Shown one piece after another: positions 1 through 64,000 of a stretch of DNA of 64,000 nucleotides. The DNA lies in assembly GCA_039583875.1 (NCBI GenBank), contig CM077165.1, forward strand, positions 72,404,757 to 72,468,756, in the 5' to 3' direction. Every line of letters begins with the position of its first letter. Positions within the stretch are counted from its first letter, which is position 1. A program made the position numbers and the translations under genes. The notes under the pieces were generated by a model that did no database searches, was not told the origin of the DNA, and was given only the letters and a program-made list of their open reading frames with translations. The DNA comes from Platanthera guangdongensis (lineage: Eukaryota > Streptophyta > Magnoliopsida > Asparagales > Orchidaceae).

Positions 1-338
1 CAACCCACAACTTAGCTTGCAATTGATGGGACACCCAATATTGGCGGACTCAGAAGTATATCCGCCCAGGTCGGCATCAGGTCGCTCAGTTCATCCAGCA
101 GCCTCAACAGCCAGGCTCCCTCTACAACGCAAGCGGACTCGACCTTGCAGCAGCTGCGGACTCGGCGGACTCTCTATGCAGACCGCCCTTCCTTAGCCAA
201 CACTAGCTTCTCGGTCGCAGCAGAGTCAACTCCTCCTCAGTCCGCAAGCCTGTCCCAGGCTCAGCCAGTAGTGCCAGTTTCTCCCTCAATCCGCAGCCTC
301 GATGCGGACTCAGTCAGTAGTGCCAGACTCCTTCTAGC
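1..338 (+). repeat. O 5' LTR, first part (left truncated by window edge)
   Basis: Matches 62710-63020 in the 3' LTR. It is dense in GCGGACT and its complement AGTCCGC, the inverted motif that fills O's U3. It is cut at 338 by the insertion of A; bases 334-338 (ctagc) are the left copy of A's target-site duplication. Short open frames here come from the repeats and are not genes. The missing left 309 bp or so can be read from 62402-62710. Confidence 0.85.
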
Positions 339-2194
339 TGAAAGAAATTGTACCTAATCAACTAGAGGGGGGGGGGGGGGTGAATAGGTGACTTTAATCT
401 TTTTAAACTTTTAGGCAGAATCACAGAATTATAAACAATTCTTCACAGCAATACAGCACAACAATCATAGAATCAAGCACACACAGAGTACACACAGTTT
501 TATAGTGGTTCCCCAAGGTCTGGGTACATCCACTTTCCCCCTTCGCCTATCTAGTAGTGTACTAGACTCGTCCCAACTTCTCCACTATTCCTCAGATCCT
601 CTGATCTTACACTCAGAACCCCAACCAGGTTCCTACAACTCAGGCTCAAAGCCCTACCACTCAGTCTTCACCAAGACCTACACTCAGCCTTCAACAAGGC
701 CTACACTCAGCCCTCAACAAGGCCTACACTCAGAGAAAAGTATCTCCTACACTCAGGCACAAAGGCCCTACCACTCAGCCTTTATAATTTCAGACTTACA
801 ACTCAGATCCCTAAGGATCCTACAGAAAATTAAAATTACAATGAATATAACCACAACTCAGATTGAGAGAGAAGAGTTGTCTGGTTTCTTGAAGAGTTCT
901 TGAAATAACTTTGCTGAGATCAACCTCCCTTGGCTTCCTTCAAAGCTTCTTGAATTTAGAATACAGTAGGGTTGAGTCTCTATGCAGCTGATCTTCAATC
1001 ACTGCTGACTTAAGAATCAGATCTCAATCTGAAACTTTCTTCACAGCCTGGTTCAACAGCTGTCTTCTTGGAAGGATCTCTCTGTCTCCAACTTCTTAGA
1101 TCTTCTGATCACTTCAATTTTCTCTTCAATGAATTGCTTGATCAATCTCTGATTGCTGACAGAATAAGCCTTTATATAGGCTTCCTTCATGGTGACCGGC
1201 TGATCCGGTTTCTAACGTCTTTCTGACAGCTCTGACAGTTGCAGTAGACCGGCTGGAATGGCAGCTGTCAAGTCATACAGTCACTTCTTGAATTTTCTGT
1301 AACTGTCTGAAAGTGTCGAGAAAGTCAGACTTTAAGTGTCGACACTGATAGACTAAGTGTTGACACAAGCCTTCATAGTGTCGACACAACTCCTTGTGTT
1401 GTAGAATCTGCTTCGCGACACTGCTTCTTCAACATGTGTCGACACAGATCCTATGTGTCGACACAAGTCCTTCTTAGATACTTAGTTGATTTCTTGTAAG
1501 TGTCGACATAACTCCTTTGTGTCGACACATCTTCTTGTGTTGATACTTGCTAAGTGTCGAGACATCTTCTTGTGTCGACACATGCCTTCTGTGTTGAACT
1601 TTTGCTGAGTGTCGACACATCTTCTTTGTGTCGACACTTGTACTTAGACTTTATTGAAACTTGCTGAGTGTCGACACAGCCTCCTAGTGTCGACACTTTC
1701 TTCATGTGTTGAGTCTTTTGCTGTGTGTCGTCACATTCTTCATTATGTCGACACTTGTACTTAAACTCTGTTGAAGTTTGCTGAGTGTCAACACAGCCTC
1801 CTAGTGTCGACACTTTATGATGTCGACAAAGTTCCTCTGGGTGTCGACACTGCTTCTAAATGTCGACACAGCTTCTTTGGACATTTCTTCATTGTGTGTC
1901 GACACATCCTATATGTGTCGACACTTTTCTTCTGGTGTCGACTCTGCATTCCTGGTGTCGACATAATTACTCCAAGTGTCGACACTACTTCTCTGGGTGT
2001 CGACACAAGTCTTCTTAAGTGTCGACACTTCTCTTCTGTTTGTCGACACATGGACTTAGAAACTTTTCAGCTTTCCCTGCAAATACTTAACCTGCACAAC
2101 TAAACTCAAAACACATCAAATACATTTTGATGTATATCATTGAGTAGGGTGAGGATTCTTCAAATCAGGTACATTTATTCCAATGTACCCAACA
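339..2194 (-). repeat. A 3' LTR
   Basis: The 1856-bp LTR begins TG and ends CA on the plus strand. Read in element sense, the order is TGTTGGGTACATTGG, the TGTCGACA array (about 2052 down to 1311), a TATA box (TATATAAA at 1171-1178) and a transcribed region rich in CCTACACTCAG-like repeats. Near the far end is a 14-nt C run (G at 367-380 on plus). The intact copy allows the fragmented 5' LTR to be reassembled. Confidence 0.93.
1311..2052. repeat. TGTCGACA palindrome array in A 3' LTR
   Basis: There are roughly two dozen copies of the octamer TGTCGACA and one-base variants, many set in pairs about 18-20 bp apart, with diverged TGTTGATAC-like spacers between pairs. On the minus strand it lies directly upstream of the LTR TATA box, where an enhancer would sit. 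Frames rich in CRH and VDT residues on both strands are translations of this array, not genes. The 5' LTR copy is at 34062-34810. Confidence 0.9.
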
Positions 2195-2468
2195 ATCTCC
2201 CCCTATTTGGAGAAGTCATAACCCTTAGTCAATGATATACACCATACATAACAAATTCACAGTATGATGTAAAACAATATTAAATGACAGGGTAAGTACA
2301 TAAACATGTATAAACAAAACATGTATACACAAATTTCTCAGAACATTAATGTAATAGATTTAACATATATCACATTGTTCTAACAACTTCAACATATTCA
2401 TTATTCAAAAGTTTACAGAGAGTTTAAAATCAAATGAATACAACTGTAAACTAAAGAAAAATTCTATC
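2195..2468 (-). other. A polypurine tract and 3' untranslated region
   Basis: The purine tract (CAAATAGGGGGAGAT in element sense, 2195-2210) abuts the LTR and primes plus-strand synthesis. The rest, up to the end of the extra ORF at 2469, is AT-rich and non-coding. It is conserved with D at 39493-39792. Confidence 0.85.
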
Positions 2469-3617
2469 CTATTGCTGCTCAGGCTCCTTGATCACAATGC
2501 CCTTTCTTGATTGTATCTTTGCTTGGACTGGGGCTTCAGCATCTTCAGCAGCAGCAGGCTTCTTTCCTTTAAGATACTTCTTTTTCAATTCTTCAGCTTT
2601 GATCTTTTGCCTTTCAAAGTAATGATAAGGCTTTGGAAAATACTTGCTAGGCTCCTGGGCAGTAGGCGGTAGCTTTCCCATATTAGCCTTTCTTCTATAT
2701 TGCACAATGACCTCTTGCTTGTTCTCATTCTTCCTCCACTACAGTTCAGAATACCACTTGTTTCTGTCCTGGATATTGTCCTTGGCAGCCTTCCATGTAG
2801 TCAAGATGATATTCCTGGAAGTGGGGCTCCATTGTTCAAAATTAGACTTTAGTTCAGCTTGCTCTCTGAATCTTTTCTTAGACAATTGAGTCTCTTGTTC
2901 TTTCAGCAAAACCTCTTGTTCTTTTAGTATTGTCTCTGGCACAGGCTGAACCACTTTCTCAATGATGACATTTTAATTTCCTTCAGGAGGACTATACATT
3001 GACTGTATCTCTTGATGTATCATATCAAAGTCTGGTGGAGGATAGATCACTTGAGCTACTTCAGCTTGCTCTCCTCCAAGATATACATGATTAATCCCAG
3101 ACTCTACAACATTGTCATCATCACATAATGGAGGATATCCAAGGGTGGCTCTGATGGAATTTGAAATCCACTTTGCATGATCAAAGCCTGCTTTGACTAA
3201 CACCCTCTCCCCCTTTATGACTTCTCTTTCAGTGTGATCCCTAAGATCATCTTTCTGAAATCTTATCTGGGCATTCAAATAGTTTACTCCATCCTTATAG
3301 AAAGGTTTCAACCTTTGGAGCTTGTTAGTTATAGCCTTCTGAGAGTCCTCAATAGCAGTTTTAACAGCAGTTAAGCTCTCTTGCAATTGTTTGTCAACTT
3401 CTGCCTTAGCTGTAGCACTTGCTGTAGTCTGCCAGTAGCTATATTCTTCATTTCTGTTACTCTTGCATTGTGTGAAGCAGTGAGATTATCATTCATTCTC
3501 AGCTGGTTCTCCAGGACATAGCCTTGCTTCACTGCAATATCATCTACTTGTGTTTTGATCTTTTCCTGATGAGTGGTGTAACAGTCCAAAATTCTGAAGC
3601 AGGGAATTTTTGGGTGA

Positions 3618-4206
3618 CACGGCCTGGGACACGGGCGTGTCCCAGGGCGTGTCAGCGGACACGGCCTGAGACATGGGCGTGTCGCAGGGCGTGTCGAGGT
3701 TGTGTCGATGATCGGCCTTGGTGTCGAAGATTTTTCGCTCGACGATGTGTCGAGAGGAGACACACGGCCCAGGACACGGGCGTGTCCAAGGCCGTGTCGT
3801 GTGCTTGACGACTGTTACCCGACGATCGTCGAGTGTCGAGACATGAGTGTCGAGACGTGGGTGTCGAGTGTCGAGAAGTTACACACGGCCTGTGACACGG
3901 GCGTGTCACAGGGCGTGTCAAGTTGGGTCGACGATCTCAGCCCGACGAAGCATTTCGACAGGGCGTGTCTTTGTGCCGTGTCTGGGCACACGGCCTGGGA
4001 CACGGGCGTGTCACAGGCCGTGTGAAGTCTCGGGATGATTTGGGATTTTTTTCGCCCAGGCACACGGCCACAGACACGGGCGTGTTGGTGACACGGCCCA
4101 TGACACGGGCGTGTCCCATGGGCTTGTCACTGGTTTGGATAAGTCGGTTGCCACTGCTTGAGGTACACGGCCTGGGACACGGCCGTGTCACAGGCCGTGT
4201 CAGGTC
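3618..4206. repeat. ACACGGGCGTGTC / CACGGCC inverted-repeat array in E
   Basis: Repeated units of the form cacggcctgggacacgggcg followed by tgtc; GACACGGGCGTGTC and CACGGCC...GGCCGTG are near-palindromes. Interspersed GTGTCGA motifs also occur. It lies near the start of the LTR (U3), as in F. Confidence 0.85.
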
Positions 4207-4346
4207 AAATTTAGCATTTTTGTCAAGTTTCTGGCCATCCATTCCTTCAGCTGGGATCCAAGGGCTGAAGCTTCTTTCCTCTTTTTCCTAAAGGCCGAAA
4301 TCTGAGAAGTGATTCTCATTTCTTCTTGGCCTTTATCTTTCTTCAA

Positions 4347-4530
4347 AAGAGAGAAAGAGAGAGAGAAAGGAGGAGGAAGAAGGGGAAGGGATGCTGCTGG
4401 TGGTGCTGCGGTTTACCGACGAGAAAGCCGAAGCCGGCGTTGCGGAGGAAACGCTCTTGCGAGCCTTTCAAGCAAGCTTTGAGGTCATGGCACCGAAGCG
4501 GTCGTCAAGTGTAACGACTTTTCTTCCTAG
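4347..4530 (+). promoter_or_regulatory. E LTR leader: GA-rich tract, small ORF (MAPKR...) and GTAACG donor-like site
   Basis: A GAGAAAGAGA-type tract (4350-4400) precedes an ATG at 4487 that opens a 25-codon ORF starting MAPKRSSSVT. After exactly 24 nt the sequence is GTAACG (4511-4516). F's LTR has the same arrangement: ATG, 24 nt, GTAACG. The surrounding sequence is otherwise much diverged, so the conserved start, length and donor suggest a functional first exon of gag rather than chance. Confidence 0.5.
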
Positions 4531-4779
4531 CCATGTGAAGGCTTCCTTTTGGCATATCTTGTGATTTCCCCCACCAAGAGGTGGCTGATTTTGGGAATCT
4601 TTAGGTGGATGCTTGAATCCCCTTTGTTAGCATATAGATCCGGAAATGGAGTACGGAATAGTCATGCTGTGTGAAGCCCATCTGGACAGGTTGGTCTGGA
4701 TTGGTGATGTTGCATACGAATCGGAGAAGACTCCGTGATAACGTGTAGTTTAAGGAGTCTACGGGTTATGCCTGCGAAA

Positions 4780-5045
4780 AGGAGTAGCAGGAAGTACTGG
4801 GGTGGTAGCCCAGGAAAAATAGCCATATGATGTTTTTGGGTCCAACCTATGAATGAGGCACAAGAAGTACTGGTGTGAACAGGAAAGGCCCTTTGTGATG
4901 CTTGATGTCGTAGGGTGTCCACCTGTGAAGCGAGTAACAGGAAGTACTGGCATGATAGCCAGGAAAGACCCCTGACATTTGTGTTTGTGCGGTGTCCACC
5001 TGTGGAGAGAGTCACAGGAAGTACTGGGAGGCCCAGGAAAGACCC
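4780..5045 (+). repeat. Four-copy degenerate tandem repeat in E (about 75-bp period)
   Basis: GAAGTACTGG recurs at 4791, 4864, 4941 and 5018, each time followed about 15-25 bp later by a CAGGAAA-like motif. F's LTR has no equivalent. Overlapping open frames on the minus strand (LPVTRF-type repeats) are translations of it. Confidence 0.75.
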
Positions 5046-7785
5046 GCTGTTGTGCTAAGAAAATGGGTATAGCGAAATACCCAGGCTTGAATGCCAAGAA
5101 CAGGATTGGTGAGACCGACCCGCGCCTTTGATATAGCCATGAGTACGCTGTACTCGGAGTAGGCAAGGCGATTTGAGCAACGGGGGGTGGAGGATCCGAC
5201 CTGCGCTATGTCCGTCCGACGTGAGAGCAAAAGGTGCGATCTGTTGGAGCACATAGCAAGAGTCTTCGGCCTGCGCGCCATGACACAATGGGGGGCTACA
5301 GGCCATCCCGGTGTAGGAAGACTAACTCCGGATGCACGCCATGGAGTAAATGCTCAAGAGATTTACCGTTGCATTGTGACCCTAATACGGTGGTGGGCAA
5401 GAGCTTTTCCAGAACACCAAGAATGTTCCCTGAGTGCACGAACCGTTGGGCCGGGTGGCGAACAGTTGTGATGGCTTGTGTGCGTGAAAGCACATTTTGA
5501 TGATATATTGCCATACTTGTGATTTAATATGCTTGCAGGGAAGAATACCGCTGCCCCGAGAGAAGGGGTAGGGTCGTTATAATTTGGTCAGCTGAACGCT
5601 GACCGTTGCTTTTGTTTGCCACCGTTGGGTGGATTGTCCCTGGACAGGTGCTGGAGATCCGAGCGGGACGCATAGAGGTTGATGTACCTGCTGTTGTTGC
5701 TGCTACTGTTGTGAGCCCTCGAAGGCTCTATGTTATGTTGTGTGTTTTCTTTTCGTGTGGCCGGCCTGCGCGCCAATTGTTTTAGGCCACTGTTTGAAAG
5801 CCATGTAAAGGCCATAAGGCCAACTCTTTGTACTTGTTGTAAGACATTCCTATATTGTATAAAATGTGGAGTTTTATATTTGGACATTCATGAGGAGTTC
5901 CAGTTGTAGTCTAGGCTTCCGCTAGAATGATTTGTGATAGGTGCGATGCGCTACTCTGGTATCATCCTGTACCTTCACCGCCTGTTTTGTGATATATACT
6001 GTGGGGCCCCGGCCGGACCTTCTAGAATATACCATATGAACGGATGGGGTTGTTACAAGTGGCCAGATAGACTACTGCATTTCCTCCCTTATGAAAGAAG
6101 TCAGTCATTTCTTTCTTGTTTAGATTCATTTCAAATCTGATTGACTTGATGTCTTGGGCCAGATCAAATTGCAATAACTTTTGCCCCTCATCTATGTACT
6201 TTTCTATAGCTTGTCTGTGCTCATCCAGCTTTATTTGCAATGCCACCATCAGTGAACTGTAGTCAGTAGATGGGGCAGGTTGTGGAGCAATTGTTTGCAG
6301 TGCCTTTTTATATGTCTGGCTCCTCCTCTTGAAGACTTGAAATTTCCTCTTCTTGTCTCTTGTATCCTCTTCATCTTCAGAAGCAGATGTGCTAGCTATA
6401 TCTACTCTGTCCTTAGGACTAGGATGTGAATCCTTCTCAGTCCTTTGTGGTTGCTCAGCATCATTGGGCTTCTCAGTCTCTTTGCCTGCAGTTTTCTCTA
6501 TATTCTCCACTTGCTCCCCCTCAATAATTACTTTCTCCCCCTCAGCAGCAGCTTTTTCTCTCTCAAAGTCAGTTTGTAGAAGGTTTGGGAACAGCTCTTC
6601 CAATGTAAACTCTTGTTGAGGATGGGGTGGAGATTCTCTTATCTCATCAACCACTTGATTAGCAACAGATGTGTCCTCCATGAAAACATCTTGGGGTTGG
6701 CTATGTGTCTGTGTTTGCTGATTAACATGAGGTAATGAATCAGACAAAACATCATCCTCAATAGGGAAGTCTAATTTATTAATTTCAGTTATTACCTCAA
6801 GTATGGTTTGTGTAGCTTGTTCACTTTCTAGTGGAGTTAACTCATCCACCAGTAGAGGCTCCCCCTGTATTGAATCCTGGTGAATTGGACTTGCTGAGGG
6901 TAGCTCCCCCTACCTGTCTGCATCTTCTTGTCTAGCTGGAGACTATTCAACATTCCTTCCTTGTTCATCATCAGAACTAAATACCACTAGCTCTTCAGAG
7001 CTGCTTGAGGATTCTTGAGCCACAAGGGCTGTCTTCTTCTTCTTTTTCTGGGGTGTTTCCTTCTCAAGAGTTGGCATTTCTTTGGTAAGTACTCTATCCC
7101 ACCTAGAGAAGATTCTCATATGTATCTTCCTCATGTGGTTAATCTTTGAACCTGCAGCTTGGTTCATTACATCTGGAATACTTCCAGCAAGGTAAAGACT
7201 CAGAATTCTACCCAAATTGGGCTTCTTCATACTCTCTTTTATCTTCTCAAACACAACTGCAGACCAATCAGTTTTTAGTTTGAAGATAATTCTTGTCATT
7301 AGACTAAACATATGAGCTGATATTCTGTCATGCCCTCCAGGCTTGCTCAAGATAACCTTGCCAACAATTTCAGATAAGAATTTGCCTTGCATGTTCATTC
7401 CCTTCCTATTAAAAACAGATCCTATTTTCAGATTTAAGTCCAAACCACACCATGTCAATGCTTCTCTAGTCTTAGAAGCTGAAACATCTTCTTCTTCCTT
7501 AGTCCTTGGTAGTTGTAGTACCTTTCTCAGACTCTTAGGAGAGACCTTCACCTTTGACCCGTGAACTCTTGACTTAATCTTGAGTCCTGATTCATCTAGT
7601 TTTGCTGCATTCAGAAACTCCAAGACTTCCTTCTTCCAGATCTTAATTGGTTCTGAAACAAGAAATTCTAACCCAGTCTCTGCTATTAGGGTTATCACGC
7701 CTTTGATCTCGGGTTCTGCGTCCTCAAATGCGTGTCGCACGAGTTCGTATCCTTCATTCACATTCTCTTCTAGCTTGGGCGCCAT

Positions 7786-8290
7786 TAGGGTTTGAAGAAA
7801 TTTGAATTAGAGAAGAGAGATGTCGACACACATGTTTGGTCTCGAAACTTTGGTGAGCGTGTCGACATACAATGGCGAGAACCTATTTATACCTTTCTAG
7901 AATCGAAGATGAAAGGGCGCGTCAAAATACTTAAATTGTGTCGACGCTGTTGAAAAGTGTCGACACTTACTTATAATGTCTCGACAACTATGTGTCGACA
8001 CACGTATAGTCGACAGAATATATGTGTCAACACTTGTTTATGTGTCGACACCGCTTAGCTCGACACTTAGTCGAGACTATACTAGTATAATTTAGTGTAA
8101 ATCCTAAGTGTCGACACCACTCTGGATGTGTCGACACCTACACTGCATGTGTCGACACTAATTCTCTGAAGTGTCGACACCGACTTCCTAGATGTGTCGA
8201 CACCATTTCTCTGAAATGTCGACACCACTTTTCTATGTCGACACACACAACTCTGTGTGTCGACACCATTTTACTTAGCCAATTTTTTTT
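7786..8290 (-). promoter_or_regulatory. A internal promoter region for the extra ORF
   Basis: In element sense, about 13 perfect TGTCGACA octamers lie between the pol stop (8297) and the ATG at 7785. TATAAATA (7884-7891, complement) is 99 bp upstream of the ATG, a plausible leader of about 70 nt follows, and AAACCCTA (7786-7793) touches the ATG. D has the same parts at the same spacing. The layout repeats that of the LTR, with the array upstream of a TATA box. Confidence 0.7.
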
Positions 8291-8296
8291 TGTAAA

Positions 8297-11200
8297 CTAT
8301 TCTAAGTTTATCATACCTAATTCAATTTTAAATTTATTGAATTTGGTTTCATCTAAGGGCTTAGTATACATGTCAGCTAGCTGATTTTCTGTATTAATAT
8401 ACTCTAGTGAAATATCTCCTTTTTCCACATGTTCTCTTAGAAAATGGAATTTTATTTCTATGTGCTTAGTCCTACTATGAGAGACATGATTGTTTGCAAT
8501 AGAAATATCACTAGTAGAATCACAAAATAGAGGTGTTCTACTTATTTGTATACCATAGTCTTCTAGCTGATGTTGTATCCATAGAAGTTGAGCACAGCAA
8601 CTTCCTGCAGCAACATACTCAGATTCTGCTGTGGAGATAGCCACACTTGTTTGTTTCTTGCTACTCCATGATATCAGTCTTCCACCTAGGAATTGACAGG
8701 TTCCAGTAGTACGTTTCCTATCTTCCTTGCAGCCTGCAAAATCTGCATCTGAATAATCTGTCAGTTCAAAGTCTCCATTCCTAGGGTACCAAAGGCCTAG
8801 ATAAGGAGTGCCCTTAAGATATCTCAGAATTCTTTTGACTGCTGCCAAATGAGATTCTTTAGGGCAAGCTTGGTACCTAGCACAGACACATGTAGCATAC
8901 ATGATATCTGGTCTACTAGCAGTCAAATATAGTAGGGAGCCAACTATCCCTCTATACAAAGTCTCATCTACAGGTTTCCCTGCATCATCTTTGCTAAGAG
9001 ACATACTTGACCCCATAGGAGTTTTCATGGTACTGGATGATTCCATACCATACTTCCTTATCAATTCTAGGGTGAACTTAGACTGACATATGGATAAACC
9101 ATCCTCAGTCTGTCTAACTTGGAGACCCAAGAAGAACTTAAGTCCCCCATACTGCTCATTTCAAATTGTCCTTGCATTAGTTTTGCAAACTTTTTGCAAA
9201 GACTACTTTCAGTAGACCCAAATATGATGTCATCTACATATATTTGGACTAGAATGATCTTGCCTCTGGATTCCCTAAGTAATAGAGTCTTGGCTATTTC
9301 CCCCCTTGTGAATTTATTCTCAATGAGGAAACTAGACAGGGTTTCATACCAAGCCCTAGGGCTTGTTTTAACCCATACAAAGCCTTCCTAAGTCTATAGA
9401 CATAATTAGGTTTGATAAAATCAACAAAACCTGATGGTTGTTCCACATAAACTTCTTCCTTAAGATTTCCATTCAGAAAAGCTGACTTAACATCCATTTG
9501 GTATACTTTAAACCGTTGATAGGTTGCATAGGCAAGAAACATCCTTATGTCCTCCAGTCTGGCTACTGGAGCAAAGGTTTGATCAAAGTCAATACCTTCT
9601 TACTGCCTATCTCTCTTAGCAACCAGTCTTGCTTTGTTCTTTATAATCACTCCATGTTCATCCAACTTGTTCCTAAAGATCCACTTAGTCCCAATAATGT
9701 TGTGGTTTTTTGGTTTAGGAACAAGCTCCCAGACTTTGCATCTTTTGAACTGGTTCAGCTCCTCTTGCATTACCTCAATCCAATGAGGGTCTAGGATGGC
9801 TTCTTCAAATTTCTTTGGCTCTACCTGGGATAGAAAACTGGAGTAGAGTACTGAACTTAGATTTCTGCTCCTTGTTTGTACCCCTTGTCTGAGATCACCA
9901 ATAATTTGATTGGCTGGATGATCTTTTAGATGTCTATTTGTTGGAGGCAGCCTGTCTTCAGGTTGTACTCCTTCAGCTTCTTCAACTTGCTGCACTCCTT
10001 GGTCTTCTTCTACATCAGGTGTATCTAGTACTCCCCCTGAACAACTGCCACTATCATCCACTTGCTGTCTTGCAGTAGAACCTTCTTCAATAGTGAGCTT
10101 GTCCATCTTCTCAGTCATACCTGTGGAGCTGCAAATACTTCTAGACAATTCATTGTTAATGAGTCTAGCTTCATCAAATACTACATGTACTGACACTTCT
10201 ACAACTTTAGTAGTCAAGTTGTAGACCCTATAAGCCTTACTGTTGTTGCTGTACCCAACAAAGATCCCCTCTTAGGATTTGGCAGCAAACTTGGTTAAGT
10301 AAGACTTACCATTGTTAAGTATATAACATTTACAACCAAAGATCCTGAAATAGGATAGATTTGGTTTTCTGCCTTTCACAATCTCATACGGGGTCTTATT
10401 GTGGCTCTTGGTGATAGTAGCCCTATTAATCACATGACATGCAGTATTAACTGCCTCAGCCCAAAAATATTCTGGGAGAGATGTGTCACTTAATAGGGTT
10501 CTACAAGCCTCAATCAAGGTTTTATTTTTCCTTTCAGCAATACCATTTTACTGAGGTGTTCTTGGTGAAGAAAATTCGTGAAATATCTCAAACTCTTCAC
10601 ATAGCTTTGTCATACTGTCAGACTGGAATTCAGTACCATGGTCACTTCTTATTTTGACCACTGTACTGTCTAACTCATTCTGAATTTGTTTGACAAAACT
10701 ATAGAAGATACTAGGTGTTTTAGATTTTTGTCTAAGGAAGAACACCCAGGAAAACCTTGAGTAGTCATCTACAACCACAAAAGTGTAGACCTTCCTACCT
10801 AGGCTGTGAACTGGCATAGGACCAAATAGATCCATATGCAAGAGGTATAGGCACCTCACAACATCTTTGTTATCAATACTATTAAAGGTGGATTTGGTCT
10901 GTTTGCCCTTTTGACAAGCTGAGCATATCCCAACCTTTTTACACTTAACTTGAGGACCATTCCTCACTAACTCTTTGCTAAAGAGTTGGCCAATTGTCTT
11001 GTAGTTAAGATGGGCTAACCTCTTGTGCCATTTGACACAATGAGAGACTTTCTCATCAACTACAAGACACACAGGAGAAACATTGTTCTCACACATAATG
11101 TCTAGATAATAGACATTTCTCTTCCTATAACCAGTCAGAATGATCTCTTGATCATTTGACCTCCTGATATGACAACCATCCTTGACAAATGAGATGTCAT

Positions 11201-11468
11201 ATCCTAAATCACTCAACTGGCTTATATTAATGAGGTTGTGTTTCAAACCTTTAACATAAGCCACTTGAGTAATTGTAATAAGGTTGCTAGAAATGTTACC
11301 AAAGCTTTTGATGATTCCTTTTTCAGAACCACCAAAGGTGACTTTAGGACCAACCTTGATTGGTGTATAGTCCTTCAGCAATCCCCTAGTTCCAGTCATG
11401 TGCCTGGAACATCCACTGTCCAAGTACCATATTGGGGCATGGTCACTTGGACTCACCTGCAAAACAGA
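8297..11468 (-). pseudogene. pol: A pol (protease, integrase, RT, RNase H), broken
   Basis: This is a Sirevirus-type copia Pol. In order: protease LDSGCS near the start, integrase HHCC region and core ([30 protein letters not shown]), RT ([22 protein letters not shown]) and RNase H ([29 protein letters not shown]). Breaks compared with D: in-frame stops near 10546 (between core Asp and Glu of integrase), 10272 and 9600, and frameshifts near 9345 and 9135. No functional enzyme can be made. The C-terminus, [10 protein letters not shown], is shared with D, so the stop at 8297 is the native end of pol. Confidence 0.9.
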
Positions 11469-11500
11469 TTAGTTAACCTTAGAACCCAAAGAATTCTTGG
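11469..11500 (-). promoter_or_regulatory. A gag-pol boundary: conserved in-frame TAA
   Basis: A TAA (complement at 11469-11471) separates gag from pol in the reading frame of pol. The next codons, SVLQVSPS, are in frame with the protease. The same TAA and context are present in D at 55722-55724. In sense, the bases around it (TAACTAATCTGTTTTGCAG) also resemble a branch point plus 3' splice site, followed by GTGAGT. Stop-codon suppression or splicing could control the Gag:Pol ratio; the sequence does not decide. Confidence 0.5.
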
Positions 11501-13404
11501 GTCCTAGGCACCTCACAGCAGTCTATGGCAAAGTGGCCTATCTTGCCACAACACCAGCACTCAAATATGTTGTACCTTTGTTTAGGTACAACCCTAGCTG
11601 TTTTATCTACAACAGGCTCCTTGTTGAGTACTGAGGCTTTGCCCTTAGACTTGGACTGAACAGTCCTGGCAGGTTTAGTAAACCCCAATCCAGTTTTACC
11701 TTTCTGAGAAATGAACTCATCTATCAAAGGTAGAACAGACTTTGATTTAGAAAACCTTGCTACTATATCTCTCTCCTTCTGAAGACTAATCTCCAGATTT
11801 CTGATTTGATCATTCTTGAATGTCATAGTCCCCATCTGAATAACAGTAATGTTTTTCAGTCTGGCTATTTCATTTAGTTTCTGATCAAGCAACTTATCAA
11901 AATCTGTTGCAGCCACTTTGAGATCAACAATCTCCTTAGCCTGACTCTTAGCCAAGGATTTGCTTTTTTTCAAAGCTTGCAACACTACTCTATATTCATC
12001 AATTAATTGATGAATGTCTCCTTCAGATTCAGATCCACTCTCATCACTTGATGTTGATGAATCTGATTCTGATCCAGCACTAGAAATTGAACTTGAAGAA
12101 TAATTTTGTACCAGACTTGGTCCAGACTGATCCTGGATTTTGTCTCCTTCTGATAAGGCCATCAGTCCCTGGCACTGATTGTCCTCATGCTCATATATAG
12201 AGTTCATTAACTGGATGAACTCCTCTTCCTCTTCTTCAGCAAACAGTCCAATATAAGCTTCTTCTTCTGAATCTGATTCTGAAGATGACATATCAGACAG
12301 ACTTTTGTACTTCTTAGCAACAAAGGACCTTTCCTTTTTACCCTTGATCTGAGTCTTCTTCTTATCAGTTGACTCTTTCCTTTTCTCTGGACAGTCAGCA
12401 ACAACATGTCCTTGTCTGTTACAACAATAATAAACTATCTTTGAAGATGTAGTTTTACTTGACTTGGGCTTTCTCCTGTCATTCTTTGATGACTTCTATG
12501 AAATGGATGGCTTAGACCTCCACTGTTTCTTCTTAAGAAACTTCTGAAAATGTCTAGTGAAAGCTGCAAAATCTTCATCACTCTCACTTCTTTCAGAATT
12601 CTTGCTTTCTGACTCATCTGTCTCAGTCTCAACAACTTTTGGAGGTGGAGATGGAGACTTATTTTTATATTTCCTGGTAGCTTCAGTCTTGAAAGCCACA
12701 GCTCTTTCTTTGTGCTCAATTCTGGTAGTCTTCTCCTCCTCCTTCCTTACCATTAACTGCATCTCATATGATAACAGTTTTCCAAACAATGTTGGAGGAG
12801 GAATGTCTGCTAATTTGGCCATTTCCCTTATGACACAAATCTTAGTATCCCGGTCTTTAGTTAGGGATCTCAAGAACTCATCATTCAGCTCATAATTGCT
12901 GAATTCCCATCCATAGGACATTAACTCATTAACTATCCTATAGAATTTCTTGTAGCACTCAGTTATGCTATCAGACCTTCCTTGTATGAAGCTCTCATAC
13001 TCTTGGTTTAATAAAGACTTTCTGTCCTGTCTAACTTCTTCAGAGCCCTCCATGTACACTATCAGTGTGTCCCACATTTCCTTTGATGTTTTACAGTGAA
13101 TTAAATTCTGGAATGTGGCATCATCTATTGCACTTACAATGATATTCTGCGCCCTCTTATCCATTGTGGCCAGAATAATCTCATCTTTAGTCATCTCTGA
13201 AAAGTCCTTAGGAGTTCTCTGGTTTGCATCCAGAACTGATACTTTCATAGTCACATATGGCCCTTCTTTAACAGTGAGAAAGATTCTAGTGTCAGAGGCT
13301 TCCATAAATAGTCTAACCCTTTCCTTCCAAATGCCAAAAATCTCCTTTCTACAGATTGGCAACTTCATGGATCCTAGTTCTTTGTGATTGTCTGTTGAAC
13401 CCAT
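11479..13404 (-). pseudogene. gag: A gag (nonsense codon and C-terminal deletion)
   Basis: This Gag polyprotein starts at ATG 13404 (MGSTDNHKELGSMKLP). It has an N-terminal capsid-type domain (FGIWKERVRLFMEA, about residues 20-230), a Ser/Glu-rich low-complexity stretch, two CCHC zinc knuckles (YYCCNRQGHVVADC and CWCCGKIGHFAIDC) and a coiled-coil-like segment between them (LKKSKSLAKSQAKEI onwards). Two knuckles and the coiled coil are typical of Sirevirus Gags. A stop at 12496 interrupts the frame before the first knuckle, after which the same frame continues. At the 3' end about 75 bp present in D are missing, giving a premature end at 11479. Confidence 0.85.
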
Positions 13405-13483
13405 TTTCTTGATTTTCTTGATTATACTGAATCTGCCAACAGGAACTTTACTCAGACTGTTATGTCCTTTTTGAGTAACCTCC

Positions 13484-13494
13484 CTCTGATACCA
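13484..13494 (-). other. A primer-binding site (initiator Met tRNA)
   Basis: TGGTATCAGAG in element sense, complementary to the 3' end of plant initiator tRNA-Met, two bases from the LTR. It primes minus-strand synthesis. Confidence 0.9.
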
Positions 13495-13496
13495 CT

Positions 13497-13666
13497 TGAA
13501 AGAAATTGTACCTAATCACCTAGAGGGGGGGGGGGGGTGAATAGGTGACTTTAATCTTTTTAAACTTTTAGGCAGAATCACAGAATTATAAACAATTCTT
13601 CACAGAAATACAGCACAGCAATCATAGAATCAAGCACACACAGAGTACACACAGTTTTATAGTGGT
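13497..13666 (-). repeat. A 5' LTR, segment 1 (left of B)
   Basis: Matches 339-507 of the 3' LTR, including the poly-G run (13 G at 13525-13537 against 14 in the other copy). It is cut by B; gtggt at 13662-13666 is the left target-site copy. The LTR continues at 21809. Confidence 0.92.
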
Positions 13667-14778
13667 TGTTGGGTTTCTCTATGAGGATGACACAACGCAT
13701 GTGCATGCAGCGGAAGAATAAAACATCAAGAAAAACCCAAAAGAGATGGGATCGGGCCATGGTAGTTGAATCAAGAAGTTAGCATACAACTATGCAAAAT
13801 TACCTCGGTGGCGTTGAGTCACAACTCAACGTTGATGCTCCAAACTTGTATTCTTGCTGGTGGCGAGTTGTACGTGGAATAAGGTCCACGTTTCTGCAGA
13901 AGTCCACACGAGCGGGAGAACACCGATCTTTCCATCGCACGGAAAATCGGGAAGGATGAAGACCGCACCTTGCTTCTCCACGGACTGCTAGGTCCGCGCC
14001 AGGAAGAGCAACACCAGCGACGATCGCCAGAGAGAAGGAGGTCGATGGAGCGAACATGGCGGCGGCGGAACACTTCCGTCGGCGGCGGGATTCGGGATCA
14101 GCGGAACGATCGCGGAACGGAACTCTTCCGTCGCGGGTTTCTATCAGCCGATGAGAGAGATATCCCGAAAACCCTAAGTATTCTATTTATACCAAAGGTA
14201 TAAATAAACCTAGGAATATCGCTATCCGTAGACCACCCAAGAATAATGGTTCCAGAATCGGCGAGAATCACCAGCCGATCGGTGAGAATCGATCGTCGAG
14301 AATCACTAAGGATCGGCGAGTATCGGCTAGGATCGGCGAGAACCAGTCAGCGAGAATCGGTCGGCGAGAATCACCAACAGATTCGGCGAGAATCAATCGG
14401 CGAGAATGCCCGATGATTCACGTCGAATCGTAGGTTGACGATTCACGTCGATCGTCGAGAATCACCGACGATACACTTCGAACATGGTCAACGATTCTCG
14501 TCGATCGGCGAGAATCAGAGTACACTACTCGACGATTCTCGTCGATCGGCGAGAATCCGAGCACCAATCCACCAAGGCAACACTTTGCCCAACCCGGCTC
14601 TCCTTTAAGGCAATACCTTGCCCACAACCCCATTCAGGTCGGTGATTGGTAACCTTTACCAACACAGTCAATCATCCAACTTCTCCACATCTCTTATGTG
14701 CGACCCTGCAGGCTGATATCGCGTTGGCAGTGAGATTACATGTTTGATCACTTCCAGATCACCATGGTAACTCCAACA
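13667..14778 (-). repeat. B 3' LTR
   Basis: A 1112-bp LTR. Element sense runs right to left: start TGTTGGAGTTACC, an array of GATTCTCGCCGA / CGACGATTCTCGTCG inverted motifs (14565 down to 14257), a TATA box (TATAAATA at 14184-14191, complement), then a GC-rich transcribed part to 13667. The purine tract (AAGTGGGAGTC) lies just right, at 14779-14790. Confidence 0.92.
14257..14565. repeat. GAGAATC/CGACGATTCTCGTCG inverted array in B LTR
   Basis: GGCGAGAATC and its complement recur more than a dozen times, in places as full palindromes such as CGACGATTCTCGTCG. The array lies upstream of the LTR TATA box in element sense. The 5' LTR copy is at 21280-21590. Confidence 0.85.
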
Positions 14779-15746
14779 GACTCCCACTTGATCTCGAAAG
14801 TATCAAACCAAAAACCTCACAAACAATGAGCGGCATCTAGCAATGCATCATTGCTCCCCAAGCAATAAGAGTTTATAACTCATAAGCCTTTATGACCAAT
14901 GTATCAGCGTTGTCTTTGTCCCTTTGTCCCTTACATCCGGAAAGAACTAGAGGCATGGACCGTGTCACCCTCGTAATATCTCAATCCAAGTTTCTTGATC
15001 CAGGACGGACTTCCAGAGAATGGTGAGTCCAATATCACATATTGACTCAACCAAGCATGACCATGCATTTCTCAGTCCAGTTCCATCAAGGGGCCCATGG
15101 ATGCAACTCATGTCATACAGGAGGACAAATTCCATATCTGCTCACACACAAACACCCAAATGATTCGTAACATGCCCAACAACCACCCTTATCATCAACC
15201 TTTCTCAAGGAGGACTTTAGATGGCATCAAAGCACGCTCTTCCTCACTTGATGAATGCTGTGACTTCAGGTCAAAGGACCACAACACCATTGTCAATTGA
15301 GACCTACTCGTGATACGATTGGATGACAATCCACAGAGTAGTCTCAGGATGGGTCTGTCTAGTATAACTTGTTCACTAACAAGTACCCACGTGATGACTT
15401 GATATCACAATATCATGACCTGTGAGAACCGGTCATCAGTCAACACACGTGCTGGTCTTCATGTACCATCATCACCCTTAGCTTCTATGATGATACTCGA
15501 CCAGGGACCTTTTAAGAATGAAGCTTCAAATAAATCATAGGCTCTCACATTCAAGTCACGTACTTGATGTCCCATGGAAGCGAACATTCTAAGGGTATCT
15601 ATTATGTTAACATTTAACTATCATATAGAAAAATTCATAATAAAAGAACTTGCCATTAATTGTAAAAGAAAAACTAGGTACACAGTTCATCATATGAACA
15701 AATAGCCAACAAAATACATGTTTACATGCAATCCACATGATTCTCA
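14779..15746 (-). other. B purine tract and 3' untranslated region
   Basis: About 970 bp between the pol stop (15747) and the 3' LTR. No open frame with recognisable content is seen. It is non-coding and probably part of the genomic RNA 3' region. Confidence 0.75.
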
Positions 15747-16830
15747 CTAGAGTTGATCATTTAGGTATCGTATACCCATCGATCTAGTATTACCATCATG
15801 CTTTCTCTGCGCGAGAGGCTTTGTCAGTGGATCCGCAATATTCTCCTCGGTCGGCACTCTGCAAATGTTCACATCTCCTCGTTCGACAATCTCACGAATA
15901 AGATGAAACCACCGAAGTATGTGCTTGGAGCGCTGATGGGATCTAGGTTCCTTAGATTGTGCAATTGCATCATTGTTATCACAGTAGAGAACTACAGGAC
16001 CAACAATGCTAGGAACTACATCAAGCTCGCCGATGAATTTCCTAATCCATACAGCCTCCTTCGCCGCATTAGCTGCGGCGATATACTCGGCCTCTGTTGT
16101 AAAATCAGCAACTGTCTCTTACTTGGAACTCTTCCAGCTTATAGCTCCTCCATTCAGGCAAAACACAAAACCTGACTGAGACTTGGAGTCGTCTCTATCA
16201 GTTTGGAAGCTAGCATCCGTGTAACCACTTACAACGAGCTCTTCCTCTCCACCATACACCAAGAACACATCCTTAGTCCTTCTCAAGTACTTCAGGATAT
16301 GCTTGACTGCAATCCAGTGACACTCATCGGGGTCTGACTGATATCTGCTAGTCATGCTCAAAGCAAAGGAGACATCGGGTCGAGTACATAACATCGCGTA
16401 CATGATTGATCCAATTGCCGAAGCATATGGAATCAACTTCATGCGGTCCTTATCTTCACAAGACTTTGTACATTGGTCCTTAGAGAGATTCACACCATGA
16501 GACATGGGCAAAAATCCTTTCTTGGACTCAAGCATGTTGAACCGCTTCAACACCTTTTCGATGTACGTACTCTGGGTCAAACCCAGTAACTTCTTCGATC
16601 TATCTCTATAGATCTTAATACCAAGTATATAAGTCGCTTCACCCAAATCCTTCATTGAAAAGCAGTTCCCTAGGTTGTTCTTAACAACTTTCAGGGCAGG
16701 AATGTCATTCCCAATCAACAGTATGTCATCTACATACAATATCAGGAAGACAACAATGCTCCCACTGATTCGCTTGTAAACACAAGACTCATCTTCATTC
16801 TTGATGAAACCAAACTCTTTGATTTTCTCA
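15747..16830 (-). pseudogene. pol: B pol, C-terminal RT and RNase H
   Basis: RT catalytic YVDDILLIGND is at the start of this segment, followed by FSMKDLGEATYILGIKI, the LSKDQCTKS region, IGSIMYAMLCTRPDVSFALS, and RNase H with SGYTDASFQTDRDD, ISWKSSK and TTEAEYIAAANAAKEA. The frame is shifted relative to the upstream part by a single extra base near 16832. A stop at 16119 falls within RNase H, after which the frame continues to its native stop at 15747. The DD pair of RT and the first RNase H Asp are present. Confidence 0.85.
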
Positions 16831-18027
16831 TTAAAAACGAAGATTCCAACTTCGAGAGGCCTGTTTCAGTCCATAAATGGACTTATTCAGCTTGCATATT
16901 TTAGTGGCTTCATCTGGGGATACAAAACCCTCGGGTTGTGTCATATACACTTCCTCAAGGAGGTTTCCATTAAGGAAAGCCATTTTGACATCCATCTGCC
17001 AGATCTCGTAGTCATAATATGCAGCAACAGCAAGCAATATCCTTATGGACTTTACCATGACAACATGGGAAAAAGTCTCATCATAGTCAACACCATGAAT
17101 TTGTTTGAAACCCTTAGCCACCAGTCGCCCTTTGAATGTCTGTACATTCCCATCCATGTCGGTCTTCTTCTTGAAGACCCACTTGCACCCTATGGGTCGT
17201 ACCCCTTCAGGTGGATCCATCAAGTTCCAAACTTGGTTTGCATACATGGAGTCCATTTCGGATTTCATAGCCTCAAGCCATTTGTCGGAGTCCGCTCCAT
17301 TCATAGCCTCTTGGTAGGTTGCTGGTTCATCATCATGATCCATAAGCAACACATTACCTATTTGAGACACGAGAAATCCATATCTCTCAGGCTCAAACCT
17401 CGGTCTACCAAATCTACGTAGGACTTGTGTTCCCTGAGCAGGTTCTCTAGCTACAACATCTTGTAGTCCTGTCTCAGAATCCAATTCCGGTTCATTCATT
17501 ACATGTGGTTCTTGAACTTCTTCAAGCTCTACCTTTTCAGTCTTTCTTGATAAGAACTCTTTCTCCAAGAAGACACCAGTCCTTGCGACAAACACTTTGC
17601 CCTCAGACGGTAGGTAAAAGTAATACCCTTTCGTTTCCTTAGGATATCCCACCAGATAACATTTATCCGATTTGGGTTCCAGCTTGTCAGGCATTTGACG
17701 TCTCACGTATGCCTCACAGCCCCAAATTTTAATGAACGACATACTAGGACGCTTCCCAGTCCATATCTCATATGGTGTCTTCAGAACCGTTTTCATTGGA
17801 GCGCGATTCAATGTCATTGCAGCAGTCTCTAAAGCAAAACCCCAAAAGGAAACAGGCAAGTCTGCATGACTCATCATCGAACGTACCATGTCTAACAGAG
17901 TACGATTTCTCCTCTCAGACACACCATTATGTTGTGGTGTTCTAGGTGGAGTGAGCTGTGATACAATACCACACTCTTTCAGATGATCACGGAACTCATG
18001 ACTCAGGTATTCGCCACCTCGATCAGA
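16831..18027 (-). pseudogene. pol: B pol, integrase C-terminal part and RT N-terminal part
   Basis: Directly after a nonsense codon at 18028 the frame continues with SDRGGEYLS (second integrase catalytic Asp) and NGVSERRNRTLLDMVRSMM (catalytic Glu). The integrase C-terminal region (KTPYEIWTGKRPS, GCEAYVRRQ) comes next, then a Glu-rich spacer and the RT start (NQVWNLMDPPEGVRPIGCKWVFKKK, YEIWQMDVKMAFLNGNLLEEVYM). It ends at about 16831 in a one-base frameshift just before the YVDD block. Confidence 0.85.
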
Positions 18028-19707
18028 TCAGAGTGCTTTAACCCTTTTACCCAACTGGTTTTCTACTTCATTCTTGAACTCTTTGAACTTTTCAAAGGTC
18101 TCGGATTTGCACTTCATAAGATACACATATCCGTATCTACTGAAATCATCAGTAAATGTAACAAAGTAGAAATACCCACCTCTAGCCATGGAACTCATGG
18201 GTCCGCATACATCACTATGTACAACACCCAAGAGATCCTCAGCCCTCTCAGTATAACCAGTGAAAGGAGCTTTAGTCATCTTGCCTAACAAACAAGATTT
18301 GCATCGCTCAAATGATTCATAATCAAATGAGTCCAAAAGTCCATCTCTATGGAGCTTGGATATGCGCTTCTCGTTGATATGGCCCAAACGACAATGCCAG
18401 AGAAACGTAGGGTTCGAGTCATTTGTTCTTAGTCTTTTATTATTTTCTACATTACAGATCAGATGGTCCAAGTTCAAAACATAAAGACCATTAAACAATT
18501 GGGCTACAGCATAACAAACATCATTCTTAAATATAGAACAACAGTTGTTCTTAATTATAAAAGAAAATCCAATCATGTCCAAACATGAAATAGATATAAT
18601 GTTTCTAGTTATGGCCGGAACAAAATAACAGTTATCTAGTTCTATTACAAGCCCACTGGGCAAAGAAAGACGGTAAACCCCTACGGCTACAGCAGCAACT
18701 CTTGCTCCATTGCCGACGCGGAGGTCCACTTCCCCTTTACTCAGCAATCTTCTCCATCCCAGTTCCTGCACATTTGTACAAATGTGAGAACCACATTCGG
18801 TATCCAATACCCAAGATGAAGGAGCAGAAAGGTTTATCTCTATAACGTAAACATTTGAAGCGGAAGTCATACCTCCCTTTAATTTCTGCAGACCCTCAAT
18901 GTACGAAGGACAGTTCCTCCTCCAATGACCAGCCTTGCCACAGTGGTGGCATTTCCCTTCCTTCACCGTGCTTTTCTTTTTCATCAGTGCAGAAGACTTG
19001 GGCTCAAGGTATGACTTAGTTCCCACCTTCGTCTTCTTAGAGCCCTTGGCCTTGCCCTTGCCCTTATGCACCATCAGTATGGGGCTGGCAGGCTTGGCCT
19101 TCTTCATGTTGATTTCGGCAGTTCTCAACATGCCTAGAAGTTCGGGCAGTGTTTTGTCTATTTCATTCATGTTGTAGTTCAAGACGAACTGCTCATAACT
19201 GTCGGGCAATGATTGCAGGATCAGATCTGTGGCCAACTCTTGACCAAGAGGAAAACCCAGCCTTTCAAGGTTCTCTATATACCCAATCATCTTGAGTATG
19301 TGAGTCCCTACTGAGTCTCGAACTCCCATCTTGCACTGAAACAACGCTTTTGTGATGTCGAACCTCTCTTGACGAGCCTGCCCTTGAAACATTTTCTTGA
19401 GATGCTCGTCAATCTCCTTGCACCCCATGTTCTCATGTTTCTTCTAAAGCTCAGAGTTCATAGTGGCAAGCATAAGGCATTCGACATCTAAAGCATCATC
19501 AGTATACTTCTTATAAGTATCTTTCTCAGTACGGGAAGAGTTCCCGGTCGGCACCTCGGGGGCTTCTTCTTCCAAGACATAGAGCTTTCGCTCTTGCCTG
19601 AGAACAATTCTCAGGTTCCTATACCAGTCCATGTAATTAGTCCCACTGAGCTTATCCTTCTCAAGGATGGCTCTCAGAGACAACGTGGAGTGTGAAACAC
19701 TTGCCAT
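18028..19707 (-). pseudogene. gag-pol: B gag, protease and integrase N-terminal part
   Basis: Starts at ATG 19707 (MASVSHSTLSLRAILEKDKL). Gag core: GTNYMDWYRNLRIVLRQE and FQGQARQERFDITKALFQC. A single CCHC knuckle (CHHCGKAGHWRRNC) follows, then protease (WVLDTECGSHIC, where the expected S-G of the active site reads T-E), then the integrase HHCC region (HCRLGHINEKRI...CKSCLLGK) and its first Asp (VHSDVCGPM). Breaks are a stop at 19444 in gag and a stop at 18028, probably CGA to TGA. The altered protease active site suggests the copy, or its parent, was already impaired. Confidence 0.85.
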
Positions 19708-20667
19708 GGAATTCTACAAGAATTTATGCAGAATAAAATCAGTACCAAAATTTCAAATACAATTTATTTTAATTTGGACTTCAATTAAAACACTCCCACT
19801 ATTTTATTCGAAATGATAGCCCACACTAACAATTCAGAGAGTTCATGCGAGCTACTCTCTTAGTGGACAAGATCCGTATTTCACCAACACTATGAGTCCG
19901 CTTTGGCGTTCCTCTCACGATGCGGTTATTTAGGTAGGCAACGCTTGCCAATTGCATCCTCATGCAATTCTTGTATGGTTGGTGAATAACTCCTACTCGC
20001 ATCCATCATATGGTGCATGCCAACCCTATGCCTCTAGGCACTCAACCTTTGAGGTCACCTAGTTAAGCTGGACCCGATGTCGACAGTGGGATATCACAAT
20101 TATCCTCTCGCACCCTTACCAAGATAGATTAATGCACCTTGCTTTTGCAAGCCCACACTTCATCGATCGAGGCAGGAAGAGTGTCATCCATCGGAAGGCA
20201 TCCGAACACTTAATATTTGATGAAGGGATTTTAATTATAGGTTAACAATTAACCATGATCAACATTTGATCAATGTGCACATCCAAAGAAAAACAATTCT
20301 TCTAAAACCACATGCATCCCTTATGTGCACATCCTGACACCATCAACATTTGATAGAAGGAAGGGCTAAATCTGAACATCCAGAAACTTCCAAATCCTCA
20401 GATTTACATGCATTGGACAAAGGCAAAGACAACTCAACTTAAAGCAGTAGACAAGCTCATCTCTCTATGTTGGATTCAAAATCCAAAACAAAATCGAGGG
20501 ATGGTTACTGCTAAGGAGACTACAATTTCTAACAATTAGAAATTTCCACGCAATTCCAGACGTTCTTGGCGGGGAACCAAGACTAAATCTAGACATTTAG
20601 AACACTTCTAAATCCCTAGGTTTACACGCACTGGAATAACAAAAACTTCCAATACAACAATCATGGC
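19708..20667 (-). other. B 5' leader between PBS and gag
   Basis: About 960 bp without a coding frame of note. AT-rich stretches and several ACATTTGATCAA-like repeats occur. It is the packaging and leader region by position. Confidence 0.7.
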
Positions 20668-20688
20668 CGAAACCTGGCTCTGATACCA
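20668..20688 (-). other. B primer-binding site (initiator Met tRNA, 21-nt match)
   Basis: The plus strand reads as the last 21 nt of plant initiator tRNA-Met including CCA, so the minus-strand RNA is complementary to it. The LTR starts one base further on. Confidence 0.9.
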
Positions 20689-20689
20689 C

Positions 20690-21803
20690 TATTGGGTTTC
20701 TCTATGAGGATGGCACAACGCTTGTGCACGCAGCGGAAGAATAAAACATCAAGAAAAACCCAAAAGAGATGGGATCGGGCCATGGTAGTTGAATCAAGAA
20801 GTTAGCATACAACTATGCAAAATTACCTCGGTGGCGTTGAGTCACAACTCAACGGAGATGCTCCAAACTTTGTATTCTTGCTGGTGGCGAGTTGTACGTG
20901 GAATAATGTCCACGTTTCTGCAGAAGTCCACACGAGCGGGAGAACACTGATCTTTCCGTCGCACGGAAAATCGGGAAGGATGAAGACCGCACCTTGCTTC
21001 TCCACGAACTGCTAGGTCCGCGCCAGGAAGAGCAACACCAGCGACGATCGCCGAAGAGAAGGAGGTCGACGGAGAGAACACGGCGGCGGCGGAACACTTC
21101 CGTCGGCGGCGGGATTCGGGATCAGCGGAACGATCGCGGAACGGAACTCTTCCGTCGCGGGTTTCTATCAGCCGATGAGAGAGATATCCCGAAAAACCCT
21201 GAGTATTCTATTTATACCAAAGGTATAAATAAACCTAGGAATATCACTATCCGCAGACCACCCAAGAATAAGGGTTCCAGAATCGGCGAGAATCACCAGC
21301 CGATCGGTGAAAATCGATCGTCGAGAATCACTAAGGATCGGCGAGTATCAGCTAGGATCGGTGAGAACCAGTCAGCGAGAATCGGTCGGCGAGAATCACC
21401 AACAGATTCGGCGAGAATCAATCGGCGAGAATGCCCGATGATTCACGTCGAATCGTAGGTTGACGATTCTCGTCGATCGTCGAGAATCACCGACGATACA
21501 CATCGAACAGGGTCGACGATTCTCGTCGATCGGCGAGAATCAGAGTACACTACTCGACGATTCTCGTCGATCGGCGAGAATCCGAGCACCAATCCACCAA
21601 GGCAACACTTTGCCCAACCCGGCTCTCCTTTAAGGCAACACCTTGCCCACAACCCCATTCAGGTCGGTGATTGGTAACCTTTACCAACACAGTCAATCAT
21701 CCAACTTCTCCACATCTCTTATGTGCGACCCTGCAGGCTGATATCGCGTTGGCAGTGAGATTACATGTTTGATCACTTCCAGATCACCATGGTAACTCCA
21801 ACA
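20690..21803 (-). repeat. B 5' LTR
   Basis: A 1114-bp copy of 13667-14778. Its first plus-strand bases are TA instead of TG, a point change of the terminal dinucleotide. TATA at 21209-21216, inverted array at 21280-21590. It drives B's minus-strand transcript. Confidence 0.92.
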
Positions 21804-22278
21804 GTGGTTCCCCAAGGTCTGGGTACATCCACTTTCCCCCTTTGCCTATCTAGTAGTGTACTAGATTCGGCCCAACTTCTCCACTATTCCTTATATCCTC
21901 TGATCTTACACTCAGAACCCCAACCAGGTTCCTACAACTCAGGCTCAAAGCCCTACCACTCAGTCTTCACCAAGACCTACACTCAGCCTTCAATAAGGCC
22001 TACACTCAGCCCTCAACAAGGCCTACACTAAGAGAAAAGTATCTCCTACACTCAGGCACAAAGGCCCTACCACTCAGCCTTTATAATTTCAGGCTTACAA
22101 CTCAAATCCCTAAGGATCCTACAGAAAATTAAAATTACAATGAATATAACCACAACTCAGATTGAGAGAGAAGAGTTGTCTGGTTTCTTGAAGAGTTCTT
22201 GAAAGAACTTTGCTGAGATCAACCTCCCTTGGCTTCCTTCAAAGCTTCTTGAATTTAGAACACAGTAGGGTTGAGTCT
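21804..22278 (-). repeat. A 5' LTR, segment 2 (between B and C)
   Basis: Begins with the second gtggt (21804-21808) and runs in register with 508-977 of the 3' LTR, with CCTACACTCAG-type repeats. It ends at agtct (22274-22278), the left target-site copy of C. Short open frames here are shadows. Confidence 0.92.
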
Positions 22279-24039
22279 TGATTGTCTCTTAGATATCTGC
22301 AAGGAGAAAATAACCAAACTAACAATTCATCAAGGCAAGTATACCTATCGAAATGCAGCTAGGGGACACAAGTGTCGTATTGAAATCCGGGAACAGTTGA
22401 GTAAGCTTACTCACACGAAATCTATTATTTTATCGACGGAAAAATAAGGTTTAGCTAAATGTACTAAAGGAAGAGAACTACTTGCATGAAAAGATAAAGA
22501 GAGCTAAAAGAACGATTAACTTAAGCTTAGTAACGATGAAGGGAAAATGCACTCGATCATAAATCACCTCGGCAAGAGTGGTTAGAAAAATACAATAAAT
22601 AAACCTAAGCTAATTAGGGTAAAGGTCCTTGACCGTGGAGGCTCCATGAATATTGACACGCTTCTCTCGAAGGCCGTGCCTAACTGAGTTTAGGAAGGTC
22701 CGACCGACTTTCGCCTAAATCGGAGGCCTAAAACTCGCTTTACGCGGTGAACCCCTCTAATGGATTTTACTCCAATCCGGGAGATTTGAACGTCTGCCTC
22801 TCTCGAGGGGTGCGAACAACTCCCTTTACTCTTGAGTGCTCATTTCAAACCTTCGGCCTCTCGGCTAGCCCAGAATGAAAGCAAAGGTGGAGAGTATATA
22901 TCGATGATATACCTCCAACCCTTGATAAATCAAGAGTAATTCAAAGCCAAACCCTAAACAGAAAAGGTAAGATTCAAAGCATCATAACCTAATCACTCGA
23001 ACCTCGGATCAATTAGATCGAGTACATGGAGGATTAGTTAATCATGGTGAGGTGGAAGAGGGGGATGAGTAGAAGAAAAATACTGAAAACAGAGCAGGAA
23101 CGAAAAAGAAAACAACACTGTTTATTAAGAGAAACAGTGATCTTACAGCTTGAAAACCAGAGATTACAAGAACATGAAAAGGAAACTACACTATCATTAG
23201 CATCATACTATAGAAAGAAGCTAGGAGCTAATACAGGGAAAGCATAAAGCTAGAGCTACGAACTAAAAATGGAAAGACATGCTTAAAAAGTTCAGAAATA
23301 CAAAGGACAGAATCTCCCCTCTCAAAGCAAAAAGTTGTCCTAAAACCCATGGAGTTGGGCTCTATTTATAGAATTTTTCGGGTCGGGTCACGCCCCCCTG
23401 TCACGCCCTGGTCGGGCGTGACCCTGGGGCGTGACACATTCGGCGCGACTTTTTCGGGCAGGAATTGAATTCTGATGGAGTTGTTGCGGTACACGCCCAA
23501 AGGTCACGCCCTGGTAGGGCATGACCCTGGGGCGTGTTCTTTGCGGCGTGACTTTGGGAGCTGAAATTGAATGCTGGAGGTGACGGGCGGAATTGCTGAA
23601 GTACACGCCCATAGGTCACGCCCGGGTCAGGCGTGACCCTGGGGCGTGACACTTTCGGTGCGGCGATGGAGCGGGAAAAACGAGCGCGCTGCGGCGATTC
23701 CTCGGAACCTGGGGACACGCCTATAGTACACGCCCGTGTCGGGTGTGTCACGGGCGTGACCGAGGGCGTGTACACTAAGTTTCCACGGAATGCAGTTTCG
23801 GACCAATTGCTTCATTCCTCTGGGTTACACGCCCTAGGTACACGCCCTGGTAGGGCGTGACCTTGGGGCGTGTCACAGCAAAATTCGGCTGAAAGCCGTG
23901 AAAACCTGCAAAAAGCAGAAAAAATGCATTAGCGACAAAAATATATACAAAGGGGAATCAAAACAAGTACTTTACAAGACATGATTGGCTTTAAAACCCC
24001 GAAAATATCCTAATAAAATTGACTGCAAACGTATTATCA
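22279..24039 (-). repeat. C 3' LTR
   Basis: A 1761-bp LTR. In element sense: TGATAATACG start, the CACGCCC/GGGCGTG array (about 23880 to 23385), a TATA box (TATAAATA complement at 23363-23370), then the transcribed part ending ATCTAAGAGACAATCA. The frame MSRRKILKTEQERKRKQ on plus (23044-23247) is also open in the other LTR, but it has no family resemblance and is antisense. Confidence 0.93.
23385..23880. repeat. CACGCCCxxGGGCGTG array in C LTR
   Basis: Multiple inverted units such as GGTCACGCCC...GGGCGTGACC, plus TACACGCCC. It lies directly upstream of the LTR TATA box in element sense. The 5' LTR copy is at 33066-33560. Several of the LTR differences fall in CpG sites of this array. Confidence 0.85.
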
Positions 24040-25894
24040 AATTCCCCCAAGCTTAAGTTTTGCTTGTCCCCAAGCAAAGATATAAAGACAAGCTAATCAT
24101 AAAAAGTGACTAATTCAAAAAGTTTTAATCATACTCACACAAGTACTATGCGAAATTCTAGGCAGGAAGAATGTAAAACGTAAATCTAAAACAATTATTT
24201 AGGTATGGTTTAACTTTTATAAACTTTACTTAATAAAAATAAATCATCCAGAATTTTGACGAAATTCTTTAAATAAATTTAAGTAAGGCAATGAAAATGA
24301 AAAGAACGTATTGAGTTATTACTAGATCCAAGCAACGCATTATAATTATATCAATTAAATAACAAAAATCTAAGTTTAAATCCAAAACTAAAACTGATTT
24401 ACTTTTCTTCTTTTCTTAGTTGTTAAATAAAATTAAAAAAAGGGCGTGAATCAAAAGGACTTAATAGGACCGAAACATTTGGTTTAGGAATATGAATAGG
24501 AGTGGAATTCAAATATAAACATGGAGGCTTAAAAATCACACTAAACCAAAACAACGAGTTTAAAAAAAAAAAAATTTATTTTAAACAAAATATGTATAAA
24601 TAAATTTATTTTTTTCTCTTTATGATTATTTATCTCTTTTTTGTTTTTTTTATTATTATTTTCATTCATTTTTGTTTTTTTTTTCAATTTATTGCTTTTG
24701 AGTACACCTTTTTCAACAATATCTCCACAGATAAGACAAAATTTCCTATCAAACAAAATTAGCGTGATTAGATAGGTAGGAATTTGGGCTTTGGTGAAAA
24801 TGAAATGGTGTGTGGAGTTTATCAAATGAATTTGGAAAAAATGCTCAAAAGCGGCTAACTAGTTGTAAAAGAGTTTAGGTTGGCAAGAAAGCTCAAACGT
24901 AAACAAAAATGACCTAAATCATTTTCACGCGTTTTTTTTAAATTTATTTAAAACATAGAGTCGATAAATTTCAAAAAGCAAGTTCGAGATAATAAAAGAA
25001 GATTGATGAAATTATCTTGAAAATAAAAATAATATGTCACTTGGATCGTTCATATCTACTACGTTATTCAAAATATGTTCTTACAAAAATCATCTAAAGA
25101 CGAAAAGGAAAATAGTGGATGATAAATTTTTAGAGAAAGTAAAGAAAATAAAGAACGGAAAACCATAATAGAAATGCACGGTTTAGAGAAATATTTTACC
25201 TTAACATGCTACCGTGAATTAGAAACACAGCATGACCAACATTTTACTTGTGAAATATGATTAAAAAGAATGATTAGAAAAATTATAATTAACTACATTG
25301 TTTATAAAGAAGTTTGAGAAAAACAAAACATAAACATGGGGTACTTTTGAAATACCAAAATGCCGCTATATATATATAATAATTTTTTGAAATTTTGTGA
25401 AATTTTGGATTTTTTGGGATATTTACAAAACAAAAAGAAAACAAAAAGAAGGAGGAAGTCCTCCCCCAAGCTTAAAATCTACATTGTCCGCAATGGAGAA
25501 GGAGGTCGGAGAACGAGAGAAAAGTAAAGTACAAAAATAAAAGATAGAATTGAAAAGTAAGTACTTCCCCGGTTTTATTTTGCAGGGCAAGTTGAGTGAT
25601 GCCGCTCCTCCATGCCTGTGCTGTGGATCTTCATGAAACGTCGTCCGGCGGACTTTGGCATGGAAGCAGAACCGTTGGAGCAGGCGATCGTAGAAGTTTC
25701 AGCTTGCCGGAGCCAGTCGGGGTAAAAAGTGTAAAAGAAAGAAAACAGAAAAAGATAACTTGGGTTGCCTCCCAAGAGCGCCCTTTGTTTAAAGCGTTGT
25801 TTGAGCTCGACGCATCAAAATAATAATGTCCCAAATATTGTTTAAAAATAAAGTTCGAATAAAGTCAAAGTTTTTGAGAAAAATAAAGTTCAGA
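24040..25894 (-). other. C polypurine tract and 1.85-kb AT-rich post-pol region
   Basis: The purine tract (AAGCTTGGGGGAATT in sense) abuts the LTR at 24040-24055. A second similar tract (AAGCTTGGGGGAGGA) occurs near 25462-25476. The rest is very AT-rich with poly-A and poly-T runs. Athila elements often carry an envelope-like ORF here; none is visible, and the short lysine/asparagine-rich frames look random. The second tract near the pol end suggests a duplicated or internal PPT. Confidence 0.7.
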
Positions 25895-28800
25895 TTAATC
25901 AAATGTCAGGACCGGAAAGATAGAGTTAACAGGGTTGAGACTGACATCATCACAGAAATACAGTTTAAGACGCTGACCATTCACTTTGAAAGTACCCTTA
26001 TCAGGGTGGGAAATTAAAACAGTACCATAAGAAAAGACTTCTAAAACAGTAAAAGGCCCAGACCAACGTGATTTTAATTTACCCGGGAATAAACGTAAAC
26101 GAGAGTTATAAAGAAGCACTTGGTCGCCTGGCTTAAAGATTTTTGGGTGCCTAAGATGTCGGTCATGTAAACGCTTCGTCCGCTCTTTATAAAGTCTGTT
26201 ATTTTCATACGCGTAAGAGCGCCACTCGTCGAGTTCGTTAAGTTGAAATTTTCTAAAATCGCCGACGGAGTGGGGATCGAAGTTTAAAAATCGTAAGGCC
26301 CAAAAGGCGCGGTGCTCTAATTCTACGGGTAAATGACACGACTTTCCGTAAACCAACCGATATGGCGTACATCCAAGGGCGGTTTTGTACGCTGTTCGGT
26401 AGGCCCATAGAGCATCGTCTAATTTGGCTGACTAGTCTTTTCTAGATGTTGAAACAGTCTTTTCTAAAATTCTTTTTATTTCCCTATTGACTACTTCGAC
26501 TTGTCCGTTAGTTTGGGGGTGATAGGCAGTGGAAAGCTTATGAGTAACGCCATATTTAGTTAGGATTTTTGAGAATTGCGCGTTACAGAAATGGGAACCC
26601 CTATCACTAACGATAGCGCGTGGCGTACCGAATCGAGAAAATAATTTTTTTTAGGAAATTAACTACAACTTGGGCGTCATTCGTAGGAAGAGCTTGGGCT
26701 TCGGCCCAACGTGAAACATAATCAACGGTAACTAAAATATACTTATTCCCGAAGCTAGAAGGAAAAGGGCCGACAAAATCAATCCCCCAGAGGTCGAAAA
26801 CTTCGCACTCTAGGAAATAATTTTGTGGCATTTCATTTTTATTCGAAATATTCCCCGACCGTTGGCAACTATCACACCTTCTCACAAAGGCATGCGCGTC
26901 TTTAAACAGGCTGGGCCAGTAAAAACCCGCGTTTAACACTTTGTGAGCGGTGCGAGCAGCTTGATAGTGCCCACCTGTCGGTCCTTCATGCAAATGTTTA
27001 ATAATATCTAATCCTTCATCAAAAGAAACACACCTCCTGATCGCTTGGTCTGCACAGACTTTAAAAAGATGCGTGTCCTCCCAAAAATAGTTTTTCAGCT
27101 CAGAAAAGAATTTCTTCTTTTGCTGAGATGAAAACTCTTTTGGGAGCACACGGGCCACTAGATAGTTGGCGATGCGGGCAAACCAAGGAGAAGTAGATGT
27201 GTTAATTATGAAAAGCTTCTCATCAGGGAAATAGTAATGAAAAGAATTTTCGTCTAATTGTTCTATAAACGGGTTGTCTAGGCGCGAAAGGTGGTCGGCG
27301 GCCAAGTTCTCGGCACCTCGCTTATCACGGATCTCTAAGTCAAACTCCTGGAGGAGTAAGACCCAGCGAATCAAGCGAGGCTTGGCATCCGTTTTAGAGA
27401 GAAGATATTTGAGGGCCGAGTGGTCCGTAAAAACAATAATTTTCGAAAGAGTAATATAAGGGCGAAATTTGTCAAATGCGAATACTACCGCTAAGAGCTC
27501 CTTCTCGGTTGTGGTGTAATTTTCCTGTGCAGATGTGAGTGTTTTACTAGCGTAATAAATGGGGTGGAAGTTTTTGGAAATACGTTGACCTAGTACGGCT
27601 CCCACCACATAACTACTCGCATCACACATTATTTCAAATGGAAGATCCCACACGGGAGCTATCATGATTGGCGCATTAACTAATTTTTCTTTTATTAAAT
27701 TGAAGGTAGCTAGACAGAGGTCATCAAAGATGAATGGGGCGTCTTTTTCTAAGAGATGGGTAAGGGGCTTGGTGATTTTGGAAAAGTCCTTTATGAAGCG
27801 GCGGTAGAAACCCGCATGACCCAGGAAACTTCTTATGGCTTTTATGTTCGTAGGTGGCGGCAGTTTCTCGATAACTTCTATTTTCGCAACGTCTACTTCA
27901 ATACCCCTTTCAGAAATTTTATGTCCCAAAACTAACCCTTCCCTTACCATAAAATGACATTTTTCCCAATTTAAGGCGAGGTTAGTTTCTTCGCATCGCT
28001 CTAAGACTTTTTCAAGGTTCTCTAAGCAACTATCGAAGGAATTCCCGAAGACGGAGAAATCATCCATGAAGACTTCCATAATGCTTTCTACGTACTTGTC
28101 AAAGATGGCGAGCATACATCGTTGGAATGTAGCCGGCGCATTGCACAATCCAAACGACATTCTTCGGTAGGCGAAGGTGCCGAAGGGACAAGTAAACGTA
28201 GTTTTCTCCTGGTCCTCGGGGGAGATGGGGATTTGAAGATACCCCGAGAGGCCATCGAGAAAACAATAAAAGCTATGTCCGGAAAGTCGTTCTAAAATTT
28301 GATCAATGAACGGCAAGGGGAAGTGATCCTTGCGGGTGGCGTCATTCAACTTACGGTAATCTATACACATTCGCCATCCGGTCACCGTCCGAGTCGGGAT
28401 TAATTCATTATTTTCATTACTTACGACCGTTATCCCTCCCTTCTTTGGTACTACCTGTACTGGGCTAACCCACTTACTGTCGGATATAGGATAGATAATT
28501 CCTGCGTCTAACAATTTCATAACCTCGCCCTTAACTACGTCTTTCATGTTTGGGTTTATACGGCGCTGAGGTTGTATAGAGTTACGAGAATTATCTTCCA
28601 TTAAGATTTTATGAGTGCAGAAAGATGGGCTTATGCCCTTGATATCAGATATCTGCCAAGCAATAGCTTGGCGATGCTTTTGTAAAATTGAAAGAAGTTT
28701 ATTCTTTTGTGCATCCGTGAGGTAGGCCGAAACTATGACAGGTAGCTTGGAGTCCTTTTCTAAGAAAGCGTATTGAAGGTGCTCTGGAAGTTCTTTCAGT

Positions 28801-29195
28801 TCCAAGGTAGGGGGGTCATCATACGAGGTTTTGGAAATTTGTTCTTTTTTAAAAACTATGTCCTCGTACACTTTTTTATATGTAAAATTAAAAGGGGTGT
28901 TGCTAGCGGCCATGGAGGCTTCGTGCAGCGATTCAGTTGGAAAAGTAGAAGAGGAACATAAATCAAAAAATTCTTTTTCAAAATCAGAGGTGCGAGTGGA
29001 GGATTCTTCACTTAGGTGTAGAGATTCAGTTGGAAGAGTAGGAGAGGAACAAAAATTGGGAAATTCTTTGTCAAAATCAGAGGTGGGAGAGAAGGATTCT
29101 TCACTTATGCTATCCATGAAAAAACAGGAGTCATCATTAGCTAGTGTGTTCTTCATCGAGGGGGTGATAGAGAAAGTTACCTCATCGTCGCCCAC
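25895..29195 (-). pseudogene. pol: C pol: RT, RNase H, integrase
   Basis: An Athila-type Pol. An N-terminal acidic linker is followed by RT (WVSPVQVVPKKGG, CIDYRKLND, FCDD-equivalent FMDDFSVFG, LVLGHKIS), RNase H (MCDASSYVVGAVLG, TTTEKELLAVVFA, TDHSALKYLL, AADHLSRL) and integrase (HHCC: HLHEGPTGGHYQ...CDSCQRSG; first Asp in GIDFVGPF). The frame is lost near 26650 at a poly-T run (plus strand), just before the second catalytic Asp. The C-terminal integrase reappears further left with a nonsense codon near 26433 (Trp to stop), and finally an open 25895-26356 ([18 protein letters not shown]). The frame at 29195 has no ATG; it is the continuation of gag-protease. Confidence 0.9.
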
Positions 29196-29197
29196 TC

Positions 29198-31237
29198 GAA
29201 GGAAGAGCTTACCATTGCTTACATCAATGATAGCTCGGGAGGTGGCAAGGAAGGGTCGGCCAAGGATCAGGGAACCTCGACGTCTTCTTCGATGTCTAAA
29301 ATGACAAAGTCCACCGGGAAGATGAACTTGTCAACTTTGACTAGGACGTCCTCCACTATTCCTAACGGGTATTTGACTGATCTGTCGGCGAGCTGGATAC
29401 TCATGCGTGTGGGGTTGAGACTACCAATTCCTAACTTTTTAAACAACGAGAAGGGCATAAGATTAATACTCGCACCTAGGTCGGCTAAAGCGTGTTTGAC
29501 AAAGAGATCACCAAAGACACACGGGATAGAGAAACTACCCGGGTCACTGATTTTCTTCGGTAATCCGTTTGTCAAAACCGCCGAGCATTCGACATTTAAC
29601 GTGACATGCGAAAGGTTCTCTAACTTCTTCTTGTTAGTTAGGAGGTCCTTAAGGTATTTTTGCGTACTTCGGCATCTGGGATATGGCTTCGTGGAAAGGC
29701 AGATTTACGTGGATTTGTTTAAACATTTCCAAAAAACGGGTGTATTGATCATCCTGTCGTTGTTTATTAAGTTCGGAAGGGTATGGCGGGGATGGATTAT
29801 TTTTAAAGGTGGGTGGTGGAGTGAGTTCTTTTTCTACGATAGGGGTGATAATTTCTTCGGCAGAGGGTGGAATTTTTAAAACGGGAACGGAGCTTTGATT
29901 TTTTAAAACGGGAGCGGAGCTTGCCTCGGGTTCTTCACTTACCATACCAGGAACTTTCTTCCCACTCCGAAGAGTTATAGCTTTCGCTTGCTCTCTCGGG
30001 TTGGGCTCGGTATTGGAAGGAAGAGACCCTACGGGTCGCTCAGAAATCATTTTAGCGAGCTGTCCTACCTGATTTTCTAAGTTTTTAACACTTCCGGTTA
30101 AGGTCCTAATCGTAGCGTCATTAGCATTCATGTATTTTGAAAACACTTCCTCCAAATTTGGAGGTTTTGGAAAACTTTGAGGAGGAGGTGGTGGTGGAGC
30201 AGAAAAATCACTTTGCGGTGGCGGGCGCACAGCATTCGATGGATTGCTCCACGAAAAATTCGGATGATTTCTTAACGCAGGATTATAACTATTCGGAAAA
30301 TTAAAACCAGGAGGATGATAATTCGCAGCAGAAAAATTATTAAAAGCAGTTCTAGGCATATTATTTACATAATCCAAATGTTCGGCAGGAGGAGTTGCAG
30401 ATTCCCATACCTGAGGGGCGGAGGCAGCAGTCATCTCCGTAATTTTTTTGCTTAATATTTCAACTTGCAGTGCGAGTTGGGAGACGTTGTCCACTTCAAA
30501 GAGACCTGCAGGTTTGTTTGGGCGGGACCTAGGCACATTCCACTGGTAAGTGTTCATGGCCATGTCTTCAAACAGCTCAAGAGCTGCTTCCGGGGTCTTA
30601 TGGTTTAAAGTACCGCCAGAAGCTGCGTCTATCATTTGCTTCGTGCTTTGATTTAGCCCATTATAAAACGTCTGTACCTGCAACCATACATGCAGAGCGT
30701 GATGTGGGCATCGTCTTAATAATTCTTTAAATCTTTCCCAGGTTTCGTAAAGGGTCTCAGAGTCTATTTGTCCAAAGGCAGAAATGTCATTCCTAAGTTT
30801 AGCAGTTTTAGCAGGCGGAAAATACTTGGCCAAAAATTTTTCAGTTAATTGCGTCCAAGTAGTTATGCTATTTTTAGGAAGGGTGTTCAGCCACTGCTTA
30901 GCCTTAATTCTAAGAGAGAAAGGAAATAATCTTAGCCTAATAGCATCATTTGTGACACCATTTATCTTGAAGGTGTCACAAATCTCAAGAAGCTGGCTAT
31001 GTGTGCGTTCGGGTCTTCATCTTGAAGCCCGTCAAATTGCACATACTGCTGCACCATTTGAATTATGCTAGGCTTCAGTTCAAAATTATTATTATTTATT
31101 GCAGGGCGAACTATACTAGTTTGTGTACCCTCGAGATTTGGTCGTGCATAATAGGACATAGGCCTTTGCACGACTTCCTCCACGTTGGGTTCTGCCATTC
31201 TTAAGGTAGAAAATGACTCGGAATCCTCAACCGGCAC
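29198..31237 (-). pseudogene. gag-pro: C gag and protease
   Basis: The gag starts near 31198-31237 (MAEPNVEEVV is the likelier start). A one-base deletion near 30988 breaks the frame within the DPNAHIASF region. The main capsid block is open at 29649-30833 (FLAKYFPP, SETLYETWERFKELLRRCPHH, FYNGL, AALELFEDMA) and ends in a Pro-rich tail without a clear CCHC knuckle. Another frame break lies near 29610. Protease follows with ADLGASINLMPFSLFKKLG, where the DLGAS active-site motif is intact. A further break near 29267 separates it from the linker leading to RT. Confidence 0.85.
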
Positions 31238-31935
31238 TTGGGTAGTAGGGCCTTGAAATCACGATCTTCTCCGAAGAGTACACTCAATTTCGTGGTCCAG
31301 GTCCAAAGTAACCGACGGACTTCCGCGGGTCATACACTAGAAGAAGAGAGGAGAAGCAAGACTAAAAAGTAAAAGAGCTAATGAAGTTGGAAAAATTTTT
31401 TTTTTTGAAATAGATTTTTTTTTATATTTTAACTCCCGAACTTCCCAAGGGCTACCCGGTGAAGGGTTCGCAAGGTACTAGACAAGATAGTGGCATTTAG
31501 AGCCACTTTGCCCTTTTCGAGAGAGTTAGGTGGTGTAGAAAATTTTGTGATGTGGGTTTCTATTAAGAATGCGGTAATTAAAATCCAGCCATTTATCTCT
31601 GTGCGAGTAGGCGGAAATTAAAGGCTATACTCACGCACTCGACAGAAAATTAAAACACACCCACTCTACAGAAAGTAAACACACTCTACTGAAATAAAGC
31701 CTGCCAATTAACTCAAGTGAGTAGGCAGAAAAATAAAATACGCACACTCTACTGAAATAAATCCAGCCAATTAACTCAAGTGAGTAGGCGGAAAAATTAA
31801 AAATACGCACACTTAACAAAATCCAGCCATTTAACTCAAGTGAGTAGGCGGAAAAAATTTAAGAAGAAGGAGGGTGAGAAAGAGAAGTGATAAAATTAAT
31901 ATATTCGCGTTTTCAATTTATCAACAAGCGTTGCT
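31238..31935 (-). repeat. C 5' leader with degenerate about 60-bp tandem repeats
   Basis: Units containing CCAATTAACTCAAGTGAGTA and CGCACACTCTACTGAAATAA recur with starts near 31583, 31706, 31764 and 31823. The rest is non-coding leader, including a poly-T stretch near 31400-31430. By position it covers dimerisation and packaging signals. Confidence 0.7.
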
Positions 31936-31953
31936 TCCCCGGCAACGGCGCCA
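31936..31953 (-). other. C primer-binding site (tRNA-Asp)
   Basis: The plus strand equals the last 18 nt of plant tRNA-Asp (TCCCCGGCAACGGCGCCA). The LTR starts six bases to the right. It is a primer site, not a tRNA gene, because no other tRNA arm is present. Confidence 0.93.
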
Positions 31954-31959
31954 AAAACT

Positions 31960-33720
31960 TGATTGTCTCTTAGATATCTGCAAGGAGAAAATAACCAAAC
32001 TAACAATTCATCAAGGCAAGTATACCTATCGAAATGCAGCTAGGGGACACAAGTGTCGTATTGAAATCCGGGAACAGTTGAGTAAGCTTACTCACACGAA
32101 ATCTATTATTTTATCGACGGAAAAATAAGGTTTAGCTAAATGTACTAAAGGAAGAGAACTACTTGCATGAAAAGATAAAGAGAGCTAAAAGAACGATTAA
32201 CTTAAGCTTAGTAACGATGAAGGGAAAATGCACTCGATCAGAAATCACCTCGGCAAGAGTGGTTAGAAAAATACGATAAATAAACCTAAGATAATTAGGG
32301 TAAAGGTCCTTGACCGTGGAGGTTCCATGAATATTGACACGCTTCTCTCGAAGGCCGTGCCTAACTGAGTTTAGGAAGGTCCGACCGACTTTCGCCTAAA
32401 TTGGAGGCCTAAAACTCGCTTTACGCGGTGAACCCCTCTAATGGATTTTACTCCAATCCGGGAGATTTGAACGTCTGCCTCTCTCTAGGGGTGTGAACAA
32501 CTCCCTTTACTCTTGAGTGCTCATTTCAAACCTTCGGCCTCTCGGCTAGCCCAGAATGAAAGCAAAGGTGGAGAGTATATATCGATGATATACATCCAAT
32601 CCGTGATAAATCAAGAGTAATTCAAAGACAAACCCTAAACAGAAAAGGTAAGATTCAAAGCATCATAACCTAATCACTCGAACCTCGGATCAATTAGATC
32701 GAATACATGGAGGATTAGTTAATCATGGTGAGGTGCAAGAGGGGGATGAGTAGAAGAAAAATACTGAAAACAGAGCAGGAACGAAAAAGAAAACAACACT
32801 GTTTATTAAGAGAAACAGTGATCTTACAGCTTGAAAACCAGAGATTACAAGAACATGAAAAGGAAACTACACTATCATTAGCATCATACTATAGAAAGAA
32901 GCTAGGAGCTAATACAGGGAAAGCATAAAGCTAGAGCTACGAACTAAAAATGGAAAGACATGCTTAAAAAGTTCAGAAATACAAAGGACAGAACCTCCCC
33001 TCTCAAAGCGAAAAGTTGTCCAAAAACCCCTGGAGTTGGGCTCTATTTATAGAATTTTTTGGGTCGGGTCACGCCCCCCTGTCACGCCCTGGTCGGGCGT
33101 GACCCTGGGGCGTGACACATTCGGCGCGACTTTTTCGGGCAGGAATTGAATTCTGACGGAGTTGTTGCGGTACACGCCCACAGGTCACGCCCTGGTAGGG
33201 CGTGACCCTGGGGCGTGTTCTTTGCGGCGTGACTTTGGGAGCTGAAATTGAATGCTGGAGGTGACGGGCGGAATTGCTGAAGTACACGCCCATAGGTCAT
33301 GCCCGGGTCAGGCGTGACCCTGGGGCGTGACACTTTCGGTGCGGCGGTGGAGCGGGAAAAACGAGCGCGCTGCGGCGATTCCTCGGAACCTGGGGACACG
33401 CCTATAGTACACGCCCGTGTCGGGTGTGTCACGGGCGTGACCGAGGGCGTGTACACTAAGTTTCCACAGAATACAGTTTCGGACCAATTGCTTCATTCCT
33501 CTGGGTTACACGCCCTAGGTACACGCCCTGGTAGGGCGTGACCTTGGGGCGTGTCACAGCAAAATTCGGCTGAAAGCCGTGAAAACCTGCAAAAAGCAGA
33601 AAAAATGCATTAGCGACAAAAATATATACAAAGGGGAATCAAAACAAGTACTTTACAAGACATGATTGGCTTTAAAACCCCGAAAATATCCTAATAAAAT
33701 TGACTGCAAACGTATTATCA
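31960..33720 (-). repeat. C 5' LTR
   Basis: A 1761-bp copy of 22279-24039 with no net length change. TATA complement at 33044-33051, CACGCCC array at 33066-33560. It ends ...GTATTATCA before agtct. Confidence 0.93.
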
Positions 33721-34963
33721 AGTCTCTATGCAGCTGATCTTCAATCACTGCTGACTTAAGAATCAGATCTCAATCTGAAACTTTCTTCACAGCCTGGTTC
33801 AACAGCTGTCTTCTTGGAAGGAGCTCTCTCTCTCTCCAACTTCTTAGATCTTCTGATCACTTCAATTTTCTATTCAATGAATTGCTTGATCAATCTCTGA
33901 TTGCTGACAGAATAAGCCTTTATATAGGCTTCCTTCATGGTAACCAGCTGATCCGGTTTCTAACGACTTTCTGACAGCTCTGACAGTTGCAGTAGACTGG
34001 CTGGAATGACAGCTGTCAAGTCATACAGTCACTTCTTGAATTTTCTGTAACAATCTGAAAGTGTCGAGACAGTCAGTCTTTAAGTGTCGACACTGATAGA
34101 CTAAGTGTCGACACAAGTAGACTAAGTGTCGATACAAGCCTTCATAGTGTCGACACAACTCCTTATGTTATAGAATCTGCTTCTCGACACTGCTTCTTCA
34201 ACATGTGTCGACACAGATCCCGTGTGTCGACACAAGTCCTTCTTAGATACTTAGTTGATTTCTTTTAAGTGTAGACACAACTCTTTTGTGTCGACACATC
34301 TTCTTGTGTTGATACTTGCTAAGTGTCGACACATCTTCTTGTGTCGACACATGCCTTCTGTGTTGAACTTTTGCTGAGTGTCGACACATCTCCTTTATGT
34401 CGACACTTGTACTTAGACTTCATTGAAATTTGCTGAGTGTCGACACAGCCTCCTAGTGTCGACACTTTCTTCATGTGTTGAGTCTTTTGCTGTGTGTCGA
34501 CACATTCTTCATTATGTCGACACTTGTACTTAAACTCTGTTGAAGTTTGCTGAGTGTCGACACAGCCTCCTAGTGTCGACACTTTTTGATGTCGACAAAG
34601 TTCCTCTGGGTGTCGACACTGCTTCTAAGTGTCGACACAGCTTCTCTGGACATTTCTTCATTGTGTGTCGACACAGCCTGTATGTGTCAAAACTTTCCTT
34701 CTGGTGTCAACTCTGCATTCCTGGTGTTGACACAATTACTCCAAGTGTCGACACTGCTTCTCTGGGTGTCGACACAAGTCTTCTTAAGTGTCGACACTTC
34801 TCTTCTGGGTGTCGAGACATGGACTTAGAAACTTTTCAGCTTTCCATGCAAATACTTAACCAACACAACTAAACTCAAAACACATCAAATACATTTTGAT
34901 GTATATCATTGAGTAGGGTGAGGCTTCTTCAAATCAGGTACATTTATTCCAATGTACCCAACA
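33721..34963 (-). repeat. A 5' LTR, segment 3 (right of C, LTR start in element sense)
   Basis: Begins with the second agtct (33721-33725) and matches 978-2194. It contains the TATA box (33919-33926) and the TGTCGACA array (34062-34810). Compared with the 3' LTR it has one extra palindrome unit near 34110, showing that array units are gained and lost. It is therefore the promoter-bearing part of the 5' LTR, separated from A's genes by B and C. Confidence 0.92.
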
Positions 34964-36061
34964 CTAGCCCGCCAGGTATCAAGTCCTCCAGAAAGCAGTC
35001 CCAGTCCACATAGCCTCGTGCGGACTCGCCGGACTCCGCGGGCACTCTCCAGCTCGCATCACCTTTAACTCCCAGCTCAGTAGCAGCGGATGCAGCGGCC
35101 TCCCCTATAGAGTCCGCCACTCGTCCTCCAGTGTCCGCCACTTCAGCAGCACACGGACAATCTTAACTCTGCAGCAGTGGACTCCGCGGACTCGCCTCGC
35201 AGTCCGCCATTTAGTTCGCCATCAGCAGCACCAGCTCCAGCAGCAAGTCCCAATCCGTGCGGCCTGTTGCAGACTCGGCGGACTCCGTCTCCATCTCGCT
35301 CAAGTTACCTTCTCACCGAGAGTAACGTCAGCGCAAGCCGTTACCTCCTCGGGCCTATAAATAGCCCCCCATGCCTTTCATATGGCACGACATTGTCACC
35401 CAGATGTCTCAATGCTCTCGCGCCCAGTCAGCCAACCAGCCCTCCTGCGGACTCCATTTCACAGTCCGCGCCAGTTTCATTCTCTAGTCGCGCGGCCTGC
35501 CTCCTTGCCTGTCCATTCCATGCGGTCTCCTTGTATTCATCAGTCCGCATGGCCTATCAGCTTCACCCTTCAGTCCGCGCGGCCTCCCCTGGCATTCTTC
35601 TCCCTTAGCCGCCAGCTTCCTTTTGTACCCCTTTATTGATTTTGTTGCAAAGGTGTACTAACGAGTTGTAACGCTCTCCATATTAATCAAAGGAAATCCC
35701 ATCGCAAGAGTGGCATTTCAGCCGCGGCGGGCGAAGTCTGCTGTTGCCGCTGCTAGCGGCCCCTTCTCTTTCTTTCCTTCTTCCTAGCCCAGCTCAGCTC
35801 TCTCGGCAACCAACCTGCAAGCACAACTGTCATATTAACCGTCTGATCGACAGCTCCTGATCAACCTCCTCCTCTCTTGATCAACCTGCTCTGTTGATCA
35901 AGCCTCTCCTCTATCCCCGCAACCCCTTTGACAAGCGCTTGCTCCACTCTCGAGCACTCAGAAGCTTCCTTCCTTCCTCCTCCTCTCCTAGCCTGTAAGA
36001 CTGAACACCCCCTCTGTGTTAGCTGTGCCCCGGTGCCGTTTTCGTGCATCAACAGTTAACA
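34964..36061 (+). repeat. O 5' LTR, second part, resuming after element A
   Basis: Bases 34964-34968 (ctagc) repeat the target site of A, after which the LTR continues in register with 63025 onward. The segment holds the rest of the U3 array, a TATA box at 35356 and the transcribed part of the LTR. I place the end at 36061 because GTTAACA (36055-36061) mirrors TGTTAAC at the proposed start of the 3' LTR (62402). This gives an LTR of about 1.74 kb. I could not recognise a confident primer-binding site in 36062-36106. Confidence 0.7.
35321..35363 (+). promoter_or_regulatory. O 5' LTR core promoter (ACGT element plus TATA box)
   Basis: TATAAATA lies at 35356-35363, inside CCTATAAATAGCCCC. A TAACGTCA motif (a bZIP-type ACGT core) lies at 35323-35330. 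Both are conserved in the 3' LTR at 63382-63389 and 63415-63422. Transcription would start about 30 bp downstream. The GCGGACT/AGTCCGC array lies directly upstream. Confidence 0.65.
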
Positions 36062-36106
36062 CGCGACCTTCAGATCCCGTCTGGCGGTGAACAATGACAA
36101 TTAACC

Positions 36107-37413
36107 ATGTCAGATCACCAACCAGCTGAGAACATTGCACCAAGTCCCAATGAAGATCCTCTCTGGGAGGCCTTTGAGCAATCGCGCCATGAGAATGCTC
36201 AACAATTCCAAGCAATCAACAAAATGCTCGCTGCAATCACGCAGTGACTAGACTCTCAACTAGTAACAGCTCCAGTTGCTCCAGCTGCTCCAATCAATCC
36301 AGCACCAACTTTGGGTCATCAACAAGCTTATCCTCCAGCTTGCCCGCCAGTCTATCCTCCTCCTTATACAGCAACCTTCCCTCAAGGTCCTGCAACTCCT
36401 CTGCGACCTCAAGATGAAGAACTTGCAGCTCGCCAAAACTTCTTCCGGGAAGCAGCCCGGGGAAGTCCTGCTAGATTTCTCAATTTTCAGGGAAGTCATC
36501 CCTACCCTGCAGCTCCTGCCTTTGTTCCTCCTGCAACAACTTTTCCTTTTTATCCTCCTGCTTCTTTTGCAGCTGCAGCTTATGCCCCCTTCTTTCCTTA
36601 TGATGTAGGAGATCGAGAAGAACCTTCTCCATTCACAGAGAATGTTTGCCATGAGCCAACTCCAGCTAACTTCAGAGAGCCCCGGTTGCCAATCTACACC
36701 GGAGAGACTGATCCAGTGAAGCACCTTCAAGATTTCGAATCAGCCGTTGCTCTCAAAACTCTGTCAGATGCAACAAAATGCAAGCTCCTTATCACCACCT
36801 TTGATGGGCAACTGAGGGACTGGTTCTATGGCCTCCGTCCTCACTCCATCACTTCCTTTGTTGATCTGCGAAGGGAGTTTCTTCTCAGATTCTCTACCTC
36901 AACCAAGAGAAAGGGCGGTCCTGAAGCCCTCTATGAGATCAAGCAGCGCAGTGATGAAACTTGGTCTCAATTCATTGATCGATTCCAAAGAGAGATTTTG
37001 GACATCGAAATTACTAATCAAGAAATGTACAGAGTGGCTCTTATCCACGGTCTTCGTGAAGGGCCTCTAAAATTCGAAGCTAATGTCCGTGCTCCAAGAA
37101 CATACCAAGAGTGGATTGCTTTAGCCAACTCATACATCCGAGGTGAAAAGAGCAACCCAGGCTTCGTCTCCAAGCTCTTATCAGAGAAAGATCCTTTTCA
37201 TAAGTATCCTCCGAGGTCTCCTCGCAATCGTTTTCCAGCTCACTCAAGAAACGAGAGAAGGTTCCAACGCCTCCGATACTCCTTCCCGAGCCGTCAACAT
37301 GCTCAAGACCCATTGCTACCACTAGCTTCTTCTCAAACAACAGCAGTTCAGCAGCAAGACAGTGACTTGCATGAGTCTGATCTCGACGTGGCCATACAAG
37401 AAGTAATCCAAAT
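36107..37413 (+). pseudogene. gag: O gag, N-terminal and capsid part (split by element D)
   Basis: This encodes the structural Gag of O, which would form the virus-like particle. The ATG at 36107 opens a frame that meets a TGA at codon 47 (36245-36247) and then continues unbroken in the same frame. A Pro/Ala-rich stretch is followed by a retrotransposon Gag core (PF03732-type by eye) at about residues 180-345, with GETDPVKHLQDFE, the Trp of LRDWFYGL and a DRFQRE stretch. The frame is interrupted at 37413, where D inserted (TSD caaat, 37409-37413). Taking out D and one TSD copy restores the frame into 59959. The tail of about six residues encoded beyond 37413 comes from D's LTR, not from O. 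O can only have moved with pol functions supplied by another element. Confidence 0.8.
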
Positions 37414-39492
37414 TGAAAGATATGGTACCTAAACACCTAGAGGGGGGGGGGGGGGGTGAATAGGTGACATAATCCTTTTTAAACTTAAATGGCAGCAATC
37501 AGTTATATCACAGAATACTAACTATTATCACAGCACAGCACAACATACACAGTGGTTTATAGTGGTTCCCCAAGATATGGGTACATCCACTTTCCCCCTT
37601 CGCCTATCTAGAAGTGTACTAGATTCGGCCAAACTCCTCCACTGTCTCAGAACCCAAATTGGTTCCTACACCTCAGGCCCAAAGCCTTACAACTCAGCTT
37701 TATCCCAAAGCCTACACTCAGCCACAAAGGCCTACACTCAGCCACCCAGGCCTACACTCAGCCAATCAAGGCCTACACTCAGAGATAACAATCTCCTACA
37801 CTCAGGCCCTCAAGCCCTACCCTCAGCCTTTATAAATACAGGCTTACAATTCACTCAGATCCAAAGGATCCTACAAGATAAAAATGTATTACAAAATAGT
37901 AACTCAACAACTCAGAAATAAAAGAGGGGAGTTGAGAGTTTCTTGATGAGTTCTTGGAAGAACTCAGCTGGATTCAATCTGACTTAGCTTTCTTCAAAGC
38001 TTCTTGAGTAGAACTGAATAAGACTGAATCCTCCTGCAGTAGTTCCTTGACCTCTGCCACTTAAGATCCAGAATGAATCTGAATCCTTCTTCTCAGCCTA
38101 GTTCCAGAGGCTGATTTCTTGGATGGAGCCCTCTCTCTCCAACTTCTTAGATCTGCACTTGGACTGCAAGATCTTCTTGATTTGATACTCTGTGTACCAC
38201 TTTGATGACTTGTTCTTCAACAATGTGATCCACTTGTTAATCATCAACCACTCAGTTTCTGTAAACTGTAGGTGCCTATTTATAGGCCTTCTTCATGGTA
38301 ACCGGCTGGTCCGGTCCATAACTGACTTCTGACATCTCTGACAGGTGCTGTAGACCGGCTGGAACGGCAGCTGTCAAGTCATCCAGTCATTTTTTGAAAA
38401 TCTCTAACTGTCTGATAGTGTCGAGACTTTCTGTCTTTAAGTGTCGACACTTATAGTCCAAGTGTCGACACATGCTGTGTAAGTGTCGACACAAGTCTAC
38501 AAGGTGTCGACACAACTTCTTGTATGTCTCGACACAGATTCTTCTTCATGTGTCGACACTGAAATTGTGTGTCGACACAAGTACTTGTTCTTCTAGCTTT
38601 TGCTGAATTCTTCTAAGTGTCGACACATCACCTTTGTGTCGACACAACTTCTTGTGTTGAATCTGTTAAGTGTCGACACTGCTTCTTGGTGTCGACACAT
38701 AGTCTTCTATGTTGATACTTGCTGAGTGTCGACACAGCTCCTCGTGTCGACACTTGATTCTTCTGTTGAGACTTCAGCTGAGTGTCGACACATTCCTTTA
38801 GTGTCGACACTTGTACTTAGAATATTTTGGAGATAATTCTGCCCTTTGCTAAGTGTCGACACAGCTCCTTGTGTCGACACTTTCTTCAAGTGTTGAGTCT
38901 TCAGCTGTGTGTCGACACATTGTTCTGGGTGTCGACACATACTTCAAATGCTGACTCTTCTGTTGAGTGTCGACACATTGTGCTGGGTGTCGACACTTGA
39001 TTCAAGTGCTGACTCTTCTGCTTAGTGTCGACACATTGTGTTGAGTGTCGACACTTGTACTTAGTCTCTGCAGACTTTTGCTGAGTGTCGACACAGCTCC
39101 AAGTGTCGACACTTTCTGGTGTAGACTCAGCTTCACTGGGTGTCGACACAGCTCCTTGTGTCGACACTTTCTGTCTACACTTTTCTTCACTGAGTGTCGA
39201 CACAGCTCCAAGTGTCGACACTTTCTGTCTGGTGTCGACTCTGCATCCCAGGTGTCGACACAATGACTCCAAGTGTCGACACTGCTTGTCTGGGTGTCGA
39301 CACAAGCTTTCTTGAGTGTCGACACTTTCCCTCTGGGTGTCGACACATGGACTTAGAAACTTTTTTGCTTCAGTCCAGCAAATACTTAACCTGCACAAGT
39401 AAACTCAACATACATCAAATACATTATGATGTATATCATTGAGTTGGGTGAGGCTTCTTCAAATCAGGTACATTTAACCAATGTACCCAACA
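37414..39492 (-). repeat. D 3' LTR
   Basis: A 2079-bp LTR. In element sense: TGTTGGGTACATTGG, the TGTCGACA array, TATAAATA (38277-38284), CCTACACTCAG-type repeats, and a 15-nt C run (G at 37442-37456 on plus). It resembles A's LTR but is clearly diverged from it. Confidence 0.93.
38417..39351. repeat. TGTCGACA palindrome array in D 3' LTR
   Basis: I count about 33 perfect TGTCGACA octamers in roughly 0.9 kb, mostly in pairs 18-20 bp apart (for example TGTCGACACAGCTCCAAG then TGTCGACA). Pairs are spaced about 50-70 bp apart by GTTGAGTCTTCTGCTGAG-like spacers. The array ends about 130 bp upstream of the TATA box in element sense. Cys-Arg-His and Val-Asp-Thr frames on both strands are artefacts of it. 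The 5' LTR copy is at 58877-59811. Confidence 0.93.
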
Positions 39493-39792
39493 ATCTCCCC
39501 CTATTTGGAGAAGTCATAACCCTTAGTCAATGATATACATCATTCATAATTAAAAATTACAAAATGATGTAAAGCAGGATAAAGTATAGCAGGGTAAAAA
39601 TAACATGTATAAATCACACATGTATACACATACATCAACACAGAACAATTAAGAAATAGATACATTCACAGAACAATCATGAAATATATTGATCACATAT
39701 TGTTCTAACATTTGTCTTATACATTCTCAGTAGTTCACAAAAATGTGTTACATTCAAAAGATTACAAAATAATCTTCAAGTAAATTCTTAAT
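39493..39792 (-). other. D polypurine tract and 3' untranslated region
   Basis: The purine tract at 39493-39508 is identical in core to A's. AT-rich non-coding sequence separates it from the extra-ORF stop at 39793. Confidence 0.85.
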
Positions 39793-41683
39793 CTATTTCT
39801 GGTCAGGTTCCTTGATAACTATTCCCTTGCCAGCTTGAACTTGAGCTTTGACAGGGGCATCAACAGTTTCAGCATCAGCAGGCTTCTTGCCTTTTAGATC
39901 TTTCTTTTTGAGTTCTTCTGCCTTGATCTTCTGTCTCTCAAAATAGTGATATGGCTTTGGAAAGTACTTGCTAGGCTCCACTGCAGTAGGAGGTAGCTTT
40001 CCCATCTTTGCCTTCCTTCTATATTGAACTATTGCTTCCTGCCTGATCTCATGTTTTCTCCATTCTGCTTCAGAAAACCATTTGTTCCTGTCATGAGTAT
40101 TGTCTTTGGCAGCTTTCCAGGCAGTTAATATTATATTCCTAGAGGTAGGGCTCCACTGTTCAAAGTCTGGCCTTTGTTCTGCTTGTTCCCTAAACCTCTT
40201 CTTAGACAACCTTGTCTCTTCTTCTTTTTGTAGAGCTTCTTCTTCTTTCTGAAGAGCTGCTTGCATAGCTTCAGTCATAGGCTGAACCACTTTATCCAGA
40301 ATAACATTAGACTTCCCTTCAGTTGGGCTATACATCTGATGAACATCAGCTTGCACCATGTCAAAATCTGGTGGAGGATAGATCACTTGAGCTACCTCTG
40401 GTTGCTCACCTCCAAGATATGCAGTTTGAATTCCAGATTCTGCAACATTGTCATCATCACAGAGGGGAGGATAGCGCAATGTAGCTCTGATGGAATTTGA
40501 TATCCACTTAGCATGGTCAGAGCTTGTCTTGACTAACACTCTCTCCCCCTTTATGACTTCTATAGCCATATGGTCTCTGACATCATCCTTTTGAAATCTG
40601 ATTTGACTATCCAAGTATCTGATTCCATCTTTAAAGTATGGTTTAATCTTTTGAAGTTGTTCTGATATGGCTTTCTGTGAGGCTTGGATTGCAGTCTTTA
40701 CAGCAGTAATTTCTTCTTGAAAGACTTTATCAAATTCAGCTTTAGCAGCAGTAGAAGTAGAAGTAGAAGGTTCAGCAGCCTTGTTCTTTAACTCAGTGAC
40801 AATAGTCATTATGTGAGCAGTCAAGTTGTCATTCATCCTTAACTGATTTTCAATAACATATCCTTGTTTCAATGCTATGTCATCCACTTGTTCTTTGATC
40901 TTCTCTTGGTGTGTTGCCAAATACACCACTGCATTTCCAACTTTGTGGAAGCATTCATTCATCTCTTTCTTGTTAAGGTTCATTTCAAACCTTATAGACT
41001 TTATATCTTGGGCAAGATCAAACTGCAAAGTTTTGTGCCCTTCATCTACATAAGCCTCTATAGCTTTTCTCTGTTCATCCAGTGTTATCTGCATTGCAAT
41101 CATTAATGCACTATAATCAATAGTTGGAGCTTGTTGAATTATAGGCTGTGGGGCTATAGATTGCAGAGCTTTCTTATAACTCTGGCTTCTCCTTTTAAAG
41201 ACATACAATTTCTTCTTATTTGCCCTAGCACTCTCCTCATCTTCAGAGGCAGAAGTGCTGGCTATGTCAACCCTATCCTTAGGGCTTTGAGGTCTGTCAG
41301 CTTGCACATCAGGTGCCTTCTTAGTTTCTGGCCTTAAAGGCTCTTCCAGAACTTGTACTTGCTCCCCCTCAACAGCAGCATGATCTTTTTCAGCAGCATC
41401 CTTGTCCATGTCAAAATCTGCTTGATCTAGATTGAGAAATAAATCTTCCATGGTGTAGTCAGGGGGTGAAGAAGCTGGAGACATTCTTTGCTCTTCAACT
41501 ACTGGATCAGGAATCTCTTCTTGTACAGCAGATGTGTCTTCTATAACAACATCTGGAGCTTGACTATGCAGCTGAGTGTGCTGAGGAACATCAGACAAAT
41601 CAGCATCTTCTTTAAGATATTCTAAAGTATTTAGGTCAGTGAGTACCTCTTGTATGATGGTGGTGGCTTGCTCACTATCCAGT
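39793..41683 (-). CDS. D extra ORF, C-terminal two thirds (cut by F)
   Basis: This continues in frame from 51101 once F and one TSD copy are removed; the combined ORF was about 939 codons with no break. This part begins in an acidic region (DSEQATTIIQEV) and contains SASEDEESARANKKKLYVFKRRSQ, an acidic patch followed by a possible nuclear localisation signal. A long helical, coiled-coil-prone stretch follows (QGYVIENQLRMNDNLTAH, KTAIQASQKAISEQLQKIK), then YPPPDFDMV, a Lys/Glu-rich helix (ALQKEEEALQKEEETRLSKK) and a basic tail. No transmembrane segment or protease, nuclease or helicase motif is visible. The product is unknown; RNA or chromatin binding is possible from composition only. Confidence 0.8.
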
Positions 41684-43967
41684 TGTAACACCCCCTATCC
41701 GTCGCATAGTATATAGCAGTAGGTCCGGCCGGGGCCCGACGCCATATACCACAGACAGACCGGGTGGTTACGTATGGAAACCATCCAACCAATCTCAACG
41801 TCCTACACAGAGCATTCTAGCGGAAGCAGTTTATAAAAGTTGTAAACAAGAACCCAGCATAGGAGCACGAATGTCCACTAATACCAAAAGGAATGTTATT
41901 ACAAAAATACCCAAAATCGGCCTTAAGGCCTTACAAAGTGTTTCACTTGTAAATTACATGATTTACAAACCACGGCACGCAGGCCGGTCATACATGAACA
42001 AAACAGAAACATTTCCACTTGGGCCTTCGAGGGCCAGCTTCGCAAAAAGGGCTTTAGCCCGCTATTGACCGCTTGGTCCAGCTGCACCTGCAAGCAACAA
42101 ACCACCGCACGGTGGCAAAACAAGGCAACGGTCAGCAATGCTGACCAAATTATAACGATCCCGCCCCCAACTCGGGGCGGCGATGCTCCTTCCCTGCATT
42201 TCATTAGCATAAGCGAGCCATATAAATAACCATAGCCATTTCATCACAGACGTTGGCTCGTACGGCCTCATGTCCCGTGCACTCAGGGCACATTCTCGGT
42301 GAACCAGTCGATGTCACGTCAATTAAAGCCATTGACATTCCGGACTCACCACCGCCACTTAGACGGCCTCTTCCTGGCCTGGGTCACGACAGTTTAAGCC
42401 ATTGACTGCCGAAGACCCTCATCTATGCCAACGGCTAGTGCCACGTAACCTTAGGTCTCTCTAACCCGAACGACATAGAGCGGGTACGGTTCCATCTAAC
42501 CCGTGCTCACATCGCAACGACAATTTAAGCCATTTGCGCGGGTCAAACTTCCGCCGAGTCCCATTCTACCGCAAGTCACATAACCCCGTTATGTTCAAGT
42601 TGGCACTCATGCCACCAAGTTGGCAAGATCTCGTATCCGCCCAGTTTTCCGGGTGCACCTTTGGGTTAGTCCCCAAGGCTCCCTGCTGCAATCTACCGCG
42701 TATAAAACCCGAAAAACAAACCATAGCACGGAGTCTTCTCCAGCCTTATGCAATGCAACATCACCGATCCAGACTAACATGTCCGTGTAGGCTTCACACA
42801 TCATGCCTATGTCCGTTCTCGCACACGGACGCTACACCACGGGGACTTTACATATCTACCAGAAGGAACGCCTCCAACTTTCCGCAAACTCGCGAGAGCG
42901 GGCTTCCTATGCTAAGAAAGAGAGCTATTCATGCTCAAGATGAGGATCGTTACCCTTGCGTTCCTCTTTGGCGCCATCGGAAAGTAATCGGATGGAAATG
43001 ACCGCACTAGCATTGCCTCCACGGATCCGGAGTCGGCTTGCGATTCGGAGCTCCGAAGCTCCTCCAATGGCGGATCTAGCTCTTCTTCTTCTTGCCTTAG
43101 CTCTCCTCTCTTCAAGGATTTAGAAAGAGAACAAGTGAAGAAAAGTGAGGTTTTCCAAGTCAACTCACGGGTATATCCCTTCAGGAACATCCCCCAGCCG
43201 TCGGATCTCAACCTAAGGAAACGAACGGCTTTGATTCGGGGCTGAAATGCCCAATCTGGACCGAACACGGCCTGGCACACGCCCGTGTCCAGGGCCATGT
43301 GCCGCATTCGCCGTCAAAATCGAATCTCCTGGAACCTCACACGGGTATCGAACACGCCCGTGTTCGAGCTGACACGCCCGTGTTCCACGTGACACGGCCG
43401 TGTAGCCGGCTGTGTACCCCATGATTTCCCCCCATTTTCAACCCGAGCACTGCACGGGTTCTAGGACACGCCCGTGTCCTTGCCCGTGTCACATTGACAC
43501 GCCTGGACCCCAGGCCGTGTACACGGGACATTACGTCGAGGGAAGAACGATGACTTGATGACACGGCCTTGGACACGCCCGTGTCCTAGGCCGTGTTCCT
43601 GTCTCGACGATCGTCGAGTGAATCTCGACGACTCCCCGGGACTATCGTCGACACGGGTCGACACGCCCTGCGACACGCCCGTGTCGCAGGGCGTGTGCCC
43701 ATTCTCGACGAATCGTCGAGTATAACTCGACGACTTCACGGCTAAGTGTCGACACGGGTCGACACGCCCTGCGACACGCCCGTGTCGCAGGCCGTGTGCC
43801 CATTCTCGACGAATCGTCGAGTATAACTCGACGACTTCGCGGCTAAGTGTCGACACACGCTTGACACGCCCTGGGACACGCCCGTGTCCCAGGCCGTGTG
43901 CCTTCTGCCAGAACCCAAACTGGCCCAAAACGTCCCCCTTTGCTCCTTCGAGTTTCAGGGCGTTACA
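41684..43967 (-). repeat. F 3' LTR
   Basis: A 2284-bp LTR. In element sense: TGTAACGCCC start, an ACACGGGCGTGT/CACGGCC inverted array (43902 to 43264) with a roughly 110-bp tandem unit containing CGACGAATCGTCGAG, a CT-rich leader, the MAPKR start codon (42977), then about 1.3 kb to GGGGGTGTTACA. I see no convincing TATA box before the leader. Confidence 0.92.
43264..43902. repeat. ACACGCCCGTGT inverted-repeat array in F LTR
   Basis: GACACGCCCGTGTC, CACGGCC/GGCCGTG and CTCGACGA...TCGTCGAG palindromes recur throughout. They are partly arranged as tandem units of about 110 bp (near 43646-43740 and 43757-43856). The copy in the 5' LTR is at 50397-51037. Alternating near-palindromes give plus and minus frames rich in GLGHGRV; these are not genes. 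Confidence 0.87.
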
Positions 43968-46900
43968 ACTCTCCCCCTCTTAAAAGAATTTCGCCCACGA
44001 AATTAAATAAAGGAAAGACATGTACAAAACCAAAATTTGTACCTGAGCGGAACAACTCCGGATATTCGTCAAGCATAGTCTGCTCTCTCTCCCAGGAGAG
44101 CTCCTCACGACCGCAATTGTCCCACCGGACCTTGACCATCCTGATCTCTTTATTGCGTAGCCGCTTGACCTCCGAGTCCTCAATCCGCACGGGCTTGACC
44201 TTTGTCGTTAGCCCACTTTCCACCGGCACTTGATCAACCGCGATCACTTGCGTAGGCTCTTGCACCGCCTTCCGAAGCACCGAAATGTGGAATACATCAT
44301 GTAAACCACTTAGCTCCACTGAAAGCTTCAACCTATAGGCTGCTTCGCCAACTCGCTCCAGAACCTCAAACGGTCCAAGGTACCTCGGGCTTAGCTTTTT
44401 CAATCGCCGCACCCGCGAGACACCCTTGAACGGCTTGATCTTTAAGTATACATAATCGCCCACAGCGAACTCCACGTTCCTGTGTTTGGCATTATAGTAC
44501 TTTGCTTGCCGGTCCTGAGCAATAAGCAACCTCTCCCGAATGGTTCTCACCAAAGAAGTAGCACCCTCTACTTTCGATCGCTTATACAACTTTGACTCAC
44601 CCGTTTCTAACCAAGACAACGGCGTGCGACATTTTCTACCATATAGGGCCTCGAAGGGCGCCATCTGAATACTCGCTTGGTAGCTGTTGTTGTATGCGAA
44701 CTCCACCAAATAAAGGTGGTCTTCCCATTGCTTTCCAAAATCCAAGACACACATGCGAAGCATGTCTTCCATGGTTCTATTGACCCTCTCGGTCTGCCCA
44801 TCCGTTTGCGGATGGAAGGCTGTGCTAAACTTCAGCTTTGTTCCCAACATTTGCTGCACCAGCCTCCAATCATTGGACGTGAACCGCCCATCTCGGTCAC
44901 TCACGATGCTGCGGGGCACACCATGAAGCCGTACTATATTATCCACATAAAGCTTTGCCAGCTTCTCCACCGGATCGTCCTTCCTATGGGGAATAAAATG
45001 CGACACCTTCGTTAATCGATCAACAACCACCCAAATGGCGTCGTTCCCCTTTTGTGACCTTGGCAAACCGTGCACAAAGTCCATAGAGATGTCGTCAAAT
45101 TTCCACTCTGGAATAGGCAAGGACTTAAGAAATCCTCCCGGCTTTTGGCACTCCGCCTTTATCAAGGCGCAGGTTTGGCACTTCGCTACGTATAGCGCCA
45201 CATCTTTTTTCAAACCCGGCCACCAAAACAGTTTCTTCACATCGCGGTACATCTTCGTGCTCCCCGGGTGAATCGAGTACTTGGTATGGTGCGCCTCGTA
45301 CAACAACTCCACCCGTAAATTGCCCACACTTGGGACGCACAGACGACCGTCTTTCCAAAGTAATCCGTCCTCCACGACGAATTGGGAATTTAACCCATCC
45401 AGGGCCTCTATCATGAACTGCTTCATATGAGCATCCATATCCAAAGCCTGCCGAATCCGATCAGCCAGGCCATATTGGACTTCAGTCCAATTCAGCACTG
45501 CTTCAGCACTTGATTGTCTGTCCACACAAACAATCTCCAACGCCTCCAACTCCTGCACCAACCGCTCATCATGCACCGATAGCCAATTGGCTTGAGCTGG
45601 GGCTCGGCGACTCAACGCGTCCGCAACCGCATTCCCTTTGCCAGGCACGTAGTGGATCTTGAATGTATAGTCCCCCAGGAACTCCATCCATCTACGTTGC
45701 CGCATATTCAGATCCTTCTGATCTATTAGATACTTTAGGCTCTTATGATCGGTGTAGATATCAATCTTCACACCGTACAAATAGTGTCTCCACAGCTTCA
45801 AGGCAAAAATCACGGCCGCCAACTCCAAGTCATGGACCGGATAATTCCTCTCGTGCACTTTTAGCTGTCTTGAGCCATAAGCTATCACGCTTCCGTGCTG
45901 CAGTAGCACGCAACCTAAACCGCTGCCTGAAGCATCGCTATATATCTCATAGCCTTCGGTTCCATATGGCGAACTCAGCACAGGCGCCGTGGTCAACCGA
46001 CACTTCAATTCCTCAAAAGCTCGCGCGCACTCCGGCGTCCAAACGAACTTATGCTCCTTCCTCGTCAAAGTAGTGAGAGGTAGCGCTATTCGCGAGAAGT
46101 TCTCTACGAAGCGCCTATAATAACCGGCAAGCCCCAAAAAGCTCCGGACTTCTGCTACCATAGCAAGCTCAGGCCACTCCCGTATCGCAACAATCTTCGC
46201 CGGATCCACAGCAATACCCTCTCCACTCACTATATGCCCGAGGAACGCCACTGAGGATAGCCAAAACTCGCATTTCGAGAACTTGGCATACAACTGATTT
46301 CTCCTTAGCGTCTCCAACACCAAATGAAGATGCTTGAAGTGATCTTCCTCACTTTGCGAGTACACCAAAATATCGTCGATGAAGACGATCACGAAATGGT
46401 CCAAGTACTCCCTGAACGTCCTGTTCATCAAATCCATGAATACTGACGGTGCATTAGTCAGCCCAAACGGCATGACCGTAAACTCATAATGCCCGTATCT
46501 CGTACTAAACGCTGTCTTCGGGATATCACTCTCCCTTATCCGCAGCTGATAGTACCCAGCCTTGAGATCCAACTTCGAGTACACCGTCGACCCGACTAAC
46601 TGATCAAAGAGATCATCAATCCCGGGGATCGGGTACTTGTTCTTCTCCGTCAGCTTGTTTAGCTCCCGATAATCTATACATAACCTCAAGCTTCCGTCCT
46701 TCTTCTTAACAAAGAGGACCGGTGCGCTCCAAGGCGAAGAACTCGGGCGCACATACCCTTGCTCCAACAACTCTTGCAGTTGAACTTTCAGCTCCGCCAT
46801 TTCCTTAGGCGCTAGCCGATACGGAGATCGTGACACAGGCTTTGCACCTGGCACTAGCTCGATCGTAAAATCTATCTCCCGCTGAGGCGGGGCTCCAGGA

Positions 46901-48555
46901 AGATCTGCGGGGAACACATCAGGGTATTCCGATACCACTGAAATACAATCCAACGCGGGCTTCGGCTTTGCAACCTCCACTAGTGTAAAGAATAGTTCTG
47001 CACCAGCACGAACCGCCTTCACCACCTGAAGAGCAGACATCAATGTCTTGCTCGGCCCCTTTAAGCCCGTAAAAGTCGTCTCACGACTCGCTCCCAGCTT
47101 GACTTCCTTGCTACCGCAATCTATATGGGCCTGCTGCTCCGAGAGCCAGTCCATGCCAAATATGACGTCGAACTCCACTAACGGAAGTAAAGACGCTCGC
47201 AGGTCGAACTCCTTCTCCCCAATACGAATCTTAACATCGCAGATCCTATCCGCTCGCATCGAACACCCATTGGGCAACAACACATCCAACTTATCCTTCG
47301 CCATCGAGGAAGGGACCCCGATGCGTAATATAAAGCCTTCGGACAAGAAGGAGTGTGAGGCTCCCGTATCGAAGAGTGTTCGTGCCGGATTTTCACAAAT
47401 CAATACAAATCCTGTCACCACATCAGCTTGTTTAATGGCCTCCTGTTGGCCAAGATTGTAGACCCTTGGTTGGGTCGGAGCATAATGGGATGCGGTCGAC
47501 TCCGCCGCCTTTCCCTTCTCTTCATAAGTAGCTCCCGTCTTCCTCTCGGACTTAGGACGTCCGCTCCAACAATCACGGGCGAAATGCCCCGTCTTTCCAC
47601 ATGTAAAGCACGCGCTCGGGGTCCGACTCGTAGTCGCCCCAGAAGCACCAGAAGGAGCTGGACTCGAAGTCCTATGCTTCTTGAAAGCCCTCCGATAGCC
47701 GGACTTTGAAGTAGTCGGCACTCTGAACTCAGATTTCTTTTCACCCAAGCTTTTCTTCGCTTGCACGCTCTTCATGTCCTTCTCCAAGGACCGAGCAGTA
47801 TTGACCAAGGTTAAGAAACCCTGCGTCATCGGCCCTGAGAGTAGCAACCTCAACTCGTCTCTCAAACCTTCGTAGAATCGATTAGTCTTGCGCTCCTCAT
47901 CCATGATGGTGGAGCTAGCATATCGACTTAGCCGAGTAAACTCGTGGAGATATTCATCCACGCTTCTCTCGCCCTGAACCAACTTCAGGAACTCATTCTC
48001 CATCGAAATCCTCTGAGTAGAAGGGAGGTATCTTGCTAAGAACAATCCCGAGAACTCTTCCATCGGAACGTCTATCAATTGTCTACCTCTCAAATGATGC
48101 AGCTCCAATCCTTCCCACCACATCCTCGCTTCACCGTCCAGCAGGAACATAGCGATGGTGGTCATTTTCCACTCCTCCGTCTCCGTCGCCGTCATGACTC
48201 TCTTCACCCTAGAGAGCTAGTCTTCAGCCTGAGATGGGGTTCCCAACCCCGAGAATAACGGAGGGTTAAAGCTCATTACATGCTTTAGCTGCCTCTCAGT
48301 TGCCCTCCTTGGCACTACCGGTTCTACAACCACTTGCTCCACCCTCCTCGGCTCAGCCTCTTGCAGAGGTTCTTGCTCCATCACGGGAGCGGGCTGCTGC
48401 GCTTGCCTTCCAGGCTGCGCATTAATCACGGCCAACACCGCTTCAGCCACCAAACGTATATTTTCAGCCGACAGAGGTGTTGCAGGAGCAATATCCGGTG
48501 CACTACTATCCTCAGAAACTCGGCGTTCTGACGGCCCAACACCACTTCTGGTCAC
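43963..48555 (-). pseudogene. gag-pol: F gag-pol polyprotein with chromodomain (one nonsense codon)
   Basis: One frame of about 1530 codons, interrupted only by a TAG near 48214 (Trp to stop). From the restart at 48207: Gag capsid ([32 protein letters not shown]), CCHC knuckle [14 protein letters not shown] (about 200), protease [12 protein letters not shown] (about 285), RT ([20 protein letters not shown]), RNase H ([24 protein letters not shown]), integrase ([15 protein letters not shown]...[29 protein letters not shown]), then [12 protein letters not shown] and a chromodomain-like [18 protein letters not shown]. Chromodomains direct integration to heterochromatin. The frame at 48555 begins with GTG right after a TAG and has no ATG for about 60 codons, so the true start is probably a spliced exon in the LTR. 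Confidence 0.88.
43968..43990 (-). other. F polypurine tract, inside the reading frame
   Basis: AAGAGGGGGAGAGT in element sense, immediately before the LTR. The gag-pol frame runs through it, and its TAA (43963-43965) is formed by the first bases of the LTR (TG|TAA). Confidence 0.85.
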
Positions 48556-48767
48556 CTATAGTGGTACAAAACACCGTTAAGCGACCAAATTGTATTGCAA
48601 ACAACAATTATAGGAACACGCAGGTTCCTCAAACACGAGTATTTTCATTCCTAAGTGGACATTCATGGGTTCGTTTACCATTATAACGATGACGCACGTA
48701 ATGTGCTCACCACCCCTTAAAAAGAATTCGCCCACGAATTCAGTTTAATCCCGACCAAAACCAGTAG
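48556..48767 (-). other. F 5' leader with acceptor-like site before gag
   Basis: Short non-coding sequence between PBS and gag. In sense, its end reads TTTTGTACCACTATAG, giving an AG at 48556-48557 exactly where the ATG-less gag frame begins. The pyrimidine tract is modest. It is the proposed 3' splice site. Confidence 0.5.
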
Positions 48768-48796
48768 CCCAGGATCGAAACCTGGCTCTGATACCA
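48768..48796 (-). other. F primer-binding site (initiator Met tRNA, 29-nt match)
   Basis: The plus strand matches the last 29 nt of plant initiator tRNA-Met as I know it, CCA included, covering the acceptor strand and T arm. Usual primer sites match about 12-18 nt. The LTR begins three bases to the right. Confidence 0.85.
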
Positions 48797-48799
48797 AAT

Positions 48800-51100
48800 T
48801 GTAACCCCCCCTATCCGTCGCATAGTATATAGCAGTAGGTCCGGCCGGGGCCCGACGCCATATACCACAGACAGACCGGGTGGTTACGTATGGAAACCAT
48901 CCAACCAATCTCAACGTCCTACACAGAGCATTCTAGCGGAAGCAGTTTATAAAAGTTGTAAACAAGAACCCAGCATAGGAGCACGAATGTCCACTAATAC
49001 CAAAAGGAATGTTATTACAAAAATACCCAAAATCGGCCTTAAGGCCTTACAAAGTGTTTCACTTGTAAATTACATGATTTACAAACCACGGCACGCAGGC
49101 CGGTCATACATGAACAAAACAGAAACATTTCCACTTGGGCCTTCGAGGGCCAGCTTCGCAAAAAGGGCTTTAGCCCGCTATTGACCGCTTGATCCAGCTG
49201 CACCTGCAAGTAACAAACCACCGCACGGTGGCAAAACAAGGCAACGGTCAGCAATGCTGACCAAATTATAACGATCCCGCCCCCAACTCGGGGCGGCGAT
49301 GCTCCTTCCCTACATTTCATTAGCATAAGCGAGCCATATAAATAACCATAGCCATTTCATTACAGACGTTGGCTCGTACGGCCTCACATCCCGTGCACTC
49401 AGGGCACATTCTCGGTGAACCGGTCGATGTCACGTCAATTAAAGCCATTGACATTCCGGACTCACCACCGCCACTTAGACGGCCAAACCTATGAGCAATT
49501 TGTCTTCCTGGCCTGGGTCACAACAGTTTAAGCCATTGACCGCCGAAGACCCTCATCTATGCCAATGGCGAGTGCCACGTAACCTTAGGTCTCTCTAACC
49601 CGAACGACATAGAGCGGGTACGGTTCCATCTAACCCGTGCTCACATCGCAACGACAATTTAAGCCATTTGCGCGGGTCAAACTTCCGCCGAGTCCCATTC
49701 TACCGCAAGTCACATAACCCCGTTATGTTCAAGTTGGCACTCAGGCCACCAAGTTGGCAAGATCTCGTATCCGCCCAGTTTTCCGGGTGCACCTTTGGGT
49801 TAGTCCCCAAGGCTCCCTGCTGCAATCTACCGCGTAGAAAACCCGAAAAACAAACCATAGCACGGAGTCTTCTCCGGCCTTATGCAATGCAACATCACCG
49901 ATCCAGACTAACATGTCCGGGTAGGCTTCACACATCATGCCTATGTCCGTTCTCGCATACGGATGCTACACCACGGGGACTTTACATATCTACCCGAAGG
50001 AACGCCTCCAACTCTCCGCAAACTCGCGAGAGCGGGCTTCCTATGCTAAGAAAGAGAGCTATTCATGCTCAAGATGAGGATCGTTACCCTTGCGTTCCTC
50101 TTTGGCGCCATCGGAAAGTAATCGGATGGAAATGACCGCACTAGCGTTGCCTCCGCGGATCCGGAGTCGGCTTGCGATTCGGAGCTCCGAAGCTCCTCCA
50201 ATGGCGGATCTAGATCTTCTTCTTCTTGCCTTAGCTCTCCTCTCTCCAAGGATTTAGAGAGAGAACAAGTGAAGAAAAGTGAGGTTTTCCAAGTCAACTC
50301 ACGGGTATATCCCTTCAGGAACATCCCCAGCCGTCGGATCTCAACCTAAGGAAACGAACGACTTTGATTCGGGGCTGAAATGCCCAATCTGGACCGAACA
50401 CGGCCTGGCACACGCCCGTGTCCAGGGCCGTGTGCCGCATTCGCCGTCAAAATCGAATCTCCTGGAACCTCACACGGTTATCGAACACGCCCGTGTTCGA
50501 GCTGACACGCCCGTGTTCCACGTGACACGGCCGTGTAGCCGGCCGTGTACCCCATGATTTTCCCCCATTTTCAACCCGAGCACTGCACGGGTTCTAGGAC
50601 ACGCCCGTGTCCTTGCCCGTGTCACATTGACACGCCTGGACCCCAGGCCATGTACACGGGACATTTCGTCGAGGGAAGAACGGCGACTTGATGACACGGC
50701 CTTGGACACGCCCGTGTCCTAGGCCGTGTTCCTGTCTCGACGATCGTCGAGTGAATCTCGACGACTCCACGGGAATATCGTCGACACGGGTCGACATGCC
50801 CTACGACACGCCCGTGTCGCAGGCCGTGTGCCCATTCTCGACGAATCGTCGAGTATAACTCGACGACTTCACGGCTAAGTGTCGACACGGGTCGACACGC
50901 CCTGCGACACGCCCGTGTCGCAGGCCGTGTACCCATTCTCGACGAATCGTCGAGTATAACTCGACGACTTCGCGGCTAAGTGTCGACACACGCTTGACAC
51001 GCCCTGGGACACGCCCGTGTCCCAGGCCGTGTGCCTTCTGCCAGAACCCAAACTGGCCCAAAACGTCCCCCTTTGCTCCTTCGAGTTTTGGGGCGTTACA
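48800..51100 (-). repeat. F 5' LTR
   Basis: A 2301-bp copy of 41684-43967. Array at 50397-51037, CT-rich leader at about 50150-50290, MAPKR start codon at 50111 and GTAACG at 50087-50082. A segment of about 20 bp near 49484-49503 is absent from the other LTR. Confidence 0.92.
50088..50111 (-). CDS. Putative F gag first exon in the 5' LTR (MAPKRNAR)
   Basis: ATG at 50111 (complement of 50109-50111) opens a frame reading MAPKRNAR over 24 nt, then AGG|GTAACG. Joining base 50088 to 48555 keeps the frame and gives Gag a basic MAPKR start, similar to the MPPRR-like starts common in chromovirus Gags. E shares the ATG, the 24-nt length and GTAACG. The implied intron (50087 to 48556, 1532 nt) removes the rest of the LTR, the PBS and the leader. 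Unspliced, the small frame ends after 21 codons. Inference from sequence only. Confidence 0.5.
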
Positions 51101-52034
51101 CCAGTGTAGAGGGTTCTTCTACAACTGGAGGCTCCCCCTGGATCTCAGCAATCTCTTGAGCAGCAGGAGATTTCACTGCAGGCTCTTCCTCATGCTCATC
51201 TGGAGTGAAGACAACATGTTCTTCACTCCCAGAACTGCTAGTGGACACTTGTTCCACAGGAGCTGTTTTCCTTTTCTTCTTTGGAGGAGTGTCTTTCTCA
51301 GTAATTGTCTTCTCTGGGGTTGGCATTTCCTTGGACAACACCCTGTCCCATCTTGAAAAGATCCTTTGATCCATCTTCCTCATGTGGTTTATCTTGCTGC
51401 CTGCAGCAGTATTCATTACCTCTGGTATGGTACCAGCTAGGTAGAGACTAATGATTCTGCCCAGATTGGGCTTCTTCAAGCTCTCCTTAATCTTCTCATA
51501 AACCACTATAGACCAGTCTGTTTTCAGAGTGAAGATTATCCTTGTCATGATTCCAAACATATAGGCAGACACTCTGTCATGCCCTCCTGGCTTGCTTAAG
51601 ATCACCTTGCCAACTATCTCAGACATGAACTTTCCTTGATTATTCATGCCTTTTCTGTTGAAAACTGAACCTAGCTTCATCTTTGGATCAAGTCCACACC
51701 AGGTAAGAGCTTCCCTGGTCTTGGATGTAGTAATTTCTTCTTCATCTTGAGTTTTTGGTAGCTGGAGTACCTTCCTCAGATTTTTAGGTGAAACCTTGAC
51801 CTTAGTTCCATGAACTCTGGATTTGATTCTGTATCCAAATTCATCTACGACAGCTCCATTAAGGAATTCAAGCACCTCCTTCTTCCATATCTTAGTTGGT
51901 TCTGAAACTAAGTACTCTAATCCAGAATCTGCGACTAGGGTTACGATCGCCTTGATTTCATGATCTGCATCGTCGAACGCGCCGCGCACAAGCTCATATC
52001 CTTCGTTAACGTTCTCCTCAAGCTTAGGTGCCAT
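51101..52034 (-). CDS. D extra ORF, N-terminal domain (cut by F)
   Basis: The ATG at 52034 follows AAACCCTA directly. The first 230 residues or so are the best-conserved part relative to A: MAPKLEENVNEGYELV, IWKKEVLEFLNG, TKVKVSPKNLRKVLQLPK, GSVFNRKGMN, GKVILSKPGGHDR, FTLKTDWSIVVYEKIKESL and PNLGRIISLYLAG. The block has the feel of the plant transposon-associated domain PF20167, an eye judgement needing a profile search. A Lys-rich patch (PPKKKRKTAP) resembles a nuclear localisation signal, and an acidic tail follows. It is split after codon 311 by F (TSD ccagt at 51101-51105). Residues encoded left of 51101 belong to F. Confidence 0.8.
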
Positions 52035-52547
52035 TAGGGTTTGTAGAATTTGTCTTTAGAAAAGAGAGGTGTCGACACAGTAGTTTTGGTCTCGAAACTT
52101 TGAAAGCGTGTCGACAAACAAAGACAGAACCCTATTTATACCTTTCTGATTTTGAAGATGAACAGGCGGGACAGCTAACTTAAAATGTGTCGACACTGGC
52201 AATAGGTGTCGACACTGACTTATAATGTCTCGACACACATGTGTCGACACAAGTTTAGTCAATAGATTTTATGTGTTGACACTTGGTTATGTGTCGACAC
52301 AACATATCTCGACACATTGTCGAGACTTTACTTAGAAAATTTTGAGTAAATACTAAGTGTCAACACCACTTTGGATGTGTCGACACCTACTTGGCATGTG
52401 TCGACACTAACATTCTGAAGTGTTGACACCAACATCCTAGATGTGTCGACACCTTTTTCCTGAAGTGTCGACACCACTATTCTGTGTCGACATAGACTTG
52501 TCTATGTGTCGACACCTTTTTACTTAGTCATTTTCAATTCTGTAAAC
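52035..52547 (-). promoter_or_regulatory. D internal promoter between pol and the extra ORF
   Basis: In element sense: about ten TGTCGACA octamers (52520 to about 52190), TATAAATA (52133-52140, complement), two more octamers, a short leader, and a telo-box AAACCCTA at 52035-52042 abutting the ATG. TATA to ATG is 99 bp, the same as in A. The region has no coding frame. It reproduces the array-TATA layout of the LTR, which suggests a second, LTR-independent transcript for the extra ORF. Confidence 0.72.
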
Positions 52548-55500
52548 TTACTCTAAGTTTATCATTCCTAGTTCAATTTTGAATCTATTGAACTTAGCTT
52601 CTTCTAGTGGCTTAGTAAACATATCAGCTACTTGTTCATCTGTTTTAACATATTCTAATAAAATATCTTCTCTTTCTACACGCTCCCTAAGAAAATGATA
52701 TTTAATCTCAATATGTTTTGTCCTACTATGGGATACAGGGTTATTAGCTATTGAAATAGCACTTGTAGAATCACAGAAAAGTGGAGTTCTACTTACCTGA
52801 AATCCATAGTCCTCTAGCTGATGTTGAATCCACAGAAGTTGAGCACAGCAACTTCCTGCAGCCACATACTCTGACTCAGCTGTGGAGATAGCCACACTGG
52901 TTTGCTTTTTGCTACTCCATGAAATTAGTCTCCCACCTAGGAATTGACAGGTTCCAGTAGTACTCTTTCTATCTTCTTTGCATCCTGCAAAGTCTGCATC
53001 TGAATAACCTGTTAGATCAAAATCTCCATTCCTAGGGTACCAGAGGCCTAGATAGGGAGTGCCCTTTAGATATCTCAATATTCTTTTGACTGCTGTCAAA
53101 TGAGACTCTTTGGGGCAGGCTTGATACCTTGCACAAACACATGTAGCATACATGATGTCTGCTCTACTAGCAGTCAAGTATAATAGGGAGCCAACTATCC
53201 CTCTATACAAGGTTTCATCTACAGGTTTCCCTGCATCATCCTTGCTAAGAGACACACTTGACCCCATAGGAGTCTTCATGGTGCTGAATGAATCCATACC
53301 ATACTTCCTTATGAGTTCTAGGGTGAACTTGGACTGACATATGGCTAAACCACTTTCAGTCTGTTTAACTTGGAGACCCAAGAAAAACTTCAGCTCTCCC
53401 ATACTACTCATCTCAAACTGACCTTGCATAAGTTTTGCAAACTTTTTGCAAAGGCTGCTTTCAGTAGACCCAAATATAATGTCATCTACATATATTTGGA
53501 CTAGTATAACTTTGCCTCTAGATTCCCTAAGGAATAGAGTCTTATCTATTTTCCCCCTTGAGAACTTGTTCTCAATGAGGAAACTAGATAGGGTTTCATA
53601 CCATGCCCTAGGGGCTTGCTTTAACCCATATAAAGCTTTCCTAAGTCTATAGACATAATAAGGTAGAGTTGGATCAACAAAACCTGAAGGCTGTTCCACA
53701 TAGACTTCTTCCTTAAGATTACCATTCAGGAATGCTGACTTGACATCCATTTGGTAAACCTTGAATCCTTGATAGGTTGCATAGGCTAAGAACATCCTTA
53801 TGGCTTCCAGTCTGGCTACTGGAGCAAAGGTTTGATCAAAATCAATACCTTCTTCTTGCCTATATCCTTTAGCAACCAGTCTAGCCTTATTCTTAATGAT
53901 GACCCCTTGTTCATCCATCTTATTCCTGTAGATCCACTTAGTTCCTATTATATTGTGGACTTTAGGTTTAGGAACAAGTTCCCAAACCTTGCACCTTTTG
54001 AACTGATTAAGCTCTTCTTGCATTGCTTCAGTCCATTGTGGATCCAATATTGCTTCTTCAAATTTCTTAGGTTCAACTTGAGACAGAAAGCTGGAGTAGA
54101 TTGCAGCATTCATGTATCTGCTCCTGGTTTGTACTCCTTGTCTTGGATCTCCAATAATCTGCTCTACTGGATGATCTCTTAGATGCCTGTTGGCTGGAGG
54201 CATCCTTACTTCTGGTTGAACCTCTTCAGCATCTTCATCATGCTGTACTCTTTGTATTTCTTCAGCAATTGGCACATGTAGTTCTCCCCCTGGACAACAG
54301 CTACTATCCTCTCCTTGCTGTCTTGCAGCAGGTACTTCTTCTATAGTAAGCTTGTCCATTTTCTTTGTTAAACCTGTGGGGCTGCATACAGAACTAGACA
54401 ACTCATTATTAATAAGCTTAGTCTCATCAAAAACTACATGCACAGATTCTTCTACAACTTGTGTAGACAGGTTGTAGACTCTATAAGCCTTACTATTATT
54501 GCTGTACCCAACAAAAATTCCCTCTTGGGACTTGGCAGCAAACTTAGTCAAGTAAGACTTCCCATTGTTAAGTATGAAGCATTTGCAACCAAAGATCCTG
54601 ATATAGGATAGGTTTGGTTTCCTGCCTTTCACAACTTCATAGGGGGTCTTGTTTAGCCCTTTAGTGATGGTAGCCCTATTTATAACATGGCATGCAGTGT
54701 TAACTACTTCAGCCCAGAAATACTCTGCCAGTGTTGTATCACTTAGTAGGGTCCTACCAGCCTCTATCAAGGTCCTATTCTTCCTCTCAGCAATGCCATT
54801 TTGCTGAGGTGTTCTAGGTGAAGAGAATTCTTGAAATATCCCAAAGTCTTCACATAGTTTTGTCATGCTTTCAGACTGAAACTCAGTACCATGGTCACTT
54901 CTAATCTTGACCACTGTACTATTTAGTTCATTCTGAATTTGCTTGACAAAGCTATAGAAGACACTAGGTGTTTCAGATTTCTGTCTTAAGAAGAATACCC
55001 AGGAAAACCTTGAGTAGTCATCTACAACTACAAAGGTATAGACCTTCCTACCTAAGCTGTGAACTGGCATTGGACCAAAAAGATCCATATGCAAGAGGTA
55101 TAAACACCTCACAGCATCTTTGTTTTCTATGCTTCTAAAGGTGGATTTAGTCTGCTTGCCCTTTTGACAAGCTGAGCAAATACCATCTTTGACACACTTA
55201 ACTTGAGGACCATTCCTCACTAACTCTTTGCTAAAGAGTTTGCCAATAGTCTTGTAGTTACGATGGGCAAGCCTCTTGTGCCATTTGACACAATGAGAGA
55301 CTGTCTCATCAGCTACAAGACAAATTGGAGAACCATTGTTCTCAATCATAATGTCTGGGCAGTAGACATTCCTTTTCCTATAACCTGTCAAAATGATCTC
55401 TTGATCACTTGACCTCTTGATATGACAACCATTTTTAACAAATGAGATGTCATACCTTACATCACTTAATTGACTTATACTTATTAGGTTGTGCTTCAAC

Positions 55501-55721
55501 CCTTTAACATAAGCCACTTGAGTAATGGTAACCAAGTTTGTAGAAATGTTACCAAACCCTTTGATGATTCCTTTTTCAGAACCACCAAAGGTAACCTTTG
55601 GACCATCTTTTATTGGAATGTAGTCCCTTAGTAGTCCCCTTGTTCCAGTCATATGTCTGGAACATCCACTGTCCAAGTATCATGTTGGGGTATGGCAACT
55701 TGGACTCACCTGCAAAACAGA
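52548..55721 (-). CDS. pol: D pol: protease, integrase, RT, RNase H (one stop near start)
   Basis: A 1042-residue open frame from 55676 to 52548 contains a full copia Pol. Protease active site [11 protein letters not shown]; integrase HHCC (HKRLAHRNY...CSACQKGKQ, about 130-170), core Asp in HMDLFGPM and SDHGTEF, Glu in [11 protein letters not shown] (about 290); RT with [13 protein letters not shown] (about 640) and YVDDIIFGS (about 745); RNase H with [15 protein letters not shown] (about 890) and [17 protein letters not shown]. All catalytic residues I can check are present. Between the gag stop (55722) and the protease there is one further stop (TGA where A has TGG, near 55681), so the copy would still need repair there. 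It ends [10 protein letters not shown], as in A. Confidence 0.9.
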
Positions 55722-55760
55722 TTAATGAACCTTAGAACCCAAAGAATTCTTGGGTCCTTG
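55722..55760 (-). promoter_or_regulatory. D gag-pol boundary: conserved in-frame TAA
   Basis: A TAA at 55722-55724 (complement) ends gag and is in frame with pol, as in A (11469-11471). The following codons, SVLQVSPS, are identical. The downstream sense sequence TCTGTTTTGCAG then GTGAGT could also act as a splice acceptor or donor. Confidence 0.5.
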
Positions 55761-57762
55761 GTACTTGTTAGTCTGCAATCTGACAAAGCTACCCACTGGC
55801 TTTCCAACAGGTAGTTTGGTACTCACTTTGGCACTAGCATTGTGCCAACAGTCCACTGCAAAATGGCCAACCTTGCTACAGCACCAACATTCAAACTTGT
55901 TGTACCTATGCTTAGGTACAGCCTTAGCTGTCTTGTCTACAGCAGGCTTGTTGAATGTTGGGGCTTTGCCCTTGGACTTAGACTTGGACTGCTCAGTCCT
56001 AGCAGGTCTAATAAAGCCCAGTCCAGCCTTGCCTTTATGATGAACAAATTCATCAATTAAAGGTAACACTGACTTAGGTTTAGAAAACCTAGCAACAAGC
56101 TCTCTCTCTTTCTGAAGATTGACCTCCAGACTCTTGATTTGATCATTTTTAAATGATATAGTACCCATTTGAATCACTGTAATGTGTTTCAGCCTGGCTA
56201 TCTCATTCAGTTTTTGATCAAATTGCTTCTCAAAATCTGTTACAGCAGCTTTAGATCAGCAATTTCCAATGCCTGACTTTTGGCAAGGGTCTTGCTTTTC
56301 TTATAAGCTTGCAACAGTACTTTATATTCATCTATAAGCTGATGAATATCATCCTCAGACTCAGATACATTCTCATCACTTGATGAAGAAGAATCTGAAT
56401 CTGAACTAGAACAAGAAACTGAACTTGAACTTGAACCTTGTACCTTACTGGGTCCTGGCTGCTCCAGGATTTTGGCACTCTCTGTCAAAGCCATTAGCCC
56501 TTGGCAGTGACTGTCTTCTTGTTCATAAATAGACTCCAAAATCTGCATGAATTCTTCCTCTTCTTCTTCAGCAAACAGCCCTATGTAGGCTTCAGCATCA
56601 GACTCAGATTCTGAAGAAGAAATATCTGATAGAGTCTTCTCTTTCTTGGCTACAAAAGACTTCTCTTTCTTGCCTTTGAAGTGAGGCTTTTTCCTGTCAC
56701 CAGATTCCTTTCTCTTCTCTGGACAATCTGCAATAACATGACCCTGTCTATTGCAGCAATAACACACTATCTTTGAACCAGTTGCTTTGCTAGATTTTGT
56801 CCTTTTCTTGTCTCTCTTTGAAGGCTTTTTCTCCTGATACAAGACTTCCTTTCCCTTTGAAGTAGAAGGCCTTGACCTCCACAGTTTCTTTTTCAAAAAC
56901 TTCTGAAAGTGTCTAGTGAAAGCAGCAAAGTCTTCATCACTTTCACTGCTTTCTGACTTGGTGCTGACTGTTTCATCTGACTCTGATTCAGCAATCTTTG
57001 GAGGTGGAGTTGGTGATTTATTCCTGCACTTCCTGGGAACTTCTGTCTTGAAAGCAACTGATCTTTCCTTATGTTCAATTCTTGTTGACTTCTCCTCCTC
57101 TTTCCTCACTGTCAATTACATTTCATAAGACAATAATTTGCCAAACAGTGTAGGAGGAGGAATTTCCCCCAACTTAGCCATTTCTCTTATGCCACAGATC
57201 TTGGTGTCCCAATCTTTGGTTAGGGACCTTAAGAATTTGTCATTAAGTTCATAGTTACTGAACTCTCTTCCATAAGACATGAGTTCATTAACTATTCTGT
57301 AGAACTTCTTGTAGCACTCAGTTATGTTATCACCTTTACCTTGTCTAAACTCTCATACTCCTGATTTAGCAAGGATTTTCTATCTTGTCTTACTTCTTCA
57401 GATCCTTCCATATACACTATAAGAGTGTCCCACATCTCCTTGGTTGTCTTACAGTGTATAAGATTCTGAAAAGTTGCATCATCAATGACACTCACTATAA
57501 TGTTTTGTGCCCTTTTGTCCATGGTAGCTAGGACAATCTCATCCTTAGTCATCTCAGAGAAATCCTTTGGAGTTCTCTGATTTGCATCTAGAACTGAAAT
57601 CTTCATGGGCACATAAGGCCCTTCTTTTACTGTGATGTAGATTCTAGGGTCTGAGGCCTCCATAAATAGCCTTACCCTTTCCTTCCAGATCCCAAAGATC
57701 TCTTTCCTGCATATAGGTAATTTCATGGAACCCAATTCCTTGTGATTCTCAGAAGAACTCAT
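55722..57762 (-). pseudogene. gag: D gag (two frameshifts and one nonsense codon)
   Basis: The ATG at 57762 starts MSSSENHKELGSMKLPICRKE, followed by the capsid block (FGIWKERVRLFMEASD) to about 57340. There a one-base deletion relative to A shifts the frame. The sequence resumes at 57115 after a CAG-to-TAA type stop. It carries the first CCHC knuckle (CYCCNRQGHVIADC), an acidic Ser-rich region and a coiled-coil segment. Another one-base deletion near 56240 shifts into 55722-56177, which holds the second knuckle (CWCCSKVGHFAVDC) and the full C-terminus missing in A. Gag is thus broken in a copy whose pol and extra ORF were almost intact. Confidence 0.87.
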
Positions 57763-57865
57763 GTTTCTTGATTTTCTTGAATTTCTTGAATCTGTATTTT
57801 GCCCTACACTGAATTTGCCAATCAGGATCTCCTCAGACTGTTAGTCCTTGTTTTGAGGAACTTGG

Positions 57866-57876
57866 CTCTAATACCA
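57866..57876 (-). other. D primer-binding site (initiator Met tRNA, one mismatch)
   Basis: TGGTATTAGAG in element sense, one change from the perfect TGGTATCAGAG seen in A. It lies two bases from the LTR. Confidence 0.85.
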
Positions 57877-57878
57877 CT

Positions 57879-59953
57879 TGAAAGATATGGTACCTAAACA
57901 CCTAGAGGGGGGGGGGGTGAATAGGTGACCTAATCCTTTTTAAACTTAAATGGCAGCAATCAGTTATATCACAGAATACTAACTATTATCACAGCACAGC
58001 ACAACATACACAGTGGTTTATAGTGGTTCCCCAAGATATGGGTACATCCACTTTCCCCCTTCGCCTATCTAGCAGTGTACTAGATTCGGCCAAACTCCTC
58101 CACTGTCTCAGAACCCAAATTGGTTCCTACACCTCAGGCCCAAAGCCTTACAACTCAGCTTTATCCCAAAGCCTACACTCAGCCACAAAGGCCTACACTC
58201 AGCCACCCAGGCCTACACTCAGCCAATCAAGGCCTACACTCAGAGATAACAATCTCCTACACTCAGGCTCTCAAGCCCTACCCTCAGCCTTTATAAATAC
58301 AGGCTTACAATTCACTCAGATCCAAAGGATCCTACAAGATAAAAATGTATTACAAAATAGTAACTCAACAACTCAGAAATAAAAGAGGGGAGTTGAGAGT
58401 TTCTTGATGAGTTCTTGGAAGAACTCAGCTGGATTCAATCTGACTTAGCTTTCTTCAAAGCTTCTTGAGTAGAACTGAATAAGACTGAATCCTCCTGCAG
58501 TAGTTCCTTGACCTCTGCCACTTAAGATCCAGAATGAATCTGAATCCTTCTTCTCAGCCTAGTTCCAGAGGCTGATTTCTTGGATGGAGCCCTCTCTCTC
58601 CAACTTCTTAGATCTGCACTTGGACTGCAAGATCTTCTTGATTTGATACTCTGTGTACCACTTTGATGACTTGTTCTTCAACAATGTGATCCACTTGTTA
58701 ATCATCAACCACTCAGTTTCTGTAAACTGTAGGTGCCTATTTATAGGCCTTCTTCATGGTAACCGGCTGGACCGGTCCATAACTGACTTCTGACATCTCT
58801 GACAGGTGCTGTAGACTGGCTGGAACGGCAGCTGTCAAGTCATCCAGTCATTTCTTGAAAATCTATAACTGTCTGATAGTGTCGAGACTTTCTGTCTTTA
58901 AGTGTCGACACTTATAGTCCAAGTGTCGACACATGCTGTGTAAGTGTCGACACAAGTCTACAAGGTGTCGACACAACTTCTTGTATGTCTCGACACAGAT
59001 TCTTCTTCATGTGTCGACACTGAAATTGAGTGTCGACACAAGTACTTGTTCTTCTAGCTTTTGCTGAATTCTTCTAAGTGTCGACACATCACCTTTGTGT
59101 CGACACAACTTCTTGTGTTGAATCTGTTAAGTGTCGACACTGCTTCTTGGTGTCGACACATATTCTTCTATGTTGATACTTGCTGAGTGTCGACACAGCT
59201 CCTTGTGTCGACACTTGATTCTTCTGTTGAGACTTCAGCTGAGTGTCGACACATTCCTTTAGTGTCGACACTTGTACTTAGAATATTTTGGAGATAATTC
59301 TGCCCTTTGCTAAGTGTCGACACAGCTCCTTGTGTCGACACTTTCTTCAAGTGTTGAGTCTTCAGCTGTGTGTCGACACATTGTTCTGGGTGTCGACACA
59401 TACTTCAAATGCTGACTCTTCTGTTGAGTGTCGACACATTGTGCTGGGTGTCGACACTTGATTCAAGTGCTGACTCTTCTGCTTAGTGTCGACACATTGT
59501 GTTGAGTGTCGACACTTGTACTTAGTCTCTACAGACTTTTGCTGAGTGTCGACACAGCTCCAAGTGTCGACACTTTCTGGTGTAGACTCAGCTTCACTGG
59601 GTGTCGACACAGCTCCTTGTGTCGACACTTTCTGTCTGCACTTTTCTTCACTGAGTGTCGACACAGCTCCAAGTGTCGACACTTTCTGTCTGGTGTCGAC
59701 TCTGCATCCCAGGTGTCGACACAATGACTCCAAGTGTCGACACTACTTGTCTGGGTGTCGACAAAAGCTTTCTTGAGTGTCGACACTTTCCCTCTGGGTG
59801 TCGACACATGGACTTAGAAACTTTTTTGCTTCAGTCCAGCAAATACTTAACCTGCACAAGTAAACTCAACATACATCAAATACATTATGATGTATATCAT
59901 TGAGTTGGGTGAGGCTTCTTCAAATCAGGTACATTTAACCAATGTACCCAACA
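57879..59953 (-). repeat. D 5' LTR
   Basis: A 2075-bp copy of 37414-39492. TATA at 58738-58745, TGTCGACA array at 58877-59811, G run of 11 at 57907-57917. It is the promoter for D's gag-pol RNA. Confidence 0.93.
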
Positions 59954-59958
59954 CAAAT

Positions 59959-60304
59959 CATGAAAGACATGACAAACTACAAGAAGCCCTACCGACCAGC
60001 TGATCAAAGATCTAGGGGTTCAGAACCTTACTGCGAGTTTCACAAAGAGTCAGGTCACTTGACTGAGCACTGCCGAGCACTCCGACAGCTTGTGCAAAGG
60101 ATGCTCCGGCAGGGCAAGATGCGCGACCTGCTTCTTGACGAAGATCGCCCTGGTCCAGCAACCTCAAAGGGCAAAGAAGTCGTAGATGTTCCTTGCTCCT
60201 CCAAAGGAGTGAATCTAGTCGAAGAGCCCCCTCTCCTCGTTGTTAACCAAGCTGTCGAATGCTTCGATGCCGACGATGAGGGTGTGCTTGGAAGGCTATT
60301 CTAA
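59959..60304 (+). pseudogene. gag: O gag, C-terminal zinc-knuckle part
   Basis: This is the continuation of O's gag after D; 59954-59958 (caaat) is the second copy of D's target site. The frame joins 36107-37413 in phase. Early in the segment is a cysteine/histidine knuckle of the form YCEFHKESGHLTEHC, the C-x2-H-x4-H-x4-C-like spacing seen in Tat/Ogre-type gypsy Gags, followed by a basic stretch (ALRQLVQRMLRQGKMRDLL). Knuckles of this type bind the packaged RNA. The stop is TAA at 60302-60304. No protease follows in any frame, which supports the gag-only reading. Confidence 0.75.
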
Positions 60305-61560
60305 GCAAGCAATGGACATCAGTCCTCCACAACTCCTCATAACTCTGATGGGTTATCTCTACTCATACCCCTTTCAAACATTTCTCTCTTTTCAAACATT
60401 TTCATTACCAAACACTTTTCGGTGTTCTTTACTTGCTTTTCAACAAAGCTTTTTACCTGTGATCTTATACTGACACAGTTCCCTTCTTGTGGTGCTACCT
60501 TCTCTATTTTCTCTCCTTGCCTAAGAGATCACTACGCCAATGAGATATCGCCAAGTCTGGAATGCTCCCTCCATGGATTGTTCTCTGGCACAACTGCTTC
60601 GACCACATATGGCGGGAGTATACCCATATGTGTAGTGGGAGCCCTTCAATCTACGACGTTGGGATTCAGACTTCGGATCCTAGCCAGAATCTGACACAGA
60701 GTGTGTGCTAGGGGAGCCCCATGTGTTAGCTCTACTGTGCTTCGCAAAGGATACATTATAGTTACGGTGATCTTTGCTTGAAAAGTAATGGCGATCAAGC
60801 GTAGCCTTGTCTCTTTGATCATCTCAGAACTGTGATGGCCAAACACTCTCTGGTACTCTCAATCCGTGCCTTCGCGGGTTCCCACAACTCCACTGATCAA
60901 TCCACAGACAAGCTATAGGCCTCTTGGCGTAATTATTCTCATTAATCAGTGATGCTTGTGCCCAAGGCATGAGAGCAGTGCTTCTAGAGATCCTTCTCAT
61001 GATTTTTCCATTGCCTTTCTCTTTTGTGCCCTCCTAGAGGATGAGCGGCCAACCCGCTTTGAGTAGGACTATGCTCGGGATGATTTTCTCAGGCAAAACG
61101 ATGCATAAGGCCCACGGGGAACACCTGTGGCGGCATCCAGCCTTCTTTAGTCATTCCGAGTATAGACCTCTTTTCTGTCAATCGCCTTCTTTCACAGGTG
61201 AACAGGTTGATCCAACCTTCCAAGAGGATTTCCAGCATTTACTTATGCTCATCTTTTATATACATTGCTCGCTCAAGCTCTATCAGATGACGATTCACAG
61301 AGCTCTTCACTACTCTTGTCAAAATCTTATGGTTTCAAGCATTGATCGAAGAATCTTACTCTCCTCGATCATCAAACCCGGTTATTGCAATCTAGTTAAG
61401 ATTGGCAGAATTCGTCAAATTACTTCTTTGCTAATCTGATCATGTACATCTAGCCATATCAACAGTTAATGCTCATTTTATTGATCTGGGATTCATGATA
61501 AGAATTCATCAGGCATTCTCCTTGCTAATTGGTCATATCGGCCTTATCCCATCAACAGTT
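60305..61560 (+). other. O internal non-coding region between gag and the tandem array
   Basis: No open frame here shows a recognisable domain. I looked for protease (D-S/T-G), RT (xDD) and integrase motifs in both orientations and saw none. The region is moderately pyrimidine-rich and probably serves as RNA leader or packaging spacer, as in other LARD and TR-GAG elements. The function is unknown. Confidence 0.6.
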
Positions 61561-62250
61561 AACACTTGCAAGCCTTCTCTTCACAGGTACTTGCAAGTTA
61601 TCTTTATATCTTGTTTGCTCCTAACTCTTTTCTTGCAGAGATTAGCAAACCCTTGCAAGCCTTCTCCACAGGTACTTGCAAGCTCCTTTCATATATATTG
61701 TCTGCTTCTAACTCTTCTCTTTGTAGAGATCAATAGACACCTGCAAGGCTTATCCAGGTACTTGCAGCTTATTGTTGTATACAATACCTGCTCCTAACTC
61801 TCTTCTTGCAGAGATCAGCAGACCCTTGCAAGTTTCTTCACAGGTACTTGCAAGTTACACACATATAACATGTTTGTTCCTAACTCTCATTTTGCAGAGA
61901 TCAACCGACACTTGCAAGCCCTTTCACAGGTACTTGCAAGTTACTTTCATATACTATGCATACCATTAACTCTTCTTTTGCAGAAACCAGCAAACACTTG
62001 AAAGTACCTTCCAGGTACTTGCAACACATTTTTCTTTCTCGTATACCCTTCATCCTTCCTTTTTTGCAGAGGATAACAGGTGTTTGCAAGCCTCCAGCAG
62101 GTACTTGCAAGTTATTATGCTTTTGTGTTTTTCTCTCACTTTCATTTTGCAGAACTTAGTGGAAGACACACCTTCGTTTTGCAAAGGCATACTCAGGTAC
62201 ACACTCGATGTACCACTCATACATGCCTACCCTAATCTTCCTCTTGCAGG
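61561..62250 (+). repeat. O 86-bp tandem array with splice-site-like borders and CTTGCAAG palindromes
   Basis: CAG|GTAC borders occur with the GT at 61587, 61672, 61758, 61844, 61930, 62015, 62101 and 62197. The spacing is 85-86 bp, and 96 bp for the last. Each GT is followed 52-55 bp later by a pyrimidine-rich tract ending in an AG (61638, 61726, 61811, 61897, 61983, 62069, 62152, 62249), mostly TTGCAG, and several units carry CTAAC about 15 bp before it. Between the AG and the next GT are 31-44 bp. The palindrome CTTGCAAG, or a one-base variant, occurs on both sides of most GTAC sites. Whether this is a splicing array or only a tandem repeat built on a palindrome cannot be told from sequence. 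Confidence 0.8.
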
Positions 62251-62384
62251 AAAATAGACAAGCAACACCAGACTTCTAAGGAGAGGCTTCAGGTTCTGTC
62301 TCTCCTTGCCCCCCTTCTCTTTCCGTTGGGGTGGATCACGATTTTCGCGGGTCTCCAACTTTTTCGAAGTTCTTTTCGGAACTT

Positions 62385-62401
62385 AAAAAGTGCGGGGATT
62401 A
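62385..62401 (+). other. O polypurine tract (probable)
   Basis: A purine-rich run with the core AAAAAGTGCGGGGA ends just before TGTTAAC at 62402. It would prime plus-strand DNA synthesis. The assignment depends on the inferred LTR start and is less certain than the tracts of A-F. Confidence 0.5.
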
Positions 62402-64000
62402 TGTTAACCCCGAAATCGGCAATCCTTCCCAAGGGAGCCAGCTCGCTCATCACGGCCTGCCCCGGGTTCCTCCTGGAGGCCATGATGCCCTAGGTTGGGC
62501 GGACAGAATTCTATGTCCGCTCAGGCCGCGCGTCCTGCACGGTCTCAGCGGTCTCACCCCCCAGGCCGTGCGCCTTTCCTTGGTCGGCAGGGTCCGTGGA
62601 CTGCTTCCACAGTCCGCCTCTGCAGGCCACCCCCTTTTCAGCTTAACCGCATCTTTGTTTACAGATGCTCCTTTGCCGGATTCAGACTCATGTCCGCTCA
62701 AGCTGGCAGCAACCCGCAACTTAGCTTGCAATTGATGGGACACCCAATATTGGCAGACTCAGAAGTATGTCCGCCCAGGCCGGCAACAGGTCTCTCAGTT
62801 CACCCAGCAGCCTCAACAGCTAGGCTCCCTCTACAATGCAAGCGGACTCGACCTTGCAGCAGCCGCGGACTCGGCGGACTCTCTATACAGTCCGCCCTTC
62901 CTTAGCCAACACTAGCCTCTTGGCCGCAGTAGAGTCAACTCCTCCTCAGTCCGCAGGCCTGTCCTAGGCTCAGCCAGTAGTGCCAGTTTCTCCCTCAGTC
63001 CGCAGCCTCCATGCGGACTCCTTCCAGCCCGCCAGGTATCAAGTCATCCAGAAAGCAGTCCCAGTCCGCATAGCCTCGTGGGACTCGTCGGACTCCGCGG
63101 GCACTCTCCAGCTCGCATCACCTTTAACTCCCAGCTCTGTAGCAGCGGACGCAGCGACCTACCCTATGGAGTCCGCCACTCGTCCTCCAGTGTCCGCCAC
63201 TTCAGCATCACGTAGACAATCTCAACTCAGCAGCAGTGGACTCTGCGGACTCGCCTCGCAGTCCGCCATTCAGTTCGCCATCAGTAGCACCAGCTCCAGC
63301 AGCAAGTCCCAGTCCGTGCGGCCTATTGCGGACTCGGCGGACTCCGTCTCCATCTCGCTCCAGTTACCGTCTCACCGGGGGTAACGTCACTGCAAGCCAT
63401 TACCTCCTCGGGCCTATAAATAGCCCCCATGCCTTTCATATGGCTCGACATCGTCACCCGAAGGTCTCAACGCTCTCGCGCCCAGTCAGCCAGCCAGCCC
63501 TCCTGTGGACTCCGTTTCACAGTCCGCGCCGGTTTCATTCTCTAGTCGCGCGGCCTGCCGCCTTACCTGTCCAGTCCGCGTGGTCTCCTTGTATTCATCA
63601 GTCCGCGCGGCCTGTCAGCTTCGCCCTTCAGTCCGTGCGGCCTCCCCTGGCATTCTTCTCCCTTACCCGCCAGCTTCCTTTTGTACCCCTTTATTGATTT
63701 TGTTGCAAAGGTGTACTAACGAGTTGTAACGCTCTCCATATTAATCAAAGGAAAGCCCGTCGCAAGAGTGGCATTTAAGCCGCGGTGGGCGAAGTCTGTT
63801 GTTGCCGCTGCTAGCGGCCCCTTCTCTTTCTTTCCTTCTTCCTAGCCCAGCTCAGCTCTCTCGGCAACCAACCTGCAAGCACAACTGTCATATTAACCGT
63901 CTGCTCGACAGCTCCTGATCAACCTCCTCCTCTCTTGATCAACCTGCTCTAATGATCAAGCCTCTCCTCTATCCCCGCAACCCATTTGACAAGTGCTTGA
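62402..64000 (+). repeat. O 3' LTR (right end beyond window)
   Basis: It is the second copy of the O LTR: 62710-63020 matches 1-338 and 63025-64000 matches 34969-35942. The start is inferred from TGTTAAC, which mirrors GTTAACA at 36055-36061, and from the purine tract before it. About 120 bp of the LTR end lies past the window. The GCGGACT/AGTCCGC motif recurs from about 62500 to 63370, upstream of a TATA box at 63415. Open frames here are GC-rich shadows. Confidence 0.75.
63382..63422 (+). promoter_or_regulatory. O 3' LTR core promoter
   Basis: TATAAATA at 63415-63422 and TAACGTCA at 63382-63389, conserved in position with the 5' LTR copy despite about 7% LTR divergence. Being in the 3' LTR, it would drive read-out transcription into the flanking DNA. 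Confidence 0.6.

Follow-up and report, generated by a model that had tools for sequence, protein, structure and literature searches.

The DNA analysed here, a 64,000-nt window of the Platanthera guangdongensis genome, contains a Ty3/gypsy gag-pol element, F, on the minus strand (Table 1). The LTRs of F are ~2.3 kb long, and alignment of 48799-51100 with 41683-43967 by blastn gave 97.35% identity. A Pfam search of the frame at 43966-48213 detected gag, zinc knuckle, protease, reverse transcriptase (RT), RNase H, integrase and Tf2-type SH3 domains. The order of these domains between the LTRs, together with a primer-binding site (PBS) adjoining the 5' LTR, is that of a Ty3/gypsy element. The chromodomain PF00385 matched F weakly (E 0.0012; 19.2 bits, under the 25.1 cut-off) and was absent from the Pfam list of F at E 0.001, and the C-terminal 200 residues gave a best match to solved structures of only E 0.072. 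The PBS, TGGTATCAGAGCC, begins three bases past the end of the 5' LTR and presumably matches the initiator tRNA-Met. The LTR end could be matched in 10 rows, out of 16 sequences tried, and 9 of these carry the PBS core, TGGTATC, after it; L056 was without a primer site. The PBS region of F has ~19 bases more than that of F copies like L002 and L003 (TGGTATCAGAGCCAGGTTTCGATCCTGGG versus TGGTATCAGA). We take the extra bases to be tRNA-like, which would fit a reverse transcriptase that read on into the tRNA. At this region L009 carries a different and longer stretch. The LTR of F is similar to the Tekay LTRs of Beta (PMC3605345) in length only.

Table 1. Features of element F and of the LTR of E in the window.
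Feature	Position	Strand	Basis or location
Element F, Ty3/gypsy gag-pol	41684..51100	-	LTR pair (blastn), flank reading, Pfam domains
5-bp repeat CCAGT flanking F	41679-41683 and 51101-51105		read in flanks
F 5' LTR	48800..51100	-	blastn; end placed at TTACA ahead of PBS
F 3' LTR	41684..43967	-	blastn and flanks
Putative gag start exon, 24 nt, MAPKRNAR, ATGGCGCCAAAGAGGAACGCAAGG	50088..50111	-	within 5' LTR
Predicted splice donor GTAACG	50082..50087	-	directly 3' of the 24-nt exon
Predicted intron, 1532 nt, containing LTR end and PBS	48556..50087	-	
F primer-binding site TGGTATCAGAGCCAGGTTTCGATCCTGGG	48768..48796	-	
Branch-point-like CTTAAC, ~25 nt ahead of gag body	48576..48581	-	
Predicted acceptor TAG (...CACTATAG); stop in the unspliced gag frame	48556..48558	-	
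F gag body GTGACCAGAAGTGG, from acceptor to premature stop at 48219-48217	48217..48555	-	
Remaining gag-pol open frame (gag, zinc knuckle, protease, RT, RNase H, integrase)	43963..48216	-	
Copy of start exon and donor in F 3' LTR	42948..42977	-	
Putative E start exon (24 nt, MAPKRSSS) and GTAACG	4487..4516	+	LTR E

The gag frame of F opens straight after a TAG and has no ATG, as the first-pass annotation had stated, and the AG that it proposed as the acceptor, ending at 48556, is present. Likewise, the 5' LTR carries the described ATG at 50111, which begins MAPKRNAR and is followed after 24 nt by GTAACG. This predicted start exon lies 1,556 nt upstream of the gag body, with the PBS in between, and both coordinates and phase agree with the proposal that joining 50088 to 48555 over the 1532-nt interval is in frame. 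At the exon boundary, AGG/GTAACG is near what we take to be the plant donor consensus. The GTG noted at 48555 is the first body codon of F but is not a conserved codon, as L033 and L039 have GCA there. Initiation at this GTG was rejected because other copies have GCA and because an in-frame TAG precedes it. The sequence of F matches the anatomy of the spliced start of rice tungro bacilliform virus (RTBV), in which splicing brings a leader AUG with a donor into frame with a distant ORF, and for F such splicing is predicted.

Elsewhere in the window, E is an LTR with no gag adjoining. It retains, on the plus strand, the ATG (4487), the 24-nt length and GTAACG (4511-4516), as had been claimed for this distant relative. 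In the E family, L051/L065 is 90.5% identical to the LTR of E and has the gag start (the 5' part was read); L051 has the exon MAPKRSSR and the body start TTTAG/VTRSG at 1779 nt. Other body starts are GCA GCT AGG (AARSG) in L033 and VARSG in L036.

The arrangement is abundant in the genome. A degenerate pattern of exon and donor (MAPKR codons, 6-16 free bases, GTAACG) had 38,316 matches in 4.25 Gb, compared with a single match for the reversed-pattern control, and the first 100 matches listed vary at wobble positions, with alternative Ala, Pro, Lys and Arg codons. A pattern of acceptor and gag start (TAG plus V/A-x-R-S-G codons) had 20,853 genome matches and 2 in the control. The ratio of exon to acceptor matches, 1.84, fits two LTRs per internal region. 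Among the matches listed, the acceptor alone picked out 41 places within the first 18.9 Mb of C1, which is as far as the exon listing extends. In 25 of these 41 places the same strand carried an exact exon match 1497-1795 nt upstream, compared with a mean of 0.31 and a maximum of 4 in 2000 trials of random placement. The 800-base upstream stretches of the 16 remaining places yielded a further 11 that have a 24-nt ATG exon followed by GT, with changes that give peptides such as MPPKRNAR, MAPRKNAR and MAPKKSQR. This brings the total to 36 of 41 places with a 24-nt ATG exon and GT located 1.5-1.8 kb upstream. The exons of the 11 scored 14-17 of 18, and 60 shuffles averaged 12.0 and reached at most 14. 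L078, whose score of 14 equals the top shuffle score, was counted for its sequence and place, which are like those of L084, and L075 (score 15) was excluded for a place and peptide that do not fit; taking a score above 14 as the sole criterion likewise gives 36 of 41, with L078 out and L075 in. No convincing exon was present in the stretch read at five of the acceptor places (L073, L075, L079, L083 and L085).

Viewed from the exon, gag starts were found downstream in 8 of 11 sequences, comprising F and 10 exon-selected copies from 30 exon-pattern loci (F, L031, L033, L036, L039, L046, L048 and L051); L037, L045 and L056 had none within the downstream stretch read. At L035/L036 (C1:789005-792759), two exon-bearing LTRs lie only 3.7 kb apart and the upstream LTR is followed by a gag start, suggesting a shortened element that has retained the start exon. 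Across several diverged families, chosen partly by exon and partly by acceptor, the exon, donor, phase, acceptor and ATG-less body start predicted from F all hold.

Splice-site motifs were compared in the 21 rows whose body start could be read, which are mostly close copies of F and include F itself (L001). None of them has an ATG opening the gag body, and the first body codon is GTG or GCA throughout; a conserved ATG there in relatives had been named as one observation that would count against the first-pass annotation. TAG stands directly 5' of the body in 18 of the 21 rows, L039 having TAT and L071 and L072 ending in AGG. A YTNAY motif, which we take to be the branch point, starts 24-28 nt ahead of the body in every row except L072 (20/21). 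Intron lengths range from 1473 to 1771 nt and fall into all three classes modulo 3, from which it follows that the two exons are not parts of one frame. At the sequence level, the earlier reading of the F gag start is supported.

Both sides of the predicted junction look coding in their patterns of change. The ATG is invariant in 36 exons (the search favoured ATG) and the final Arg codon is retained in 35 of the 36. Among 19 distinct exons, decayed copies included, 44.6% of the differences in codons 2-5 are synonymous, compared with 17.9% for random changes. Over the first 30 gag codons, dN/dS was 0.11-0.54 in six of seven family pairs, which have sequences in common, and dS was saturated in the seventh pair. 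Judged by these ratios, purifying selection acts on gag right from where the body begins. Among 30 closely related F copies, conservation of the exon does not stand out clearly from that of its flanks: the number of changes per site per copy was 0.0167 in both exon and donor, 0.0337 in the 160 nt upstream and 0.0217 in the 100 nt downstream. These copies differ too little to reveal constraint.

The unspliced RNA appears poorly suited to Gag synthesis. Between a guessed transcription start at 50275 and the gag body, the inferred leader of F contains 41 ATGs, and the 16 that are in the gag frame all reach a stop before gag. The exon ATG itself opens a frame of 21 codons in unspliced RNA. No ATG lies within 200 nt upstream of the F start exon, and 14 of 19 exon types are ATG-free for 165 nt upstream of the exon, with E and four others having an ATG there. 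The in-frame TAG, the number of leader ATGs and the closure of all 16 gag-frame ATGs support the view that unspliced RNA could hardly make Gag. One way around this would be for ribosomes on the unspliced RNA to initiate at a Met immediately ahead of the capsid motif (residue 94 of F, the M before FNPP), which they would reach through internal entry, reinitiation or shunting. All 10 copies read have this Met in frame, other body Mets varying in place, and it could begin a shorter Gag; plant pararetroviruses are known to combine leader uORFs with ribosome shunting (PMC5902531). However, purifying selection acts on the 69-92 codons ahead of this Met, beginning with the first ones, the ribosome would have to pass the 41 upstream ATGs, and both MAPKR and the constant 24-nt exon length would be left unexplained. 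We consider such a start improbable.

A basic N-terminus of the searched form was present in 9 of 122 annotated proteins (120 of 7,969 matches being listed), including MAPKRATR and MPPKRAS in Tanacetum and MPPRRE in Centaurea. These annotated Gag N-termini resemble the exon peptide; the first-pass annotation had remarked that chromovirus Gags usually start with a basic MPPRR-like peptide. In Platanthera zijinensis, the gag part of models P0004-P0006 begins with VTRS, the residues that directly follow the acceptor. The N-termini that precede gag differ among P0002 and P0004-P0006, and the 24-nt exon is in none of them; the differing N-termini may arise because gene finders miss a first exon as short as 8 codons. 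That of P0004 can be aligned to the F LTR ~0.5 kb ahead of the body, implying either a splice or a deletion. One annotation from P. guangdongensis, P0003, starts MTRSG and so has a Met at the body start. An LTR-borne start exon could account for the inconsistent Gag starts in protein models of these elements. A first exon of the MAGLRA type, taken from P0006, was rejected, as the required ATG is present in just two of the six LTRs with that stretch (F and L048).

These N-termini, and the alignment of that of P0004 to the LTR, are what would be expected if the donor were real and joined to another acceptor, or if a different LTR exon started Gag. The absence of the MAGLRA-type ATG from four of the six LTRs and the presence of a 24-nt exon in phase with the gag acceptor at 36 of 41 places argue against this explanation, and we give it little chance. 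It is highly improbable that the LTR exon serves as a conserved regulatory uORF and that the GT behind it is incidental: unspliced, it is indeed a short AUG-initiated frame in F, but E and F diverge past GTAACGA although the uORF continues, the peptide is like annotated plant Gag N-termini and the gag body start is without an ATG in 21 rows.

The reading that we prefer is that the F group, a large set of orchid Ty3/gypsy elements, makes Gag-Pol from two exons. Exon 1, in the LTR, would supply eight codons of a basic Gag N-terminus, and in F its AUG would be the first one on the inferred transcript. The host spliceosome would join the AGG/GTAACG donor to the gag body at TAG/G just past the PBS, removing a 1.5-1.8 kb intron with the LTR end and the PBS. 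The spliced RNA would be the sole efficient Gag-Pol mRNA and could not be primed for reverse transcription. The unspliced RNA would keep the PBS and serve as genome only, its AUGs giving short frames and the acceptor TAG shutting the gag frame. The exon, the donor and acceptor motifs, their phase, the ATG-less body, the coding constraint on both sides and the PBS in between are present in the DNA. We infer from this anatomy a splicing event, a transcription start and two separate RNA pools, and hold it very probable that splicing removes the PBS and divides the RNA into a spliced messenger and an unspliced genome. We lean, with less assurance, towards the view that genomic RNA is never the Gag-Pol messenger, so that an obligatory splice that deletes the PBS would commit each transcript to one role or the other. 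A degenerate junction pattern run across the genome found no spliced retrocopies, although diverged copies would escape an exact pattern; its 2 matches are both unspliced copies with changed acceptors. Under the two-exon model this absence is expected, since spliced RNA would be without a PBS, and it is not proof.

Related arrangements are known, and each differs from the one predicted for F. In avian leukosis virus, the first gag codons with their AUG are spliced to a downstream gene to form env mRNA, and Gag-Pol is made from unspliced RNA. The logic in F would be the reverse. A leader uORF of RTBV is spliced to the distant ORF IV (P4) and enables its translation; P4 is an additional protein, and the coat protein and RT come from pregenomic RNA, according to the part of PMC5902531 available. 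In F, unlike RTBV, gag-pol itself would need splicing, and the exon is in the LTR. For BARE1, a Ty1/copia element of barley, the available text of PMC3735527 describes RNA pools that arise from two TATA boxes and differ in capping and polyadenylation, with an intron that favours Gag over Pol. The predicted separation of pools in F would instead come from splicing out the PBS. Diaspora, a soybean Ty3/gypsy element, also has a long distance from LTR to gag, with donors predicted inside the LTR and acceptors predicted on either side of the start codon, but its putative gag start codon lies past the PBS and the predicted sites are without evidence of use (PMC1142308, in part). The same 2005 text states that introns upstream of gag were unreported in any LTR retroelement. 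Splicing of LTR retrotransposon RNA is also known in plants from Ogre, EVADE and sunflower RTE; Ogre and EVADE have introns located within coding regions or between them, and in the accessible parts of these reports no intron is described as holding a PBS or a gag start (PMC6317226, PMC12786077, PMC7730604). Our searches of open-access full texts turned up no report of an LTR-borne gag start exon, and its novelty is provisional because most subscription papers lie outside the literature searched.

A major question, according to PMC3735527, is how one retroelement transcript is split between translation and reverse transcription. If the two-exon model is right, a splice that removes the PBS would by its very nature settle this split, in elements present in tens of thousands of copies. 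As a by-product of an obligatory splice of this kind, LTRs, solo or 3' (38,316 matches of exon and donor), would be mobile units that combine a promoter, a start codon and a donor, able to start fusion proteins with host exons and potentially to provide new first exons. Upstream of the start exon, the LTRs of F (50693-51035) and E (3611-4027) also have in common a run of ~100-bp tandem units, which are rich in ACACGGGCGTGT-like palindromes.
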